This document shows positions 1 through 64,000 of a stretch of 64,000 nt of DNA, piece after piece. Position numbers and translations under genes: made by a program. The DNA lies in the NCBI RefSeq assembly GCF_005876955.1, contig NZ_SSCL01000003.1, forward strand, positions 124,001 through 188,000, given 5' to 3'. The first letter of the stretch is position 1. Each line of letters begins with the position of its first letter. The notes under the pieces were generated by a model. It had not been told where the DNA came from and ran no database searches. It worked only from the letters and a program-made list of their open reading frames with translations. The DNA comes from Sinomonas gamaensis (GTDB taxonomy: Bacteria; Actinomycetota; Actinomycetes; Actinomycetales; Micrococcaceae).

Positions 1-158
1 GTGCCCTCGCGGGCCTTTCGGTATTCGGGCAACGAGCGGCCGGCCTGCCGCATGAACCACACGGGCCGGCTGCTCGGACGCCCTCCTCGATACGCGGTGA
101 TCAGTGGCGACTGCGCCGTCCGGCCGTCCTTGAGGGGGTGGTCAGGGCTGAGGGTCAT
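1..158 (-). CDS. hemE: Uroporphyrinogen decarboxylase, N-terminal fragment
   Basis: The reverse strand encodes the first 52 residues of HemE, which decarboxylates uroporphyrinogen III to coproporphyrinogen III in haem synthesis. The N-terminus shows the family signature [17 protein letters not shown], whose arginines bind substrate carboxylates. The ATG start is at 156-158. The gene continues beyond the left edge of the window, so nothing can be said of the rest. It is divergent from hemA, the usual arrangement in Arthrobacter relatives. The fragment is too short to be found by a length-based gene search, but the motif is unmistakable. Confidence 0.9.
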
Positions 159-277
159 ACGGCGATTCTCTCAGAGGGGGCAAGAGCAGATGCTGACAGG
201 CTGTCACAGCCGTGACCGAGTCATCTCTCACGAGTGTCGTGTTCTACACCGGATCGAAAAGCTATGATGGTCGGGCT

Positions 278-1633
278 GTGGTTGTTTTCTCGATGGTGGC
301 GACTCACGCCGATCTGAACCTGGAAACCGTTGCCCTCCTGAGCAACGGTGCTGCGACCGTGGCTTCTTCCGCCTCCGAGTCCCCCGCCGTCTCGGGAGCC
401 GTGGTGCTCTCGACCTGCAACCGGTACGAGATCTACGCCGAGGCCCCTGCGCCCGAGGACCGCGAGGCTGCCCGATCGGCCCTCGTGGCGGAGATCAGCC
501 GGCGCAGTGGGCTGCCCGAGCACACGGTCTCCGACATCTTCCGCACCAAGGACGGCTCCGACGTCGCTCGGCACCTCTTCGCCGTGAGCTCGGGGCTGGA
601 TTCCGCCGTCGTCGGCGAACGCGAGATCGCCGGCCAGGTGCGCCGGGCACTCATCTCCGCCCAAGAGGAGGGAACGGCAAGCCCATCGCTCGTCCGCCTC
701 TTCCAGGCGGCCTCCCGCACAGCCAAGGACGTGGGGACGCAGACCGCGCTGGGCAGCCGGGGCCTGTCGATCGTCTCGGTGGCGCTCGATCTCGCGACCG
801 ATCTGACGGACAACCCGGATTGGTCCTCCAAGCGGGCGGTCCTCTTCGGCACCGGCGCCTATGCGGGCGCGACAATGGCGCTCCTGCGGGAACGCGGATG
901 TACCAACGTTGCGGTGTTCTCCTCTTCAGGGCGGGCCGAGGAGTTCGCCGCCGCGCGCGGCGGCGTCGCCCTTGCCCCTGAGCAGCTTCCCGGGGCGATC
1001 GCCGAAGCGGATGTCCTGATCGGCTGCAGCGGGTCCACGACGCCGATGGAGGCTGTGGAACTCGCGGCGATCCGCTCCGACTCGCCCCAGCAGCTCATCG
1101 TGATCGACCTCGCGCTCACCCACGACTTCGATCCCGCCGTCGGCTCGCTCGAGAACGTCGAGCTCGTCACGCTCGAATCCGTGCGACTCGCCGCCCCGCA
1201 GGAGCAGGCTGAGGCGCTGGCCCAGGCAAGCCGGATCGTGGACTCGGCCGCGGAGGACTTCGAAGCACAGCGCCAAGCACGCCAGGCCGACGCAGCGATC
1301 GTGGCCCTGCGCCGCCACACAATGGCGGTCTTGGACTCGGAGATTGAGAAAGTCCGGGCGCGCCACGGCTGCACGGCCGCCGCCGAGGAGGTGGAGTTCG
1401 CCATGCGCCGCATGGTCAAGCAGCTCCTCCACACCCCCACCGTCCGGGCCCGCGAACTGGCCGCGCAGGGGCGTGAGGCCGAGTACCTCGCCGCGCTCGA
1501 CGCCCTCTACGGAATCAGCGTCGAATTGCCCTCCGTCGTCGCGGAGACCCTCGGCGAGGAGCCCGCTCAGGAGACCGCGGACGGCTCGCAGAGCGGTGAG
1601 GACTGCCCCGTGGACCACTCCCGCGCCGGCTGA
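278..1633 (+). CDS. hemA: Glutamyl-tRNA reductase
   Basis: HemA reduces glutamyl-tRNA(Glu) to glutamate-1-semialdehyde, the first committed step of C5-pathway haem synthesis in the cytosol. The predicted protein has 451 residues. The catalytic cysteine lies in STCNRYE (Cys47), followed by the GERE-I-GQVR substrate-binding stretch, an NADPH-binding Rossmann domain ([11 protein letters not shown]) and a helical dimerisation tail. I chose the GTG at 278 because the protein then begins [16 protein letters not shown], as is usual in the family; an in-frame ATG at 212 would add 22 unrelated residues. It is divergent from hemE with about 120 bases between them. The acidic tail after about residue 425 is not conserved. 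Confidence 0.95.
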
Positions 1634-1640
1634 CGACTTC

Positions 1641-2828
1641 TCAGTAGGTCGGCTTCTCCGGCTCCACATCGCGGACCCACGCCAAGACACCGCCCTCAAG
1701 ATGGCTCACGGCGGTGAAGCCCGCCTGCTCAGCCGCCGCGAGCACGTTGGCGGACCGCACACCCGACTTGCAGTGGAAGACGATGTCCCTGTCTCGGGGC
1801 AGCTCAGACCAGGCCTCGCCCGAGAGGAGTCGGCCCTGCGGGATGAGCCGGGAGCCGGGAATGCTCACCATCGCGTGCTCCCCGGCCTCGCGCACGTCGA
1901 CGAGTTCGAACTCCGTCTCCCCCGCCTCACGGGCGGCAAGGAGGTCCGCCAGCTCGCGCGCGGTGACGGTGCGGCCCGAGGGAGCCGCTTCGACGGGAGC
2001 GATCCCGCAGAAGGCCTCGTAGTCGACGAGCTCGGTGATCGGCACTGCTTCGGGGTCCTTGGACACCTTGAGCTCGCGCCACGTCGCGCGCAGCGCGTCG
2101 TACAGCTGTACCCGTCCGAGGAGCGTTCTCCCGACCCCGGTGATGAGCTTGACGGCCTCGGTGACCATGGACGCGCCGATGGCGGCGCACAGCATTCCGT
2201 AGACGCCGCCCTCCCCGCAGGAAGGAACCGAACCCGCGGGAGGCGCCTCGGGGTACAGGTCGCGATAGGTCGGCCCGTACTTCTCCCAGAACACGCTGAC
2301 CTGGCCGTCGAAGCGGTAAATCGATCCCCAGACGTACGGCTTGCCGAGGATCGCTGCGGCGTCGTTGACCAGGTACCGGGTGGCGAAGTTGTCGGTGCCG
2401 TCCAGGATCAGGTCATAGCCTGCGAAGATCTCGAGAGCGTTCGAGGAGTCGAGGTGTACCTCGTGGAGCCGAACCTCGACGAGGGGATTGAGCTCGCGGA
2501 CCGCGTCCCGCGCCGATTGCGCCTTCGGCCGGCCGACGTCGCTCACGCGGTGGATGACCTGCCGCTGGAGATTGCTGAGCTCGACGGCGTCATCGTCTAC
2601 GACTCCGAGCGTTCCCACGCCCGCGGCGGCAAGGTAGAGGAGCGCCGGGGAACCGAGTCCGCCGGCACCGATGACGAGCACCCTCGCGTTCTTGAGCCGC
2701 CGCTGTCCGAGGTCTCCGATCTCGGGGATGATGACGTGCCTCGAGTACCGCTGCACCTCCTCCGGGGTCAGCGGGCCGCCCGGCTCGACGAGCGGTGGAA
2801 GCTGGACGGAATCCTGCGTAGACGACAT
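1641..2828 (-). CDS. moeZ: MoeB/ThiF-type adenylyltransferase with rhodanese domain (MoeZ-like)
   Basis: This 395-residue protein is an E1-like enzyme that adenylates the C-terminal glycine of a ubiquitin-like sulfur carrier (MoaD, ThiS or CysO) and then transfers sulfur to it. The N-terminal two thirds is the ThiF/MoeB domain, with ATP-binding GAGGLGS near residue 55, the LSNLQRQ arginine-finger stretch and the DGTDNF motif. The C-terminal 110 residues are a rhodanese domain with an active-site cysteine in FHCKSGVRS. The fusion is the actinobacterial MoeZ architecture. It lies convergent to hemA with 7 bases between the stops. Which carrier it serves is inference; the nearby thiS and the absence of another thiF in this window make thiamine synthesis plausible. 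Confidence 0.88.
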   Translation of the reverse strand: MSSTQDSVQLPPLVEPGGPLTPEEVQRYSRHVIIPEIGDLGQRRLKNARVLVIGAGGLGSPALLYLAAAGVGTLGVVDDDAVELSNLQRQVIHRVSDVGRPKAQSARDAVRELNPLVEVRLHEVHLDSSNALEIFAGYDLILDGTDNFATRYLVNDAAAILGKPYVWGSIYRFDGQVSVFWEKYGPTYRDLYPEAPPAGSVPSCGEGGVYGMLCAAIGASMVTEAVKLITGVGRTLLGRVQLYDALRATWRELKVSKDPEAVPITELVDYEAFCGIAPVEAAPSGRTVTARELADLLAAREAGETEFELVDVREAGEHAMVSIPGSRLIPQGRLLSGEAWSELPRDRDIVFHCKSGVRSANVLAAAEQAGFTAVSHLEGGVLAWVRDVEPEKPTY

Positions 2829-2945
2829 GAAACCAGCCTATGCCGCGCGCCGTGCTTCTGCGTCGGCCACGTGACCCACGGGTAGAGTAAGACTGTGGCT
2901 TGGCCTGCGAGCCGAACCTGTGTGCCCATGGAGAAAGGTGGGGCA

Positions 2946-3569
2946 GTGAGCACCGAACCCCGCGCGGCGTCTGTACGCTCGCCGCGCCTTCCACGGGACG
3001 AGCGTCGCGCGCAGCTGCTGAGCGCAGCACTCGAGGTCTTCGCCGCGAACGGCTACCACGGGGCTGCGATGGACGATATCGCGGAGACGGCCCAGGTCTC
3101 GAAGCCCGTGCTGTACCAGCACTTCCCCTCGAAGCGGGAGCTGTACCTGGCCCTCCTCGACAGCCATCTGGCAACTCTCGAGGAGCTCATGAAGACGGCC
3201 CTTGGGTCCACGAGCGACAACCGGGAGCGCGTGCGCGCCGTGATGCGCGCCTACTACGAGTTCATCGCGAAGGATGACAAGGCGCACCGGCTCGTCTTCG
3301 AATCGGACCTCGTGAACGACCCGGATGTGGCCTCTCGGCTCGAGAACTTCAACCGGGGGTTCGCCGAGGCCATCGCCCGCGTCATCGCGGCTGACACCAA
3401 GCTGCCCATGGTCGAGGCCCAGCTCCTCGGCCGCTCGTTGGCCGGCATGGCGCAGGTGAGCGCCCGGTACTGGCTCGAGACCTCGGGGGACCTGCCGATC
3501 GACGTGGCGAGCGATCTCGTCTCGCGTTTGGCTTGGCGCGGAATCTCCCGATTCCCCAAAGAGGCCTAA
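2946..3569 (+). CDS. TetR/AcrR family transcriptional regulator
   Basis: A 207-residue DNA-binding repressor. The N-terminal helix-turn-helix spans about residues 15-60 (ALEVFAANGYHGAAMDDIAETAQVSKPVLYQHFPSKRELYLALL), the standard TetR signature, followed by an all-helical ligand domain. I chose the GTG at 2946 because it sits just after the ribosome-binding sequence GAAAGGTGGGG. Further upstream starts would add residues outside the HTH. The DUF3107 gene begins 67 bases downstream, and this TetR-DUF3107 pairing is common in actinobacteria. The ligand and targets are unknown. Confidence 0.85.
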   Translation: MSTEPRAASVRSPRLPRDERRAQLLSAALEVFAANGYHGAAMDDIAETAQVSKPVLYQHFPSKRELYLALLDSHLATLEELMKTALGSTSDNRERVRAVMRAYYEFIAKDDKAHRLVFESDLVNDPDVASRLENFNRGFAEAIARVIAADTKLPMVEAQLLGRSLAGMAQVSARYWLETSGDLPIDVASDLVSRLAWRGISRFPKEA

Positions 3570-3636
3570 GGTACGTTTGGGGCAGGCGCGCCGCGAAGGC
3601 GCGCTGCATTCTTCTGACCCAGCAAGGGAGATCCAG

Positions 3637-3861
3637 GTGGAAATCAAGATCGGCATCCAGAACGTCGGCCGCGAGATCGTGCTCGAGTCCTCGCAGGACG
3701 CCGACGCGGTAGCACAGCTCGTCGCCGAGGCCATCGCGGGCCAGAAGGAGCTGCGCCTCCAGGACGAGAAGGGCCGTCAGGTGATTGTCCCGGCCGGGGT
3801 CATCGGCTACGTCGAGCTCGGAGCCCAGGAGCAGCGCCGCGTGGGCTTCGGCGCTCTCTGA
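3637..3861 (+). CDS. DUF3107 small protein
   Basis: A 74-residue cytosolic protein beginning MEIKIGIQNVGREIVLES, characteristic of DUF3107, which is found throughout actinobacteria as a short alpha/beta protein next to a TetR gene. The GTG start at 3637 follows the ribosome-binding site AAGGGAG; an earlier in-frame start at 3577 would add 20 residues not seen in the family. No enzymatic motif is visible and the function is unknown. It is probably cotranscribed with the upstream regulator and the membrane protein that follows after 13 bases. Confidence 0.85.
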   Translation: MEIKIGIQNVGREIVLESSQDADAVAQLVAEAIAGQKELRLQDEKGRQVIVPAGVIGYVELGAQEQRRVGFGAL

Positions 3862-3874
3862 TCCGGAGGCGCGG

Positions 3875-4186
3875 GTGGAGACCGTCTGGTCCCTCGTCAT
3901 CGACGTGATTGTCACTGGCGGCGCCGGGTTTGCGCTATGGGCGGCCGACCGCCGCCACGGCAAGTACGGCATCATGCTTCCGGTTGCGCTGGGCGTCGTG
4001 ATCGCGTGCTTGGCCTGGATCGTCGCCGTCGCGTCGGGCACGGGCTATCTCACAGGGCTCATCTGGGTGCCCTGGATCGTCCCGATGGTTCTCGGCGTGG
4101 CCGTGTCCGTCGCGGTCACCAAGCTCGTGGAGCGACGGCGCGAGAAGCGCGACGTCGCGGACCTCACGCGCGTGCTGCGAGGCTGA
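3875..4186 (+). CDS. Small membrane protein of unknown function
   Basis: A 103-residue protein with a hydrophobic N-terminal segment, a second segment (about residues 32-52) and a third (about 60-82), and a basic C-terminal tail (VERRREKRDVADLTRVLRG). It is therefore probably an inner-membrane protein with three helices. The GTG at 3875 is preceded by the ribosome-binding sequence GGAGGCGC. It follows DUF3107 by 13 bases and ends just before a long hairpin at 4192, so it is the last gene of this unit. I do not recognise a named family. Confidence 0.65.
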   Translation: METVWSLVIDVIVTGGAGFALWAADRRHGKYGIMLPVALGVVIACLAWIVAVASGTGYLTGLIWVPWIVPMVLGVAVSVAVTKLVERRREKRDVADLTRVLRG

Positions 4187-4191
4187 ATCCA

Positions 4192-4243
4192 GTTGCGCCG
4201 TCACCTCCGCAGGGTCATGACCCCGCGGAGGTGACGGCGCAAC
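4192..4243. terminator. Long palindrome between convergent genes, copy 1
   Basis: A 19-bp stem (GTTGCGCCGTCACCTCCGC with its exact complement) encloses a further 12-bp palindrome GGGTCATGACCC, separated by an A/C mismatch. It lies 5 bases after the stop of the upstream plus-strand gene and 6 bases before the end of thiG, so it probably ends transcription from both sides. A second copy with one compensated base pair lies at 38997-39046. Confidence 0.75.
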
Positions 4244-4249
4244 GTGTTT

Positions 4250-5317
<1,068 letters not shown>

Positions 5318-5321
<4 letters not shown>

Positions 5322-6520
5322 GAGGACCTTCCATGGAGAGGGTGGCTGATGGGCCGACCGTTGCCGAGCCCGGCGAATCGGTCGGGGCGGAACGGCTTCC
5401 ACGCGCCACCGTTCCCGCCTTCGAGGACCTCGCGGCACACGCGGGCGGCCGCAGGAGTCAGCAGTACGCCATGCCGGAAGAATCCGGTGGCGACAATCAG
5501 CCCCTCCACGTCGCCGCCTTCAGGCGCGGAGACACGACCCAGAAGCGGTGCGTTGTCGGGTGTGCCAGGCCGGGCCCGCGCGACGGTCTCGTACAGTTCG
5601 AGTTCCGCAACCGCTGGGACGAGCGCCTGTGCATCTCTCAGGAGCTCGTAGACCCCGCCGGCCGAAACGGCATCGGACCCGTCCTCGCGCTGCGTTGCCC
5701 CGATCACCACGGTCCCGTCCTCCCGGGGCACGAGATAGACGGGGCGGCCGCGGACGAGGCCGCGCACGGTGGCCGTGACGAGCGGGCGGAGGCGCTGCGG
5801 AATGCGCAGCCGGAGGATATCGCCATAGACCGGGCGGAGCGGGAGCTGGACGGGCAGGCCGGCGAGGTCGCGGGCACCGAGCCCGTTCGCCACGATGGTC
5901 TCCTGCGCGAGCAGCTCGCTCCCGTCGTCAAGGCGGACGCCGGCGACCCGCGCGCCGTCCCACAGAAGCGACTCGGCGCGCCGTCGAACGAGGCGTTCGG
6001 ATCCGAGGCGCGCGAGAAGGGCCGCGATGAGCCTGCGCGGATCGACCTGGTGGTCCGCCGCGATCTCGAACGCTCCGGCGATTCCTGGCGAGAGCATCGG
6101 CTCCCGAGCGCGCGCCTCACGCACAGTCAGGGAGGTCACCTCAAGACCGTGGGCCTCCTGCACCGCGCGGAGATCGGCGAGCGCCTGACGGTCCGCGCCG
6201 TCGCCGGCAATGCAGAGAGTGGGGGTTCGGAGATAGCCCGCCTCGGCAGCGAGCGGCTGGGCGAACGCAGGCCAGAGCGTCGCCGATTCGAGCATGAGAC
6301 CGAGCAGCGCCTCTTCCTGATAGTGGTACTCGCTGACCGCGGCGAGCATGCCCGCCGCGGCGAAGCTCGCACCCGTGCCGGGAGCAGGGTCGATGACGAC
6401 GACGTGGCGCCCCGCGCGCGCCGCCTCCCAGGCGATGCCGAGCCCCACCACCCCGCCGCCCACGACGGCGACGTCGGCCCCGGAGCCGGGCAGTGGCGCC
6501 CTGGGGCTGTATTCGTCCAC
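5318..6520 (-). CDS. thiO: Glycine oxidase ThiO
   Basis: ThiO oxidises glycine to iminoacetate (dehydroglycine), the nitrogen source for the thiazole ring. The 400-residue flavoprotein opens with a dinucleotide fold (VAVVGGGVVGLGIAWEAA), has the FAD stretch GTGASFAAAGMLA, and ends with a DAO signature (ATGFFRHGVLLTPAAA). The GTG at 6520 is preceded by AAGGACGAG; upstream sequence is the riboswitch, so longer readings are not protein. First gene of the thiO-thiS-thiG operon, with its stop overlapping the thiS start. Confidence 0.92.
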
Positions 6521-6532
6521 GAAATTCTCGTC

Positions 6533-6640
6533 CTTCCCTACGCCGGTACGACCCGGATCAGGTTCACACGGTCGGCTCTCGGCCCTCTCAGCCCGGCTCG
6601 TCAGCCACCTCGGTGCGGCTGTCATACGCGGGCTCCCGCA
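6533..6640 (-). promoter_or_regulatory. TPP riboswitch (THI element)
   Basis: Read on the minus strand, the region shows the conserved parts of the thiamine pyrophosphate riboswitch: a GGCTGAGAGGG pyrimidine-sensor stretch, then GTGTGAACCTGATCCGGG, and TACCGGCGTAGGGAAGGA at the end. It lies directly upstream of thiO, and the closing TAGGGAAGGA runs into the thiO ribosome-binding site, which suggests control of translation initiation when TPP is bound. The boundaries are approximate because the outer P1 stem is weakly defined. Confidence 0.92.
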
Positions 6641-6664
6641 GTTCGCGAGCACTAGTCTAGTTCC

Positions 6665-7336
6665 ATGCTCCTGACCGATGCCCAGCTCTACGTGTGCACC
6701 GACGCCCGGCGCGACCGCGGCGACTTCGCGTCCTTTGTGGACGCCGCGTTCACGGGAGGCGTCGACATCATCCAGCTCCGCGACAAGCACCTCGAAGCGG
6801 CGGAGGAGCTCGAGCTCCTCGAGGTCCTCAAGACTGCGGCAGAGCGTCACGGGAAGCTGTGGGCAGTCAACGATCGTGCGGACATCGCGCTCCTCTCCGG
6901 CGCGCCGGTGTTCCACGTCGGGCAGCGCGACCTCCCGCTCCAAGCGGCTCGCCGCGTGCTGGGGGACGCCCCCGCCGTCGGCCTCTCGACCCACTCCGCC
7001 GAACAGGTCGAGGCGGCTCTCGCGTCCTCGGCGACGCTCGACTACTTCTGCACCGGCCCTCTGTGGGCCACGCCGACGAAGCCCGGCCGAGCCGCCGTCG
7101 GCCTCGGCCTCGTCGAATACGCCGCACGCCGGACCCGCGAGGCCGCAGCCGCCAACAGGACGACGCTCCCCTGGTTCGCTATCGGCGGGATCGACCACGG
7201 CAATATCGCCCAGGTCATCGAAGCCGGGGCGAGCCGCGTCGTCGTCGTCCGCGCCGTCACGGACGCCGATGACCCGGCCGATGCCGCGTCGCGGCTCCGC
7301 GCAGAGCTTCCTGCCCTCGCCTCCGTGCGCGCATGA
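6665..7336 (+). CDS. thiE: Thiamine-phosphate synthase
   Basis: ThiE couples the pyrimidine pyrophosphate and thiazole phosphate to give thiamine phosphate. The 223-residue TIM barrel shows IIQLRDKHL (diphosphate and Mg binding), [15 protein letters not shown], the HVGQRDLP stretch, GLSTHS, the TPTKPGR loop and FAIGGID near the end. It is divergent from thiO and is probably not controlled by the riboswitch, which lies on the other strand. No clear ribosome-binding site precedes the ATG, and a possible -10 box (TAGTCT) ends about 7 bases before it, so the message may be leaderless. The stop overlaps the pheA start. Confidence 0.93.
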
Positions 7337-8178
7337 CGGTCGTCGCCTATCAGGGGGAACCGGGCGCCAATTCCCACATGGCTGCCCTCGAGGCCTTCCC
7401 CGGCGCTGACGCGCTGCCGTGTGCGACCTTCGAGGACGCGTTTGCCGCCGTGGACGGCGGCGAAGCCCAGCTGGCCATGATCCCGATCGACAATACGGTC
7501 GCCGGCCGCGTCGCCGACATCCATCTGCTCCTGCCCACCACGAACCTGCAGATCATCGGGGAGCATTTCCTGCGGATCCGATTCAGCCTCATGGGCGTGC
7601 CCGGAGCCACGCTCGACGGAGCGCGCGAAGTCCACAGCCACGTCCATGCCCTCGCGCAGTGCCGGGGCTTCATTCGGGCGCACGGGCTCACACCAGTGGT
7701 CGCGGGCGACACAGCAGGATCCGCGCGGGAAGTCGCGGAATGGGCTGACCCCGCCAAGCTCTCGATCGCCCCGCCGCTCGCGGCGGAGCGCTACGGCTTG
7801 GAGATCCTCGCCTCCGACATCGAGGACCACCAGCACAACACCACGCGCTTCGTGATCCTCGCTCCCCCGCGCGACTTTCCGGCCGCCGGCGGAGAGCCGT
7901 TTGTGACGAGCTTCGTGTTCCGCGTACGGAACATCCCCGCCGCGCTCTACAAGGCCCTCGGAGGCTTCGCGACGAACGGCGTGAACATGACCCGGCTCGA
8001 GAGCTACATGGTGGACGGGAAGTTCGCGGCGACGATGTTCATGGTGGACGTCGAGGGCCACCCGGACGAGCCCCCTCTCGCCCGAGCGCTCGAGGAGCTC
8101 GCGTTCTTCTCGACGGAGCTCCGGATCCTCGGCGTGTTCCCCGCCCACCCCCGCCGCTTCGGACAGGACGCCCCCTAG
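7333..8178 (+). CDS. pheA: Prephenate dehydratase
   Basis: PheA converts prephenate to phenylpyruvate in phenylalanine synthesis. The 281-residue protein has the two-lobed PDT domain starting with [15 protein letters not shown], the catalytic NTTRF motif (about residues 169-173) and a C-terminal ACT domain ([33 protein letters not shown]) that binds phenylalanine for feedback inhibition. The ATG at 7333 overlaps the thiE stop by 4 bases. It lacks a chorismate mutase domain, as is usual in actinobacteria. Confidence 0.93.
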
Positions 8179-8219
8179 CCTGCTGTCCGTCGGAGCCGCG
8201 CGGGTCTAGGCTGGCGCTC

Positions 8220-9773
8220 GTGGGCCATGCACACCTCACCCCGAAGGCGCGCTCTGCCGCGACTCCGGGCGGGCGGGCCGGGAGCGCGGCGCTCGCGGCG
8301 GCGTTCACGGCCCTTCGGGAGGAGTTCCAGCTCGCGACGGAATATCCGGCGCCTGCCCTCGCGGACGCCGCCGCGGCGATCGCTGCGCTCGAGCTCCCGT
8401 CGGCGGATCAGACGCACATCGAATTCGTGACGATCGACCCGCCCGAGTCCACCGATCTGGATCAAGCCCTCCACCTCGAGCGCAAGGGCAGCGGCTACAG
8501 GGTCCGCTACGCCATCGCCGACGTTCCCTCGTTCGTTCGGCCGCACGGGGAGCTCGACGCTGAGACGCGCCGCCGCGGCCAGACGATCTACGCGCCAGAC
8601 GTGAAGGTGCCCCTGCATCCGCGGGACATTTCGGACGACGCCGGGAGCCTCCTCGCGGGCTCGGTCCGGGGTGCGTTCGTCTGGGACTTCACGCTCGACG
8701 AGGACGGGGAAGTCTCCAGCGTCGGGCTTGAGCGCGCGCGCATCCTCAGCCGGGCGAAGCTCGCCTATGCGGAGGTCCAGGAGCAGATCGACTCCGGGAA
8801 CGCCGTCGAATCCCTCATGCTCCTGAAGGAGGTGGGCCTCAAGCGGGTCGCCCTCGAACGGCAGCGGGGCGGGGCGAGCCTCAACCTGCCGGACCAGGAG
8901 ATCGTGGCGACCGACGACGGCAGGTATCGGATCGAGATCGCCGCCGAGCGTCCCGTCGAGGACTGGAACGCCCAGATCTCGCTCATGACCGGCATGGCGG
9001 CCGCGAAGCTCATGATGGCCGGGCGCATTGGGATCCTCCGGACCATGCCGTCGCCCGACGAGAAGTCGCTCCGCCACTTCCGTCGCCAGACTCAAGCCCT
9101 GGGCCGGCCGTGGGACGACTCGATGCCGTACGGCGAGTACCTCCGGAGCCTCGACGCCTCGGAGCCGCGACAGCTCGCCATCCTCCACGCGGCCGCCGCC
9201 CTGTTCCGCGGCGCGACATACACGCCTTTCGACGGAGAAGTCCCCGACAATCCGATCCAGGCCGCCATCGCTGCGCCCTATGCTCACACCACCGCGCCCC
9301 TGCGTCGGCTCGTTGACCGCTTCGTCCTCGTGATCTGCGAGGCCCTTGCGAACGACGGCGATGTGCCCGACTGGCTGAGGGCGGCCTTGCCGGAGCTCCC
9401 CGTGCTCATGGCGGCCTCGGACCGCATTGCCGGGCAAGTCCAACGGGCCTCGCTGGACCTGGTCGAGGCGGCGCTGCTCGTGCACAGCGTGGGCCAGGAA
9501 TTCGACGCGGTGGTCGTCTCGGGTTCGAACCCGGCTGCGAGCAACGGCGCGGGCAGCGGCGCGAACGGGCGGCCCTTCCAGCCCCTCGACCGGATTGCGA
9601 GCTCGCAGAATGGTTCTCCGCCGGGCACGGCTCGGCCCTTCGGGACCGTCCAGCTCGCCGACCCTCCCGTCACCGCCCGGTGCGAAGGCGAGATGGAGTC
9701 GGGCACCACGATTCGCGTGCGGCTCGTCGAGGCGGACATCCACAAGAGAACGGTCCTGTTCGAGCGCATCTAG
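8220..9773 (+). CDS. RNB-domain ribonuclease (RNase II/R family)
   Basis: A 517-residue predicted 3'-to-5' exoribonuclease. The RNB catalytic motif is present near residue 78 (DPPESTDLDQAL, metal-binding aspartates), followed by YAIADVPSFV, and further conserved segments PLHPRDIS and YAHTTAPLRRLVDRF. There is no clear N-terminal cold-shock pair, and the C-terminal region is interrupted by a low-complexity stretch rich in Gly, Asn, Ser and Pro (about residues 430-480). The GTG at 8220 is the first start in frame with the conserved part and its ribosome-binding site is weak. Such short RNB proteins are common in Micrococcaceae, but the RNA substrate is not known. Confidence 0.85.
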   Translation: MGHAHLTPKARSAATPGGRAGSAALAAAFTALREEFQLATEYPAPALADAAAAIAALELPSADQTHIEFVTIDPPESTDLDQALHLERKGSGYRVRYAIADVPSFVRPHGELDAETRRRGQTIYAPDVKVPLHPRDISDDAGSLLAGSVRGAFVWDFTLDEDGEVSSVGLERARILSRAKLAYAEVQEQIDSGNAVESLMLLKEVGLKRVALERQRGGASLNLPDQEIVATDDGRYRIEIAAERPVEDWNAQISLMTGMAAAKLMMAGRIGILRTMPSPDEKSLRHFRRQTQALGRPWDDSMPYGEYLRSLDASEPRQLAILHAAAALFRGATYTPFDGEVPDNPIQAAIAAPYAHTTAPLRRLVDRFVLVICEALANDGDVPDWLRAALPELPVLMAASDRIAGQVQRASLDLVEAALLVHSVGQEFDAVVVSGSNPAASNGAGSGANGRPFQPLDRIASSQNGSPPGTARPFGTVQLADPPVTARCEGEMESGTTIRVRLVEADIHKRTVLFERI

Positions 9774-10084
9774 CCGTGGGATCCGGCGAAAACGTGCCCG
9801 GCCGCTGTGTGTCGCAGGCCACGATTCCCGGAATTCCGGGCCTTCACGGTATCCTTGAGAGGTTATTGGATGCCCGGTCGTATTTTTGCGATCTGTTCTT
9901 GCTCTGCTGGCCCTTGGTGCTGGCGCCCTGATAGCCCGCGATCGGCTTCCGCTGGATGGCCGCCGTGCGCGGCTGCTCCGAACGTCTCCGGTGACCGCGA
10001 GGGCGATGATCTCTATCGTGCCGCTCGCCCCCGACGTTTGTTGAGCGGCCCGCCCGGGCCCAATTGGAGAGGGATCCGACCCCT
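9774..10084 (+). promoter_or_regulatory. 311-base leader region of the DEAD-box helicase gene
   Basis: No plausible gene was found here on either strand. The stretch is somewhat richer in A and T than its surroundings around 9840-9905, which could hold the promoter of the helicase gene. If so, the transcript would have a leader of roughly 200 bases. No known riboswitch consensus was recognised. The only firm element is the ribosome-binding site GGAGAGGG at 10066-10073. Confidence 0.35.
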
Positions 10085-11911
10085 TTGAACGAAGTCATCA
10101 CCCACGAAGTCCTCGTGGACGACTCGGGCGCCGAGGTGCTCGAGACAGAAGAAACCATCACCAACGACGCCCCCGTGCGCCAGGAGGCCCAGAAGACCTT
10201 CAGCGACTACGGCGTTGCCCCGGAGATCGCCCAGTCGCTGGCCGACGCCGGGATCCTGCACCCGTTCCCCATCCAGTCGATGACCCTCGGCGTCGCGCTG
10301 AGCGGCCACGACATCATCGGGCAGGCAAAGACGGGAACGGGCAAGACGCTGGGCTTCGGCATTCCGAGCCTCCAGCGAACCCTTGCCCAAGACGACCCCG
10401 ACTACGCGAAGCTCCCGGTCCCGGGCGCTCCTCAGGCACTCATCGTCGTCCCCACCCGCGAGCTCGCCGTCCAGGTCTCCCAAGACCTCAAGACCGCAGC
10501 AAAGCGCACCAGCCTGCGCGTCGAGGTCATCTACGGCGGCCGTGCCTACGAGCCGCAGATCGAGTCGCTCCAGCGCGGCGTCGACGTGATCGTCGGCACG
10601 CCGGGCCGCCTGATCGACCTGCACCGCCAGCGGCACCTGAACCTCAAGAACGTCCGCATCGTGGTGCTCGACGAGGCCGACGAGATGCTGGACCTCGGCT
10701 TCCTCCCCGACGTCGAGACCCTCCTCGGCGCGGTTCCGGCGGTCCGCCAGACGCTCCTGTTCTCTGCGACGATGCCCGGGCCGGTCGTGGCCATGGCACG
10801 GCGCTACATGAGCCGCCCCACCCACATCCGCGCCACAGATCCGAACGACGATTCGATCACCAAGAAGGACATCCGCCAGGTCATCTACCGGGCGCACCAT
10901 CTCGACAAGGACGAGGTCGTGGCCCGCATCCTCCAAGCCGAGGGCCGGGGCCGGACGATCATCTTCACGAAGACCAAGCGCACTGCGGCGAAGCTCGCCG
11001 AGGAGCTTGTGGACCGGGGCTTCGCTGCCGCGGCCCTTCACGGCGACCTCGGCCAGGGCGCTCGCGAGCAGGCTCTTCGAGCCTTCCGCAACAACAAAGT
11101 GGACGTCCTGGTCGCTACGGATGTCGCAGCGCGCGGCATCGACGTTGAAGACGTGACCCACGTCATCAACTTCCAGTGCCCTGAGGACGAGAAGGCATAC
11201 CTCCACCGCGTGGGCCGCACTGGTCGCGCCGGGCACAAGGGCACCGCCGTGACCTTCGTGGACTGGGAGGACGTCCCCCGCTGGGGCCTCATCAACAAGG
11301 CGCTCGGGCTGGATGTGCCCGAGCCTGTCGAGACGTACTCGTCGTCGCCGCACCTGTTCTCCGATCTGGATATTCCCGAGGGCACAAAGGGCCGCCTCCC
11401 GCGGCACAAGCGCGTCCTCGAGGGGGTCGAGGCTGAGGAGCTCGAAGAGCTCGGCGGCCCCGGCAAGAAGCCGCGGAACCGCGCCGGCAAGGGCCGCGGG
11501 AGAGAAGCAGGCGAGAAGCGCGAGAAGCGTGCTCCACGGGAGAATCGCGCCAGCACTGATCAGCAGCCTGAGGGCGAGGGCGAGGCCAAGGCCGAGCGCG
11601 CTGCGGGCGAAGGCAAGCACGGGCACGGGCGCGGGCGCTCGGACCGCCAGGCCCGCTCGGAGACGCGCGGCGAGGGCGGGCGCCGTCGTCGGCGTACAGT
11701 CCAGGGCGATGGCCACGAAGCGGCCGGGCGTCCTGCGAAGGACTCCGCCAAGGGCGAAGGCGAGCAGAGCCCGGCGGCGGCCGCCGCCGTCGTCTTCCTT
11801 CAGGGCGAGGCGGCGGAGGGCGTGGATCGCGGCACGCTGGCTGCGCGCCGTCGTCGTTCGCGGACCCGCCGTGTCGAGGGCGAGGTCGTGAGCCGCACGC
11901 AGGCCGAGTAG
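10085..11911 (+). CDS. DEAD/DEAH-box RNA helicase
   Basis: A 608-residue ATP-dependent RNA helicase. The N-terminal half has a Q motif, Walker A AKTGTGKT, PTRELAVQ, GTPGR, DEADEM (Walker B) and SATMP. The C-terminal RecA domain has IIFTKTK, ATDVAARGIDVE and HRVGRTGRAG. After about residue 440 comes a long highly charged tail rich in Arg, Gly, Glu and Lys, typical of actinobacterial RhlE/CsdA-like proteins acting on ribosome assembly or mRNA decay. The TTG at 10085 is preferred because GGAGAGGG lies 11 bases upstream; a TTG at 10064 would start before that site. Confidence 0.92.
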   Translation: MNEVITHEVLVDDSGAEVLETEETITNDAPVRQEAQKTFSDYGVAPEIAQSLADAGILHPFPIQSMTLGVALSGHDIIGQAKTGTGKTLGFGIPSLQRTLAQDDPDYAKLPVPGAPQALIVVPTRELAVQVSQDLKTAAKRTSLRVEVIYGGRAYEPQIESLQRGVDVIVGTPGRLIDLHRQRHLNLKNVRIVVLDEADEMLDLGFLPDVETLLGAVPAVRQTLLFSATMPGPVVAMARRYMSRPTHIRATDPNDDSITKKDIRQVIYRAHHLDKDEVVARILQAEGRGRTIIFTKTKRTAAKLAEELVDRGFAAAALHGDLGQGAREQALRAFRNNKVDVLVATDVAARGIDVEDVTHVINFQCPEDEKAYLHRVGRTGRAGHKGTAVTFVDWEDVPRWGLINKALGLDVPEPVETYSSSPHLFSDLDIPEGTKGRLPRHKRVLEGVEAEELEELGGPGKKPRNRAGKGRGREAGEKREKRAPRENRASTDQQPEGEGEAKAERAAGEGKHGHGRGRSDRQARSETRGEGGRRRRRTVQGDGHEAAGRPAKDSAKGEGEQSPAAAAAVVFLQGEAAEGVDRGTLAARRRRSRTRRVEGEVVSRTQAE

Positions 11912-11918
11912 GCCTCGG

Positions 11919-12779
11919 GTGCCGGCTCCCGGCGTGTGGCGTCCGGACGGACCGGATCTGATCGTCGAGGCAGACAACGCGGATTTCCTGCCGACTCTGC
12001 CCGACGGTGCCTTCACGATGGTCTACATCGACCCGCCGTTCAACACGGGCCGGCCGCAGCGCCGGCAGTCCACCACGATGGTCCGCAGTGCCGACGGCGA
12101 CCGCGTGGGCTTCGGCGGCCAGCGCTACGAGACGATCAAGGGTGCCCTGCACCGCTACGACGACGCGTTCGGCGACTACTGGGCGTTCCTTGAGCCACGC
12201 CTCCTCGAGGCGTGGCGGCTCCTTGCCGACGACGGGACGCTGTACCTGCACCTCGACTACCGCGAGGTGCACTACGCGAAGGTCATGCTGGACATCGTCT
12301 TCGGACGGGAGTCCTTCCTCAACGAGATCGTGTGGGCCTACGACTTCGGCGCGCGCGCCCGGCGGCGCTGGCCCACTAAGCACGACACGATCCTCGTCTA
12401 CGTCAAGGACCCCTCGAAGTACCACTTCGACAGCGAAGAGGTGGACCGGGAGCCCTACATGGCGCCCGGACTCGTGACACCTGAAAAGCGCGAGCTGGGC
12501 AAGCTCCCCACCGATGTGTGGTGGCACACGATCGTCTCCCCCACTGGGCGCGAGAAGACGGGCTATCCGACCCAGAAACCCGTGGGGCTCGTGCGGCGTA
12601 TGGTCGCGGCGAGCTCACGTCGAGGCGACTGGGTCCTCGACTTCTTCGCGGGGTCCGGCACGCTCGGCGCGGCGGCCCACGAGCTGGGGCGACGCTTCGT
12701 GTGCGTGGACGCGAATCCTCAGGCGGTGGAGATCATGGCGGGCCGGCTCGCTTCCGCCGAGGTGGTCCGCCCCGCCTGA
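11919..12779 (+). CDS. Site-specific DNA methyltransferase, beta class (N4/N6)
   Basis: A 286-residue amino-methyltransferase using S-adenosylmethionine. The catalytic motif IV (DPPFNTG, about residue 37) comes before the SAM-binding motif I (DFFAGSGT, about residue 242), the order that defines the beta class. Between them lie LHLDYREVHYAKVMLD, EIVWAYDFG, and YPTQKPVGLVRRM just before motif I. No restriction endonuclease gene is adjacent, so it is an orphan enzyme in this window. It begins 7 bases after the helicase gene and is probably cotranscribed. The target sequence cannot be read from the protein. Confidence 0.88.
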   Translation: MPAPGVWRPDGPDLIVEADNADFLPTLPDGAFTMVYIDPPFNTGRPQRRQSTTMVRSADGDRVGFGGQRYETIKGALHRYDDAFGDYWAFLEPRLLEAWRLLADDGTLYLHLDYREVHYAKVMLDIVFGRESFLNEIVWAYDFGARARRRWPTKHDTILVYVKDPSKYHFDSEEVDREPYMAPGLVTPEKRELGKLPTDVWWHTIVSPTGREKTGYPTQKPVGLVRRMVAASSRRGDWVLDFFAGSGTLGAAAHELGRRFVCVDANPQAVEIMAGRLASAEVVRPA

Positions 12780-12789
12780 GGGGGCGGGA

Positions 12790-13638
12790 TCAGGAGCGGA
12801 CGACGGCGACGCCGGTCCCCTGACGCTCGATCTCCTCGAGCGCCTCCATGGGAGTGGTGTTCTCCCCCAGGCGATTGACCTTGCCGCTGCCATGGTAGTC
12901 AGACGAGCCGGTGACCAAGAGGCCGTAACGCCGCGCAAGGTCAAGGAGGAACGGGCGCCGCGCCTCGGGATTGTCCCGGTGGTACACCTCGAGGCCGGCG
13001 AGGCCGGCGTCGATCATGGCGTGGTACGTCGCCTCCCCGACCGTGCGCCCACGGGCCTCGGCGACGGGGTGGGCGAAGACGGGCACGCCGCCCGCGGCCC
13101 GGACCAGCTCGACGGCGAGCGCGGGCTCGGGCGCGTAGTGCTGGACGAAGTAGCGGGAGCGGGACGAGAGGATCGTCGCGAACGCCTCGGAGCGGTCGCC
13201 GACGATTCCGGCGGCAACGAGCGCATCCGCGATGTGGGGCCTGCCGACCGTCGCTCCGGGCGCCACGTGGTGGGTCACGTCATCCCATGAGAGCGGGTAG
13301 TCCTCGGCGAGGAGGGAGACCATGTGCTCCGCACGGCTGAGGCGGGCGTCCTTGGACTTCGTGATCTCCTCGAGGAGGCCGGGGTGCGTCGGGTCGTGCA
13401 AGTAGCTGAGCACATGCACGCTGATCCCCTCGGGCGTCCGGCAGGAGACCTCCATCCCGGGGACGAGGACCACGCCGAGCGCCCGGGCCGCCTCCATCGC
13501 CTCCGCCCATCCGCCGGTCGAATCATGATCCGTGATAGCCACGGCATCCAGTCCGGCTGCGTGCGCAGCAGCGACGAGTCCGGCCGGGGCATCGGTGCCG
13601 TCCGAGACGCTCGAATGAGCATGCAAATCGATCCTCAC
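12790..13638 (-). CDS. PHP-domain phosphoesterase
   Basis: A 282-residue member of the polymerase and histidinol phosphatase superfamily, probably a nucleotide or RNA 5'-end phosphoesterase of the YciV/RNase AM type. Metal ligands are visible in DLHAHSSVSDG (residues 4-14), ITDHDS, GMEVSC, FAHPV and GSSDYHG near the C-terminus. The start is a GTG at 13638. It is convergent with the methyltransferase (10 bases apart) and divergent from the aminopeptidase gene. The exact substrate is inferred from the family only. Confidence 0.85.
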   Translation of the reverse strand: MRIDLHAHSSVSDGTDAPAGLVAAAHAAGLDAVAITDHDSTGGWAEAMEAARALGVVLVPGMEVSCRTPEGISVHVLSYLHDPTHPGLLEEITKSKDARLSRAEHMVSLLAEDYPLSWDDVTHHVAPGATVGRPHIADALVAAGIVGDRSEAFATILSSRSRYFVQHYAPEPALAVELVRAAGGVPVFAHPVAEARGRTVGEATYHAMIDAGLAGLEVYHRDNPEARRPFLLDLARRYGLLVTGSSDYHGSGKVNRLGENTTPMEALEEIERQGTGVAVVRS

Positions 13639-13677
13639 CCGACAACGATAGCGGCCCCATGGGTGGAGAATGGCAGG

Positions 13678-15237
13678 GTGAATGCTTCAGAACCCCTGCA
13701 GCCCGCTCAGCCGATGGAGGACCGCGTGAACAACCGATCGCAGCGGCCCACGTCGGACGCCTTCAAGACGTTCATGGCGTCGCAATGGGCCCCCGCCGAT
13801 CAGACCCTCCCCCAGCAGGATCCGGTAGCGGCCTTCGCCGCCCGCCGCCGCCGTGCCATCTCGGATCGTTTCCCGGGCGAGCGGCTCGTCATCCCGGCCG
13901 GTCCGCCGAAGGTCCGCTCCAACGACACCGACTACCGCTTCCGCCCGCACTCCGCCTTCGCGCACCTCACGGGCCTTGGTACCGACCATGAGCCCGACGC
14001 TGTGCTCGTGCTCGAGCCTGTCGAGGAGGGGACCGGCGACGACGGCGGTCACCACAGCGCGACGCTCTACTTCCGTCCGCTCGCCGGGCGCGATACCGAG
14101 CAGTTCTACGCGAATGCGCGCTCGGGCGAGTTCTGGGTGGGCCCCCGCCCCACGCTGGCGGAGCTCAAAGCCCGGCTCGGGATCGAGACCGCCCACCTCG
14201 ACGAGCTCGAGGTCGCCCTGACGAAGGGCGTCGGTGCCCGTGAGATCGGCGGGATCTCGGTCCGCCTGGTCCGGAAGGTCGACGAGAATCTCGACGCGCT
14301 CATCGACACTGCCCGCTACAACACTGCGCAGGACCCTGACAGCCTCGACCTGAGTGAGCTCGACGCGCTCGACGACCAGCTCAAAGAGGCCCTCTCTGAG
14401 CTGCGCCTGACGAAGGACGAATGGGAGGTCGAACAGCTGAAGGCGGCCGTCGCGGCCACCGCGGAGGGCTTCGAGGAGATCATCCGCGCGCTCCCGCGGG
14501 CCGTTGGCCACCGGCGGGGCGAGCGCGTCGTCGAGGCGGCCTTCTTTGCGAAGGCCCGCGAGGAGGGCAACGACCTCGGGTACGAGACCATCGCGGCCGC
14601 CGGCAACCACGCGACCATCCTCCACTGGATCACCAACAACGGTCCGGTCGAAGATGGGGAGCTCCTGCTCGTCGACGCCGGGGTGGAGGCCGAGTCCCTG
14701 TACACAGCCGACGTGACCCGGACCGTGCCGGTGAACGGCCGGTTCAGCGAGGTTCAGCGGAAGGTCTACCAAGCCGTCCTGGACGCGGCCGACGCCGCCT
14801 TCGCCGCCGCCCGCCCGGGCGTCAAATTCCGCGAGGTGCACGCTGCAGCCATGAAGGTCCTCGCCGCACGGCTCGAGGAATGGGGCATCCTCCCCGTCAG
14901 CGCGGAGGAAGCGCTCTCGCCCGAGGGCCAGCAGCACCGGCGCTGGATGCCGCACGGGACCAGCCACCACTTGGGGCTCGACGTGCACGACTGCGCCCAA
15001 GCCCGGGCCGAGCTCTACTTGGACGGTGAGCTCACCCCAGGCATGGTCTTCACCATCGAGCCCGGCCTCTACTTCAAGGCTGAAGACCTCGCGGTCCCGG
15101 AGGAGTACCGCGGCATCGGAGTGCGCATCGAGGACGACATCCTCATGACCGACGACGGCCCTGTAAGCCTGAGCGCAGCGCTCCCCCGCACACCGGACGA
15201 GGTCGAGTCGTGGATGGCCGCACTGCTCAGGGGCTGA
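13678..15237 (+). CDS. pepP: Aminopeptidase P family protein (Xaa-Pro aminopeptidase)
   Basis: A 519-residue dinuclear metallopeptidase that removes N-terminal residues preceding proline. The N-terminal creatinase-like domain includes RSNDTDYRFRPHSAFAHLTG. The C-terminal pita-bread domain carries the metal ligands in LLLVDAGVEAESLYTADVTRT (Asp, Asp), PHGTSHHLGLDVHD (His), TIEPGLY (Glu) and GVRIEDD (Glu). The GTG at 13678 is chosen because GGTGGAGAA lies 8 bases upstream; internal GTG 13726 also has a GGAGG-like site and would remove 16 residues. It is divergent from the PHP gene. Confidence 0.92.
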   Translation: MNASEPLQPAQPMEDRVNNRSQRPTSDAFKTFMASQWAPADQTLPQQDPVAAFAARRRRAISDRFPGERLVIPAGPPKVRSNDTDYRFRPHSAFAHLTGLGTDHEPDAVLVLEPVEEGTGDDGGHHSATLYFRPLAGRDTEQFYANARSGEFWVGPRPTLAELKARLGIETAHLDELEVALTKGVGAREIGGISVRLVRKVDENLDALIDTARYNTAQDPDSLDLSELDALDDQLKEALSELRLTKDEWEVEQLKAAVAATAEGFEEIIRALPRAVGHRRGERVVEAAFFAKAREEGNDLGYETIAAAGNHATILHWITNNGPVEDGELLLVDAGVEAESLYTADVTRTVPVNGRFSEVQRKVYQAVLDAADAAFAAARPGVKFREVHAAAMKVLAARLEEWGILPVSAEEALSPEGQQHRRWMPHGTSHHLGLDVHDCAQARAELYLDGELTPGMVFTIEPGLYFKAEDLAVPEEYRGIGVRIEDDILMTDDGPVSLSAALPRTPDEVESWMAALLRG

Positions 15238-15270
15238 TCGCCGCTAGCACCTGAGCAAGGCCCGGCCGAC

Positions 15271-16170
15271 TCAGCGGTCGCGCGAGGTGGCGTCGCCGTC
15301 GTCGTTCTGGTTGGCGCCGCCTTCGTGTGCCTGCTCCGCCTCCTCACCCTGGGGCTGCGCGGGATACTCCGGCTGCTGAGGGTGATTCGGGTCGATGCGG
15401 ACTCCGTACTGGGGGCGGCCGTCGGGCAGGTCCTGATAGCCGGACCCAGTACGCGGCGCCTGCGCCTGCTGCTCCTCGTCACGCGGCTGCCCCGGCTCTT
15501 GGGCGGGGTGGTGGACGCCGTAGGGATCGGTCCACCCGGAGGGACGCTGGGGCTCATGCTGCTGCGGGTCGTGCCACTGCGGCTGGTTCTGGCCCCAGCT
15601 CTGGGTGTCATGGCCATGCGGGCCCTGATGGGCCGACGGGTCCTGCCACGGCTGCTGGCCGCCCCAGCCGGTCTGGCTCTGGCCCATCGGAAGCTGGTGC
15701 AGGAGCCGCCGGGCCTCGGCCGAGGCCTCGAACGCGACGACGACGTCATAGCTGGTGGGCACGACCTGGCTCGTCGACGTGAAGTCCCGCTTGCCGCGCT
15801 GCATCGCGTAGGTGACGATGCCGAACAGCATGAAGAACGCAGCGCCCATGAGCACCGACGTGATGATGGAGAAGTAGCCCGCCCCGGAAGAGAAGAAGGA
15901 GAGCAGCACCCCGACGAAGAGGCCGAACCACATGCCGCTGAGGGCGCTGTTGAGCGCGACCCGCGGGTAGCTCAGTCGGCCGGTGACCCGTTCGACGAGC
16001 TTGAGATCGTTGCCGACGATGGCCACGACCTCCACCGGGAACTGCTGATCCGCGAGGTAGTCGACCGCCTTCTGGGCATCGAGATAGGACGTGTAGGATC
16101 CGATGACGTCTCCCTGGGGCAGGGACCGTGCCTGATCGATGGGGCCGGGCGACCCGAAGATGTTCGACAT
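15271..16170 (-). CDS. General stress protein 17M-like membrane protein
   Basis: A 299-residue protein. The first 60 residues (VIGSYTSYLDAQKAVDYLADQQFPVEVVAIVG) match the GSP17M domain. Two hydrophobic helices follow, at about residues 80-100 and 105-125, separated by a short loop. After a small conserved segment (SYDVVVAF) the C-terminal half is a long low-complexity tail rich in Gln, Pro, His and Gly, and is probably disordered. The ATG at 16170 is chosen over an upstream start because the protein then begins MSNIFGSP. Its role in stress is inferred only from the domain. Confidence 0.75.
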   Translation of the reverse strand: MSNIFGSPGPIDQARSLPQGDVIGSYTSYLDAQKAVDYLADQQFPVEVVAIVGNDLKLVERVTGRLSYPRVALNSALSGMWFGLFVGVLLSFFSSGAGYFSIITSVLMGAAFFMLFGIVTYAMQRGKRDFTSTSQVVPTSYDVVVAFEASAEARRLLHQLPMGQSQTGWGGQQPWQDPSAHQGPHGHDTQSWGQNQPQWHDPQQHEPQRPSGWTDPYGVHHPAQEPGQPRDEEQQAQAPRTGSGYQDLPDGRPQYGVRIDPNHPQQPEYPAQPQGEEAEQAHEGGANQNDDGDATSRDR

Positions 16171-16255
16171 GCCTTTATTCTTACCCGAGAAGGCCCGCAC
16201 GGCCTGTGTTTCCGCTCAGAGTGAGCACCGACTGCCTCTGGAGTAGCCTAGGGGC

Positions 16256-17536
16256 GTGAGCCCCATTCCCACCCGTGTGTTCGTTGCCAGGCTGCTGGGC
16301 CTCGACGTCTTCGACCCCCTCGGGGACCGGGTGGGCCGCCTCCGGGACGTCGTCGTGATCGCCCGCGGGCAGCGCGCACCGCAGGCGGTCGGCATCGTCG
16401 TCGAGGTCCCGGGAAAGCGACGGGTCTTCGTCCCCATGACGCGCGTCACGTCCATGGACCAGTTCCAGGTCATCACCACCGGGCTGGTCAATCTGCGCCG
16501 CTTCGAACAGCGCGGGGCCGAGATGCTCGTGCTGGGAGACCTGTTCGACCACCGAGTGAGCATTCTCGACGATGGGTCCCAGGGCATTGTCGAAGACGTC
16601 GCGATGGATCAGCAGCGCAACGGGGACTGGCTCGTCAGCAAGCTCTTCGTGCGGAAGGAATTGCCGGGCCGGGGGCTCCGCACCCTTCGCCGAGGCGAGA
16701 CCCTGCTCGTGGAGTGGGATGAGGTGCGCCTCGACACCCGCGCCGGGACGCGCGCGGCAACGCACTTCCTCGCGAGCCACGAAGACCTCCGCCCTGCGGA
16801 TTTCGCGGACGCGATCCAGGAGATGAGTGACAGGCGCCGCTTCGAGGTCGTGGCGGAACTCCAGGACGAGCGCCTCGCCGACGTCCTGCAGGAGCTCCCC
16901 GAGGACGACCAGGTCGAGATCCTCTCCTCCCTCGACAATGAGCGCGCAGCAGACGTCCTCGAGGAGATGGATCCTGATGACGCGGCAGATCTCCTTGCCG
17001 ACCTTCCCGCGGACAAGGCCGAAGAGCTGCTCCAGCTCATGGAGCCCGACGAGGCCGACGACGTCAGGCGGCTCCTGCAGTACGACGAGGGCACAGCGGG
17101 CTCGATCATGACGCCGGTCCCGGTCGTCCTGCCGCCGGAGGCGACTGTCGCGGACGCGCTGGCCCACGTGCGCCGCGAGGAGCTGAGCCCAGCGCTCGCG
17201 TCGGCGGTGTTCATCTGCCGCCCTCCGCTCGAAACGCCCACGGGCCGCTACCTCGGCACCGTCCACATCCAGCAGCTCCTGCGCAGCGCTCCGCCCGAAC
17301 AGCTGGGATCCATCGTGGACAAGGGGCTCGAGCCGGTCTCCGACCTCGCGCCCCTCAACGACGTGGCCCACTCCATGGCGCAGTACAACCTCAACTCGCT
17401 CGCCGTCGTCAACGCGGATGGCCGGCTGGTGGGGGCCGTCACGGTCGACGACCTGCTGGACCATCTCCTGCCGGATGATTGGCGTGCGCATGACGACGGT
17501 GCACCCCTGAAGAAAGTGGGAGGAAGCTTTGGCTGA
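16256..17536 (+). CDS. MgtE N-terminal and CBS-domain protein without a channel domain
   Basis: A 426-residue cytosolic protein. The first part (about 1-190) contains two PRC-barrel-like segments (LDVFDPLGDRVGRLRDVVV and VSILDDGSQGIVEDVAM). An MgtE_N superhelix follows with repeating acidic units (RLADVLQELPEDDQVEIL, RAADVLEEMDPDDAADLL), then two CBS motifs (GSIMTPVPVVLPPEATVADAL and LNDVAHSMAQYNLNSLAVV). The membrane channel of true MgtE transporters is absent. It starts with GTG and its stop overlaps the next gene by 8 bases. It may sense Mg2+ or nucleotide for the membrane protein downstream; that is inference. Confidence 0.85.
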   Translation: MSPIPTRVFVARLLGLDVFDPLGDRVGRLRDVVVIARGQRAPQAVGIVVEVPGKRRVFVPMTRVTSMDQFQVITTGLVNLRRFEQRGAEMLVLGDLFDHRVSILDDGSQGIVEDVAMDQQRNGDWLVSKLFVRKELPGRGLRTLRRGETLLVEWDEVRLDTRAGTRAATHFLASHEDLRPADFADAIQEMSDRRRFEVVAELQDERLADVLQELPEDDQVEILSSLDNERAADVLEEMDPDDAADLLADLPADKAEELLQLMEPDEADDVRRLLQYDEGTAGSIMTPVPVVLPPEATVADALAHVRREELSPALASAVFICRPPLETPTGRYLGTVHIQQLLRSAPPEQLGSIVDKGLEPVSDLAPLNDVAHSMAQYNLNSLAVVNADGRLVGAVTVDDLLDHLLPDDWRAHDDGAPLKKVGGSFG

Positions 17537-18167
17537 GCCCCGCAAACTGCTCCCGGGCCTCGACACTCCCCTCGAGAGCCGCGCCCGCCTCTTCCCGGCC
17601 TTCACTCCGAACCCGGACGCCTTCGGGCGGTTCGCGGAGCGCTTCGCGCGTTACATGGGTACCCCGCAGTTCCTCGTCTACATGACGCTCTTCTGCGTCC
17701 TGTGGCTCGGATGGAACACGTTCGCTCCCGAGCAGCTGCAGTTCGACCCCAAGTCGCTCAACTACACGCTCCTGACGCTTCTCCTCTCGCTCCAAGCCTC
17801 GTACGCCGCGCCGCTCATCCTGCTCGCGCAGAACCGTCAGGACGACCGTGACCGCGTGCAGATCGAACAGGACCGCTCGCGCAATGAGCGCAATCTCGCG
17901 GACACCGAGTACCTCACGCGGGAGCTCGCGTCGCTGCGCCTCGCGATGCGGGAGGTGGCGACGCGTGATTTCGTGCGTTCCGAGCTCCGCGCGGAGCTGC
18001 GGGCGATCATCGAGGAACTGGCCGAGCGTGACTCGGTCGCCGATATCCCGCAGCGCCGGCGCAAGGACAAGAAGGAACGCGGCACCCGCGTCGAAGCCGG
18101 GGAGGCCGGGGCGCTCGAGACCGCGGACGCCAAGCCGGCGAGAGCCGAGAGGACCGAGCAGAAGTGA
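17529..18167 (+). CDS. DUF1003 membrane protein
   Basis: A 212-residue protein with two transmembrane helices (about residues 50-70 and 78-100) around the conserved motif YMTLFCVLWLGWNTF and FDPKSLNYTLLTLLLSLQASYAAPLILLAQNRQDDRDR, which defines DUF1003. The C-terminal half is a charged helical segment, probably coiled coil. The TTG start at 17529 lies 7 bases after GGGAGGAA and overlaps the end of the MgtE_N gene. The stop overlaps the GTG start of the mrp gene, so the three genes form one operon. The function is not known. Confidence 0.85.
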   Translation: MAEPRKLLPGLDTPLESRARLFPAFTPNPDAFGRFAERFARYMGTPQFLVYMTLFCVLWLGWNTFAPEQLQFDPKSLNYTLLTLLLSLQASYAAPLILLAQNRQDDRDRVQIEQDRSRNERNLADTEYLTRELASLRLAMREVATRDFVRSELRAELRAIIEELAERDSVADIPQRRRKDKKERGTRVEAGEAGALETADAKPARAERTEQK

Positions 18168-19279
18168 CGCTCCCCGACGAAGCAGCCGTGCGCGCTGCGC
18201 TGTCGACCGTGATCGACCCCGAGCTGCGGCGCCCCATCGATGAGCTGGGCATGCTCGCCGGCGTCGAGGTCGACGGCGGCACCGTCACCGCGCGGGTGCT
18301 GCTCACCATTTCCGGATGCCCCCTCCGCGGCACGATCGATACCGATGTTCGCCGCGCGCTGCGGGCCGTGCCGGGGGTCCGGGAGGTCGTCGTCGATCTG
18401 GACGTCATGACGCCTGAGCAGCGGCAGGCCCTCAGGGACCGGCTCCGGCCCGAGCGGGGCATCCCGTTCAGCCGCCCCGAATCCCTCACCAAGGTGTACG
18501 CCGTCGCGAGTGGGAAGGGCGGAGTCGGGAAGTCCTCGGTGACCGTCAATTTGGCCTGCGAACTCGCGTCGCAGGGGTTGCGGGTCGGGATCGTCGACGC
18601 CGATGTGCACGGCTTCTCGGTGCCAGCCCTCCTCGGGATCACGCAGGCGCCCACCCAGGTGGACGACATGATCCTGCCGCCCGTCGCGCAGGGGGTGAAG
18701 GTCATCTCGATCGGCATGTTCGTCACGGGCAACCAGCCCGTCGCGTGGCGGGGGCCCATGCTCCACCGCGCCCTCGAGCAGTTCCTCACCGACGTCTACT
18801 TCGGGGACCTCGACGTGCTGTTCCTCGACCTGCCGCCCGGGACGGGCGACATCGCGATCTCGGTGTCCCAGCTCCTGCCGAACGCGCAGCTGCTGATCGT
18901 GACGACTCCTCAGGCGGCAGCCGCAGACGTCGCCGAGCGCGCCGGATCGGTGTCTTCCCAGACCGGGCAGAGTGTGGCCGGGGTCGTCGAGAACATGTCC
19001 GGGATGACGCTCCCGGACGGGACGGTACTCGAGGTCTTCGGAAGCGGCGGAGGACAGCGCGTCGCAGAACGGCTGTCCGAGACCCTCGGCTCGTCGGTCC
19101 CGCTGCTCGGCCGGGTCCCACTCGACGTAGGCCTCCGCGAAGGAGGCGACTCCGGAGTCCCCATCGTTCTGCGGGACCCCCGATCGCCGTCGGCGGTCGC
19201 ACTCAAGGCCGTTGCCGCCCAGCTCGCCTCGGCGCCGCGAGGCCTCGCCGGCCGGAGCCTCGGCGTCTCGCCGCGCTAG
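18164..19279 (+). CDS. apbC: Mrp/NBP35-type iron-sulfur carrier ATPase
   Basis: A 371-residue P-loop ATPase that binds and transfers Fe-S clusters. The N-terminal 90 residues are a MIP18/DUF59 domain (VIDPELRRPIDELGM, ending with LTISGCPL). The P-loop domain has the deviant Walker A SGKGGVGKSSVTVNLA, the DADVHGFSVPALLG stretch, the switch DLPPGTGD, and VENMSGM where many homologues carry a CxxC pair. The CxxC cysteines are absent here, as in several actinobacterial forms. The GTG at 18164 overlaps the DUF1003 stop. Confidence 0.88.
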   Translation: MTLPDEAAVRAALSTVIDPELRRPIDELGMLAGVEVDGGTVTARVLLTISGCPLRGTIDTDVRRALRAVPGVREVVVDLDVMTPEQRQALRDRLRPERGIPFSRPESLTKVYAVASGKGGVGKSSVTVNLACELASQGLRVGIVDADVHGFSVPALLGITQAPTQVDDMILPPVAQGVKVISIGMFVTGNQPVAWRGPMLHRALEQFLTDVYFGDLDVLFLDLPPGTGDIAISVSQLLPNAQLLIVTTPQAAAADVAERAGSVSSQTGQSVAGVVENMSGMTLPDGTVLEVFGSGGGQRVAERLSETLGSSVPLLGRVPLDVGLREGGDSGVPIVLRDPRSPSAVALKAVAAQLASAPRGLAGRSLGVSPR

Positions 19280-19287
19280 CCGGAAGA

Positions 19288-19695
19288 CTAGGTCGCGTCG
19301 GAGTCGAAGGGCGCTGCCTGACCTGGCGCGAGGCGTTCGACCACTCGCGGCGCAGGAGCAGCCGCTGGGGAGCCAGTCGCGGCTTCGGCCGGCGATTCTG
19401 CACTCGGGGTCGAAGTCTGCGTTGGCGCCGCCGCCTGAGTGCCCGGCTCGTCTTCGAGCAGCGCGTCACGAATGATCTTGCGCGGGTCGTACTGCCGCGG
19501 ATCATACTTGCGCCAGTCGACCTCGTTGAGGTCGACGCCGGTCTCCTCCCTGAGCTGCTCGCGAGCCCCAGAGGCCATGCGGCGGATTTCCCGGACGATG
19601 TTGGTCAGCTTCTGCGTGTATTCGGGCAGACGCTTGGGGCCGATCACCAGGACAGCGATGACCAGCAGGATGAAGAGCTCATTCATTCCGGGCAC
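19288..19695 (-). CDS. tatB: TatA/TatB-family twin-arginine translocase subunit
   Basis: A 135-residue protein with a short N-terminal membrane helix (LFILLVIAVLVIGPKRLPEY) followed by an amphipathic helix (TQKLTNIVREIRRMASGAREQLREETG) and a low-complexity Pro/Ala tail. This is the TatB topology, which recognises folded Tat substrates with TatC. The GTG at 19695 follows AGGAGGAAGG by 12 bases; the internal ATG at 19686 is an alternative. It sits downstream of sigE and its anti-sigma factor, as in many actinobacteria. Confidence 0.87.
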   Translation of the reverse strand: MPGMNELFILLVIAVLVIGPKRLPEYTQKLTNIVREIRRMASGAREQLREETGVDLNEVDWRKYDPRQYDPRKIIRDALLEDEPGTQAAAPTQTSTPSAESPAEAATGSPAAAPAPRVVERLAPGQAAPFDSDAT

Positions 19696-19756
19696 GATCG
19701 AAGATTACCTTCCTCCTGCATGCACGGACGATTCGATCTCCCGTCCTGTGCCGTGA

Positions 19757-20512
19757 CTAGGGACGGCCAGCAGCGTTGAGCACCAGATGGAGGCCGCGGG
19801 CCAGCCGGTCGACAGGACTTTCGGAGGCGTTGGGCGCCGGAGTGGAAGCCGGCGACGGCGGGCCGACGAGCTCGGCAGTCTCGGACGTCGGGAAATCCGA
19901 CGCGAGGACCGTGGTGCGCGGCGGCGTTCCGCCGGTGCCCGAGGGACGTTGCTCCATGAGCGAGATCTGGTGAGCTCCGTCCCCGAGGCGCAGCACGAGC
20001 GTCGGCACGCCATTGAGGATGTAGCCCTCGGCGGACTCGACGCGGAGGCCGCCCCGCTTGAGTTCGGGACAGTTCCAGCCGGCAGCGGCCAGGGCATGGA
20101 GGTCGTCGGCGGTGAGGGTGCGCCCCACACCGTCGTTCCCGATGGCGCTCGGCCAGCTCGCAGTCGGCGACACCGACGACGGGTCACCGGCCACGGCGTA
20201 GGCCGTCACGGCGAGGGCGGCGAGCGCCGTCGCGGCACCGGCAACGGCAACTCCCGCGGTTCGGAGGAAGCGGCCACGCGGTTCGGCCGCCTCAGCCAGT
20301 TCGGCCTCGAGGGCCAACTGGCGCGTCTGCTCCATGAGGCGCTGCGTCAAGGACGGGCTCGCGCTCGGCACAGGGGCGCCTCTCAGCGCGGCCAGATACC
20401 GCCTTTCAGTCTCCAGCGCGCCCCGGCACTCCGGGCAGATGCTGAGATGCGCGGAGTCGCCGGGGTGCTCCCCCACACCCCCGAACGCGCCTCCTGGCCG
20501 TCGTGAGCCCAT
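19757..20512 (-). CDS. Anti-sigma factor (zinc-binding, RseA-like)
   Basis: A 251-residue single-pass membrane protein directly downstream of sigE. The N-terminal zinc anti-sigma motif HxxxCxxC is visible (HLSICPEC, residues 22-29). A transmembrane helix lies at about residues 90-110 (TAGVAVAGAATALAALAVTAYAVA), and the extracytoplasmic domain follows, ending in a Pro/Ser-rich part. It should hold SigE at the membrane until envelope stress. The start lies 9 bases after the sigE stop. Confidence 0.82.
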   Translation of the reverse strand: MGSRRPGGAFGGVGEHPGDSAHLSICPECRGALETERRYLAALRGAPVPSASPSLTQRLMEQTRQLALEAELAEAAEPRGRFLRTAGVAVAGAATALAALAVTAYAVAGDPSSVSPTASWPSAIGNDGVGRTLTADDLHALAAAGWNCPELKRGGLRVESAEGYILNGVPTLVLRLGDGAHQISLMEQRPSGTGGTPPRTTVLASDFPTSETAELVGPPSPASTPAPNASESPVDRLARGLHLVLNAAGRP

Positions 20513-20520
20513 GCTCCGCC

Positions 20521-21138
20521 TCAGCGCAAGCCCGCGACGCGGGGAAGGGACAGGCGTGGCTTCCCCGCACCCCGGCGGGGATCACGATGCGCGAGCTTCT
20601 CGCGCAGAAGCGTGCGCCCGCGGTGGATGCGGGAGCGGACGGTGCCGAGCTTGACGCCGAGCGCGGCGGCCACCTCGTCGTACGAGAGGCCTTCGAGGTC
20701 GCAGAGGACGACGGCGGCACGGAAGTCCGGCGGGAGCTCCTCCAGAGCGGCTTGGACGTCCAGATCGAGGTTGTTCATCTCGTAGCTGCGCTCCGGGCCG
20801 GGCTCCCGGCCCGGAATGCGCGCCTCGGCGTCGTCCGCAAGGGCGTCGAAGCGGATGCGGTTCTTGCGGCGCGCCTGATCGAGGAAGAGATTCGTGGTGA
20901 TGCGGTGCAGCCAACCGTCGAGCGTGCCCGGCTTGAAGTTCTCAAGCGAGCGGAAGACGCGGACGAAGACCTCCTGCGTGAGGTCTTCCGCGTCGTGCTG
21001 GTTTCCGGTCAGGCGATAGGCAAGTCGATACACCTTCGCGGAATGCTGGGAGACGACGTCTTCCCAAGTAGGAGGAACCCAGTCTGCGGGGGCCGGCTCG
21101 GAGGGTGTCTGGGGGTTCGCAGCACGTTGCGTCAGCAC
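20521..21138 (-). CDS. sigE: ECF RNA polymerase sigma factor SigE
   Basis: A sigma-70 family extracytoplasmic-function factor of about 205 residues. Region 2 is seen in [30 protein letters not shown] and [18 protein letters not shown]; region 4 in [45 protein letters not shown]. The start is uncertain. A GTG at 21159 is also possible, but the ribosome-binding stretch AAGGTGAGG covers its first codons, so the GTG at 21138 (9 bases further on) is preferred. The gene is followed by its anti-sigma factor and tatB, matching the conserved actinobacterial sigE locus. Confidence 0.9.
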
Positions 21139-21334
21139 GTCCACACACCTCACCTTCACTGCATCGGCGGCCGCACCTGTGCTGTGGAACTCTGATCCAC
21201 GACGCAGCCGCTGCGGACCATCAGTCTGACAGGCATTTCTGGGCGTTCGCTGATCATTCAGCCAAGAGCGTAGCGCGGCGCGTACCCTCCGAGGCTATAG
21301 GCTTGAGGCATCCCCGAACCGAAAGCGTTTCTCC

Positions 21335-21964
21335 ATGACCGACAAGTCCGCGAGCTGGTCCTACGCCGAGGGGCTTGCCGCTGAGGACACCGTCGTGGCC
21401 CGCGCGCGCGAGCGCTCCCTCGAGCTGGGCGTGGCCCCCGTATCCCCCGGCGTCGGCGCCGTCCTGACGGTACTCGCCGCGACATCGAAGGCACAGGCCG
21501 TCGTCGAGGTTGGAACCGGCGCCGGCGTCTCCGGAGTATGCCTCCTGCGGGGGCTTCCCGGCCGCTCCACGTTCACGACCATCGACACGGACGTCGAGCA
21601 CCTCAAAGCCGCCCGGCAGGCCTTCACGGAGGCCGGAGTCCCCTCGAGCCGCGTCCGCACCATCCCAGGCCGGGCTCACGCAGTCCTGCCCCGACTGAAC
21701 GACTCCTCCTACGACCTCGTCTTCATCGATGCCGACAAGGCCGGAACCCTCGTCTACGCGGACGAGGCGGTTCGGCTCCTGCGGCCCGGCGGACTGCTGG
21801 TCATCAACGACGCCCTCGACCATGACGGCGTGACGAATCCCGTTCACCGCGAGCCGGCCGCGGTCCGCCTGCGGGCGCTGCACCGCAGGATGCTCGAGGA
21901 CGAGAGGCTTGCCACCGCACTCGTGCCGACGGGCGAGGGTCTCCTTCTCTCCTCGAGGCGCTGA
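21335..21964 (+). CDS. SAM-dependent O-methyltransferase
   Basis: A 209-residue class I methyltransferase of the catechol-O-methyltransferase-like family (methyltransferase_3). SAM-binding motif I is VVEVGTGAGVSGVCLL (about residue 55), followed by TTIDTD, and DLVFIDADKAG contains the metal-binding aspartates. It is divergent from sigE, an arrangement found in Mycobacterium and Arthrobacter. The physiological substrate is not known. The gene ends in a strong hairpin terminator. Confidence 0.88.
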   Translation: MTDKSASWSYAEGLAAEDTVVARARERSLELGVAPVSPGVGAVLTVLAATSKAQAVVEVGTGAGVSGVCLLRGLPGRSTFTTIDTDVEHLKAARQAFTEAGVPSSRVRTIPGRAHAVLPRLNDSSYDLVFIDADKAGTLVYADEAVRLLRPGGLLVINDALDHDGVTNPVHREPAAVRLRALHRRMLEDERLATALVPTGEGLLLSSRR

Positions 21965-22001
21965 GAGGCCGGTACCCTATGCGGGTACCGGCCTCTCTTT
22001 C
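21963..22001 (+). terminator. Rho-independent terminator after the O-methyltransferase
   Basis: A 14-bp stem (AGAGGCCGGTACCC with its complement) closes a 5-base loop and is followed by TCTTTC. The stem begins inside the stop codon. The DUF3117 gene on the other strand ends 24 bases away, so it may act in both directions. Confidence 0.85.
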
Positions 22002-22024
22002 AGGCTGGATTGGGTGACGTCAGG

Positions 22025-22192
22025 TCACTCGGTCACGCCGACGAGGCACTCCTTGAGCTGAGCAGCCTCCTCCGCATTGAGCTCGACCACGAGGCGCCCG
22101 CCACCTTCGAGGGGAACCCGCATGATGAGGCTGCGGCCCTCCTTGGTGACCTCCATCGGGCCGTCGCCGGTACGCGGTTTCATGGCTGCCAT
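22025..22192 (-). CDS. DUF3117 small protein
   Basis: A 55-residue protein beginning MAAMKPRTGDGPMEVTKEG and continuing with RVPLEGGGRLVVELNAEEA, the full signature of DUF3117, which is nearly universal in actinobacteria. The ATG at 22190-22192 follows GGAGGGGAAAG. No function is established. Mycobacterial members are of similar length and also stand alone. Confidence 0.92.
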   Translation of the reverse strand: MAAMKPRTGDGPMEVTKEGRSLIMRVPLEGGGRLVVELNAEEAAQLKECLVGVTE

Positions 22193-22339
22193 CTGAACTT
22201 TCCCCTCCAGTAGTGTGCCCGCACGAATCTGCGGGCTGTCGGACGCACCGCCGCTCACCAGAGTGGTTCGCGGCCTCGCCACCTTGTCTTGACCTTTACA
22301 TTATCAGTCGGCATACCGAGGGGTAGCCAAGCACGCCGG

Positions 22340-23611
22340 TCACGGGGGCCAGTCGCCGCCTCCCGGCAGCTCCGACCAGTCCCAGAGCCACACGACCCAC
22401 ACGATCTGCAGCAGGACGAACATGATGAGCACGGTCCCGCGGTAGGCGCGGGAGCGCGACAGCACAGCACCCGCGACGGCCAGGGGGAAGAACGGCAGCA
22501 TCATGCGGAAGGTGCTCGACTGCGGATACAGGAAGGCCAGGAGGTACAGGGCGTAGGCGGCGCACCAGAGCCTCAGCTCGACGCCGATGAGCCTCACCCG
22601 GGCGCTTGTGAGATAGAGGACGACGACGGCCACGAGCGCGAACGGGGCGAGCACGCCGAGGATGGGCCCGAAGAGGAAGCGGCCGGTGTCGAACCATGGC
22701 ATGAAGGGCACCAAGTCGCTGCCCCGCCAGACGGCCTCGGTGTCGGTGTACGCCGTCATGACTCCAGTGGCGGCCCACGCAATCGCGGGCCAGGCGAGGG
22801 CTGACAGGCCCGAGGCGAGCGTGAGCACACCCAAACGGACCAGCTGCAGCTCTCCGGCACGGGAAGACTGCCGTCGCCACGGGGCCCATCGAACGAGGAA
22901 CAGCACCGCGAGCGCCGCCGCTAGCGGGACGCCGATGGGGCGGGTCAGGCAGGCGACGGCGACGACGGGAATTGCAGCCAGGTATCGTCTCTCGACGATC
23001 CAGAGGAGAGCCCACGCAAGGAAAGCGGTCCCGAGGGACTCGGCATACGGGACCTGCAGGATCGCCGAGACGGGGAAGAACGCGAAGAAAGCGACTCCCC
23101 ACAGCGCGTCACCGTGGCCGAAGAAGTGCCTGAAGAGCCTGAAGATGAGGAGAGCGGCCGCGAAGCCCGACGCGAGAGCCACCAGCTGGGCAACGATCTG
23201 CCACGGCACCGTGCTGATCGCCGACAGCGCCCGGACCAGATAGGGGAACACCGGGTAGAAGGCCCAGGCGTTCTCCGTCACGGTGCCGGACGACGACCTC
23301 GGCAGGACGCTCGGATAGCCGTGCTGAACAATGCGCCCGTACCACTCGGAATCCCAGATCTGCAGGAAATGGAAGTAGTCAGGCTGCGGTGGGAACCACG
23401 GGTTGGCGCCCTGCTGGAGGGCGGCCGCCGCGAAGATCGCGAACGAGACAACACGCGAGGCGGCGAAGACCATGACCACCTGGGCCCACCAGGGACGGCG
23501 CCCAAACCAGAAGCCGGCCTTCCGCGTGCCTGCGGCCAGCGCGGCATGCACCCCCCGGGAAGCACCCGTGGACGACACCGCCCCGGGGCGCGCGTCGAGG
23601 CCCTTGCTCAT
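22340..23611 (-). CDS. Polytopic GT-C-type glycosyltransferase (PIG-V/mannosyltransferase-like)
   Basis: A 423-residue membrane protein with about ten hydrophobic helices. The first loop carries FHFLQIWDSEWYGRIVQHGYP, where the WDSEWY stretch resembles the catalytic acidic loop of GT-C mannosyltransferases and PIG-V proteins. Later features are AWAFYPVFPYLVRAL and YPQSSTFRMMLPFFPLA. It probably transfers a sugar from a polyprenyl phosphate donor onto an envelope glycan or protein. The start overlaps the end of the upstream DivIVA-like gene by 4 bases. Confidence 0.72.
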   Translation of the reverse strand: MSKGLDARPGAVSSTGASRGVHAALAAGTRKAGFWFGRRPWWAQVVMVFAASRVVSFAIFAAAALQQGANPWFPPQPDYFHFLQIWDSEWYGRIVQHGYPSVLPRSSSGTVTENAWAFYPVFPYLVRALSAISTVPWQIVAQLVALASGFAAALLIFRLFRHFFGHGDALWGVAFFAFFPVSAILQVPYAESLGTAFLAWALLWIVERRYLAAIPVVAVACLTRPIGVPLAAALAVLFLVRWAPWRRQSSRAGELQLVRLGVLTLASGLSALAWPAIAWAATGVMTAYTDTEAVWRGSDLVPFMPWFDTGRFLFGPILGVLAPFALVAVVVLYLTSARVRLIGVELRLWCAAYALYLLAFLYPQSSTFRMMLPFFPLAVAGAVLSRSRAYRGTVLIMFVLLQIVWVVWLWDWSELPGGGDWPP

Positions 23612-23934
23612 TCCGACGCCTCGACCTCGGGGCGTTCGAGGTCCTTGAGTCTGGCGATCTCCCTGTCCTGATCGGCGATCCGGTTCCGCAGGCGTTCGAG
23701 GACTTCATCCACCTGATCCATGCGGTAGCCGCGGAAGGCCAATGAGAAGCGCACCCGGTCGACGTCGTCCGCCGTCGGCCATTCGGGGAGCACGACGGGA
23801 GGAAGCCCGGACGCGGGCTCCTCGAGGCCGCCGTCGAGCTCGGCGGGAAGCGGTCGGCCGCGCGCCACCGCCACGCCGAGCCACACGAGCGCACCGGCGA
23901 TGACGATGGCGAGGAAGACGAGGAAGAGGCTCAC
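23608..23934 (-). CDS. DivIVA-domain membrane-anchored protein
   Basis: A 108-residue protein with an N-terminal membrane helix (LFLVFLAIVIAGALVWLGVAVA), a Pro-rich linker and a DivIVA-like segment (RVRFSLAFRGYRMDQVDEVLERLRNRIADQDREIARLKD) that ends in a short coiled coil. Full DivIVA/Wag31 proteins have the domain at the N-terminus and a long coiled coil; here the order is reversed by the membrane anchor. It overlaps its neighbours by 4 bases on both sides, so the TIGR00730, DivIVA-like and glycosyltransferase genes are one operon. Confidence 0.82.
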   Translation of the reverse strand: MSLFLVFLAIVIAGALVWLGVAVARGRPLPAELDGGLEEPASGLPPVVLPEWPTADDVDRVRFSLAFRGYRMDQVDEVLERLRNRIADQDREIARLKDLERPEVEASE

Positions 23935-24776
23935 TCGCCGTCAGCCTTCTCAGGCGACCACACGTCTTCTTCTTCCTCCTCCGCAGAGCCGAACATCCCT
24001 CCGCGCCGCTCCTGAATCTCGCCCCGCAGGCCGGCCAGGGCAAGGTCCACGGCGTCCTCCGCGGTGTCGGTGATCTGGATGAGCTCGAGGTCCTCCGGCG
24101 AGATCATCCCCTCGTTGAGGAGCGTTTCCTTGAGCCAATCGACGAGGGGCCCCCAGAACTTGGAACCCACGAGGACGATGGGGAAGGACGTGACCTTTCC
24201 CGTCTGGACGAGGACCATGGCCTCGAAGAGCTCGTCCAGCGTGCCCAGGCCCCCGGGGAGCACCACGAAGCCGTGCGCGTACTTCACGAACATCGTCTTC
24301 CGGGCGAAGAAATACCGGAAGTTGATGCCGAGGTCCACCCACGGATTGAAGCCCGTCTCGAACGGAAGCTCGATCCCCAGCCCGACCGAAGTCCCGGAGC
24401 CATCCACCGCTCCGCGGTTGGCGGCCTCCATGGAGCCGGGCCCCCCGCCCGTGATGACGGCAACGCCCTCGCGGGCGAGCAGGCGCCCGATCTGGACCCC
24501 CGTCTCGTAGTAGTCGCTGCCGGGAAGGGTGCGGGCCGAGCCGAAGATGCTGATGGCCGGCCCGAGCTCCGCCAGGGCGCCGAAGCCTTCCACGAACTCG
24601 CTCTGAATCCTCATCACGCGCCACGGATCAGTATGGACGAATCGTCCCGCTCCATGGGTGTCCAGGAGGTGCTGGTCGGACGTGCCCTGAAGCGCTTGGC
24701 GCCGCCGGAGTTCGAGCGGGCCCTTGCGCCTCGAGGGGACGGAGCGATCGTCGCGGCGCGGTGATTCCGTGGTCAT
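23931..24776 (-). CDS. TIGR00730 family Rossmann-fold protein (LOG-like)
   Basis: A 281-residue protein of the lysine-decarboxylase-like/LOG family, whose members act as cytokinin riboside 5'-monophosphate phosphoribohydrolases. The defining motif PGGLGTLDELFE is present near residue 177, with GGGPGSMEAANRGA earlier and ARKTMFVKYAHGFVVL between. The N-terminal 50 residues are charged, and the C-terminal tail is acidic. First gene of a three-gene operon with overlapping starts and stops. Hydrolysis of a nucleotide substrate is inferred from the family. Confidence 0.88.
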   Translation of the reverse strand: MTTESPRRDDRSVPSRRKGPLELRRRQALQGTSDQHLLDTHGAGRFVHTDPWRVMRIQSEFVEGFGALAELGPAISIFGSARTLPGSDYYETGVQIGRLLAREGVAVITGGGPGSMEAANRGAVDGSGTSVGLGIELPFETGFNPWVDLGINFRYFFARKTMFVKYAHGFVVLPGGLGTLDELFEAMVLVQTGKVTSFPIVLVGSKFWGPLVDWLKETLLNEGMISPEDLELIQITDTAEDAVDLALAGLRGEIQERRGGMFGSAEEEEEDVWSPEKADGE

Positions 24777-24868
24777 GCCTCAAGGCTAACCGTCTCGCTT
24801 GAATCACGATTGGAGCAGCCCCGTTCCTGCTCGGCACCGTGAAGCGTTATCTCGGTTACATTGGCCCT

Positions 24869-25624
24869 ATGACAACCGAAGCACCCTCGGCTCCCCTCGT
24901 CTCTGTCCAGGGCGTGAACAAGCACTATGGCCAGCTTCACGTTCTCAAGGACATCAATCTCGACGTCCGCAAAGGCGAGGTCGTCGTGGTGATCGGCCCG
25001 TCAGGGTCGGGCAAGTCGACTCTCTGCCGGGCGATCAACCGGCTTGAGACGATCGAGTCCGGCGCCATCTATATCGACGGCAAGAAGCTCCCCGAGGAAG
25101 GCAAGGAACTCGCCCGGCTGCGTGCCGACGTCGGCATGGTGTTCCAGTCCTTCAACCTCTTCGCCCACAAGACGATCCTCGAGAACGTCACGCTCGGCCC
25201 CATCAAGGTCAAGGGCGTGAACAAGGCGACGGCGGAGAAGGAGGCGATGTCGCTCCTCCAGCGGGTCGGCGTCGAACACCAGGCCCCGAAGCTCCCCGCG
25301 CAGCTGTCCGGCGGCCAGCAGCAGCGCGTCGCCATCGCCCGCGCCCTCGCAATGAAGCCCAAGGTCATGCTCTTCGACGAGCCGACCTCGGCCCTCGACC
25401 CCGAGATGATCAACGAGGTGCTGGACGTCATGGTCGAGCTCGCACGGGAAGGCATGACCATGATCGTGGTCACGCACGAGATGGGCTTCGCCAGGAAGGC
25501 CGCCGATCGGGTGGTCTTCATGGCGGACGGGCAGATCGTCGAGCAGGCGGCGCCCGAAGAGTTCTTCACCAACCCCCAGAGCAGCCGAGCCAAGGACTTC
25601 CTCTCAAAGCTGCTCACGCACTGA
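24869..25624 (+). CDS. gluA: Glutamate ABC transporter, ATP-binding subunit
   Basis: The 251-residue ATPase of a polar amino acid importer. Walker A is GPSGSGKST (about residue 43), the Q-loop is [13 protein letters not shown], the signature is [16 protein letters not shown], and Walker B is [14 protein letters not shown]. The ATG at 24869 is preferred. It has no clear ribosome-binding site, and a TTACAT stretch ends about 8 bases upstream, so the transcript may be leaderless. First gene of gluABCD, which matches the glutamate uptake operon of Corynebacterium and Arthrobacter. Confidence 0.93.
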
Positions 25625-25668
25625 TCACGCACCCACGGGCCTCGGGCCCACGAGAAAGGAATGCTGCA

Positions 25669-26580
25669 ATGGCACTCTTCCGCACCAAGAAGGCCGTGCT
25701 CGCTGCCGCAACCGCTGCTCTCGCTCTCGCTCTGAGCGCTTGCGGCGGTTCGGGAGGATCGGGCGGTTCCGGGGGCGGCGGCTCCGAGCCCTCGGCCTCG
25801 GCACCCTACACGGTGGCCTCGAACGTCTCGCTCACGGGCAGCCCCACCTTCGACAAGATCAAGTCGAATGGCAAGGTCCGCATCGGCGTCAAGCAAGACC
25901 AGCCGGGCCTCGGCTTCATGGACGCGGCCACCGGTCAGTACAGCGGCTTCGACATCGAGATCGCCAAGTGGATCGCGGCCTCGCTGGGCTATGGCGCCGA
26001 CAAGATCGAGTTCAAGCCGATCCCGTCCGCCAACCGCGAGTCCGCCATCCAGAACGGCGACATCGACTACTACGTGGGCACGTACTCGATCACTGACTCC
26101 CGCAAGAAGCAGGTCGACTTCGCGGGTCCGTACTTCGTCACCGGGCAGGGCCTGCTCGTGAAGAAGAGCAACACGACGATCAACAGCGAGAAGGACATCG
26201 CGGGCAAGACTGTCTGCTCCGCGACCGGCTCCACGCCGCTGCAGAACATCCAGAAGAACTTCCCGCAGACGAAGGCGCAGTCGTTCGACACGTACTCCCA
26301 GTGTGTTGACGCGCTCAAGAACGGCCAGGTCGACGCGGTGACGACCGATCAGGCCATCCTCATCGGCTACGCCGCGCAGGACCCGGACAACCTCAAGGTC
26401 GTCGGCCAGCCGTTCACCACCGAGAAGTACGGCGTGGGCCTCACCAAGGGAGACACGGCTCTTCGCAAGTTCGTCAACGACATGTTCACGAACGGCAAGA
26501 GCACCTGGCAGAAGATCTACGACTCGACGCTCGGCAAGTCCGGCACCAAGGTCGAGCAGCCCGCCGTCGACAACTACTGA
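25669..26580 (+). CDS. gluB: Glutamate-binding lipoprotein
   Basis: The 303-residue extracellular substrate-binding subunit. It has a lipoprotein signal peptide with lipobox LSAC (cysteine at about residue 25) and a Gly/Ser-rich linker. The SBP_bac_3 domain follows (KVRIGVKQDQPGLGFMD, FDIEIAKWIAASLGY, IDYYVGTYSITDSRKKQVDFAGPY). It is separated from gluA by 44 bases with a clear ribosome-binding site (GAAAGGAA). A strong hairpin at 26587-26626 separates it from gluC, as often seen when the binding protein is needed in excess. Confidence 0.93.
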   Translation: MALFRTKKAVLAAATAALALALSACGGSGGSGGSGGGGSEPSASAPYTVASNVSLTGSPTFDKIKSNGKVRIGVKQDQPGLGFMDAATGQYSGFDIEIAKWIAASLGYGADKIEFKPIPSANRESAIQNGDIDYYVGTYSITDSRKKQVDFAGPYFVTGQGLLVKKSNTTINSEKDIAGKTVCSATGSTPLQNIQKNFPQTKAQSFDTYSQCVDALKNGQVDAVTTDQAILIGYAAQDPDNLKVVGQPFTTEKYGVGLTKGDTALRKFVNDMFTNGKSTWQKIYDSTLGKSGTKVEQPAVDNY

Positions 26581-26586
26581 CAGGCG

Positions 26587-26626
26587 GCACGGTGGGCGGG
26601 GTGCTCTAGCGCCCCGCCCATCGTGC
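26587..26626 (+). terminator. Intercistronic hairpin between gluB and gluC
   Basis: GCACGGTGGGCGGGG pairs with CCCCGCCCATCGTGC across a 10-base loop, with one internal G/C-to-mismatch position. There is no long T-run, so it probably stabilises the gluAB message or terminates only part of the transcripts. Confidence 0.65.
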
Positions 26627-26651
26627 TGTCCCCTCCACAGAGAAGGCTGAC

Positions 26652-27299
26652 ATGAGCACTCTCCTCAACAATCTCGACGTCTTCACGACGGGCTTCCGCA
26701 CGACGATCATCCTTTTCCTCGTCTCCGGGTTCTTCGCGCTCCTCATCGGCACCGTCGTCGGCGCCATGCGGGTCTCACCGATCCCGGCCCTCCGCGCGTT
26801 CGGGACGCTGTACGTCAACATCGTCCGCAACACCCCGCTCACCCTCGTGCTGTTCTTCTTCGCGTTCGGGTACCCGAAGCTCGGCCTCCCGGAGATCGAC
26901 TTCACCGTCTCGGCCATTGTGGGCCTGAGCCTCTACACCGCGAGCTACGTCGCGGAGGTCCTCCGCTCGGGCGTCAACACCGTCCCCGTTGGCCAGGCCG
27001 AGGCCGCCCGCGCCATCGGGCTGCCGTTCTCGCAGACGCTGACGCTCGTCGTGCTCCCGCAGGCCTTCCGCTCGGTGCTGCCGCCGCTCTTCAGCGTTCT
27101 CATCGCCCTGCTCAAGAACACCACGGTCGCCGCCGGCTTTTCGGTGTACGAGGCTGGCGCCATCCGCGCGTATCTCGCGGAGCGTGGCGAGCCCGCCCTT
27201 GTCGTGCTCCTCTGGGTCGCGTTCTTCTTCGTGGTCCTCGTCCTGATCCTCGCGCAGCTCCAGCGCTACTTCGAGAAGAAGTGGAAGGTGGCCCGATGA
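26652..27299 (+). CDS. gluC: Glutamate ABC transporter permease
   Basis: A 215-residue inner-membrane permease of the HisM/His-Glu-Gln-Arg-opine family. It has about five helices and the EAA loop (GQAEAARAIGLPFSQTLTLVVLPQAF) that contacts the ATPase. NIVRNTPLTLVLFFFAFGYPKLG is the usual second-helix stretch. Its stop overlaps the gluD start by 4 bases, so the two permeases are translationally coupled and should form a heterodimer. Confidence 0.92.
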   Translation: MSTLLNNLDVFTTGFRTTIILFLVSGFFALLIGTVVGAMRVSPIPALRAFGTLYVNIVRNTPLTLVLFFFAFGYPKLGLPEIDFTVSAIVGLSLYTASYVAEVLRSGVNTVPVGQAEAARAIGLPFSQTLTLVVLPQAFRSVLPPLFSVLIALLKNTTVAAGFSVYEAGAIRAYLAERGEPALVVLLWVAFFFVVLVLILAQLQRYFEKKWKVAR

Positions 27300-28177
27300 C
27301 TTCCGTTCTCTACGACGCCCCGGGGCCGAAGGCCCGTTCCCGGCATCGCCTCTTCGGGGTGATCTCGGTCGTCGTCATTCTCGCCATCGTGGGCTTCGTC
27401 ATCTGGCGATTCATCGAGACTGGCCAGTTCAGTGCCTCGAAGTGGCAGATCTTCACGTTCGCCCGCGTGCAGCAGACGCTCCTCGATGCCACCGGGGCGA
27501 CGCTCTCGGCGTTCGGCGTCGCCGCCGTCGGCAGCCTCATCCTCGGCCTGGTGCTCGCGGTGGGGCGCCTGTCAGACCACCCATGGGTCTCCCGGCCATT
27601 CCACTGGTTCACCGAGCTGTTCCGCGCGATCCCGGTGCTCATCCTCATGATGCTGCTGTACTACGGGCTCCCGCCGGCGCTCGGCGTCAAGTGGCCGCCG
27701 TACCTCGCGGTGGTCGTCGCGCTCATCCTCTACAACGGCTCCGTCCTGGCCGAGGTGTTCCGTGCGGGTATCGAGGCCCTCCCGAAGGGCCAGCGCGAGG
27801 CAGGCCTGGCGATCGGCCTCCGCAAGTCGCAGGTGATGCAGAGCATCCTGCTTCCCCAGGCGGTCCGCTCGATGCTGCCGGTGATCATCTCGCAGCTCGT
27901 GGTGACCCTGAAGGACACGGCGCTCGGGTTCATCGTGACGTACAACGAGATCCTGTTCCAGGCGAAGTTCTTCGGTTCCCAGGTCCAGTACGGAACGCCC
28001 ATCGTCCCCTCCGCGATCGTCGCCGGTGTCCTCTACGTGGGGATGTGCCTCATTCTGTCCGGCCTGGCGAAGCTCGCCGAACGCCAGCTGCGCCGGAGCC
28101 AGAAGGTCGCCGGCCCGAAGAAGGGCGCGCCACTTCAGGCGACGCAGGCCGCCCAGGGCGCCGCGGAAACGATCTAG
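27296..28177 (+). CDS. gluD: Glutamate ABC transporter permease
   Basis: The second permease, 293 residues, with a hydrophilic N-terminal extension, then the membrane domain with FTELFRAIPVLILMMLLYYGLP and the EAA loop (KGQREAGLAIGLRKSQVMQSILLPQAV). The C-terminal tail is basic and extends about 30 residues past the last helix. The ATG at 27296 overlaps the gluC stop. It is convergent with dapE, with a small hairpin between. Confidence 0.92.
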   Translation: MTSVLYDAPGPKARSRHRLFGVISVVVILAIVGFVIWRFIETGQFSASKWQIFTFARVQQTLLDATGATLSAFGVAAVGSLILGLVLAVGRLSDHPWVSRPFHWFTELFRAIPVLILMMLLYYGLPPALGVKWPPYLAVVVALILYNGSVLAEVFRAGIEALPKGQREAGLAIGLRKSQVMQSILLPQAVRSMLPVIISQLVVTLKDTALGFIVTYNEILFQAKFFGSQVQYGTPIVPSAIVAGVLYVGMCLILSGLAKLAERQLRRSQKVAGPKKGAPLQATQAAQGAAETI

Positions 28178-28192
28178 GCCTCTCGCCGAGGC
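28178..28192. terminator. Short hairpin between gluD and dapE
   Basis: GCCTC and GAGGC close a 5-base loop directly after the gluD stop and just before the dapE stop on the other strand. The stem is short and lacks a T-run, so its role as a terminator is tentative. Confidence 0.35.
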
Positions 28193-28193
28193 T

Positions 28194-29339
28194 CTAGGAT
28201 TTGGCCGAGAGCCAGCTGCGGAGGGCTCGGAAGCAGGCCCTCACGTCGTCGGCCGCGACGCGCTCGTCGTCCTTGTGGGCGAGGAGCGCGTCGCCCGGCC
28301 CGAAGTTCACCGCCGGGACGCCCAGCTCGCTGAAGCGGGCGACGTCGGTCCACCCGTACTTGGGCTTCGGCTCCCGCCCGACGACGGCGACAAACGCGGC
28401 CGCCGCGGGGTGCGTGAGTCCGGGGCGCGCGCCGGGGGCGCCGTCCGTCCGCACCACCTCGAATCCGGCGAGGAGCTCGCGGACATGTTCCTCGGCCTGG
28501 TCCAACGTCTTGCTCGGCGCAAAGCGGTAGTTGATCTCCACAGTGCAGCGATCGGGAATGATGTTGCCCGCGGTGCCCCCTGAAATCCGGACTGCATTGA
28601 GGCTCTCCCGGTAGTCGAGCCCCTCGACGCTCACCGTCGCCGGCTCGTAGTCCGCGAGCCGGGCCAGAATGGGGGCAGCGGCGTGGATGGCGTTGCGCCC
28701 CATCCACGCTCGCGCCGAGTGGGCCGCTTCCCCGACCGTCGAGGCTTCGATCCGCAGCGTGCCATTGCAGCCGCCTTCGACCGTCCCGGCTGTGGGCTCG
28801 AGCAGGATCGCGAAGTCGCCCGCGAGCAGTTCCGGGTTCTCCCGTGCAAGCCGGCCGAGGCCGCTCTTCGCGGCCTCCACTTCCTCATGGTCGTAGAAGA
28901 CAAAGGTGACGTCGCGCGTGGGCTTGGCGTCGCCGTCGTCCGCGCGATGGCCGCCGAAGAGCGCAGCGGCCAGCGCAAGCTGCACCGCGACCCCGCCCTT
29001 CATGTCGGTGGCTCCGCGTCCCCAGAGCGTGCCGGTGCCGGGTTCGCGCTCCCACGAGGATGGAACGGTCCCCCGCGATCCCTCGGTGGCGGGGAGGGGT
29101 ACGGTGTCGAGGTGTCCGGCGAGGATCACGCGCTCGGCGAGCCCCAGCTCAGAGCGGGCGACGACTGCGTCCCCGTTCCGCGTGACCGTCAGGCCGGGGA
29201 GCGCGCGGAGCGCAGCCTCGACCCCGTCCGCAATGGTCCGCTCGTTCCCGGAGACGCTCTCGATGTCGATCAGGTCGGCGGTGAGGAGGGCTACATCACG
29301 GCTGAGGTCGAGGGTCGCAGGAGTCACGCGAGCAAGCAT
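28194..29339 (-). CDS. dapE: Succinyl-diaminopimelate desuccinylase
   Basis: DapE removes succinate from N-succinyl-LL-2,6-diaminopimelate in lysine and peptidoglycan precursor synthesis. The 381-residue zinc peptidase of the M20 family has LAGHLDTVPLP (metal-binding His and Asp), WGRGATDMKGGVA, and FYDHEEVEA (catalytic Glu pair). The dimerisation domain contains EIN-YRFAPSKT and GGTAGNIIPD. The ATG at 29339 is preceded by GAGAGGGCA. It is divergent from dapD with 28 bases between the starts. Confidence 0.92.
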   Translation of the reverse strand: MLARVTPATLDLSRDVALLTADLIDIESVSGNERTIADGVEAALRALPGLTVTRNGDAVVARSELGLAERVILAGHLDTVPLPATEGSRGTVPSSWEREPGTGTLWGRGATDMKGGVAVQLALAAALFGGHRADDGDAKPTRDVTFVFYDHEEVEAAKSGLGRLARENPELLAGDFAILLEPTAGTVEGGCNGTLRIEASTVGEAAHSARAWMGRNAIHAAAPILARLADYEPATVSVEGLDYRESLNAVRISGGTAGNIIPDRCTVEINYRFAPSKTLDQAEEHVRELLAGFEVVRTDGAPGARPGLTHPAAAAFVAVVGREPKPKYGWTDVARFSELGVPAVNFGPGDALLAHKDDERVAADDVRACFRALRSWLSAKS

Positions 29340-29367
29340 ATCCGTGCCCTCTCGATAGACTTGCCCC

Positions 29368-30387
29368 ATGACTCACACCTCCTCCGCGCCCCGCTCTGCC
29401 CACGGCTTCGGCCTCGCCACGATTGCTCTCGGCGGAGGGGCCGACGGGACCGAAGAGGCCACCGTGCTCGACGTCTGGTTCCCCTCCCCCGCGCTCGGCA
29501 CCGGGGCCGAGCACCTCAGCGACGAGGCGGTGGTGGATGCCGCCCCCGCCGAGCTCGTGGCCGCCGCAGAAGACGGCGATGACGCCGACCGCGGCACCCA
29601 GACGAAGGTCGTCTTCGTCCAAATCGATCTGGATCAGGCACCGGCCGACACCGCCGACGCCTACTTGCGCCTCCACCTCCTCTCCCACCGGCTCGTCAAG
29701 CCCAACAGCGTCAACCTCGACGGCATCTTCGGCAAGCTGCCGAACGTCGTCTGGACCAACTTCGGGCCTTGCCTCCCTGCTGGCTTCGAGGCGACACGCG
29801 CTCGCCTTCGCCGCCGCGGCTCGGTCACGGTCTACGGCGTGGACAAGTTCCCGCGCATGGTCGACTACGTGGTCCCTTCGGGGGTCCGCATCGCCGACGC
29901 CGACCGCGTTCGCCTTGGCGCGCACCTCGCCGACGGCACGACCGTGATGCACGAGGGGTTCGTGAACTTCAACGCGGGGACCCTCGGCGCGTCGATGGTC
30001 GAGGGCCGGATCTCCGCGGGCGTCGTGGTGGGCGACGGAACCGACGTCGGCGGCGGCGCCTCGATCATGGGCACTCTCTCGGGTGGCGGCAAGGAGCGCA
30101 TCACGCTCGGCGAGCGGGTGCTGCTCGGCGCCAACTCGGGCGTCGGCATCTCCATCGGCGACGATTCCGTCGTCGAGGCGGGCCTCTACGTCACCGCGGG
30201 GACCCGCGTGCGGATCGGCGGATTCAAGGACGCCTTCGGCGAGAACGCGGAAAAGGTGGTCAAGGCGGCCGAGCTCTCGGGCCAGCCCAATCTCCTGTTC
30301 CGCCGCAACTCCACCACGGGCCAGGTGGAGGCCCTTCCGCGCAACGGCCAGAAGGTCGAGCTCAACGAGGCCCTGCACGCCAACTGA
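29368..30387 (+). CDS. dapD: Tetrahydrodipicolinate N-succinyltransferase
   Basis: DapD transfers succinyl from CoA to tetrahydrodipicolinate, the step before DapC and DapE. The 339-residue protein has an N-terminal helical domain, and from about residue 175 a left-handed beta-helix with hexapeptide repeats ([75 protein letters not shown]). This is the longer actinobacterial DapD type. It shares a very short divergent promoter region with dapE. Confidence 0.93.
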
Positions 30388-30427
30388 GCCGATCAGCGAA
30401 AAGAGCCGAGCCACAAGGAGCCACCGC

Positions 30428-31279
30428 ATGCCCTTGGCCCGCACAGTGCGGCGCTCGCTCACGGTCATCGTTGCCCTCGTGCTGGCGGGCACAGGGATCT
30501 ACATCGCGTCTACGGTCCTCAATCGGACCGACGCACCCGTGGTCGAGGGATGCACCGCGCTCCTGAACGGCGGAAAGCAGAATCTGGCGACGGACCAGGC
30601 GGCCAACGCTTCTCTGATCACCGCGATCGCCGTGCGCCGCGGGCTTCCCGCGCGCGCGGCGACAATCGCCATCGCCACCGCGATGCAGGAATCGAAGCTG
30701 CGCAACATCAACTACGGCGACCACGCGGGTCCCGACTCGCGCGGCCTGTTCCAGCAGCGTCCATCCCAGGGCTGGGGCACGGAGGCGCAGATCATGGACC
30801 CGGTCTACTCAACCAACGCTTTCTACGACGCGCTGGCGAAGGTGCCAGGCTACGAATCGCTCTCCGTCACGGAGGCGGCCCAGCTGGTTCAGCGCTCCGC
30901 TTTTCCGGAGGCCTATTCGCAGCACGAGGACCTGGGGCGCGCCTTCGCTTCCGCCCTGACCGGGAACTCCCAGGCCTCGCTGGACTGCACGCTGCGGACC
31001 CCGGACGCGGCCGGCGACCCGAGTGCGGTGCGCGGCGCCTTCCTCCGCGCCTACGGCGCGACAGCGGCCAGTGTCATTGCTGGCCGCACCCTCACCGTGC
31101 GGGCAGAGGGAACCCTTGCGTGGTCGGCAGCGCAGTGGGCTGTCGCGAACGCCAAAGGCCTCGCCATCTCGCGCGTGGACGTCGACGGCCAAGCCTGGAT
31201 CCGCGAGGGAAACAAGGGGTGGACGGATGCGCAGACTCAGCCGGGCGCCGTCATCATCACTGTCGCAGGCGGGCAGTAG
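30428..31279 (+). CDS. Secreted protein with lysozyme-like core, function unknown
   Basis: A 283-residue protein with an N-terminal membrane anchor or signal segment (RSLTVIVALVLAGTGIYIASTVL). Its central part (ATIAIATAMQESKLRNINYGD, DSRGLFQQRPSQGWGT, VYSTNAFYDAL) resembles the glutamate-bearing helix and substrate groove of lytic transglycosylases, with a possible catalytic Glu in AMQESKL. No exact family name can be given from sequence alone. The ATG at 30428 follows AAGGAG by 7 bases. It may act on the cell wall, consistent with the neighbouring dap genes, but this is inference. Confidence 0.6.
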   Translation: MPLARTVRRSLTVIVALVLAGTGIYIASTVLNRTDAPVVEGCTALLNGGKQNLATDQAANASLITAIAVRRGLPARAATIAIATAMQESKLRNINYGDHAGPDSRGLFQQRPSQGWGTEAQIMDPVYSTNAFYDALAKVPGYESLSVTEAAQLVQRSAFPEAYSQHEDLGRAFASALTGNSQASLDCTLRTPDAAGDPSAVRGAFLRAYGATAASVIAGRTLTVRAEGTLAWSAAQWAVANAKGLAISRVDVDGQAWIREGNKGWTDAQTQPGAVIITVAGGQ

Positions 31280-31282
31280 CGG

Positions 31283-31894
31283 CTAGACCAGCATTTCAAT
31301 GACAGGCGCGAGGAAACTCTGCAGGGTCTCGGGATCGTCCATGAGGGACTGGCTCATGATGACCTTGTTCGAGTCGACGAGCCAGGCGCGGTCCTCGGCG
31401 AGCGGGAGCTCGATGAGCGCGAGATCGAAGTCCTTCGCGTCGGGACCCACCTCGAGCTGTCGGGCAGCGACCAGCTGCTGCAGGAATTGCGTGTCCCCTC
31501 TGGCCTCGCGCTTGGCCTCGAGTTCCTCGTAGTCCAGCTGGCGTTCCTGAGTCCAGGTGAGCGCGCTGCCGAAGTGGGCTTGGAGGGAGCGCTGGAGTGC
31601 TGGGGCTGCACTGAACGCGGTGAAGTCAGGAGGCTCGACCGCCGGCACCATCGCGGGATGGTGGTCGAGGAGGCTCGCCCACCACGCCTCCCACTGGCGG
31701 CGCAGCGCATCGACGCCGCCCACGTGCTGCGTGATCTGATGATGGTCGTACTCGTGGACCCGGGGAGCGGCCGGCGCAAGCGGTGGGAATCCAGCGCCCA
31801 CGAGCCCCGCCGTGTCCTTGAGATAGAGGGCAAGCAGCATCGGACCGGATGTGTCCATCGTGATGCGCCACCCGGGTCCACCTATTTGGTGCAT
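31283..31894 (-). CDS. Conserved protein of unknown function, 203 residues
   Basis: A cytosolic protein without membrane segments or recognised motifs. It contains RVHEYDHHQITQHVGGVDALRRQWEAWW and a C-terminal part with LIELPLAEDRAWLVDSNKVIMSQSLMDDP. The ATG at 31894 is preceded by GAGGAGGGG, an excellent ribosome-binding site. It lies 48 bases downstream of a TetR gene on the same strand, so the regulator may control it. I do not recognise the family. Confidence 0.6.
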   Translation of the reverse strand: MHQIGGPGWRITMDTSGPMLLALYLKDTAGLVGAGFPPLAPAAPRVHEYDHHQITQHVGGVDALRRQWEAWWASLLDHHPAMVPAVEPPDFTAFSAAPALQRSLQAHFGSALTWTQERQLDYEELEAKREARGDTQFLQQLVAARQLEVGPDAKDFDLALIELPLAEDRAWLVDSNKVIMSQSLMDDPETLQSFLAPVIEMLV

Positions 31895-31942
31895 GGTGCC
31901 CCTCCTCGCGCCCCAACAGCAGCATTTCCAGTCTATTCCCGC

Positions 31943-32515
31943 TCACGCGATCGGGAGCCGGCCCAAGCTCTCCACTTGTGCTCTGACGACGGCGAGGCAC
32001 AGCTCGGCATCGAGCCACCGGCCATGCACGAGGGCATGCAGCGAGAGGCCCTCGACAGTTGCCAGGAGCCGCTCCGCCTCCGCCACGAGTTCGTCGTGCC
32101 CCGCACCCGGGAGCGCAGACACCACAGAACGGCCGACGGCGGCCGCGATCCTCGCGTGGGCAGCATCCGCTGCCGGGGCGAGCGCCTCGTCGGTGCGGGA
32201 GGCCAGGCGGAAGGCGACGAAGACGCAGAGGTCGACCGCGCGCTCGAGGTCCAGCGGGAGCATTTGGCACAACTGGGTTACGAGATCGGTCTCCGCCTCG
32301 ATCCGGCGTGCGACGTCATCAGCCACGGCTTCGAAGGCGTGGACGCGGAGGTCCTCTGCCGTCTCGAAGTAGTGACGGACCGAGCCGACCACGAGGCCTG
32401 CCTCGGCCGCGACTTCACGGAGGGACACCCGGGCAAGACCGTCTGCGGCCACGATCCGCTTGACGGCCTCGACGATGTCACGACGGCGCGCAGCCGCATC
32501 GACCAATCTGGGCAC
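31943..32515 (-). CDS. TetR/AcrR family transcriptional regulator
   Basis: A 190-residue protein with an N-terminal helix-turn-helix (IVAADGLARVSLREVAAEAGLVVGSVRHYFETAEDLRVHAFEAV) and a helical C-terminal domain resembling the TetR_C_6 (BetI-like) type. Ligand and targets are unknown. The likely target is the 203-residue gene immediately downstream or its own promoter. It is divergent from galE by about 120 bases. Confidence 0.82.
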   Translation of the reverse strand: MPRLVDAAARRRDIVEAVKRIVAADGLARVSLREVAAEAGLVVGSVRHYFETAEDLRVHAFEAVADDVARRIEAETDLVTQLCQMLPLDLERAVDLCVFVAFRLASRTDEALAPAADAAHARIAAAVGRSVVSALPGAGHDELVAEAERLLATVEGLSLHALVHGRWLDAELCLAVVRAQVESLGRLPIA

Positions 32516-32637
32516 CCGTCCTGTCTAGCACAGGGTAAGAGCGCGCCCGTGCCACCACTGATGAGGTTCGCGTCACACTGCTCAGGCCGCGGCCGACGCC
32601 CGGCGTCGCCGCGTGCCGCCCCCGTAGGATGGATTCC

Positions 32638-33657
32638 ATGCGCATCCTCGTGACCGGCGGCACCGGCTACATCGGCTCCCACACTGTCCTGACGCTCCTG
32701 GAGGCGGGGCACGATGTGGTCGTCGTGGACAATCTCTCGAACTCGAGCGAGGAGGCGCTGCGCCGCGTCGGGGAGCTCGCCGGACGCAAGGCCGCATTCG
32801 TCCAGGCCGATATCACCGACGAGGACGCTCTCGACGCCGTCTTCGACGACCACTCCCCCGAGTCCGTCATCCACTTCGCCGGACTCAAGGCGGTCGGTGA
32901 GTCCGTCAGCATTCCGCTCGACTACTACTACAACAACGTCACGGGAACGATCGCCCTGCTGCGCTCGATGCAGCGGCACGATGTCCGCACGATCGTCTTC
33001 TCCTCCTCCGCGACGGTGTACGGGGAGCACAACCCTACTCCGTACGTCGAAAAGATGGAGATCGGGGCCATGAACCCCTACGGACGCACCAAGGAGCAGA
33101 TCGAGGACATCCTCAGCGACCTCGGCGCCTCCGATGAGCGGTGGCACATAGCACTCCTGCGCTACTTCAACCCCGTGGGCGCCCATCCGTCGGGCCGCAT
33201 CGGCGAGGACCCTCAGGGGATACCGAACAACCTCGTTCCGTTCATCGCCCAGGTCGCCGTGGGCCGGCGCGAGAAGCTCATGGTGTTCGGCGGCGACTAC
33301 GACACCCCTGACGGCACCTGCCTGCGCGACTACATCCACGTCGTCGACCTCGCCGAGGGCCACGCCGCCGCCTTGCGCTACCTCGAGGACCACGCCGGCG
33401 TCTACCGGTGGAACCTGGGCTCCGGGAAGGGCACTTCGGTGCTCGAGATGCTTCACGCCTTCGAAGCAGCCGTCGGGCGGCCGCTCCCCTACGAGATCGC
33501 GCCGCGGCGTGCCGGCGACCTCCCCGCCTTCTGGGCCGACCCCTCGGCCGCCCTCGCCGATCTCGGCTGGTCGACCACCAAGTCGGTAGCACAGATGTGC
33601 GAAGACCACTGGCGCTGGCAGAAGAACAACCCCATGGGTTACGCCGCCGCCCCCTAA
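32638..33657 (+). CDS. galE: UDP-glucose 4-epimerase
   Basis: GalE interconverts UDP-glucose and UDP-galactose for envelope glycans and galactose use. The 339-residue short-chain dehydrogenase has the NAD-binding GGTGYIGSHT (residues 7-16), VIHFAGLKAVGES, the Ser/Thr catalytic stretch SSSATVYGE, and the YxxxK pair in NPYGRTKEQIE. The later conserved RYFNPVGAHPSG and CLRDYIHVVDLA are present. The ATG at 32638 is favoured over 32629 because the protein then begins MRILVTGG. Confidence 0.94.
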   Translation: MRILVTGGTGYIGSHTVLTLLEAGHDVVVVDNLSNSSEEALRRVGELAGRKAAFVQADITDEDALDAVFDDHSPESVIHFAGLKAVGESVSIPLDYYYNNVTGTIALLRSMQRHDVRTIVFSSSATVYGEHNPTPYVEKMEIGAMNPYGRTKEQIEDILSDLGASDERWHIALLRYFNPVGAHPSGRIGEDPQGIPNNLVPFIAQVAVGRREKLMVFGGDYDTPDGTCLRDYIHVVDLAEGHAAALRYLEDHAGVYRWNLGSGKGTSVLEMLHAFEAAVGRPLPYEIAPRRAGDLPAFWADPSAALADLGWSTTKSVAQMCEDHWRWQKNNPMGYAAAP

Positions 33658-33718
33658 CCCCCACCGTTTCGGGTACACCAACTCACCCTCCACCCCGTCT
33701 CAGGTACGCCAACTGACC

Positions 33719-33746
33719 GCCCCTCGCCAATCCAAAGGCGAGGGGC
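33719..33746. terminator. Hairpin copy 1 between galE and gltA
   Basis: GCCCCTCGCC pairs with GGCGAGGGGC across an 8-base loop. The 3' arm and the following 19 bases (through GTACCCGAAA) are repeated exactly at 33846-33874. Lying 61 bases after the galE stop, it is a probable terminator. Confidence 0.7.
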
Positions 33747-33874
33747 GGCGTCGTCGTACCCGAAATGCGCTCAGGAGGAATTATCTGTACCCGAAACGAA
33801 GACGCCGAGAAGCGAAAACGACGCCGCCCCTCGCCTTACCAAGTAGGCGAGGGGCGGCGTCGTCGTACCCGAAA
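33737..33874. repeat. Duplicated 29-base terminator arm
   Basis: The sequence at 33737-33765 recurs exactly at 33846-33874, 109 bases apart. Both copies run from GGCGAGGGGC to GTACCCGAAA. A further GTACCCGAAA is found at 33787-33796, and an inverted TTTCGGGTAC at 33667-33676, so the intergenic region is built from copies of one unit. Confidence 0.8.
33818..33863. terminator. Hairpin copy 2 between galE and gltA
   Basis: A 19-bp stem (ACGACGCCGCCCCTCGCCT with its complement) closes an 8-base loop 20 bases before the end of gltA. It shares 29 exact bases with copy 1 and its longer stem suggests it is the main gltA terminator. Confidence 0.75.
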
Positions 33875-33882
33875 AGATGTGG

Positions 33883-35166
33883 CTAGCGGACGGGGTAGTC
33901 GCGCTCCGCCTCGCCGACGTAGAGCTGCCGCGGGCGGCCGATCTTCGTCTGAGGGTCCTTGATCATCTCGCGCCACTGGGCGATCCACCCGGGCAGACGG
34001 CCGATTGCGAAGAGCACCGTGAACATCTTCTCGGGAAAGCCCATTGCCTTGTAGATGAGGCCCGTGTAGAAGTCGACGTTCGGGTAGAGCTTCCGCTGGA
34101 TGAAGTAGTCGTCGGCGAGGGCCTTCTCCTCGAGGCGCATCGCGATGTCGAGGAGCTCGTCGTTGCCGCCGAGCTTCGAGAGGACCTCGTGCGCGGTCGC
34201 CTTGATGATCTTCGCGCGCGGGTCGTAGTTCTTGTAGACGCGGTGCCCGAAGCCCATGAGGCGGACGCCGTCTTCCTTGTTCTTGACCTTCTCCATGTAG
34301 TCCTCGGGCTTGATGCCCTCCGACTGGATGCGGCGCAGCATGTTCAGCACGGCCTCGTTGGCCCCGCCGTGGAGCGGGCCGAAGAGCGCGTTGATGCCCG
34401 CGGAGATCGACGCGAAGAGGTTCGCGTTCGCCGAGCCGACGAGGCGGACGGTCGAGGTGGAGCAGTTCTGCTCGTGGTCGGCGTGGAGCACGAGCAGAAG
34501 GTCCAGGGCCTTGACCACGAGCGGGTCGAGCTCGTACGGCTCGGCCGGGAGCCCGAAGCAGAGGCGGAGGAAGTTCTCCACGAGGTTCATGGAGTTGTCC
34601 GGGTACAGCAGCGGCTGGCCGATCGACTTCTTGTGCGCGTAGGCCGCGATCACGGGGAGCTTCGCCATGAGGCGAATCGTCGAGAGCTCCACCTGCTCGT
34701 CGTTGAACGGGTCAAGCGAGTCCTGGTAGAAGGTCGAGAGCGCGGACACGGCCGACGACAGCACGGGCATCGGGTGCGCATCACGGGGGAAGCCCGCGAA
34801 GAAGCTCTTGAGCTCCTCGTGGAGGAGGGTGTGGCGACGGATCCGCTGGTCGAAGGACTCGAGCTCGGACGGTGTCGGCAGGTTGCCGTAGATGAGCAGG
34901 TAGGAGACCTCGAGGAAGCTCGAGTGCTGGGCCAGCTGCTCGATCGGGTAGCCGCGGTAGCGGAGGATGCCTTGGTCGCCGTCGATGAACGTGATCGACG
35001 AGGTGGTCGCCGCGGTGTTCATGAAGCCCGGATCGAAGGTGACGGCGCCCGTCTCCTTCAGCAGCTTCGACACGTCGTAGCCGTCATTGCCTTCGACGGC
35101 GGCGATGCGGGGAAGGGTCAGCTCCCCGCCTTCATGGCGCAGGGTGGCACCGTTCTTCTCAGTCAT
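33883..35166 (-). CDS. gltA: Citrate synthase
   Basis: GltA condenses oxaloacetate and acetyl-CoA, the first step of the TCA cycle. The 427-residue protein shows the catalytic histidines in VLHADHEQNCSTS and GPLHGGANEAVL, the GFGHRVYKNYDPRA substrate-binding stretch with the conserved arginine, and the C-terminal VDFYTGLIYKAMGFP with the catalytic Asp. The length and the N-terminal beta domain indicate the type II (hexameric) form. The ATG at 35164-35166 follows AAGGGGAACC. Confidence 0.95.
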   Translation of the reverse strand: MTEKNGATLRHEGGELTLPRIAAVEGNDGYDVSKLLKETGAVTFDPGFMNTAATTSSITFIDGDQGILRYRGYPIEQLAQHSSFLEVSYLLIYGNLPTPSELESFDQRIRRHTLLHEELKSFFAGFPRDAHPMPVLSSAVSALSTFYQDSLDPFNDEQVELSTIRLMAKLPVIAAYAHKKSIGQPLLYPDNSMNLVENFLRLCFGLPAEPYELDPLVVKALDLLLVLHADHEQNCSTSTVRLVGSANANLFASISAGINALFGPLHGGANEAVLNMLRRIQSEGIKPEDYMEKVKNKEDGVRLMGFGHRVYKNYDPRAKIIKATAHEVLSKLGGNDELLDIAMRLEEKALADDYFIQRKLYPNVDFYTGLIYKAMGFPEKMFTVLFAIGRLPGWIAQWREMIKDPQTKIGRPRQLYVGEAERDYPVR

Positions 35167-35252
35167 GGTTCCCCTTACATGGGTAGCTCGCAACAGTCCA
35201 AAACTACTCCGAGCGCGGGCACCGGACTAATCGGTGCCTGTCATCGCAGCGA

Positions 35253-36392
35253 TCAGGACGCGGTAAGGCGGTCGACGGCGGCGTCCACCCGCTCGTCGCT
35301 GCCGGTGAGGGCCACGCGGACGAAGCCGGCGCCCTCGTCGCCATAGAACACGCCGGGCCCCACGACGATCCCGCGCTCGGCCAAGCGGCCGACCGTGGTC
35401 CAGGTATCCTCGCCAGCGGTGCACCACAGGTAAAGGCCCGCCTCGGAATGGCTGATCGTGAGCCCGAACGCCTCGAGGGCGGGCACGAGCCGCTCCCGGC
35501 GGCCCCGGTAGAGGTCCTTCTGGGCGTCTACATGGGCCTGGTCGCCGAGCGCGACGCGCATGGCTTCCTGCACGGGGTAAGGCACGATCATGCCGGCGTG
35601 CTTGCGGCTGTTGACGAGGTTGGGCATGAGCTCAGGGGCGCCTGCCACGAACGCGGCGCGGTAGCCGGCGAGGTTGGACTGCTTGCTGAGCGAGTACACG
35701 CTCAGCAAGCGCGTGAAGTCTCCCCCGCTCACGCGAGGATCCAACACCGAGGGCACTGCGGATCCGCCCCGCTGGACGTCCCACTCGCCCCAGCCGAGCT
35801 CGGCGTAGCACTCGTCGGAGGCGACGACGGCACCCACGCTGCGAGCATCGTCGACGACGGCGCGCATCGCCTCAGCGGTGCGAACAGCCCCCGTCGGGTT
35901 GCCCGGGGAGTTGAGCCAGACGAGGCGCACGCGGGCGCGGGTCGGGGCGTCGATCTCGTCGAGGGAGTCGGCAGCGATCGCCTCTGCGCCCGCGAGGCGT
36001 GCGCCGATGTCATAGGTCGGGTACGCGACCTTGGGCCGGACCACAACATCGCCCGGGCCCAGACCGAGGAAGAAGGGAAGCCACGCGACGAGCTCCTTCG
36101 ACCCGACGGTCGGCATGACGGCCTGCTCGTCGAGCCCTTCGACGCCTCGCCGCCGCCCAAACCACTCCACAACGGCCTCGCGGACGGCCTTCGTGCCGTG
36201 CACGGTCGGATAGCCGGGGGCGTCAGCGGCCGAGCGAAGCGCATCCTGGACAAGCTGCGGCGTCGGATCGACCGGCGTGCCGATGGAGAGATTCACCACG
36301 CCGCCCGAGTGCTGCTTGGCCCTCTCGAGGTACGGCGCCATGGCCTCCCATGGATAGTCGGGGAGGTCGAGGCCGAAGGTGCTGGTCTGCAC
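35253..36392 (-). CDS. dapC: Succinyldiaminopimelate transaminase
   Basis: DapC makes N-succinyl-LL-2,6-diaminopimelate, linking the dapD and dapE steps. The 379-residue class I/II aminotransferase has SIGTPVDPTP, a WLNSPGNPTGAV stretch with the conserved Asn, SDECYAELGW, and the PLP lysine in SVYSLSKQSNLAGYR. The GTG at 36392 follows the fdxA stop by 2 bases. The pairing fdxA-dapC is standard in actinobacteria. Its ribosome-binding site is weak, suggesting translational coupling to fdxA. Confidence 0.92.
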   Translation of the reverse strand: MQTSTFGLDLPDYPWEAMAPYLERAKQHSGGVVNLSIGTPVDPTPQLVQDALRSAADAPGYPTVHGTKAVREAVVEWFGRRRGVEGLDEQAVMPTVGSKELVAWLPFFLGLGPGDVVVRPKVAYPTYDIGARLAGAEAIAADSLDEIDAPTRARVRLVWLNSPGNPTGAVRTAEAMRAVVDDARSVGAVVASDECYAELGWGEWDVQRGGSAVPSVLDPRVSGGDFTRLLSVYSLSKQSNLAGYRAAFVAGAPELMPNLVNSRKHAGMIVPYPVQEAMRVALGDQAHVDAQKDLYRGRRERLVPALEAFGLTISHSEAGLYLWCTAGEDTWTTVGRLAERGIVVGPGVFYGDEGAGFVRVALTGSDERVDAAVDRLTAS

Positions 36393-36394
36393 GC

Positions 36395-36718
36395 TCAGTC
36401 TTGGTTCTGCGGGGGCAGCGCAGCGACGAGCGGATGGTCCTTGCCCGTGTTGCCGAGCTTCGCGGCACCGCCGGGCGAGCCGAGGTCGTCGAAGAACTCG
36501 ACATTCGCCTTGTAGTAGTCGGCCCACTCATCCGGAACATCGTCCTCGTAGTAGATGGCCTCGACGGGGCACACCGGCTCGCACGCGCCGCAGTCCACGC
36601 ATTCGTCCGGGTGGATGTAGAGGGACCGCTCGCCTTCGTAGATGCAGTCGACCGGGCACTCCTCAACGCAGGCCTTGTCCTTCACATCCACGCACGGCTG
36701 CGCGATCACGTATGTCAC
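36395..36718 (-). CDS. fdxA: Ferredoxin FdxA (7Fe type)
   Basis: A 107-residue ferredoxin with a 3Fe-4S and a 4Fe-4S cluster. Cysteines are seen in [21 protein letters not shown] and in [16 protein letters not shown]. The C-terminal extension ([23 protein letters not shown]) is typical of the actinobacterial seven-iron type. The GTG at 36718 follows AGAAGGTG. It is probably cotranscribed with dapC. Confidence 0.94.
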
Positions 36719-36909
36719 TGCTACACCTTCTGACGACTCGCTGATGGGGGACGGCTCGCATCCCGGCGGAACGAGCCTATTATCATCCCGCTCGACGGCG
36801 CCAATCCAGCTGGGCCAGCATGACGGTCCGCGGGGCCCAGTGCGTCTGTCATATGCCGTCACACGCCGTAGCATCGCGTCGGCAGCCGTCCGGTGTCTAG
36901 GATATTCGG

Positions 36910-37149
36910 ATGCTTCCCCCCGCCCAGCGACCCGCCGACGTGCTGCGCGCTCTCGCGCCGGGGACCCGCGTCGTCGTCCGCTACCGCATCGCAGGGGGCT
37001 TCACGGACGCTCTCGGCGAGCTCACCGCCGTCGACCACTCAGAGGCGGTGATCGCCACGAGACGAGGCCCGGCGAAGATCCCGCTCGCGGGCATCGTGGC
37101 AGCGAAAGAGGTTCCGCCCCCTCCCCCGACCCGTCGCCCCCGCGTCTAG
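36910..37149 (+). CDS. Small SH3-like protein related to the N-terminal domain of Rv0428c-type acetyltransferases
   Basis: A 79-residue protein ([56 protein letters not shown]) that matches the SH3-like module found before the GNAT domain in actinobacterial acetyltransferases. The GNAT part is absent: the next gene lies on the opposite strand 8 bases away. It is either a free-standing adaptor or what remains after loss of the catalytic domain. It is divergent from fdxA with about 190 bases between. Confidence 0.65.
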
Positions 37150-37156
37150 GCGCGGC

Positions 37157-38431
37157 TCAATCGTCCTCGCCGTCCGGAAGCCGCCGCATCCGGAAGAACG
37201 GCCCGATCGCCACGGGGAGGCACGAGAGCACCATCCCGACGATGCCGATCCACAGCGTCGGAGCGATGCCCAACTCCGCACCGAGCCCTCCGCCGATGAG
37301 GCTTCCGATCGGCATGACCCCCCAGACGACGCAGCGGATCGAGGCGTTCATGCGCCCCAGCAGCCGTGGTGGGCAGACGCGCTGGCGCATGCTCACCTGA
37401 AGCACGTTGTAGACGATCACGCCGAAGCTCATGAAGAAATCGCCCACGCTGAGCAGGACGAGCGCGAGCGGTCCCGATCCCACCGAGAGCGCGAGCGGGA
37501 AGAGCACGACGGCGGCCCCGCCCACCATGAGCCCGAGCGGCAGAAGCGGACCTTCGCCGAGGCGCACCGCGAGGTGGGGCGCCGCGAGCGCGCCGATGAC
37601 TCCCCCGACAGAACCGACCGAGAGCATGATGCCGAGTCCGACCGGGCCCAAGCCGAGCTCCCGCAGGGTCACGAGCGGCATGAGGACGTAGACGACTGAC
37701 GAGAAGAGATTCCCCACCGCCGTGCTGGCCACGATCCGGCGGATGAGCGGATGGGAGACCACGAAGGCAGCCCCTTCCCGGATCTCGGCCGGGAGCCTGC
37801 TTCCTGCTGCGCGTTGGCGGAGCGTCTCGGTGTCGCGGACCCGCGCGAGGCACAGCGCCGAGACCAGGTAGCCCGCGGCTTCGCCGGCGAACAGAAGCGG
37901 GGCGGTCACTACGGTCAGCAGGAAGCCGCCGAGCGCCGGGCCGGCGAGGCGCGCGGTCTGCGCCGTGGCCTCGAGCTTGCCGTTCGCGTCGGCGACGAGC
38001 TCGCGGTCCACGAGGAGCGGGATGTAGCTCTGGTAGGCGACGTCGAAGAACACGGTCGCGATCCCCACGATCGCGGCCACCACGAAGAGGTGCCACATCT
38101 CGAGCGCGCCCGCCCACCAGAGGATCGGCACGGCGAGCATGGCGGCCATCCGCACGACGTCTGCCTTGATCATCGTGCGCCGCTTGAGCCAGCGGTCCAC
38201 CCAGGCTCCGGCGGGAAGCCCAACGACGAGGAACGCCGCCATCGAGGCGGCATTGAGGACGCCCAGATCCAGCTCGCGAGCGCCGAGCAGGCTGACTGCG
38301 AGGACCGGCAGCGCGAGCTGGCCGAGTTGGACGCCCACCTGGCTTACTCCCTGCCCTGCCCAGAAGGCGAGGAAGGAAGGGCGCCGGACAAGCGGAGCGA
38401 GCGTGCTGCGCGCCGCGGAGTGGGAGGCCAT
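37157..38431 (-). CDS. MFS transporter
   Basis: A 424-residue major facilitator protein with about twelve membrane helices (for example FLAFWAGQGVSQVGVQLGQLALPVLAVSLL, IVGIATVFFDVAYQSYIPLLV, GLGPVGLGIMLSVGSVGGVIGALAAPHL). The second loop has the motif A-like GLPAGAWVDRWLKRR. It resembles the MFS_3/enterobactin exporter group of drug exporters. It is divergent from an ArsR-type regulator, and the two starts flank a perfect palindrome at 38446-38475, so drug-dependent derepression is likely. The substrate is unknown. Confidence 0.85.
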   Translation of the reverse strand: MASHSAARSTLAPLVRRPSFLAFWAGQGVSQVGVQLGQLALPVLAVSLLGARELDLGVLNAASMAAFLVVGLPAGAWVDRWLKRRTMIKADVVRMAAMLAVPILWWAGALEMWHLFVVAAIVGIATVFFDVAYQSYIPLLVDRELVADANGKLEATAQTARLAGPALGGFLLTVVTAPLLFAGEAAGYLVSALCLARVRDTETLRQRAAGSRLPAEIREGAAFVVSHPLIRRIVASTAVGNLFSSVVYVLMPLVTLRELGLGPVGLGIMLSVGSVGGVIGALAAPHLAVRLGEGPLLPLGLMVGGAAVVLFPLALSVGSGPLALVLLSVGDFFMSFGVIVYNVLQVSMRQRVCPPRLLGRMNASIRCVVWGVMPIGSLIGGGLGAELGIAPTLWIGIVGMVLSCLPVAIGPFFRMRRLPDGEDD

Positions 38432-38445
38432 GCGGTCAGTGTGCG

Positions 38446-38475
38446 CCGAGTGATTGAGAAGTGTCAATCACTCGG
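38446..38475. promoter_or_regulatory. Palindromic operator between MFS and ArsR genes
   Basis: CCGAGTGATTGA is followed after 6 bases by its exact reverse complement TCAATCACTCGG. The palindrome is centred in the 59-base gap between two divergent starts, where a repressor could control both. The adjacent winged-helix regulator is the obvious candidate. Confidence 0.82.
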
Positions 38476-38490
38476 CGGTAGAGTGAACAT

Positions 38491-38982
38491 ATGTCGATCT
38501 CCGACGACGCAGCGAAGGGCCGCGCCCTCAGCTCACCCTTGCGCCTGCGGATCCTGCGCCTGTGCCTGCACCATGCCCGCACGAACAAGGAGATCGCGGA
38601 CGTCCTCGGCCTCAATCCCGCGTCGACCCTGCATCACGTGCGCACGCTCGTGGCCACGGGATTCCTCGAGCCGCAGGCCGAGCGGCGCGGAAACCGCGGT
38701 GCGCGGGAGGTGCCGTACCTTGCCACGCGGCGATCCTGGGGTCAGAAGGTCGACGATGTCGCGCCCGTCCTCATCGAGACCTTCGTCCAGGAAACGGCCG
38801 CGCTCCCTCCGGAAGACATCGAGGTGTGGCGGCTTGGCCTCAAGCTGAACGCCCGCCACCGCGCCGATCTGCTCGCCAAGCTGCGCGCCGTCGTCGACGA
38901 ATACGCGGCCCTGCCGAGCGATCCCGATGGCCTGGCCACGTCCCTCATGATCGCCCATCACCCCGACCCGACGGCCGACTGA
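38491..38982 (+). CDS. ArsR-family winged-helix transcriptional regulator
   Basis: A 163-residue regulator with a winged helix at residues 14-70 (LSSPLRLRILRLCLHHARTNKEIADVLGLNPASTLHHVRTLVATGFLEPQAERRGNRGAREVPY), the HTH_20/ArsR type that often controls transporters. The C-terminal helical part has no metal-binding cysteines, so metal sensing is unlikely. It is divergent from the MFS transporter and probably represses both genes through the palindrome between them. It starts with ATG only 15 bases after the operator, so the transcript leader must be very short. Confidence 0.87.
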   Translation: MSISDDAAKGRALSSPLRLRILRLCLHHARTNKEIADVLGLNPASTLHHVRTLVATGFLEPQAERRGNRGAREVPYLATRRSWGQKVDDVAPVLIETFVQETAALPPEDIEVWRLGLKLNARHRADLLAKLRAVVDEYAALPSDPDGLATSLMIAHHPDPTAD

Positions 38983-38996
38983 CGCCACACCCTCCT

Positions 38997-39046
38997 TTGC
39001 GCCGTCACGTCCGCAGGGTCCACACCCTGCGGACGTGACGGCGCAA
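38997..39046. terminator. Long palindrome between convergent genes, copy 2
   Basis: A perfect 23-bp stem with the 4-base loop CCAC, beginning TTGCGCCGTCACGTCCGCAG. Compared with copy 1 at 4192-4243, the base at position 12 of the shared arm is changed from C to G, and its partner from G to C, so pairing is kept. It lies 14 bases after the ArsR stop. Confidence 0.8.
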
Positions 39047-39068
39047 GAAACATCCGGGCAGAAACAAG

Positions 39069-39102
39069 CGGACGACGGCGGGTGGGAACCCGCCGTCGTC
39101 CG
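39069..39102 (-). terminator. Terminator of typA
   Basis: GCGGACGACGGCGGGT pairs perfectly with ACCCGCCGTCGTCCGC around a 2-4 base loop. On the minus strand it is followed by TTGTTTC, and it lies 33 bases after the typA stop. Confidence 0.85.
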
Positions 39103-39134
39103 CTCTGCTGACGCTCAGCCTCCTGAGGCGAGGA

Positions 39135-41060
39135 TCAGGCGCGGGCGCGAGCCCGGTTGGCCTTGAGCCGCTCGTTCGCGTCGAGGATGACCTTGCGGAT
39201 CCGGATGTCCTCCGGGGTGATCTCGACGCACTCGTCCTCGCGGGCGAACTCGAGGGACTCCTCGAGCGTCAGGGTGCGTGGCGGGGTCAGGCCCTCGAAG
39301 TTGTCCGCCGTGGAGGAGCGCATGTTGGTGAGCTTCTTCTCCTTGGTGATGTTGACGTCCATGTCGTCGGCTCGCGAGTTCTCGCCGACGATCATGCCCT
39401 CGTACACCTCAGCCGTCGGCTGGACGAAGAACGTGCCGCGCTCCTGGAGGTTGATCATCGCGAACGGCGTCGCGACGCCCGCGCGGTCGGCCACGAGCGA
39501 GCCGTTCGTGCGGTACTCGATCTCGCCGGCCCACGGCTCGTAGCCCTCGGCGATCGAGGACGCGATACCGGCGCCGCGCGTGTCCGTGAGGAACTTGGTG
39601 CGGAAGCCGATGAGGCCACGGGAGGGGACGATGAACTCCATGCGCACCCAGCCGGTGCCGTGGTTCGCCATGTTCGTCATGCGACCCTTGCGGGCGGCAA
39701 GGAGCTGTGTGACGGCGCCGAGGTACTCCTCGGGAACGTCGATGGTCATGTGCTCTGTCGGCTCGAGGACCTGGCCGTCGACCTTCTTCGTGACCACCTG
39801 GGGCTTGCCGACCGTGAGCTCGAAGCCCTCGCGGCGCATCTGCTCGACGAGGATGGCCAGGGCCAGCTCGCCACGGCCCTGCACCTCCCACGCGTCGGGC
39901 CGCTCGGTCGGGAGGACGCGGATCGAGACGTTGCCGATGAGCTCCTTGTCGAGGCGGTCCTTGACCTGGCGCGCGGTGACCTTCGCGCCCTTGACGCGGC
40001 CGGCCAGCGGGGACGTGTTGATGCCGATCGTCATCGAGATGGCGGGGTCGTCCACCTTGATGAGCGGGAGCGGCCGCGGGTCGTCGACATCGGTGAGGGT
40101 TTCGCCGATCGTGATGTCCTCGATGCCGGCGACGGCGACGATCTCGCCCGGACCCGCCGACTCGGTGGGAACGCGCTCAAGCGCCTTCGTGGCGAGCAGC
40201 TCGGTGATCTTGACCTGCTTGATGGTCCCGTCGTGACGAGCCCACGCCACCCGCTGGCCCTTGCGCAGGGTGCCGTTGTAGATGCGCAGGAGGGCGAGAC
40301 GGCCGAGGAACGGTGAGGCGTCGAGGTTCGTCACGTGCGCCTGGAGGACGCCTTCCGGGTCATACGTCGGCGCCGGGATGTGCTTCACGATCGTCTCGAA
40401 CAGCGGCTCGAGGTTGTCGTTATCGGGCACGGCGCCATCGGCGGGCTGCTCGAGGGAGGCGGCGCCGACCTTCGCGGCCGCGTAGACGACGGGGACGTCC
40501 AGGACCTTGTCCAGATCGAGGTCCGGGACCTCGTCCGCAAGGTCAGAGGCGAGGCCGAGCAGGAGATCCATGGTCTCGTGGACGACCTCCTCGATGCGGG
40601 CGTCGGGACGGTCGGTCTTGTTGACCACGAGGATGACCGGCTTGTGCGCGGCGAGGGCCTTGCGCAGGACGAAGCGGGTCTGCGGGAGCGGTCCCTCGGA
40701 CGCATCGACGAGGAGCACCACGCCGTCGACCATCGAGAGGCCACGCTCGACCTCGCCGCCGAAGTCGGCGTGGCCCGGGGTGTCGATGACGTTGATGAGG
40801 ATGCCCTCGGGCTCGCCCACCTCGGCCGCGGCAGGGCCAGCGTAGTGCACGGTCGTGTTCTTCGCGAGGATCGTGATGCCCTTCTCGCGCTCGAGGTCGC
40901 CGGAGTCCATCACGCGGTCCTCGATCTCACCATGGGCGGCGAACGAGTTGGTCTGCTTGAGCATCGCGTCGACGAGCGTCGTCTTGCCATGGTCGACGTG
41001 CGCCACGATGGCGACGTTGCGGAGGTCGGTGCGGGAGACGGTGGACACGGTTTCAGACAT
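39135..41060 (-). CDS. typA: Ribosome-associated GTPase TypA/BipA
   Basis: A 641-residue translational GTPase of the EF-G/LepA group that acts in ribosome assembly and stress. G1 is AHVDHGKTT (residues 20-28), the switch is EREKGITI, G3 is [15 protein letters not shown], and G4 is NKTDRP. After the GTPase domain come domain II, the EF-G-like domains and the BipA-specific C-terminal part ([10 protein letters not shown]-like stretch [40 protein letters not shown]). It is divergent from the SGNH lipoprotein gene. Confidence 0.95.
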
Positions 41061-41209
41061 ACGGTTTGGGCTCGATTCGATGGGTCGTGATGGTCCGCGG
41101 CTCGGCCTCTGACGCGACGCGCTGGCGGCACAACGGAACAGACCCTCGGAAGGGCCAGTGTTTCTATTCTACGATGGATGCGTCAGTGTTGTTTCGCGCG
41201 GAGGGCCGG

Positions 41210-42046
41210 ATGGACCACGGCAGCCCACACGGCCTACGTTTGGCGCGGGCCGCCGTCGTGATGCTGAGCGCCCTCGCACTGGCGGGATGCGCCGACCCGG
41301 GGGCGCCGATCGCAGGTTCCGAGCCCACTCCGAGCGCCACTCCCACTGCCGGCATCATCAGGCCGTACAGCCCTCACGCGCCTTTCGGCTACACGAGCGT
41401 CTCCCCCGCCCAGCTCCCGTTCGGGGCCCGTTACCTGAATCCTGCAAGCGGCCGCCAAGAACTGGTGCTGGGAAGCCTTGCGAAGACTGCGGTGCTCATT
41501 GGCGACTCGCAGGCCCAGCCCACGGACAGCTGGCTGCGGAAGGGCCTCGAGCAGGCTGGGTACAAGGTGTACGTAGCCGGCTGGGGCGGTACGGGGTTCT
41601 CGGTCGGAACGCCCGAGGTCCACGACTACGCCCACGCGCTCCGGCTCGGCGACTGGCTCCTTCCCTACGGCAATCCCGCGCTCGTTGTGGTGCAGGGCGG
41701 CGGCAACGATGCGTCGCGCAACTCGCCTGACGCGGCGATCGTCGACGGCGCGAAGACTGTTGTCTCGGAGCTCAAGGAGAGCTACCCGGCGTCGAAATTC
41801 CTTGTGGTGGGCACGCTCGCCAGATCAGCGGCCGACGGCGGAGGTCGCCGCACGCAGGTCGATGCTCTCCTGGGGCGGACAGCGGCTTTGATGGGCCTGC
41901 CGTTCATCGGATGCGGAGACTGGATCTCCCGCTACGGGCTGGCCCAGGACCTGGCGGACGGCGTGCACCTCACGCCGGCGGGCCGCGCACGGCTTGCCCC
42001 GTCCTTCGCGCAGACCCTCAGAGACCGGGGACTCGCGCTCGGCTGA
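41210..42046 (+). CDS. SGNH/GDSL-family lipoprotein hydrolase
   Basis: A 278-residue exported esterase-like protein. The signal peptide ends in a lipobox LAGC (about residue 28), so it should be anchored to the outside of the membrane. Block I is VLIGDSQAQ (catalytic Ser), block II is GWGGTGF, block III is VVQGGGNDAS, and block V is DGVHLTPAG (catalytic Asp and His). The ATG at 41210 is chosen because GGAGGGCC precedes it; an ATG at 41174 lies 10 bases after a TATTCT box and might serve a leaderless message. The substrate, possibly an O-acetylated glycan, is unknown. Confidence 0.82.
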   Translation: MDHGSPHGLRLARAAVVMLSALALAGCADPGAPIAGSEPTPSATPTAGIIRPYSPHAPFGYTSVSPAQLPFGARYLNPASGRQELVLGSLAKTAVLIGDSQAQPTDSWLRKGLEQAGYKVYVAGWGGTGFSVGTPEVHDYAHALRLGDWLLPYGNPALVVVQGGGNDASRNSPDAAIVDGAKTVVSELKESYPASKFLVVGTLARSAADGGGRRTQVDALLGRTAALMGLPFIGCGDWISRYGLAQDLADGVHLTPAGRARLAPSFAQTLRDRGLALG

Positions 42047-42058
42047 CTGCCCGCCCGC

Positions 42059-42087
42059 GCCCGGCACCCACGAGCGGAGTGCCGGGC
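42059..42087. terminator. Hairpin between the SGNH gene and the peptide transporter ATPase gene
   Basis: CCCGGCAC pairs with GTGCCGGG around an 11-base loop, 13 bases after the SGNH stop and 17 bases before the end of the ATPase gene. It is GC-rich without a T-run, so it may act as a bidirectional terminator. Confidence 0.6.
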
Positions 42088-42103
42088 CGCGGCGAAGGCC
42101 GCG

Positions 42104-43966
42104 TCAGTCGATGCCGCTGGCAAGGAGGAGCTCGCGCAGCTCTCGCCGCTCCCGCTGCTTCTCGGGATCCGGTAGCGGGACAGCCGCGAGGAGCCGCTGC
42201 GTGTACGCCTCCTGCGGGTTGCGCAGGATCTGGTCGCGCGAACCCTGCTCCACGATCTTGCCGCGCTGCATGACGCAGATGTGGTCGGCGAGGACGTCGA
42301 TCACGGCGAGGTCGTGCGTGACGAAGAGGCACGCGAACCCGAGCTCCTTCTGGAGCGCCTGGAACAGCTCGAGGACCTTCGCCTGAACTGAGACGTCGAG
42401 CGCCGAGGTCGGCTCGTCCGCCACCATGAGCTTGGGCTTGAGCGAGAGCGCCCGGGCGATGCCGACGCGCTGCTTCTGGCCCCCCGAGAGCTCGTGCGGG
42501 TACCGGTTCCGGTACGACCTCGGGAGCTCGACCTGATCGAGGAGCGTCTCGACGCGCTTCTGCAGGTCCGCACCCTTCGCGACTCCCGCGAGGAACATCG
42601 GCTCGCCGATCGACTCGCCGATCGGGAGCCGCGGGTTGAGCGACGACGACGGATCCTGGAACACCATGCCCACGGAGCGGCGGATCTCGTGGAGCTCCTT
42701 GGAGTTCTTCTTGAGGCCGGAGATCTCCTGCCCCACCACCTTGAGCGAGCCCTCCGCCACGGGCAGGAGCCCGACGGCGGCCCTGCCGATGGTGGTCTTG
42801 CCGGACCCAGACTCCCCGACGAGTCCCACCACCTGGCCCGGATAGACCTTCAGCTGCGCGCCCTCCACCGCACGGAAGGCAGGAACGCGGCCCTGCTTGG
42901 GGTATTCGATCGCCACGCCACTCAGCTCGAGGACCGGCGCACCCCGGAGCTTCGCCTCGGCCTCGGCGGCCTCCGCGAGGGCGGCGAGGTTCTCCTGCTC
43001 CCGCTTGGCGAGCTCCTCCGCGTCCACTGCCTCGAGCTCGGTGCCCGTAGCCGCGGCGAGCGCCGCGGTGATGTCCACCTCGGCCTCCTCCTCGGATCCC
43101 TGGCCGAGATGCGGCACCGCCGCGAGCAGCGCTTGGGTGTACTCGTGCTGGGGACTGTGGAAGATCTGCTCCGCCGAGCCGGCTTCGACGATGACACCGC
43201 GGCGCATGACCGCGATGCGGTCGGCGAGGTCTGCCACCACGCCCATGTCATGCGTGATGAGGATGACGGCGCTGTTGAGCTTGTCCTTGAGGTGGCGCAT
43301 GAGATCGAGGATCTCGGCCTGCACCGTGACGTCGAGCGCCGTGGTGGGTTCGTCCGCGATGAGCAGCTTGGGGTCACAGGAGAGCGACTGCGCGATCATG
43401 GCGCGCTGGCGCTGGCCGCCCGAGAGCTGGTGCGGGTAGGACTTGAAGGCCTTCTCAGGGTCGGGGAGCTCGACGAGCTCGAGCATGCGGAGCGCGCGGG
43501 TCTTCGCCTCGTCCGGGGAAATCGGATTGTGCAGGCGGATCGTCTCAACAATCTGGTTCCCGATCGTGTAGACGGGGTTGAGAGCCGTCATGGGCTCCTG
43601 GAAGATCACCGCGACGTCGTTGCCGCGCACCCGGCGGATCGCCGAGCGGTCCTTGCCCAGGAGTTCTTGGCCCGCGAGCTTGACGCTGCCCGACACCCGG
43701 CTGTTCGTCGGCAGGAGGCCCAGAAGCGCCATCGAACTCGCCGACTTGCCCGAGCCGGATTCGCCCACAATCGCGAGGACCTCGCCAGCCCGCACCTCGT
43801 AGTTGAGGTCGATGGCGGCCGGAACCCATTCCTTCTCGACACCGAAGTCCACGCTCAGGTCCCTGACCTCGAGGACCATCTGACCCTTGACCAGGTCGCC
43901 CGCAACCATCGCCCCCTTCTCGGAGCGCCGACGAGGCCTTCCCGCCATGCCGAGGTTCTCAGTCAT
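42104..43966 (-). CDS. Dipeptide/oligopeptide ABC transporter, fused twin ATPase
   Basis: A 620-residue protein in which the DppD and DppF ATPases are fused. The first half has Walker A GESGSGKSA, Q-loop VIFQEPMTALNP, signature LSGGQRQRAMIAQ and Walker B LLIADEPTTALD. The second half has GESGSGKTT, MVFQDPSSSLNP, LSGGQKQRVGIARAL and [12 protein letters not shown]. Each half ends with an oligopeptide-transporter C-terminal segment. It belongs to the dpp operon at 44728-49432 but is separated from dppC by an opposite-strand gene. The ATG at 43966 follows AAGGAACAGCAGAGG. Confidence 0.9.
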   Translation of the reverse strand: MTENLGMAGRPRRRSEKGAMVAGDLVKGQMVLEVRDLSVDFGVEKEWVPAAIDLNYEVRAGEVLAIVGESGSGKSASSMALLGLLPTNSRVSGSVKLAGQELLGKDRSAIRRVRGNDVAVIFQEPMTALNPVYTIGNQIVETIRLHNPISPDEAKTRALRMLELVELPDPEKAFKSYPHQLSGGQRQRAMIAQSLSCDPKLLIADEPTTALDVTVQAEILDLMRHLKDKLNSAVILITHDMGVVADLADRIAVMRRGVIVEAGSAEQIFHSPQHEYTQALLAAVPHLGQGSEEEAEVDITAALAAATGTELEAVDAEELAKREQENLAALAEAAEAEAKLRGAPVLELSGVAIEYPKQGRVPAFRAVEGAQLKVYPGQVVGLVGESGSGKTTIGRAAVGLLPVAEGSLKVVGQEISGLKKNSKELHEIRRSVGMVFQDPSSSLNPRLPIGESIGEPMFLAGVAKGADLQKRVETLLDQVELPRSYRNRYPHELSGGQKQRVGIARALSLKPKLMVADEPTSALDVSVQAKVLELFQALQKELGFACLFVTHDLAVIDVLADHICVMQRGKIVEQGSRDQILRNPQEAYTQRLLAAVPLPDPEKQRERRELRELLLASGID

Positions 43967-44060
43967 CCTCTGCTGTTCCTTCCATCATCGTCCGAAGCTG
44001 CCTCGCGGCCCGCTCGGACGCCGTCTGCGAATATCCCGGGCCTTCCGGCATCATGAGGGC

Positions 44061-44687
44061 ATGAATGCCCTGCAGCACGCCGGTTCCCTCGATGTCTTCA
44101 AAGCCCGCAGCAACAAGGCGTTCGCGATCCTCCTGTGGGTGCTCGCGGCCCTCGGGCTGGTCGTCACGGTCGTGCAGACCGGGTTCGTCGGGCTGCGCTT
44201 CGCCGCCCCTCTGGTGCTCATGGCGTTCGTCGGCTGGGCGCTCTTCTGGCGACCCGCCGTCGTCGTGAGCGATGCCGGCGTCGAACTCGTCAATCCAGTC
44301 CGCCGCATCGGCGTGCCGTGGGAAGCGCTCGCCTTCGTCGACACGAAATACGCGCTCACCCTCGGCACCGGCGGGGCCCGCTACAGCGCCTGGGCCGCCC
44401 CGGCGCCCGGCGTGTGGGGCGCGCGCAACGCCCGGCCCGAGCACGTCTCCGGCCTCCCCGCGACGAGCTATGGTCCCGCCCAATCCGTCCGGCCCGGCGA
44501 CCTGCGGAACACGGTGTCCGGGCAGGCCGCGCTCCTGGTCCGCCGGCGCTGGGCCGAGAGAGTCGAGCGCGGGGCGGTCGAGGGCGGCCAGAGCGCCGAG
44601 ACGCCGGTGCTCCGAAGCACCGCGTGGGGCGTTGTGGCCGCGGCGGCGGTACTCGCCGTCGCGACCGTCGTCACCCTGATCGCGTAG
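44061..44687 (+). CDS. PH-domain-containing membrane protein
   Basis: A 208-residue protein with two N-terminal helices (FAILLWVLAALGLVVTVVQTGFVGLRFAAPLVLMAFVGWALF), then a bacterial PH-like domain (VVVSDAGVELVNPVRRIGVPWEALAFVDTKYALTL), and a C-terminal helix (VVAAAAVLAVATVVTLIA). It stands on the opposite strand between dppC and the twin ATPase gene. The ATG at 44061 follows GAGGGC. The function is unknown. Confidence 0.78.
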   Translation: MNALQHAGSLDVFKARSNKAFAILLWVLAALGLVVTVVQTGFVGLRFAAPLVLMAFVGWALFWRPAVVVSDAGVELVNPVRRIGVPWEALAFVDTKYALTLGTGGARYSAWAAPAPGVWGARNARPEHVSGLPATSYGPAQSVRPGDLRNTVSGQAALLVRRRWAERVERGAVEGGQSAETPVLRSTAWGVVAAAAVLAVATVVTLIA

Positions 44688-44688
44688 G

Positions 44689-44712
44689 CGCCCGCGGCTC
44701 TGGCCGCGGGCG
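44689..44712. terminator. Hairpin between the PH-domain gene and dppC
   Basis: CGCCCGCGG and CCGCGGGCG close a 6-base loop 1 base after the PH gene stop and 15 bases before the dppC stop. It probably ends both convergent transcripts, so the twin ATPase gene would need its own promoter. Confidence 0.6.
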
Positions 44713-44727
44713 GGCGCGGCGTCCATG

Positions 44728-45930
44728 TCAGGGCTTCCCGCGCTCGGACCGGTCGGCCCCGCCGTGCGCTTCGGGATCGGGGACCACGCCGATAGCCGGG
44801 ATGATCGTGGCGTCCACCTCGAGCTTGGCCTCCCCTCCCGGGGCTGCCACCGCGGGAACCGCCTTCCGATGGCGCCAATCCTTCGCCTTCTTGGCGTTGA
44901 ACTTCTTCTGGCGCGGGTCGAACGCGTCGCGCAGGCCGTCGCCGATGAAGTTGATGCTGAGGCAGATCAGCACGATGAAGAGACCCGGCCACCAGAACAG
45001 CCACGGGCGCGTCGAGAACGCCTCCTGGTTCTGCGAGATGAGCAGGCCGAGGGAGGTGTCGGGCGCCTTCACGCCGACGCCGAGGTAGCTGAGTGCGGTC
45101 TCGAGCAGGATCGCCGAGGACATGATGAGCGTCCCGTTGACGATCACGACGCCGACGGCGTTCGGCAGGATGTGCTTGAAGATGATGCGGAAGTTCGAGG
45201 CCCCGGAGATCCGTGCCGCGTCGACGAACTCGCGCTCGCGAAGGGACAGGAACTCGCCGCGGACCAGGCGGGCGAGCGACACCCAGAGCACGAGGCCCAG
45301 GAAGATGCCGAGGACCACCACGCCGTTGCTTGCCGCGAACTGCGCAAACCACGTGCCCGCGTCGCGCCGGCCGGCGGTCTGCGACATGACGGCGGCAAGG
45401 AGCAGCACGGGAATGATGATGATGATGTCCGTCAAGCGCATGAGGATCGTCTCGACCCAGCCGCGGAAGTAGCCGGCAAGGGCGCCGACCACCACGCCGA
45501 TCACGCCGGCGACGAGGCCGATGATGATCATGACCACGATGGACTGCTGTGCGCCGCGCATGGTCATCGCGAACAGGTCGCGGCCGATCCGATCCTGCCC
45601 GAACGGGTGATCGCCGAAGCTGAACGGCGCAAAGGTCCACGTGGGCACGCCCTCGTTGACGAGTGGCGTCACCTGATCGTGCTGGTATTTCCACCAGCCC
45701 GGGAACGGCCCCCAGCCTTCCGAGGAGAAGGCGAGGATGAAGATGATCGCGAAGACGACAAGGCCCGCCAGAGCGCCCGAGTGCCCGAAGAACCGCCTGC
45801 GGACGATCTGCCCGAGGCTGAGGCCCTTCGTCTCGAGCACGGGCTCGACGCCGGCCACCGGCTCCGCGGACTGCGTCGTTCCGGCCTGGGTGCCGGTTGC
45901 GACATCTTCCTGCTGAGACTGCTGGCTCAT
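44728..45930 (-). CDS. Peptide ABC transporter permease (DppC-like)
   Basis: A 400-residue inner-membrane protein, longer than the usual 300 because of a hydrophilic N-terminal extension of about 50 residues and a C-terminal tail. The membrane domain has helices such as LAGLVVFAIIFILAFSSEGWGPF and VMIIIGLVAGVIGVVVGALAGYFRGWVETILMRLTD. The EAA-like loop is REREFVDAARISGASNFRIIFKHILPN. It follows dppB by 1 base, showing tight coupling. Confidence 0.9.
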   Translation of the reverse strand: MSQQSQQEDVATGTQAGTTQSAEPVAGVEPVLETKGLSLGQIVRRRFFGHSGALAGLVVFAIIFILAFSSEGWGPFPGWWKYQHDQVTPLVNEGVPTWTFAPFSFGDHPFGQDRIGRDLFAMTMRGAQQSIVVMIIIGLVAGVIGVVVGALAGYFRGWVETILMRLTDIIIIIPVLLLAAVMSQTAGRRDAGTWFAQFAASNGVVVLGIFLGLVLWVSLARLVRGEFLSLREREFVDAARISGASNFRIIFKHILPNAVGVVIVNGTLIMSSAILLETALSYLGVGVKAPDTSLGLLISQNQEAFSTRPWLFWWPGLFIVLICLSINFIGDGLRDAFDPRQKKFNAKKAKDWRHRKAVPAVAAPGGEAKLEVDATIIPAIGVVPDPEAHGGADRSERGKP

Positions 45931-45931
45931 G

Positions 45932-47461
45932 TCACTTCACCCTTACGCGCGGATCGAGTGCGGAGTAGATGAGGTCCGCAACGAGATTGAAGAAGAGGGC
46001 CGTGATCGCGACGCACACGAAGACGCCCATCACGGGGTTCGGGTCAACGTGCGAGATGCCGTCGAGGAACATGAAGCCCATGCCGCGGACCGAGAAGACC
46101 GTCTCGGTGATGACGGCACCGCCGATCAGAGCCCCGATGTCCAACGCCACGATGGTGGCGATCGGGATGAGTGCGTTGCGGAACGCGTGGCGCATGACGA
46201 CGGACCGCTCGCTCACGCCTTTCGCCCGAGCCGTGCGGATGTAGTCCATGTTCATGACTTCGAGCATGGACGAGCGCGTATAGCGCGTGTAGCTCGCGAG
46301 GGAGATGAGCACGAGGGCGATCGTCGGCAGGATCAGGTGCGTGAACGCGTCGATCCCGGACAGCCAGAAGTCGCCCTGGAGATTCGGAGTGGCTGCGCCG
46401 ATGGTGGCGATCGGTCGGCCGCGGATCTTCCCGTTGTCGAAGTAGGCGGGCCACGACTGCATGAAGCGGTCGAGGAGGATCATGGCGGCCACGACGAAGG
46501 CCGTGATTCCGCCGACCCTCATGCCTTGGCCACGGTCGTAGCCCCCCCAGAAATATCCCGCGGCGACGCCCACCGCGATGGTGACGACCGCGAGGATCAC
46601 GATCATGAGCGGGGTCGCGAGATCCAGGAGGGGCTGGATCGGGAAATAGACGGCCGCCCCGATCACGACGGTCGTGAGTCCGGCGTAGAGGGCTCGCCGG
46701 TTCTGCAGGCCTGCGGCGAGGACCGTGATCCCGAACGCGAGGCCGACGCCGGCGATGAGGATGACCCCCAGACCGAGGCCCGGGTAGCGGAACCATTGGG
46801 TGAGGCTCGCCACGACAAGCACCAGCGTGACGAACGCGAACGCGATCGCGCCCACGATCGCCTTGCGCCGTAGCGCTCCCCCGGCCACGACTCCGGCGAT
46901 GACGCCCGCGATGATGCCGATGCCGAGGGCGGCGGGGATCGGGATGTCCGGATGGGCCAGGAAGTTGTTGAAGCCGATGGCGCCGTACTCCTTGAGCAGG
47001 ACGGCGATCCAGAAGATCGGCAGGGAGAAGAAGAGGAACGCCATGAACGTCACGCCATAGTCGAGGGCGCTGTACTGGCGGAGTGCGGTGACGATGCCGA
47101 GGGCGACGCCGACGAGGATCGCGAGGATGGTCGCGCCGGTGACAAGCGTGAGCGTCTGGACGAGCGCCTGGCCGAGTGCCTGCGTGACGGGCTGGCCGGC
47201 GAGCGTCTTGCCGAGGTCGCACTGGCCGACAACGCAGCCCGCGGCCCCGCCGAGCCACTTGAAGTATCTGATGGGGGCTGGGGTGTTCAGGTCGAGAAGC
47301 TGGGTGCGCGCCTGCATCAGCGCGGCGGCGTTGGGGAGATTGCTGGCGCGGAACTCTTCGAGCGGATCCCCGGACAGCGCGGTGAGGTTGTACACCAGGA
47401 AGGATGCGCCGAGGAGGATCAATGCTGCGGTGATGAGGCGCCGGACGACGTAAGTCACCAT
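45932..47461 (-). CDS. Peptide ABC transporter permease (DppB-like) with extra membrane segments
   Basis: A 509-residue permease, much longer than the usual 310-340. The N-terminus (YVVRRLITAALILLGASFLVYNL) and the C-terminal EAA loop (NMDYIRTARAKGVSERSVVMRHAFRNALIPI) are normal. In the middle, after about residue 175, about 200 residues of extra hydrophobic sequence provide roughly six more helices (for example AIVGAIAFAFVTLVLVVASL and PLMIVILAVVTIAVGVAAGYFWGG). The ATG at 47461 is chosen because the next in-frame upstream starts lie in the intergenic region. The insert's role is unknown. Confidence 0.88.
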   Translation of the reverse strand: MVTYVVRRLITAALILLGASFLVYNLTALSGDPLEEFRASNLPNAAALMQARTQLLDLNTPAPIRYFKWLGGAAGCVVGQCDLGKTLAGQPVTQALGQALVQTLTLVTGATILAILVGVALGIVTALRQYSALDYGVTFMAFLFFSLPIFWIAVLLKEYGAIGFNNFLAHPDIPIPAALGIGIIAGVIAGVVAGGALRRKAIVGAIAFAFVTLVLVVASLTQWFRYPGLGLGVILIAGVGLAFGITVLAAGLQNRRALYAGLTTVVIGAAVYFPIQPLLDLATPLMIVILAVVTIAVGVAAGYFWGGYDRGQGMRVGGITAFVVAAMILLDRFMQSWPAYFDNGKIRGRPIATIGAATPNLQGDFWLSGIDAFTHLILPTIALVLISLASYTRYTRSSMLEVMNMDYIRTARAKGVSERSVVMRHAFRNALIPIATIVALDIGALIGGAVITETVFSVRGMGFMFLDGISHVDPNPVMGVFVCVAITALFFNLVADLIYSALDPRVRVK

Positions 47462-47588
47462 GTTTCGTTGTACCTCTGATGGTCGGCCGCCGGATAGGTG
47501 TGGGCGGCCCGAAAAGGGGGCCTGGGGCGTGGCCCGCGGTCTGCGGAAGCCCGACGGCGGAGGGCAGGTTGTGCCGTTGGCGCTGAGA

Positions 47589-47621
47589 AGCGCCGGGACC
47601 ATGGAGTTCGGTCCCGGCGCT
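47589..47621 (-). terminator. Hairpin between dppA and dppB
   Basis: AGCGCCGGGACC pairs with GGTCCCGGCGCT across a 9-base loop, 27 bases after the dppA stop. It is a probable partial terminator or 3' stabiliser that favours production of the binding protein over the permeases. Confidence 0.7.
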
Positions 47622-47647
47622 CCGTCAGCATCAGAACTCTGTGGGGG

Positions 47648-49432
47648 CTACTTCGCTGCCCACTCCCAGAAGTTCCACCACACGCCGCTGTTGTTCGGCA
47701 TGTACTTCACGCCGGTCACGCGGTCGCTGTAGGCGTCCACGCCGACCGACTGGAACAGCGGGAGGCCGTAGGACGACGCCCAGATCTTCTGGTCGATCTG
47801 CTTCTCGAGATCAACCTGCTTGCTCTGGTCCGTGGTCTGGATGAGCTGGTCCATGAGCTGGTCCGCCGAGGGGTCGGAGAACTTGTTGAAGTTCGAGCCG
47901 TTGCCGGTCTTGAAGATCTGCGGAACGCCCTGGACGCCGACACCCGGGTTGATCCAGCCGAAGATGGTTGCGTCGTAGCCACCCTTGCCGAGCGCCTTGC
48001 CCCAGTCGGACTTGCCGAGACCGCCGTCGACGATCTTGAAGCCAGCCTTGGTCGCGTTCGCTGCGATCAGCGTGTAGGCGTCAACACGGTTCGGGTTGTC
48101 CTTGTTGTACATGATCCGGATCTCCGGAGTCTTGCCGTTCAGGAGCTGCTTCGCCTTGTCGATGTTGACCTGCTGGTAGTCAGCCGAACCGTTGTTCTTG
48201 ACCGAGTCTGCGTACGGCGCCTGGTCCGGCACGAAGATCTGCGAATCGAGCGGCTTCGCGTTCGGGTCCATCTGCTTGATGATCTTGTCCACGATGTCCT
48301 GACGCGGAACCGTGAGCATGAACGCCGTGCGGACGTCCTTGTCGGCGAACACACCGTAGAAGTTCAAGTCGATGTGGTCGTACGCGAGCTGGTGGCCCTG
48401 GTCCACCGTCACGCCCTGGATCGCCTTGAGCTGCTGAATGGTGTCAGACGACGCCTGCGGGGCGATGATGTCAGCCTCGCCGTTCTTGAGCGCCTGGATC
48501 TGTGCCGGGCTGGAGCCGATGTACCGGACCACGATCTGATCGAGGTTCGGGGTGGGGCCCCAGGTGAAGTCCTTGTTCCGGACGAGGGTCATCGACTGGT
48601 CGGCGACCATGTCCTTGACCACGTACGGGCCGTTCGAGAGGAACAGGCTCGTGTCGGTCGGAAGGGTCTTCGTGTCGAAGCCCGTGTTGTAGAAGTCGGC
48701 CGCCTTCTTCAGCGTCTCGTTGGCCGGCTGGGGGCTCGAAGGATCGCCCTTCTTCATCCCCTTCATGAGGTCGTAGAGGGCCTTGGCGTCAGCGAGGCCG
48801 GCCTTCTTGGCCACAACGTGTGCCGGGATGTCGATCGTGCCGTTGTTGCTGCCGATCGCGGTCTCCCAGTCGGCGTACGGCTTGGTGTACGTCAGCGTGA
48901 ACGTCTTGCCGTCAGAGGAGACGTCGGGGAACTTCGTATTGTTCAGACCCGTGGGGTCCCCGGCGGTCGAGAAATAAGCCGTACCGGTCTTCGCCTTGGA
49001 GTCCTGGTCGTCGAAGTACGACGAGCTGGCCGCCCAGCTGAGGGCGATGTCATACGCCGTCACCGGGGTGCCGTCGGACCACTTCACGCCGTCATTGAGG
49101 GTGTACTTGACGGTCAGCGGGTTGTCCGAGGTCTTCTCGTAGTGGCCGAACTTCTCGTTGTGGACGACTTTCAGCTGGTTGTCGACGTAGTAGAAGCCCC
49201 AGTGGGTCGCCAGGCTGATCTTCGAGTTGATGTCCGTGTTGCCGTCTGCCGTATTCGAGTTGAACGTGTTGAACGCGTTCACCTCGACCACGGTGGCGCT
49301 GCCGCCCTGCTTGGTGGCCGCGGCGCTCGACGATGACGACGAGGACCCACCGCCTTGGGTTGCGCAGGCGCTCAGGGCAAGAACAGCCGCAGCTGCAACC
49401 CCTACCACCTTCGAAATACGCCCGAAACGCAT
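47648..49432 (-). CDS. Peptide ABC transporter substrate-binding lipoprotein (DppA-like)
   Basis: A 594-residue extracellular binding protein of the SBP_bac_5 family. The signal peptide ends with lipobox LSAC (about residue 23), followed by a Ser-rich linker. The ligand domain contains VKWSDGTPVTAYDIALSW and LNFYGVFADKDVRTAFMLTVPRQDIVDKI, both typical. The ATG at 49432 lies 3 bases after GAGGAGGCGG. It is the first gene of the dppABC operon, with a promoter region at 49433-49717. Confidence 0.92.
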   Translation of the reverse strand: MRFGRISKVVGVAAAAVLALSACATQGGGSSSSSSSAAATKQGGSATVVEVNAFNTFNSNTADGNTDINSKISLATHWGFYYVDNQLKVVHNEKFGHYEKTSDNPLTVKYTLNDGVKWSDGTPVTAYDIALSWAASSSYFDDQDSKAKTGTAYFSTAGDPTGLNNTKFPDVSSDGKTFTLTYTKPYADWETAIGSNNGTIDIPAHVVAKKAGLADAKALYDLMKGMKKGDPSSPQPANETLKKAADFYNTGFDTKTLPTDTSLFLSNGPYVVKDMVADQSMTLVRNKDFTWGPTPNLDQIVVRYIGSSPAQIQALKNGEADIIAPQASSDTIQQLKAIQGVTVDQGHQLAYDHIDLNFYGVFADKDVRTAFMLTVPRQDIVDKIIKQMDPNAKPLDSQIFVPDQAPYADSVKNNGSADYQQVNIDKAKQLLNGKTPEIRIMYNKDNPNRVDAYTLIAANATKAGFKIVDGGLGKSDWGKALGKGGYDATIFGWINPGVGVQGVPQIFKTGNGSNFNKFSDPSADQLMDQLIQTTDQSKQVDLEKQIDQKIWASSYGLPLFQSVGVDAYSDRVTGVKYMPNNSGVWWNFWEWAAK

Positions 49433-49569
49433 TCCGCCTCCTCTTTCCGTGAATGTCAGTGCCGGACCCATCCGGCGGCGGCCCTGCCCCCAAGACACAG
49501 GGGACGTGGCGCGCCTCACATGGCACACAGCCTATGCACAGCCACGCCGCGCTGGCTACGAAAGCGACG

Positions 49570-49653
49570 TTTCAGATTCAGGTTGTTACCGAGCTGCAAC
49601 ATATCTTTCAGATTCATCTCAGAAAGAGCCGTGCGATTGGGAAATGCCAATCG
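49570..49653. promoter_or_regulatory. Repeats upstream of dppA
   Basis: TTTCAGATTCA occurs at 49570-49580 and again at 49606-49616, 36 bases apart. A perfect inverted repeat CGATTGG-6-CCAATCG lies at 49634-49653. The region between dppA and the NTF2-like gene holds no gene and is richer in A and T than average. These repeats are plausible binding sites for a peptide- or nitrogen-responsive regulator; no promoter could be placed with confidence. Confidence 0.5.
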
Positions 49654-49717
49654 GTTGTGCCGCGCCATTGCTGGGAGTACTCCCCGGTAGGCCGACCGAG
49701 GCCAATCGCCCGAAGGG

Positions 49718-50107
49718 CTAGCCAGAGGGTGGGCCCGGGGAGAGGCGGGGGCCGGCATGTCCACCCGCGCACAGCCACACCCCGTCCGTCCGGACCCAAA
49801 TCTGGGTCATGGGCATGCAGAAGGACTCGACCTCCCCGCCCCGGACGATCTTGTCCGTCACCACGGCCCGCAGGATGGCAACATCGCCGAACAGCTCGAC
49901 CTCGGGGTCGCCGAGGTCCTGGCGATGCCATTGCACGCGCCCAGAAGTGTTCCGGACGATGTAGGCGTCGCGGGCGAACTGCTCCCCGGTGTGGGAGATC
50001 CAGCGGAAAGCGGGGTGCAGGAGCCGGGCGAGTGCAGCGCCGTCAGCAGCAGCCAATGCCTCGGCCCGCGCCCTTGCGGCGGCGAGCACCTCCCCGCGCT
50101 CGTCCAT
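49718..50107 (-). CDS. NTF2-like/SnoaL-type protein (DUF4440)
   Basis: A 129-residue protein of the nuclear transport factor 2 fold: an N-terminal helical part (AAARARAEALAAADGAALARLLHPAFRWISHTGEQFAR) and a beta-sheet part (VQWHRQDLGDPEVELFGDVAILRAVVTDKIV, TQIWVRTDGVWLCAGGHAG). Such proteins form a small cavity used by isomerases and binding proteins. The ATG at 50107 lies 18 bases after a stop that closes a ychF-like ending, which suggests this gene originally followed ychF. Confidence 0.75.
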   Translation of the reverse strand: MDERGEVLAAARARAEALAAADGAALARLLHPAFRWISHTGEQFARDAYIVRNTSGRVQWHRQDLGDPEVELFGDVAILRAVVTDKIVRGGEVESFCMPMTQIWVRTDGVWLCAGGHAGPRLSPGPPSG

Positions 50108-50124
50108 CTCGCGCTGCACCCCAC

Positions 50125-50150
50125 TCAGACGTTGAAGCGAAACTCGACCA
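50125..50150 (-). repeat. Detached 3' end of ychF, copy 1 (island junction)
   Basis: On the minus strand the bases encode LVEFRFNV followed by TGA, the usual C-terminal end of YchF. There is no ychF upstream of it. It shares TTGAAGCG-x-AACTCGACCA with the copy at 53022-53042. It is taken as the outer boundary of an integrated element. Confidence 0.7.
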
Positions 50151-50387
50151 GACTCCGGCACGGAAAACCCATTCGGACCACTTCTACCTCCCGCTGGTGA
50201 GGTGCTCCACTCTGCCAGTGGGGCAGCAGCACGATGCTACGCGACGCGCTCGGGGACCTGATGGCGTGCGACGGCGAGACGGTCGCTGCCCACACGAGGC
50301 GTGGCGCCGCCGTCGTGCGCCTTGGAACGGCTGCTGAGAAGCGGCAGCCGTTCCCGCCGGGCGCCGCGGCTGATCCCGGCAGGAAGG

Positions 50388-51164
50388 CTAGGGCTGCACC
50401 ATTCGCTGGTCGGTGTTCGTGTAGCTGATCGAGTCTGCCGTGGCCCCGACGAGGCCCATGGTGACCCTGAGGAGCCCGGGCGCGACGTCGTCGAGCGGTG
50501 GAGGCGTGTCGGTGCCGAGCGACAGGGTGCGCCCGTCGGAGGTCGTGCCGGTGACCGACCCCAGGTAGACGCTCACGTGCCCACTGAGCACCATCTTGTC
50601 CGCCGACGTGACGAGGCCGGGGCCGTCGGCGTGCCGCACGGTGAGGGTGAAGCCGGTGATGGTGATCGAGTCCGCGGTGATCTTCAGGGCGCGCTGGCCG
50701 CTGCCGTCGGCGGTCGGCACGGTCACGATGCTGACCGAGCTGAGGCCCGCGAAGGACAGGCTCTGGGAACCCATCGAGGCCGGCGTCTTGGTGAAGACCG
50801 TCGTCCCGCTGTCCCGGGGCGCCGCCACCGGAGCGCTGGACGCCGGCTCGGGGGTCGTGGTGGGGTCCGGGGTTGCCGTCGACCCGACGCCCGGGACCGC
50901 CGGGGCGCTGGGGCTGGACCCCAGGTCCGGCAGCAGCGTGCCGGGGACGGTCGGGAGCGGCCCGGGGGCGGCCGGCCCCGGGATGGGAGTCCCCGGCCCC
51001 GGCTCCGAGGGGCTCTGCGTCGAGGCGGCGCAGGAGACCAGGATCGGCATGCACAGCTCCGTCGGGGCGCTCTCAGGGGCCCGAGCGGCTCCGAGGGTGA
51101 AGGGCAACGCGAGGACCGCGCCGGTCAGGACGGCGGCCGGGCCGCGGAGGCGGCGTACGTTCAC
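50388..51164 (-). CDS. Secreted proline-rich protein linked to DUF6114/DUF6230
   Basis: A 258-residue protein with a signal peptide (AAVLTGAVLALPFTLGAARA), a Pro/Thr-rich linker (about residues 45-105) and a C-terminal domain of about 130 residues (VFTKTPASMGSQSLSFAGL, ALKITADSITITGFTLTVRHADGPGLVTSADKMVLSGHVSVYLGSV). The beta-rich pattern of the last part resembles that of DUF6230 itself. The GTG at 51164 overlaps the DUF6114 stop by 4 bases, so it is the third gene of the operon. Function unknown; extracellular location likely. Confidence 0.65.
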   Translation of the reverse strand: MNVRRLRGPAAVLTGAVLALPFTLGAARAPESAPTELCMPILVSCAASTQSPSEPGPGTPIPGPAAPGPLPTVPGTLLPDLGSSPSAPAVPGVGSTATPDPTTTPEPASSAPVAAPRDSGTTVFTKTPASMGSQSLSFAGLSSVSIVTVPTADGSGQRALKITADSITITGFTLTVRHADGPGLVTSADKMVLSGHVSVYLGSVTGTTSDGRTLSLGTDTPPPLDDVAPGLLRVTMGLVGATADSISYTNTDQRMVQP

Positions 51165-51568
51165 TCCGCCCTCATTTCTCGCTTGGTGCCCGGCGGGCCC
51201 ATCCACGCGACGACCAGGACTCCGCCGACACCGGAGAGGAGCATGCCGATGATGAAGCCGCCCATGTTCACACCGACGAGGGAGTAGATGGCCACCACGA
51301 GCGTGAGGATTCCGTAGAACACGTGGTGGGTCGGCATGGTGACTGAGAGGACTCCCAGCAGCACCAAAGCGATCGGGATGACGGTGGCTTGGAGCCCTTC
51401 GATCCCGAGCTGGACGTGCAGGTGGCCGAGATCGAGCTGCCCGGAGAAGAACATCTCTATCCCCCCGAGGGCGGCCAGCAGGCCGCCGATGGACGGTCGA
51501 CTGCGGCGCCAGTCGCGGAACCCGGCGGCCCGTGCGGGTGCCGTGGCGCTCCGAGACTGTAGGGGCAT
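51161..51568 (-). CDS. DUF6114 membrane protein
   Basis: A 135-residue protein with four hydrophobic helices (RPSIGGLLAALGGIEMFFSGQ, ATVIPIALVLLGVLSVTMPTHHVFYGILTLVVAIYSLVGVNMGGFIIGMLLSGVGGVLVVAWMG), which fits DUF6114, found next to DUF6230 in Streptomyces and relatives. The ATG at 51568 follows AGAGAGGG; an ATG at 51610 overlaps the DUF6230 stop and would add 14 residues. It probably partners the two secreted proteins around it. No enzymatic motif is visible. Confidence 0.75.
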   Translation of the reverse strand: MPLQSRSATAPARAAGFRDWRRSRPSIGGLLAALGGIEMFFSGQLDLGHLHVQLGIEGLQATVIPIALVLLGVLSVTMPTHHVFYGILTLVVAIYSLVGVNMGGFIIGMLLSGVGGVLVVAWMGPPGTKREMRAE

Positions 51569-51600
51569 GCCGCCCTCTCTGCTCGTCGACGCGCGGCCGC

Positions 51601-52215
51601 TCAGAAGCATCCCATGGACCCATCAGTCAGCTGCATGCTCATCCCGGTCAGGGTGAACACCGAGGCCTGCGTGCTCCAAGCCGTCTGCTGCAGGTTCGTG
51701 ATCGAGATGCTGCCGGAGTCCTGCGCGAAGTCGCCGGCAGAGCCCTTCGCCGCGGTGTTGACCGTCGAGGCGTCCACGCCGATGCGGATGTTGCCGAAGG
51801 CCGCATCGCCCTTCAGCCCGGTCATCCCGATCTGCAGGTCGGAGGCCGATGCGGGGCTGCCGCCGCCGCCGGCCTTGATGAGCACGCCCACCTTGCCCAG
51901 CGGAGTGTCTGTGACCACGGACTGGCACAGGTCGGAGAGGGTGGCGCTCTTGATGTTGGCAATCGCCACCGGATGCTCCTTGCCTTCGGTGTCCTTGGCG
52001 ACGCCCGCGTACTGGGAGAACCCGGTTCCGTCGAGCTTGGAGGCGCCGATCTGGAACTGGCTGCCGGACACGGCGAAGGAGACGGGCACCGCTCCCTCGG
52101 CGACGCCGCCCATCAGGAGTGAGGCGGCGAGGGCCGAGGGCACGGCGACGAGCATGATGCGGCCTGCGTGGGACGCGCGCATCCTGCGGACACGCTGCGA
52201 GATGGGGAACTTCAT
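51601..52215 (-). CDS. DUF6230 secreted protein
   Basis: A 204-residue exported protein. After a signal sequence (GRIMLVAVPSALAASLLMGGVAEGA) the mature part begins VPVSFAVSGSQFQIGASKLDGTGFSQYAGV, followed by PVAIANIKSATLSDLCQSVV and ending NLQQTAWSTQASVFTLTGMSMQL. This pattern defines DUF6230, sometimes mislabelled cholesterol esterase; no catalytic triad is visible. It is the first gene of the operon and is divergent from the TetR gene. The promoter has -35 TTGACT and -10 TATCTT 18 bases apart, overlapping a palindrome. Confidence 0.8.
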   Translation of the reverse strand: MKFPISQRVRRMRASHAGRIMLVAVPSALAASLLMGGVAEGAVPVSFAVSGSQFQIGASKLDGTGFSQYAGVAKDTEGKEHPVAIANIKSATLSDLCQSVVTDTPLGKVGVLIKAGGGGSPASASDLQIGMTGLKGDAAFGNIRIGVDASTVNTAAKGSAGDFAQDSGSISITNLQQTAWSTQASVFTLTGMSMQLTDGSMGCF

Positions 52216-52261
52216 CGATCCTCCTGGAACAGGGCCCGCCCCGAGCGGCGGAACTCGGTCG

Positions 52262-52291
52262 AAGATACCGAGCCTGTTGACTGCTAGTCAA
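52262..52291 (-). promoter_or_regulatory. Promoter and TetR-type operator of the DUF6230 operon
   Basis: On the minus strand, -35 TTGACT (52286-52291) and -10 TATCTT (52262-52267) are 18 bases apart. The palindrome TTGACTGCTAGTCAA at 52277-52291 covers the -35 box. A repressor bound here would block RNA polymerase, and the divergent TetR gene starts 45 bases away. Confidence 0.7.
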
Positions 52292-52335
52292 TAGGCATCC
52301 GGTACGGAGTCCCGCCGATCAGTAGACTTTCTGCT

Positions 52336-52935
52336 GTGTCCGAGCCGCAGCGCGCCCGCCTCAGCCCTCAGGACCGGAGGGCGCAGCTCATCGCGGTCGG
52401 GGTGAACTTCCTGACCGATCACGCGCTGGACGAGCTGACCATGGACGAACTCGCCCGCCGGGCAGGCGTCTCGCGCCCACTGGTGTTCCACTACTTCGAG
52501 ACCCGGCAGGGCATGCACCGCGCAGTGGTCACGACGGCGCGGGACAGCCTGCTCGTCGCCAGCGTTCCCCGCCAAGACCTCGCGCCGCGCGAGCGGATCC
52601 GGGACACGCTGCTGAGAATCGTCGAGTTCGTGCAGGAGCACCGCGGAACTTTCTACTCGCTGGTCAGGGGCACTGCCAGCGGCGACCCCGCGGTGCGGAG
52701 GATCGTGGACGAGTCACGGGACCTGAACGCCGAGCGCCTGCACGAATCCTTCATCGAGCTCGGCCTGGCGGACACCACGCTGCTGCGCGTCGCCCTGCGG
52801 TCCTGGGTCGCGTTCGCCGAGGAGACCCTGATCAGCTTGGCAATCGAGCGGGAGACGAGCGCCGACGACATCGTGCAGTTCCTGGAGGCGTCCCTGCACG
52901 GGATGGTCAACTCCATCTGCGACCAGCGGCTCTGA
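52336..52935 (+). CDS. TetR/AcrR family regulator divergent to the DUF6230 operon
   Basis: A 199-residue protein with an N-terminal helix-turn-helix (VNFLTDHALDELTMDELARRAGVSRPLVFHYFETRQGMHRAVV) and a helical ligand-binding domain (RIVEFVQEHRGTFYSLVRG). Divergence from DUF6230 across a region with a 15-bp palindrome suggests that it represses that operon and itself. It starts with GTG at 52336. The ligand is unknown; fatty acids or lipids are possible because similar short TetR proteins sense them. Confidence 0.8.
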   Translation: MSEPQRARLSPQDRRAQLIAVGVNFLTDHALDELTMDELARRAGVSRPLVFHYFETRQGMHRAVVTTARDSLLVASVPRQDLAPRERIRDTLLRIVEFVQEHRGTFYSLVRGTASGDPAVRRIVDESRDLNAERLHESFIELGLADTTLLRVALRSWVAFAEETLISLAIERETSADDIVQFLEASLHGMVNSICDQRL

Positions 52936-53017
52936 GGGCCGAGCGCGCGGCGACTCTTCGAGCCCCCTTCTTGGACTTATCGAGTCCTAGGTCGAGAGGC
53001 TTGGTCAGACGCCATTT

Positions 53018-53046
53018 CTAGACATTGAAGCGGAACTCGACCACGT
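53018..53046 (-). repeat. Detached 3' end of ychF, copy 2 (attachment site, left)
   Basis: The minus strand encodes VVEFRFNV followed by TAG, the standard end of YchF, without the rest of the gene. CGGAACTCGACCACGT at 53031-53046 is repeated exactly at 62178-62193 inside the present ychF gene. This pair of 16-bp direct repeats marks the ends of island 2. Confidence 0.85.
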
Positions 53047-53204
53047 TTCGTAACCAAATAACCTCTGCGGTCTCCATAGTCACTTGCAGTTCCGGGGCGC
53101 TCTGGCGCTTATGCTAACCTCCTACCACCGGGTCGGAGAGAACTCTTCCCAAGGGTATCCGGAAATGCGGCGCCAATGGGGTTGCTTGGAGGGGGGTCAC
53201 CGCC

Positions 53205-53946
53205 ATGGCATGTTCGAATTGTGGATCCGACTCCTTAATCAAGGCACATCTAATCCCACGCGTTTTCGCGGTCGAAGTGAAGGTGGGGAAATCTTTCGCG
53301 GCGAACGTCTCGGAGAGCGGTACTTACCGGCAGACCCAGTCTGGAATTTCGGACAATACAATTCTGTGCGCTGAGTGTGACGGAGTGCTCGGGAACTACG
53401 AGAACTACGCTCATGGAGTAACGAGACGCGTCCGTGCGACAGAAGATGCGAAACCGTGGCAGCAGCGGACACTTGCCGATGTGGACGTCACGATGATTCT
53501 AAAGTTCTGCGCAGGGATTCTATACAAGTTCAGTTGACCAGCACGGAAAACGGGAGAGTGGAACTTGGTAGGTACCAAGAATCGCTCAGACACTTTCTCT
53601 TCCATGCCGGCGCTCCCTGCCCAGCAGAACTCGACGTGCTTGTACTCCGTCCGCTCCGATACGCGGATGACGCTGACGTGTTTGCGTACCGTGCGCCTCG
53701 CGACGACAGGCCCATGGCCTCAACTTCTATCGCATGATGCTGGGCGGGGTCATATTCTTCGTCAACCTCGACGCGCGCGGAACGGAACTGCACGCTGCAA
53801 GAGGTGACTTCATCAAAACGCATACGAATGCCATGAAATTTACGATGGTCGATGCCCTCAAGTTCGAAGAGTTCACAGTGCCAGCGGGCCTCGTCCACAC
53901 AGGAAGGCTTTCGGGCTTCCTGGATCGTGTCGTGCCGCGCGGGTAG
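53205..53946 (+). pseudogene. HNH-like zinc-finger protein, disrupted by two frameshifts
   Basis: An ATG at 53205 follows GGAGGGGGG and opens a protein beginning MACSNCGSDSLIKAHLIPRVF, with a second cysteine pair in ILCAECDGVLGNYE, like HNH or His-Me-finger proteins. The reading frame stops at 53535. The protein continues in the next frame at about 53530-53710 (GRVELGRYQESLRHFLFHAGAPCPAELDV), then in the third frame to 53946 (HGLNFYRMMLGGVIFFVNLD). Both shifts are of the same direction (loss of one base each). The full product would be about 245 residues. Sequencing errors are an alternative explanation. Confidence 0.6.
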
Positions 53947-54337
53947 CTCGCGCCGACTGTCAAGTGAGGACAGCACACAACGACCGCCTGATACTTTGCT
54001 GCCTGTGGGCTCGCCAAACGAAACAGGAGCCCATCTACCGCTCAGGCGTCGCTAACTGCGCTCCGCTTTGCATTTCAAATTTGGGTTTCGTCAAGGTCGA
54101 CTCGGCGCTCGATCGCTATATCTACACCCGCGGGTTCGCGAAAGAATGCGCGGGCCTTGGCCTTGGTCTTTCTGGTGCGCGCGCCGTCGACCACCTCAAG
54201 GTAGACCTCAATCACGTCGATCTGAACGGCAGCCCCTAGTTGCGTCGGTGAAGAAGCCTTCCCATGGAGATCGCGGACTTCCATCTTGACCAGCTATCCG
54301 TCAATTGCATGACTCACTCCGGGATCGGTTCGTGGCG
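53947..54337. other. 391-base region without a convincing gene
   Basis: The region holds only short open frames. One on the minus strand at 54075-54284 (69 residues, containing AAVQIDVIEVYLEVVDGARTRKTKAKARAF) looks protein-like and might be the end of a lost gene, but it has no ribosome-binding site or recognised family. Composition is AT-richer than the chromosome. No repeat or RNA was recognised. Confidence 0.3.
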
Positions 54338-54886
54338 TTAGCGGTCCAGTACCGCCGCCAGCTCATGCCAGTAATCGACAGGCAGCCGCTCGACCCCATC
54401 CACTCCCTTGAGGGGCCTCGTAGCGGGGCTGGCTGAGGAAGTTGACGGCAGGACAAACACGAGGCTTTCGCCCACTGCCCAATCCTGCGGGCCGAAGTAG
54501 ACATCGCCGTAATGCCCGATGAATGGACCGAAGGATGCTTCCACACCAAGCTTCCCGGTGAAAGCTACGACTTTGGGCCGGAGGGGTGTCAGACGGTGAA
54601 TCAGGCTCTGACAATCAAAGCTGCCACTTTGCTCCTCGCTGCCGTCCATGCCGGCATGGGTCTTGCTGAGGTCGGTCAGACCGATCCCAAAGACAGGCAG
54701 TAGGTGGTCGTCGGTCGGCTTCAGCAGATTTGGGGTGAACCCGGCCTCGTGCAGCCAGCGGTAAAACCGGTTGCCGCCGCTGCTATAGTAATGCCCGGCT
54801 TCGGCGCTCCTCTTCCCGGCGGAGGTGCCAACGAAGACAACGTCAAGATCAGGGCCCATGATGTCCGGAAGCTTCTCCCCCGCCAC
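54338..54886 (-). CDS. mug: Mismatch-specific (uracil/thymine) DNA glycosylase, Mug-like
   Basis: A 182-residue glycosylase of the uracil-DNA glycosylase superfamily that removes U or T mispaired with G. It has DLDVVFVGTSAGKRSAEAGHYY and GNRFYRWLHEAGFTP (the region that holds the catalytic motif), VVAFTGKLGVEASFG, and a final VFVLPSTSSASP where the minor-groove wedge normally lies. The GTG at 54886 follows GAAGGAGGCA. It lies in island 2 with its own upstream region and is not obviously linked to the neighbours. Related genes are frequent on actinobacterial islands and plasmids. Confidence 0.8.
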   Translation of the reverse strand: MAGEKLPDIMGPDLDVVFVGTSAGKRSAEAGHYYSSGGNRFYRWLHEAGFTPNLLKPTDDHLLPVFGIGLTDLSKTHAGMDGSEEQSGSFDCQSLIHRLTPLRPKVVAFTGKLGVEASFGPFIGHYGDVYFGPQDWAVGESLVFVLPSTSSASPATRPLKGVDGVERLPVDYWHELAAVLDR

Positions 54887-55337
54887 ACTGCCTCCTTCAG
54901 GATGCACCATCGCCCTCGCGAGCAAGCAAGCACGTGCTGGACGTTTTATCACATGTCCTTGCCTTCGACCGCTTCCGAGTGGAGGGGGCTGCAACGTCAT
55001 TGGCAACTTCAGTCAGCACAACGAGACCGAGCCCAACCCTGAAGGGCCCTTCACCGCCGTCGTTACCGGAGGTTAGAGCGCAAACCCAAATTTCCCCACG
55101 TTACGAAGCCGAATATTGTCACGCGTAGCTGTGTCAGATCTGAGGTGAAGAACCGGGCCACAGGTTAAGGGGCTCTTCGTGTTCCCGCGGAACGCGAAGA
55201 GGCCTCAACGGGTCTGCGTATTAGGCGAGAACTGCGAGTCCACCCCGAAGTGCCGACCCGCAGCAGGGCGGCGTCGGACCGTGACCCCCGCTTGCCCACA
55301 CGATCTCGTTGATACGCCGAGTCGGCAGGATGTTCGG
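54887..55337. other. 451-base intergenic region of island 2
   Basis: No gene is supported on either strand. It should contain the promoter of the mug-like gene; a TGTGATAAAA stretch on the minus strand near 54950 is a weak -10 candidate. A hairpin at 55169-55204 probably serves the STAND operon. The rest shows no repeat or known RNA. Confidence 0.4.
55169..55204 (-). terminator. Hairpin downstream of the STAND operon
   Basis: GGCTCTTCGTGTTCC pairs with GGAACGCGAAGAGGCC with one G-U and one bulge, around a 3-base loop. It lies 134 bases after the stop of the 391-residue gene on the minus strand and is the nearest strong hairpin. Confidence 0.5.
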
Positions 55338-56513
55338 CTACTGCGGGTCGTCTTTGCTCGATATTTGGGTGGTCGGCGCTGGCCACGCCTCGCCCGTATT
55401 GACAAGGATGCGCGCTTCGAAGCGATCTTGCATGCCTTCGACTTGGTCCATGTTCATTGTGTGCGACTCGATCCTGGCGGCATCCGCAATTGCTTGAGTG
55501 GTAAGCCAAAGAATCTGACCGGTGGCCAGGAACGGCCCGATGGGTTTGGTCTCGAATCCGACGATGGGTTCTCCGGGCACCGGAGTCTCGACATTAAACA
55601 CCGAAATCTGCCATGGTTCGCCGAACAGAACCAGTTCGCCAAAGATGTCACCCATAGTGAGGTCTAGCAGCCGATCCACCTCGCCGAACGCATCGGCGTA
55701 GACCCGTGCCGGGCCCAAAAGCGACTCGACGACCTCGTTCATCGTGTGGGAGCGGTACTCGGCACGCGGTAGAGCGAGATTCGGCTCGTGGTCATCCACG
55801 GCGTCGGCTGACAGGCGCTCCTTGAGTTCGCGCCGAGCAGCTCGCAACGCGGCCTTCGCGTCCTCATCCAAGGCAGCCAGTGCAGCGTCAAAGTCGACCC
55901 AAGCCTGGGACTTCGTCAGCGCCTGGCTCACTTCGCGGGCAGCCTGGTCTAGTTGTGAAGCACCCATCGAGTCCGCGCCGAGCAGGTCCGGCACTGAAGG
56001 CGGCGCGGCCCTCTGGTTCAGGCCGGAAGCGAACTCCTGCTTGCGCCAGATGTACCGCAGCGTCATCTCTCCGGTCGTCAATGGGGTGCTGGGGGCCAGC
56101 TGCGGCGCACGAAGAATCGGGTAGCCCGCCAGTGAAGAGCGCAACCAACCCAATGTGCTCCAGTGCGCGCCTTCCAACTTCGCAGCCATCTGTAACCACT
56201 TGTCCAACTCACCCTGGTCGACCACAGGCATCCCGAACCCAGCGAGGAGAGGCTGATCAAGGAGCGCAGGGATACGGCTCGCGTACATCAGGGGCTTCAT
56301 CATCATGCGGGCATGACCTTCGAGGTGCTCCACGAGCGCAGGGATGCCGACCGCTTTGTCTCCTCGTTCGTGCAACGGAAGGTTTCGGGGCAGCGTCGCA
56401 GCGAACTCCTGTACTACAGGGGTCTGCGACCATGCGTCGGCCAACCTCCAGATGGCGGACCACAGTTCAGGAGAGGTGTCTTCGCCAGGGTTCACGTGAT
56501 GTGCCTTCCACAA
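55338..56513 (-). CDS. Unknown partner protein of the STAND NTPase
   Basis: A 391-residue cytosolic protein with no recognised domain. The N-terminal third is helical (LWSAIWRLADAWSQTPVVQEF). The middle (AALAALDEDAKAALRAARRELKERL) is a likely coiled coil. The C-terminal third has a beta-rich stretch with EPWQISVFNVETPVPGEPIVGFETKPIG and a final helix (TTQAIADAARIESHTMNMDQ). The start lies 10 bases after the stop of the 879-residue gene, so the two are one operon. It may be a sensor, effector or inhibitor for that protein; this is inference from position alone. Confidence 0.6.
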   Translation of the reverse strand: MWKAHHVNPGEDTSPELWSAIWRLADAWSQTPVVQEFAATLPRNLPLHERGDKAVGIPALVEHLEGHARMMMKPLMYASRIPALLDQPLLAGFGMPVVDQGELDKWLQMAAKLEGAHWSTLGWLRSSLAGYPILRAPQLAPSTPLTTGEMTLRYIWRKQEFASGLNQRAAPPSVPDLLGADSMGASQLDQAAREVSQALTKSQAWVDFDAALAALDEDAKAALRAARRELKERLSADAVDDHEPNLALPRAEYRSHTMNEVVESLLGPARVYADAFGEVDRLLDLTMGDIFGELVLFGEPWQISVFNVETPVPGEPIVGFETKPIGPFLATGQILWLTTQAIADAARIESHTMNMDQVEGMQDRFEARILVNTGEAWPAPTTQISSKDDPQ

Positions 56514-56523
56514 GTTGTCTGAT

Positions 56524-59163
56524 TCACAGCCAGTGGCTTCGTGTCAGTTTCGTGACCGCCTCACCGACAGCCTTGGCAGCGGTGATTTCCGGTGACGTTG
56601 AGACCTGGGACACCACGTCGGTCCACGCGGAGTATTCACCGGTTCGCTCCTCAGGCGGCGGGGAGGAGTGATACGCGGCGGCCAAGTGGACGGCTTCTGT
56701 GTGCCGATACCTAACCGGCCACCCGTCTAGACGGAAGCGCCCCTGACGTTCGTAGACCACGCCGGTCATGCCGAGTGGGCCGATGGTCTCCTGCAATCGG
56801 TTGATCGTGCCGGTTGGCGCGACTTCAGTTAGGACTGTTTTCACTGCAGCGATCACCTCATGGCAATGTGCGCTCAGCTGGTCGCAGGCTTCCTGACGCG
56901 ACCGAGGGTCTCGTGGCCGCAGCCAACGATCGCGACGTCGTAGCCGCTGCCCGAGGATAAGTCGCCACAGTCGCACCGCGACCGCTGTAGGCCCATCACT
57001 GTCCTCGACCACCACGGTCGGACCCGCGAAGACGGCCGGAGCCTGTGCCGGGTCGACCCACCTCGTGGCCCCAGTTCCGGCCTGAGCCATCGTCTCCCCG
57101 TTCGCCGTCCGCCACATTGTCACGTCGACGGCCGTTTCATCGGGAAGGACAGCGTTCAGCAGAGCGGCCACCATTCCGGGGGTCTGATCGCTAATGGTGT
57201 TGTGGTCCGACTCGCTGACCCGCACCAAGGAAAATGGCAGGTGCTTGGCCACTGCCATTACCTCTGAATCGCTGAGCATTCGCATCTGGGAGGATAGCCA
57301 CACCCGGTTCTCGTCATTTTCGAGCAAGGTCTCTGGTAGGAGGACCAGTCCGTCTGCCTGTGCGCGAGCGGCGAAGTAGTCAGCGAATGAGTCGTGAACA
57401 GGAACTCGGAGCGTTGTGTGCCCAATCCCGGTGATCACGGCGTTGATCAGGCCGCTTCGAGCGACCGCCTCGCGAATGGCGGCGACATCGATCGCAACGC
57501 CGCGCTCCTCAAGAAACGCTGTGGCTCCGGCGATCATACGTTCCCACTCGAGCGGGTTTGCGTACCGCCGCCCCTCATTCAGGAGCTCAGAGAACACGAC
57601 GCCGAGCACAGCGACCGCCAGACGCAGGTCGCCGGCATTGGCGCGGTGAGACATTCGCGAGACGGTCAACTCGTATACCGAAGCGCGGTCGGTGAACGGG
57701 ACTCCACCGGCCACCAATTGCAGCGCTAGCTCAAGCAGCATCGGGTTGCCGGCGGCATCGCCCAACGCATGTTCAACCTGCGCCAAGGCCTCATGGCAGC
57801 GACGAGAAAAAGTCTCCATCTCGCCTCCACCGGATCCAGCCAAAGCGGCTGGCCCCATACCGTCGACGGTAACGGGCGAAGAGACGGCGCTCTCCGGTGC
57901 GCCCAGCACTTTCGCAGTCAACGCGAGCCTCTCCGGGAGATCAAACGCGCGCGGATACAGCCGTTGCACCGATACTGAGGACGGGAAAACGGTCGCGCCC
58001 ACCCCCTCGTCGCGCGCGACCCCGACGACCCGGGACCCATGGGCCCCTGCAAGGTGTGCGCGAAGGTCTGCGGCGAGCTCGGACCTCTCCTGCTGCGGAA
58101 TCTCCGAAACCCCATCAAGGATCACAGTCACACTCGGATCCCCCAGTACCTGGCGGCCCACCCTGCGCGACAACGCTCGACCCACGGCTGTACCCACGGC
58201 ATCAGCCACCAACCGGTCTAGCCGTCGCGCCAGATACGCCTCAGCGTGACAAACGATAACCTTCCCACCGGCACGTGCCGCACCGCGACGCCACAAACGC
58301 GACAGAGTGGACTTGCCCGACCCGGTCCGTCCGGTCATCAGGAGTGGGCCAGTGACAAGAGCGAGGTCCTCCAACCGAATAGGCGGCCTCTGCCAGCTGG
58401 CACTCAACGTCGGCACCACGAGGTCGTCGATCTGCTCGGACGCCACCGCCGCAAGGTACTCCCCCGCCAGCGGACCAGTCCAGCGGTCGACTTCCGCGAT
58501 TCGAGCGATGTCACCGACAATACCCACAATTTCGTCCCTGGAGATGAAGCGGTCATCCGAGTCCGGCAGACCAGAGCGAGTTGAGATGACCCGGAACAGC
58601 TCATTGACCCGGTCCGAAGCTTCCTTCTCGGCGTCTGGATGAGCGGGTCCAGTTTCAAGCATGGCCTTAACTTCCATCTCGGCCGAGCGGAGCAGCGCCT
58701 CGACCGCGCCCGGTTCCGAAACAATTCGCGCTCGCCCCATCACCGCGCACAAGGGGTCTTTAATATCGACCCCTAGAAGCTCTGCGACGGCGTCGTACTT
58801 GCCCTCGCGAGCCTCGTCCAACGCAGCAGCAACTGCGTGCCCCGAAGGCCCGAGAGCGCCGTCCGTGAGCAAGGAGAATTCCGAGTCCGCGCTTACCTGC
58901 AGTTCGGCCCACCGGTGAACGATGGCGAGCAGCTCGGCCCGCGCCCACGTGTAAGGCTGCAGACGAGACTTCATCTGCAATCCGCGAGCCACGAATGGTC
59001 CGGCCCCGCCCGGGTCATCCGCGATGACTTCCAGGTCCAGGGCGTCAACGGCCCCCTCGACGCGGATCCCGAGCACCGAGTCGTCAGCAGCCACCTCCAG
59101 AGCGATCAGAATCGCCTGGCCGTGTTGATAGTTGATGCCGCGGACGGTATCGACGCCACTCAC
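56524..59163 (-). CDS. Predicted nuclease-STAND NTPase (anti-phage type)
   Basis: An 879-residue protein. Residues 1-90 resemble the PD-(D/E)xK endonuclease of Cap4/Avs-type proteins: RGINYQHGQAILIAL, then ALDLEV (Asp43) and GLQMKSR (Gln63, Lys65). A NACHT-like NTPase follows, with Walker A GRTGSGKS (278-285) and Walker B VTVILDGVSEI (Asp350), and later the STAND motif HDSFADYFAARA near residue 600. The C-terminal 270 residues have no known domain and would be the sensor. The start is GTG at 59163. Similar proteins cut DNA after sensing phage proteins, but this one has not been tested. Confidence 0.75.
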   Translation of the reverse strand: MSGVDTVRGINYQHGQAILIALEVAADDSVLGIRVEGAVDALDLEVIADDPGGAGPFVARGLQMKSRLQPYTWARAELLAIVHRWAELQVSADSEFSLLTDGALGPSGHAVAAALDEAREGKYDAVAELLGVDIKDPLCAVMGRARIVSEPGAVEALLRSAEMEVKAMLETGPAHPDAEKEASDRVNELFRVISTRSGLPDSDDRFISRDEIVGIVGDIARIAEVDRWTGPLAGEYLAAVASEQIDDLVVPTLSASWQRPPIRLEDLALVTGPLLMTGRTGSGKSTLSRLWRRGAARAGGKVIVCHAEAYLARRLDRLVADAVGTAVGRALSRRVGRQVLGDPSVTVILDGVSEIPQQERSELAADLRAHLAGAHGSRVVGVARDEGVGATVFPSSVSVQRLYPRAFDLPERLALTAKVLGAPESAVSSPVTVDGMGPAALAGSGGGEMETFSRRCHEALAQVEHALGDAAGNPMLLELALQLVAGGVPFTDRASVYELTVSRMSHRANAGDLRLAVAVLGVVFSELLNEGRRYANPLEWERMIAGATAFLEERGVAIDVAAIREAVARSGLINAVITGIGHTTLRVPVHDSFADYFAARAQADGLVLLPETLLENDENRVWLSSQMRMLSDSEVMAVAKHLPFSLVRVSESDHNTISDQTPGMVAALLNAVLPDETAVDVTMWRTANGETMAQAGTGATRWVDPAQAPAVFAGPTVVVEDSDGPTAVAVRLWRLILGQRLRRRDRWLRPRDPRSRQEACDQLSAHCHEVIAAVKTVLTEVAPTGTINRLQETIGPLGMTGVVYERQGRFRLDGWPVRYRHTEAVHLAAAYHSSPPPEERTGEYSAWTDVVSQVSTSPEITAAKAVGEAVTKLTRSHWL

Positions 59164-59226
59164 AGGAAGGAATCCCCCTTGCCGTGCGCTGCGCGAAGGT
59201 ACGGGTCGTGTCGGTTCACACCAGCA

Positions 59227-59765
59227 TCACATCACACGGTACGGACACCGGGACTGCTCCATCCAGCGCAGCGCAAGGTCAGCTTTCTTCTGGATGTCCG
59301 TAACGGGCGTCGCTGACATCGCCCAAACTGGCCGGCCACTGAGGTTGTCGAGGCTGGACGCCCCCAACCCGAGGTCGTAGGCAGCATCACTTCGAGATCG
59401 CCATCCCGACAGGTTGTTGCTGAATGCGTAGGCGATGCCAAGTCGGAAGCGAAGCTGTCGGTCGTTGATCCCGTTGTGGTCTCGGAGGCCAACGCGCGCG
59501 ACGCGGAGGGCGTGTGCCAAGAGTGCTGCGCTCTTTCAGCCATCTTTCCTAGATTCGTGCCCTTAACGGGGACGGCGGCCACGCTGCCGATGGGCGGCGT
59601 TAAGTCGAACCAGGGTGCGGTCGTGATTGGAATGCTTGCATCGGTGACGGGCAGGAGTTGCAGGCCCAGCAAGTGTGTCGGGGCCTCGACTGTCAGATAT
59701 TCGATGGGGAGGAAGCAGACGAGCTCGAGCGGTTCGCGCGAGTGCCTGGCGATGTATCAGTTGGG
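59227..59765 (-). pseudogene. Degraded gene of unknown family, frameshifted and truncated
   Basis: A protein-like sequence begins near 59765 without a start codon (REPLELVCFLPIEYLTVEAP, then LLGLQLLPV and WFDLTPPIGSVAAVPVKGTNLGKMAERAQ). It shifts frame near 59525 and continues AHALRVARVGLRDHNGINDRQLRFRLGIAYAFSNNLSGW to a stop at 59227. A stop codon directly precedes it on the 5' side, at the junction with the TnpB fragment. The family is not recognised; the helical C-terminal part recalls HEPN-like proteins, but this is weak. Confidence 0.5.
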
Positions 59766-59780
59766 CTAGGTTCCTCCTCC

Positions 59781-60053
59781 ATGAGCATGCAGCCGGCGAA
59801 CCCCCAGACCGCGACTGTCATTCGCCGCGCCTACCGGCTCACCCTTGACCCGTCACCGCAGCAGGCCCAGAAGCTGTCCCAGTGGGCCGGCGCCGCCCGG
59901 TACGCCTACAACCACATGATCGCCGCGAAGCAGGCCAGCCACGGCACGGCTGGCGCGGCCATTGAACACTGCGTACTTCTTGAAGACGCGCTGACGGCGG
60001 CCTTGGGCGGTGCACCGTACCAGGGCGCCCACAGCGGCGGCTCGCCCTGGTAG
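59781..60053 (+). pseudogene. TnpB/OrfB N-terminal fragment (IS605 family remnant)
   Basis: The first 50 codons encode the helix-turn-helix start of TnpB-type RNA-guided nucleases and transposon OrfB proteins (RRAYRLTLDPSPQQAQKLSQWAGAARYAYNHM). The similarity stops near 59940, and the remaining 38 codons read antisense to a DUF805 fragment. The RuvC and zinc-finger parts are missing, so it is not functional. No tnpA or insertion-sequence end was found beside it. Confidence 0.7.
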
Positions 60054-60150
60054 CCGGCCGGCGCCTGAGACGGGTACTGCGGAGGCTGGTACTGCGGGTT
60101 CGGGTACTGCGGAGCTGAAAGGTGGTTCCCCCTGGTGTCGGATGGGTGAC
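59945..60150 (-). pseudogene. DUF805 protein N-terminal fragment
   Basis: On the minus strand a Gln/Tyr/Pro-rich part (APQYPNPQYQPPQYPSQAPAG) is followed by GEPPLWAPWYGAPPKAAVS. After a one-base shift comes VFKKYAVFNGRASRA, the hallmark start of DUF805 membrane proteins. The gene breaks off at the TnpB fragment, so its membrane helices are absent. The exact start is unclear. Confidence 0.5.
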
Positions 60151-60263
60151 GAGCCGATCGTACGTGCCGTAGGTACCCTATGGGTCAGCTGCTGTTCAAC
60201 GTATGTAGCGGCGCCGGGTCTCGTAAACCCCCACTTGAGCCGGAGACTTTGGAGACAGCATTC

Positions 60264-60305
60264 CGAGACCCGTTCACCCGGTGCATTGCCGGGCGACGGG
60301 TCTCG
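60264..60305 (-). terminator. Hairpin downstream of the OLD-family gene
   Basis: CGAGACCCG and CGGGTCTCG form an outer stem and CCCGG/CCGGG an inner one. It begins 34 bases after the stop of the OLD gene on the minus strand and is a probable terminator. A further GGGTCTCG occurs at 60217-60224. Confidence 0.6.
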
Positions 60306-60338
60306 TCTCATCTAGGAGATGTTCATGAGGCGGTTACG

Positions 60339-62144
60339 TCACCGGTTTCCGTCCAGCTGCTCGCGTAACTCATGTACTAGTCGAGCACTTGCGTGGCTTG
60401 CTAACGAGCCGGGGCCGGAAAGGTGCCCTCTCTCACGCAGACGTCTTTCCAGCTGCGTCAGCAGCAGCTTCCCGTACAGTACTTCCTCGGTAGGCTTAGC
60501 GTCATCGGGCCAGATCTCGTCCGTCCGCGGAGCACCGCCGTCGAGATAGGTCCAGTTCACTGTCCGCCGCTTGTCGCGATGCTTGTTACGCAGCTGCGGA
60601 AGCCACTCATCAATCACCTGATCCCGAATGGTCGCTGCCTCCGACTCCCGAAGCCCAGTGACAGCCGCAATGTGATCCACTGTCGCGTGATACGCCTCTG
60701 TATCACACAGAGTGGGACAAAAGACCTCGATACCGCGGTCAGAGAAAACCTTGGACCATTTCGCCAGCTCCTCTTTAGTCAAGAAGTCGCGATCTCGATG
60801 AATGATGACTCGCGGCGTGTTGACCATAAGCTCCGCCATCTCACGAAAGGCCTCGGCTGCAAAGACATTGTTGAGCCCATTAAATGAAGTAATTTTAACG
60901 TCATCTGCAGCATATCCGGCTTCCTGCAGTGCAAGTTGCAGAGCCCATGGATCCTCATCCTCAGTGCACAGGATAATTCGGCTCGACAGGTCGAGCTGAT
61001 CTAGCGCCCCGAGGTCCATGAGCATTGCCGTCAGTTCCTTGTGGCTGTCGGACTCCACCTTTCCGTCTTTCATCCACACGACCTTGACGCTATCCGACGC
61101 GCCGGTGATCAAGTGACGACTGTGCGTGCTGACTATGACTTTGCATTCAAACTCTTTGGCCACGCGTTCGAGCGCCACGCCAAGCGCCTTCTGACGAGAT
61201 GGATGCAAGTGACTGTCGGGCTCATCGACCAAGAGTAGAGCCGGCTTGAAGAGAAGAACGTACGCAAAGATCTGCGTGACCTGCAAAATACCCGTGCCCC
61301 ACAGATCCACGGGCAAGTGGTCCTTGGGGCCCGCTTCGCCGGTTGCGAGGCGAACGTCGACATATAGGTCGCGGTCTGGGTCGTACTCCACACGGAATGA
61401 CACCGGCGCCTTCAGGACTGATTCAAGAAGGCGCTCCAGTTCCTCCAAAAGCGAGCGCTCGGCCAGCAAACGTATGATGTTCCGAAACACCAGATTTGCA
61501 TCCCCGCTCGCAGCCTTTCGGAAGACCGCTGCATAGCCGCTCATCTCCTCGCGATGCGGAACCCCCGCCAGACCTGGAACATATACGCTGAACAGCTTCT
61601 TAGGATCGCTTACCACCTGGCCGAAACCGGCCGATGTTCCCGAGCGGTCGACGCCCACGTTGTTGTGGTTTCGCGCCTTGTACATCTCAATTCGGTACTC
61701 AGAGGCTACAGCGCTATCTGCAGCAACGCCTTCGAAGTCAACGACGCCGCGTTGGCCGTGGCTTCGGTTCCCATACGGGGCACCATGCCCGAGCAAGGAA
61801 AACTGGGCGACTGGGGAGTAACGGAGGCTAGCCTCAGCTACCACCTGCTGGCCGAGTTCCACCGAGGCTTGCGCACAGCTGACGGCGGTATGGATCGCCT
61901 GGAGAACGCTGCTCTTGCCAGAGTTGTTTCCTCCCACAAGATAGGTGATGGGGCCGAGCTCGATACGGGTGTCTTCAATCTTCTTGAAGTTTCGAATCCG
62001 CACAGCGTCAATTCGAAGCCGCGAAGACGCTTGCCTGGAAGGTTCCACGGACGGGTCTTCGACCTCAAACCCGTGGAGGATCTCCTCGATGTCGTCGAGC
62101 AGATGGTCACGATCGTTATCATCTGCAACGGGAGGGGCGTTCAC
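60339..62144 (-). CDS. OLD-family ATPase-TOPRIM nuclease, probable phage defence
   Basis: A 601-residue protein. An ABC/SMC-type ATPase comes first: Walker A GGNNSGKSS (71-79), Walker B LLLVDEPDSHLHPS (Asp307-Glu308) and STHS (339-342). From about residue 388 comes a TOPRIM domain: ILCTEDED (Glu395), VIIHRDRDF (Asp451, Asp453), and CDTEAY, as in OLD nucleases. No UvrD-type helicase (Gabija GajB) follows, so it is either a stand-alone OLD or a fused AriA/AriB-like protein. The GTG at 62144 overlaps the present ychF stop by 4 bases. Confidence 0.8.
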   Translation of the reverse strand: MNAPPVADDNDRDHLLDDIEEILHGFEVEDPSVEPSRQASSRLRIDAVRIRNFKKIEDTRIELGPITYLVGGNNSGKSSVLQAIHTAVSCAQASVELGQQVVAEASLRYSPVAQFSLLGHGAPYGNRSHGQRGVVDFEGVAADSAVASEYRIEMYKARNHNNVGVDRSGTSAGFGQVVSDPKKLFSVYVPGLAGVPHREEMSGYAAVFRKAASGDANLVFRNIIRLLAERSLLEELERLLESVLKAPVSFRVEYDPDRDLYVDVRLATGEAGPKDHLPVDLWGTGILQVTQIFAYVLLFKPALLLVDEPDSHLHPSRQKALGVALERVAKEFECKVIVSTHSRHLITGASDSVKVVWMKDGKVESDSHKELTAMLMDLGALDQLDLSSRIILCTEDEDPWALQLALQEAGYAADDVKITSFNGLNNVFAAEAFREMAELMVNTPRVIIHRDRDFLTKEELAKWSKVFSDRGIEVFCPTLCDTEAYHATVDHIAAVTGLRESEAATIRDQVIDEWLPQLRNKHRDKRRTVNWTYLDGGAPRTDEIWPDDAKPTEEVLYGKLLLTQLERRLRERGHLSGPGSLASHASARLVHELREQLDGNR

Positions 62145-63256
62145 TTCTTGCCTTGGCCTGCAGAGGTGATTCCATGACGGAACTCGACCACGTCGCCGTC
62201 GGCCATCACGTAGTCCTTGCCCTCAATCCGCACCTTGCCGCGCGCCTTCGCCTCGTTCATTGACCCGGCGTCGACGAGGTCCTCGAAGTGGACGACCTCG
62301 GCCTTGATGAAGCCACGCTGGAAGTCGGAGTGAATCACACCGGCGGCCTGCGGCGCAGTGTCGCCCTGGCGGATGGTCCAGGCCCGGGCCTCCTTGGGAC
62401 CGGCCGTGAGATAGGTCTGGAGGCCGAGGGTATGGAAGCCGACTCGCGCGAGCTGGTCAAGGCCGGACTCGTCCTGGCCGTTCATCTCGAGCATCTCTCG
62501 GGCCTCCTCCTCGGAGAGCTCCACGAGGTCCGCCTCGAGCTTGGCGTCGAGGAAGATGCAGTCTGCGGGAGCGACCAGTTCGCGCAGCTCGGCCTGCTTC
62601 TCCGGGCTGCCAAGCACGCCTTCGTCGCAGTTGAAGACGTAGATGAACGGCTTCGCCGTGAGGAGATTGAGCTCCTTGAGCGCGTCCATGTCCAGCTTGT
62701 CGGTCGCGGCCGCAGCGATGATCGTGTCGCCCCGCTCGAGCACCTTCTTGGCTCCTTCGAGGGCAGCGAGCTCGGAGGCGTCGCGCTTCTTGTTCTTGAC
62801 TTCCTTCTCCACGCGCGGGAGCGCCTTCTCGACCGTCTGGAGGTCGGCCAGGATCAGCTCGGTGTGAATGGTCTCGATGTCAGAACGGGGGTCGACGCGC
62901 CCCTCGACGTGCACAACGTCCGGGTCGTCGAAGACGCGGACCACCTGGGCGATCGCCTGGGCCTCGCGGATGTTCGCCAAGAACTGATTGCCGAGTCCTT
63001 CGCCCTCGGATGCGCCCTTCACGATGCCAGCGATGTCCACGAACGACACGGTGGCAGGGAGGATCCGCTCCGAGTTGAAGATCTTGGCGAGCTCGCCAAG
63101 ACGGGGGTCGGGGAGGCTCACTACGCCGACGTTCGGCTCGATCGTCGCGAACGGATAGTTCGCCGCGAGCACCTGATTGCGCGTCAGCGCGTTGAAGAGC
63201 GTCGACTTTCCGACGTTGGGGAGTCCGACGATGCCAATAGTGAGAGCCACGGTCAT
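62141..63256 (-). CDS. ychF: Redox-regulated ATPase YchF, C-terminus replaced
   Basis: A 371-residue Obg-family P-loop protein that prefers ATP and binds ribosomes. G1 is GLPNVGKST (residues 10-18), with DIAGIVKGASEGEGLGNQFL (switch II), NCDEG in place of the G4 NKxD, and a C-terminal TGS-like domain with YLTAGPKEARAW and GFIKAEVV. The normal ending VVEFRFNV is replaced after VVEFR by HGITSAGQGKK, encoded by island 2. The last natural codons are found detached at 53018 and 50125. The stop overlaps the OLD gene start. Confidence 0.95.
   Translation of the reverse strand: MTVALTIGIVGLPNVGKSTLFNALTRNQVLAANYPFATIEPNVGVVSLPDPRLGELAKIFNSERILPATVSFVDIAGIVKGASEGEGLGNQFLANIREAQAIAQVVRVFDDPDVVHVEGRVDPRSDIETIHTELILADLQTVEKALPRVEKEVKNKKRDASELAALEGAKKVLERGDTIIAAAATDKLDMDALKELNLLTAKPFIYVFNCDEGVLGSPEKQAELRELVAPADCIFLDAKLEADLVELSEEEAREMLEMNGQDESGLDQLARVGFHTLGLQTYLTAGPKEARAWTIRQGDTAPQAAGVIHSDFQRGFIKAEVVHFEDLVDAGSMNEAKARGKVRIEGKDYVMADGDVVEFRHGITSAGQGKK
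62178..62193 (-). repeat. Right attachment repeat inside ychF
   Basis: CGGAACTCGACCACGT is identical to 53031-53046. On the minus strand it encodes the VVEFR part of the YchF C-terminus. It marks the point where island 2 joins ychF. Confidence 0.85.
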
Positions 63257-63327
63257 CCATCATACCGTCGACGCTCTTTCGAGAATGTCGCCCAGAATTG
63301 TCGGAGCCCCATGCCATCGTGGGAGCC

Positions 63328-64000
63328 ATGGACGGAACACAGCTTCTCGTGATGGTGCTGGTGGCGGCGCTCGCCCTGCTTGTCGGCGCGTTGGCGGGCT
63401 TCGGCTATGCGCGGAGGAAGAACGCGGACGACGGCGGTACTAGCCCTGCGCTTCGAGCCCGCCTTGCGGAGACAGAGGCGCAGCTCGCGGCCGCGACGGC
63501 CGAGCGGAACCTGTTGGCGCGTCAGAACCAAGCTTTGACGAGCCTCGACGAGCAGGAGAACGCTGTGCTCCAAGCACTCGGGCCAGTCGCGGAGAAGCTG
63601 GGCGCAGTCCAGCGGCAGGTGGCCCTGCTCGAGCGCGACAGGGTCGAGCAGTACGGGCAGCTCGCCCAGCAGCTCCAGTCGGCCCAGGAGTCTGATGCTG
63701 CCCTCCTAAGGACAACGCACGCCCTCACCGCCGCCCTTGCCAACAACGCCTCCCGCGGCACGTGGGGCGAAGTCCAGCTCCGGCGAGTTGTCGAAGCTGC
63801 CGGAATGCTTGACCGGGTCGACTTCAGCGAGCAGGTCACCGCCGCGAGCGATCTCGGCGCCGTGCGGCCAGACCTCGTGGTCCATCTTCCGGGCGCGAAG
63901 CAGATCATCGTCGACGCGAAGGTGCCACTCGCGGCGTATCTCAAGGCTCAGGGCATCGCGCAGGACCCGAGCGCTGCCGCCGTCGAGACGAGGAAGCGCC
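63328..64000 (+). CDS. rmuC: DNA recombination protein RmuC, N-terminal part
   Basis: The first 224 codons of RmuC, a predicted nuclease-like protein linked to limiting inverted-repeat recombination. An N-terminal helix (LLVMVLVAALALLVGALAGFGYA) anchors it, and a coiled coil follows (LRARLAETEAQLAAATAERNLLARQ). The conserved core then begins with NNASRGTWGEVQLRRVVEAAGMLDRVDF and RPDLVVHLPGAKQIIVDAKVPLAAYL. The ATG at 63328 follows GTGGGAGCC. It runs off the right edge of the window and is divergent from ychF. Confidence 0.93.
   Translation, partial: MDGTQLLVMVLVAALALLVGALAGFGYARRKNADDGGTSPALRARLAETEAQLAAATAERNLLARQNQALTSLDEQENAVLQALGPVAEKLGAVQRQVALLERDRVEQYGQLAQQLQSAQESDAALLRTTHALTAALANNASRGTWGEVQLRRVVEAAGMLDRVDFSEQVTAASDLGAVRPDLVVHLPGAKQIIVDAKVPLAAYLKAQGIAQDPSAAAVETRKR

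Follow-up and report, generated by a model that had tools for sequence, protein, structure and literature searches.

Putative serine-integrase attachment sites at the 3' end of ychF in Sinomonas gamaensis and other Micrococcaceae

We examined 64,000 nucleotides of the Sinomonas gamaensis genome (the window), in which the GTPase gene ychF has a replaced C-terminus and its usual ending is found twice more on the same strand, bounding two units, island A and unit B (Table 1). It is highly probable that serine-integrase elements insert at an attB site in ychF and that island A is such an element, lying beside the older unit B. A search of other Micrococcaceae for insertions at ychF had been suggested, and the gene end was found repeated in 62 of 295 genomes of the family.

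Table 1. Positions of the features at the 3' end of ychF in the window.
Feature	Position	Strand	Length	Remarks
ychF, replaced C-terminus	62141..63256	-		translation, YchF-GTPase_C match, tail reading across Sinomonas
Island A	53042..62187		~9.15 kb	GC 0.61 (window 0.67); no serine integrase found inside
attL of island A	62162..62213	-		ychF left half and P-type right half GAGTTCCG-N9-CACCTCTGC
attR of island A	53018..53068	-		P-left GCAGAGGTTATTTGGTTACGAAACGT, core GGTCGAGTTCCG, ychF end CTTCAATGTCTAG
OLD-like AAA ATPase gene	60339..62144	-		GTG start overlaps ychF stop
IS605 OrfB/TnpB N-terminus-like fragment	59658..60053	+
879-aa protein, cargo	56524..59163	-		P-loop ATPase region match, weak, below Pfam's cut-off
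391-aa protein, cargo	55338..56513	-		adjoins 879-aa gene
Uracil/mismatch DNA glycosylase superfamily protein, cargo	54338..55006	-
Unit B	50149..53040		~2.9 kb	host-like composition, GC 0.695
attR-type site, right end of unit B	50125..50173	-		orphan LVEFRFNV-stop; P-left 4/7, B-right 7/7
TetR-family regulator	52336..52935	+
DUF6230 protein	51601..52215	-
DUF6114 protein	51161..51610	-
Protein of the same conserved block as the DUF6230/DUF6114 genes	50388..51176	-

The C-terminus of the window YchF reads FRHGITSAGQGKK in place of FRFNV, and the last part of the gene is VVEFRHGITSAGQGKK. VEFRFNV followed by a stop codon occurs at 53018–53041 (TAG) and 50125–50148 (TGA), both on the minus strand like ychF; these two matches in 64 kb compare with a mean of 0.00 in 100 dinucleotide shuffles. 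A longer site pattern has its only matches in the window at the same two places, but it was loosened after such sites had been seen and is therefore no independent test of the site at 50125. A run of 16 identical bases (ACGTGGTCGAGTTCCG) is common to ychF and 53018, and TGGTCGAGTT to all three sites; the sites at 53018 and 50125 have 19 bases in common with one mismatch, not the 20 given originally. Joining ychF in sequence to the fragment at 53018 yields a protein of 363 amino acids ending in VVEFRFNV, and joining it to the fragment at 50125 restores this ending too. The original prediction was thus right about the changed ending, about the lost VEFRFNV standing alone twice in the same orientation, and about the restored C-terminus. 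Tails were read in 14 of 15 Sinomonas genomes: nine end normally in FRFNV-stop and five are altered (the window genome, G006, G007, G010 and G011). The fifteenth genome, G001, escaped the pattern used to read the tails; judging from the alignment length and its one VEFRFNV match, its ychF end is probably normal.

The boundaries of island A have the appearance of recombined attachment sites. Its attL scores 6/7 for a P-type right half, with a predicted crossover at the GT of 62187–62188. Its attR, the orphan VVEFRFNV-stop, scores 7/7 for P-left and 6/7 for B-right. Joined, the two P halves form a GCAGAGGT...ACCTCTGC symmetry around the core GGTCGAGTTCCG; folded as DNA, this one site gave a z of -2.3. 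In the P half (GTTCCG-N9-AACCTCT) the outer motif is shifted by 5 bp relative to the ychF half (GTTCCG-N4-AACGTCT), and a 5-bp difference between P and B half-sites is reported for serine integrases in a passage of PMC3783163. The left ychF half has no clear outer motif. Across 17 left-end and 16 right-end pairs, which are not independent of one another, the switch falls between index 0 and about 3–9, around GT, index 3 being uninformative (0.65 and 0.62). Of 149 sites, 144 have the T of GT; the G was fixed by the search pattern, which limits the resolution. The site filter (P-left at least 5/7 or B-right at least 6/7) admits doubtful sites. Among the 53 ychF ends that were scored, a P-type right half occurs in six, namely that of the window and five with integrase-bearing islands; the other 47 are without one.

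Such integrases are found in relatives. Orphan tails follow ychF in five Sinomonas genomes (G006, G010, G011, G012 and G007), and a serine integrase lies inside the ychF island in four of them (G006, G010, G011 and G007) as well as in G236 from another genus, where the translated site shows a ychF tail of the window type. The G010 integrase matches the Pfam Resolvase and Recombinase families. G012 has an orphan tail without an altered ychF end and without an integrase. Between G010 and G011, which diverge by ~0.8% in the core, the ychF islands differ in size and gene content. A P.P pattern built from the chromosomal half-sites had a single match in IMG/VR, on contig L227, directly upstream of an integrase gene whose product shares 50–51% identity with the integrases of G006, G010 and G011; this free attP is symmetric, as is the site formed by the pairing P halves of the window. 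The P.B pattern had no match in IMG/VR, and the G007 integrase had none in the plasmid collection at 1e-40. With distance as the sole criterion, at most 11 kb to ychF or 400 bp to an orphan tail, 39 of the 80 loci with a relative of this integrase are linked to ychF, including two query members (L103 and L104). At the other 41 no link was seen, some contigs being too short to tell, and the ychF att motif is absent around the integrase in the four records inspected (three Microbacterium phages and one mycobacterial prophage) of 217 phage records with a related integrase; thus, not all relatives of the integrase use ychF. Taken together, the sequences indicate that a clade of large serine integrases has its attB in the 3' end of ychF.

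Island A itself contains no such gene. Searches with three integrases (tblastn, E up to 0.1) revealed neither a serine integrase nor a remnant in the window, and in the window genome (G000) PF07508 is matched on contigs C1 and C14, whereas the window is part of contig C23. Island A would hence have decayed, or else be moved by an integrase supplied in trans. Its OLD-like gene is likely defence cargo; among 198 relatives at 1e-20, matches fall in G000, G137 and G159, and the 20-kb stretches around the genes of the latter two contain no ychF. The 391-aa protein matched nothing in Pfam, PADLOC or NCBIfam.

Unit B is a different case. Its site at 50125 appears to be older, with a degenerate left half. 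The TetR/DUF6230/DUF6114 genes lie directly behind an orphan tail in G007, as in the window, and elsewhere in seven of the 14 other Sinomonas genomes: between the equivalents of 37.17 and 36.73 kb of the window in G010 and G011, after the equivalent of 37.17 kb in G002, G003, G004 and G005, and 14 kb after ychF in G014. The examined stretches of the remaining six genomes contain none. The protein at 50388..51176 has, judged by eye, a signal-peptide-like N-terminus. Identity of the block to the window is 92.5% (G014), 91.8% (G007), 89.9% (G004), 87.2% (G003) and 86.6% (G002, 329 bp only), compared with 83.6–83.9% for the neighbouring core; it is 79.5–79.7% in G010/G011 (core 83.8–83.9%) and 81.7% in G005 (partial; core 84.0%). 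These differences suggest that the block moved between lineages, by a route that they leave unproven, and its genes might have come by another rearrangement. We rejected the idea that unit B is plainly foreign DNA, its genes being Sinomonas genes placed elsewhere in seven relatives. Of the serial insertion proposed originally, insertion in series at the 3' end of ychF is supported by relatives with an integrase inside, while the foreign nature of unit B is not. An empty site in which ychF is followed directly by the NTF2-like gene had also been expected. In the stretches examined only G002 has a homologue of that gene, 1.9 kb after ychF, which leaves the gene order before insertion unproven, and among the genomes compared, one per species, no exact empty site with the window's flanks was found.

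Based on these results we propose the following course of events. The attB would comprise the last ~45 bp of ychF, and an element whose attP is symmetric (P-left, GT, P-right) would recombine with it. The gene would retain its 5' part and gain the P-right half, which would encode the replacement C-terminus (..TS..KK), and the true ychF end would move to the far side of the element, within attR. Island A would thereby come to lie between the attL in ychF and the attR at 53018, with the older unit B, with its attR-type end and Sinomonas genes, as its neighbour. The site anatomy, the matching P halves, the recurrence, the integrase association in relatives and the near-identical cassettes across genera appear in the sequences themselves; that the ychF integrase clade inserted island A and unit B, and that movement occurs in trans, we infer.

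In the 62 genomes, a hand count, the ychF end is present two to six times, mostly in arrays of small units. The pattern used ends in TRR and so admits TGG as well (one of six matches in G264, one of two in G338); read backward as a control, it had no match in any of the 295 genomes. The array set of 63 stretches comprises the window, five Sinomonas genomes and 57 others, leaving out G227, G243 and G372 with two copies each. Ten of the 63 are without a ychF end. Five contain an intact integrase relative, in a search that leaves out small serine recombinases (PF00239 only); the G350 array holds an integrase fragment (33–36%), and six of the 15 array genomes searched for PF07508 lack a match. Near-identical cassettes (97–99%) sit in different genera. 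G067 and G350 have two consecutive ones in common (2440 bp at 99.3% and 1151 bp at 98.3%; ychF 69.4%), and G040 and G297 one of 1931 bp at 97.1% (ychF 69.4%). A 1461–1463-bp cassette is found in G264, G315, G087 and G027; it adjoins ychF in G315 and G087 and stands behind another cassette in G264. Array sites in G052, G339, G315 and G297 resemble P.P hybrids, with the outer right motif at N11–N12, not N9. Cargo was judged from the 25 commonest families among 96 of 203 selected ORFs.

For the Micrococcaceae, and probably other Actinomycetes too, we tentatively put forward, as a real possibility, an integron analogue built on serine-integrase chemistry, with the ychF end as platform and integrase-less cassettes moved in trans. 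Each small cassette would bring a ychF end at its left and a P-type half-site at its right, and cassettes would circulate between genera, being inserted, shuffled and excised by integrases acting in trans. Such movement would require attR-type sites to recombine (P.B with B.B or P.B), an exchange not favoured under the directionality rules reported for serine integrases, and would thus imply a special integrase or directionality factor.

The arrays could instead be immobile graveyards, left by serial prophage or ICE insertions whose own integrases were lost by deletion. Islands with an integrase do exist at the same site, an integrase fragment survives in G350, the P.P-hybrid-like sites look as if one element had inserted at the attR of another, and island A has both P halves and no integrase. 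This account is possible, if on the doubtful side: small units with no detectable integrase relative are near-identical across genera, and the 47 ychF ends without a P-type right half do not fit it. Shuffling by homologous recombination between the repeated ends, with no site-specific enzyme after the first insertion, is unlikely. The sites have 20–45 bp in common, and the six array genomes without a PF07508 match would agree with it, but repeats of this length are poor substrates for homologous recombination. Moreover, the junctions are narrow, sequence left of GT following the left neighbour and sequence right of GT in the ychF end following the cassette, whereas homologous exchange would also fall inside the shared end.

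A tyrosine recombinase or integron integrase as driver would suit the integron-like form of the arrays, and tyrosine recombinases occur somewhere in all 15 genomes tested. None of the 15, however, has a PF00589 match inside the array stretch, G106 and G273 have only two matches each, presumably XerC and XerD, and the site anatomy fits serine integrases; we consider this very improbable. That the tails are chance matches or pieces of other genes is scarcely credible given the shuffles and the backward-read control. SGI1-like tyrosine integration, an integron integrase and chance were rejected on the PF00589, control-pattern and shuffle results.

Serine-integrase insertion at ychF would add a gene-capture hotspot for Actinomycetes, one whose target sequence is known and whose candidate integrases are directly testable. 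The roughly 138 delimited intervals, whose cargo is metabolic or candidate defence genes, form a natural set. The system also raises a sharp question about the way in which attR-type sites recombine. Strain engineering could profit from integrases that target so highly conserved a gene end.

The literature searched (without preprints, subscription journals and supplements) contained no description of ychF-end cassettes, and the only other ychF integration site in it was the pneumococcal satellite prophage PPH005. According to the portions consulted of PMC6375853, PMC8637289 and PMC10383233, PPH005 likewise uses the ychF locus but inserts upstream, at the promoter, by a tyrosine integrase. The main texts of a mycobacterial prophage paper (PMC10654092) and an integrase survey (PMC10083194), in the parts consulted, do not mention ychF and 'GTPase'/YchF, respectively. 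The islands of G006, G010, G011, G007 and G236 and contig L227 are of the kind of the serine-integrase prophages and integrative elements of Actinomycetes, from which the window units differ in being without an integrase. SGI1, named originally as the analogue, also uses the 3' end of a GTPase gene, but that gene is mnmE/trmE, not ychF, and its integrase is a tyrosine one; the analogy failed, the window's contig C23 having no PF00589 match. Integrons combine IntI, attI and attC gene-cassette arrays. The ychF arrays are like them in their small cassettes, one main type of boundary site and the same cassettes in different positions and hosts; they differ in that none of the 15 tested arrays contains a tyrosine integrase, in their serine-integrase site geometry and in having a housekeeping gene end as platform.

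The closest analogue is found in cassettes moved by serine recombinases, such as the staphylococcal and enterococcal cassette chromosomes (SCC and ECC), which insert at the rlmH 3' end through CcrA/CcrB. SCC units without a recombinase of their own exist. Passages of PMC6222049 describe ECC at the rlmH 3' end with the serine recombinases CcrA/CcrB and ~50-bp direct repeats as att sites, and report no direct observation of tandem ECCs carrying multiple ccrAB. Both systems have serine recombinases, a housekeeping gene 3' end, repeated att sites with remnants and variable cargo, and the ychF arrays likewise show a direct repeat of the gene end at their boundaries and composite rows of units. They differ in the gene and the phylum, in what appears to be another group of serine integrases, and in the many 0.5–3 kb units of the ychF arrays, with up to six copies of the gene end per genome.

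The ychF gene of the window ends in an altered tail (see table), and the original prediction held that the usual ending stands alone twice more in the same orientation. Both copies of VEFRFNV* were indeed found without the rest of ychF, at 53018 and 50125, oriented like ychF; none is expected by chance in the window. Joining the flanks of island A (~53.04–62.19 kb, between ychF and the orphan tail at 53018) at the sequence level restored a normal YchF, as predicted, and yielded a symmetric site in addition. The attP-type (P) halves at the two ends of the island match each other (GCAGAGGT and ACCTCTGC). As an element, island A is of the serine-integrase type; it has both P halves and lacks an integrase. 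Three of its cargo genes, coding for the OLD-like ATPase, the 879-aa and the 391-aa protein, could form an undescribed defence operon and are a candidate for one.

Features in the window and in related loci
Feature	Position	Strand	Remarks
ychF	62141-63256	-	C-terminal end VVEFRHGITSAGQGKK
Island A cargo			includes OLD-like ATPase, 879-aa protein (weak P-loop match), unknown protein, DNA glycosylase
OLD-like ATPase, 879-aa and 391-aa genes	55338-62144		all in one direction
~155-bp segment just behind the OLD-like gene	60172-60322		81% identical to 3650-3803 of G007 (G007 ychF island)
Integrase ORF, 478 aa	L227 9983-11419	-	P.P match directly upstream
P.P match	L227:11424
Left-end motif like GCGTTATTGACG, then CGTTATA in some	L080, L211, L098, L208, L193, L090		arrays of G018, G037, G362, G354, G297, G339

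Unit B (50.15–53.04 kb) ends on the right in a degenerate attR-type site, and the tail at 50125 may have been left behind by an earlier insertion. The unit carries TetR, DUF6230 and DUF6114 genes, which are located elsewhere in seven relatives. Its identity to the window lies above core identity in genomes G014, G007, G004, G003 and G002 (329 bp in G002) and below it in G010, G011 and G005. This pattern suggests a transfer of these genes, whatever its route.

In the aligned orphan sites a left P half, AGAGGTT, is followed by 17 bases, the core GGTGGAGTTCCG and the ychF end CTTCAACGTCTAG. The right half of altered tails consists of GAGTTCCG, 9 bases and AACCTCT, repeating the left half in inverse orientation; the Thr-Ser of replacement tails is encoded by ACCTCT of this P-right half. 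In the ychF (B, attB-type) half the outer motif follows after 4 bases, compared with 9 in P-right. The centre of symmetry is GT, with T in 144 of 149 sites and G preset by the search pattern. Of 124 orphan sites selected solely by their ychF half, 91 matched P-left at 5 or more of 7 positions, against 1 of 41 ychF ends under the same selection condition. Some boundaries show the variant ends FRFSN* or FRFAV* (L082:4073, L094:4951 and the G339 array, L090), in some cases with the outer motif 11–12 bases off the core. Several cassettes, the units between such sites, open right after the stop codon with a second conserved motif (see table).

Comparing copies of one cassette that have different neighbours shows that the left-hand ychF end goes with the cassette, and the bases left of GT go with the neighbour. 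This comparison comprises 17 left-end and 16 right-end pairs, which are non-independent and uninformative at index 3; one of the left-end pairs, G010/G011, has chromosome as its shared side, and the pair G264/G315 has a mismatch at index 3 and one more further on. Since the left end follows the cassette and not its neighbour, every cassette seems, judging from these alignments, to carry in its own ychF end.

Tails were read in 14 of 15 Sinomonas genomes, being altered in five (the window's own, G006, G007, G010 and G011) and normal in nine; that of G001 is probably normal. An orphan VEFRFNV* follows ychF at 13.3 kb in G006, 8.8 kb in G010, 12.3 kb in G011 and 57.9 kb in G007, and at 4.2 kb in G012, where ychF's own end is normal. 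In G006, G010 and G011 the orphan tail adjoins a serine integrase ORF of 449–471 aa (66–75% mutual identity; domains shown for the G010 protein), and a more distant serine integrase (37–39%) occurs in G007 and in G236. The latter belongs to another genus, and its site translates to the window's tail. The cores of G010 and G011 are nearly identical (~0.8% difference), yet their islands differ in size and content, as do their tails.

Across the family, VEFRFNV followed by TRR matched in 236 of 295 genomes, with 2–6 copies in 62 (counted from the table of matches); a backward-read control pattern gave 0 matches in all 295. Copies lie mostly 0.5–15 kb apart in one direction; in G227, G236, G243, G264, G298 and G372 copies are on other contigs or far off. 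A more specific site pattern matched 11 of 394 class genomes, two of them Micrococcaceae, including the window's own. With sites filtered for P-left (≥5/7) or B-right (≥6/7), 63 stretches, 10 of which contain no ychF end, yielded 149 orphan sites; the 138 intervals have a median length of 1.84 kb. By tblastn, integrase relatives lie in the stretches of G006, G010, G011, G007 and G236, and a fragment (33–36%) in that of G350. Among 15 genomes tested, no array stretch contained a tyrosine recombinase match and only that of G236 contained PF07508, for which six had no match anywhere in the genome.

The symmetric attP pattern (P.P), taken as an independent prediction, had a single match in IMG/VR, and the attR-type pattern (P.B) had none there. 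The P.P match counts as evidence because a related integrase adjoins it (50–51% identical to those of G006, G010 and G011), not by its rarity in IMG/VR. Genomes were scanned with the integrase alignment, which found at least 231 relatives; of the 80 best loci, 39, including two query members (L103, L104), lie no more than 11 kb from ychF or no more than 400 bp from an orphan tail. Such loci occur in Corynebacterium, Schaalia, Actinotignum, Kocuria, Rothia, Jiangella, Mycobacterium and others. Most of the loci with less than 40% identity are among the 41 of these 80 without a ychF link, together with several short contigs. At L129 and L131-L137 (hosts Corynebacterium, Actinotignum, Arcanobacterium and Varibaculum) a serine integrase lies 31–33 bp behind a ychF ending in FRFNVT*, followed by one of two near-identical sequences; this is apparently a widely shared element.

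The commonest Pfam families in 96 scanned cassette ORFs are transporters, dehydrogenases and hydrolases (among 25 listed of 95 families); candidate defence families gave single or double matches (among 25 listed of 69). Three genes, which we take to be histidine phosphatase-like, DUF3090-like and kinase-like, co-occur in cassettes from several genomes (L186, L101, L197, L080).

The same cassettes, with exactly matching boundaries, recur across different genomes. G067 and G350 have two consecutive cassettes in common (2440 bp at 99.3% and 1151 bp at 98.3%; ychF 69.4% identical), which adjoin ychF in G350 and lie behind another unit in G067. Likewise, G040 and G297 share 1931 bp at 97.1% (ychF 69.4%), G106 and G264 share 3033 bp at 99.8% (ychF 90.6%), and a cassette of 1461–1463 bp is common to G264, G315, G087 and G027 at 93.6–99.6%. 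Either the arrays are remnants of normal insertions, or cassettes are moved in trans by a special integrase or factor; sharing between genera favours cassette movement. The commonest site type in the arrays is attR-type. For serine integrases without a directionality factor, Rutherford et al. (PMC3783163) report that attL and attR are not efficiently recombined with themselves or with other sites. The 5-bp shift between the P-right and ychF halves corresponds to that reported there between attP and attB.
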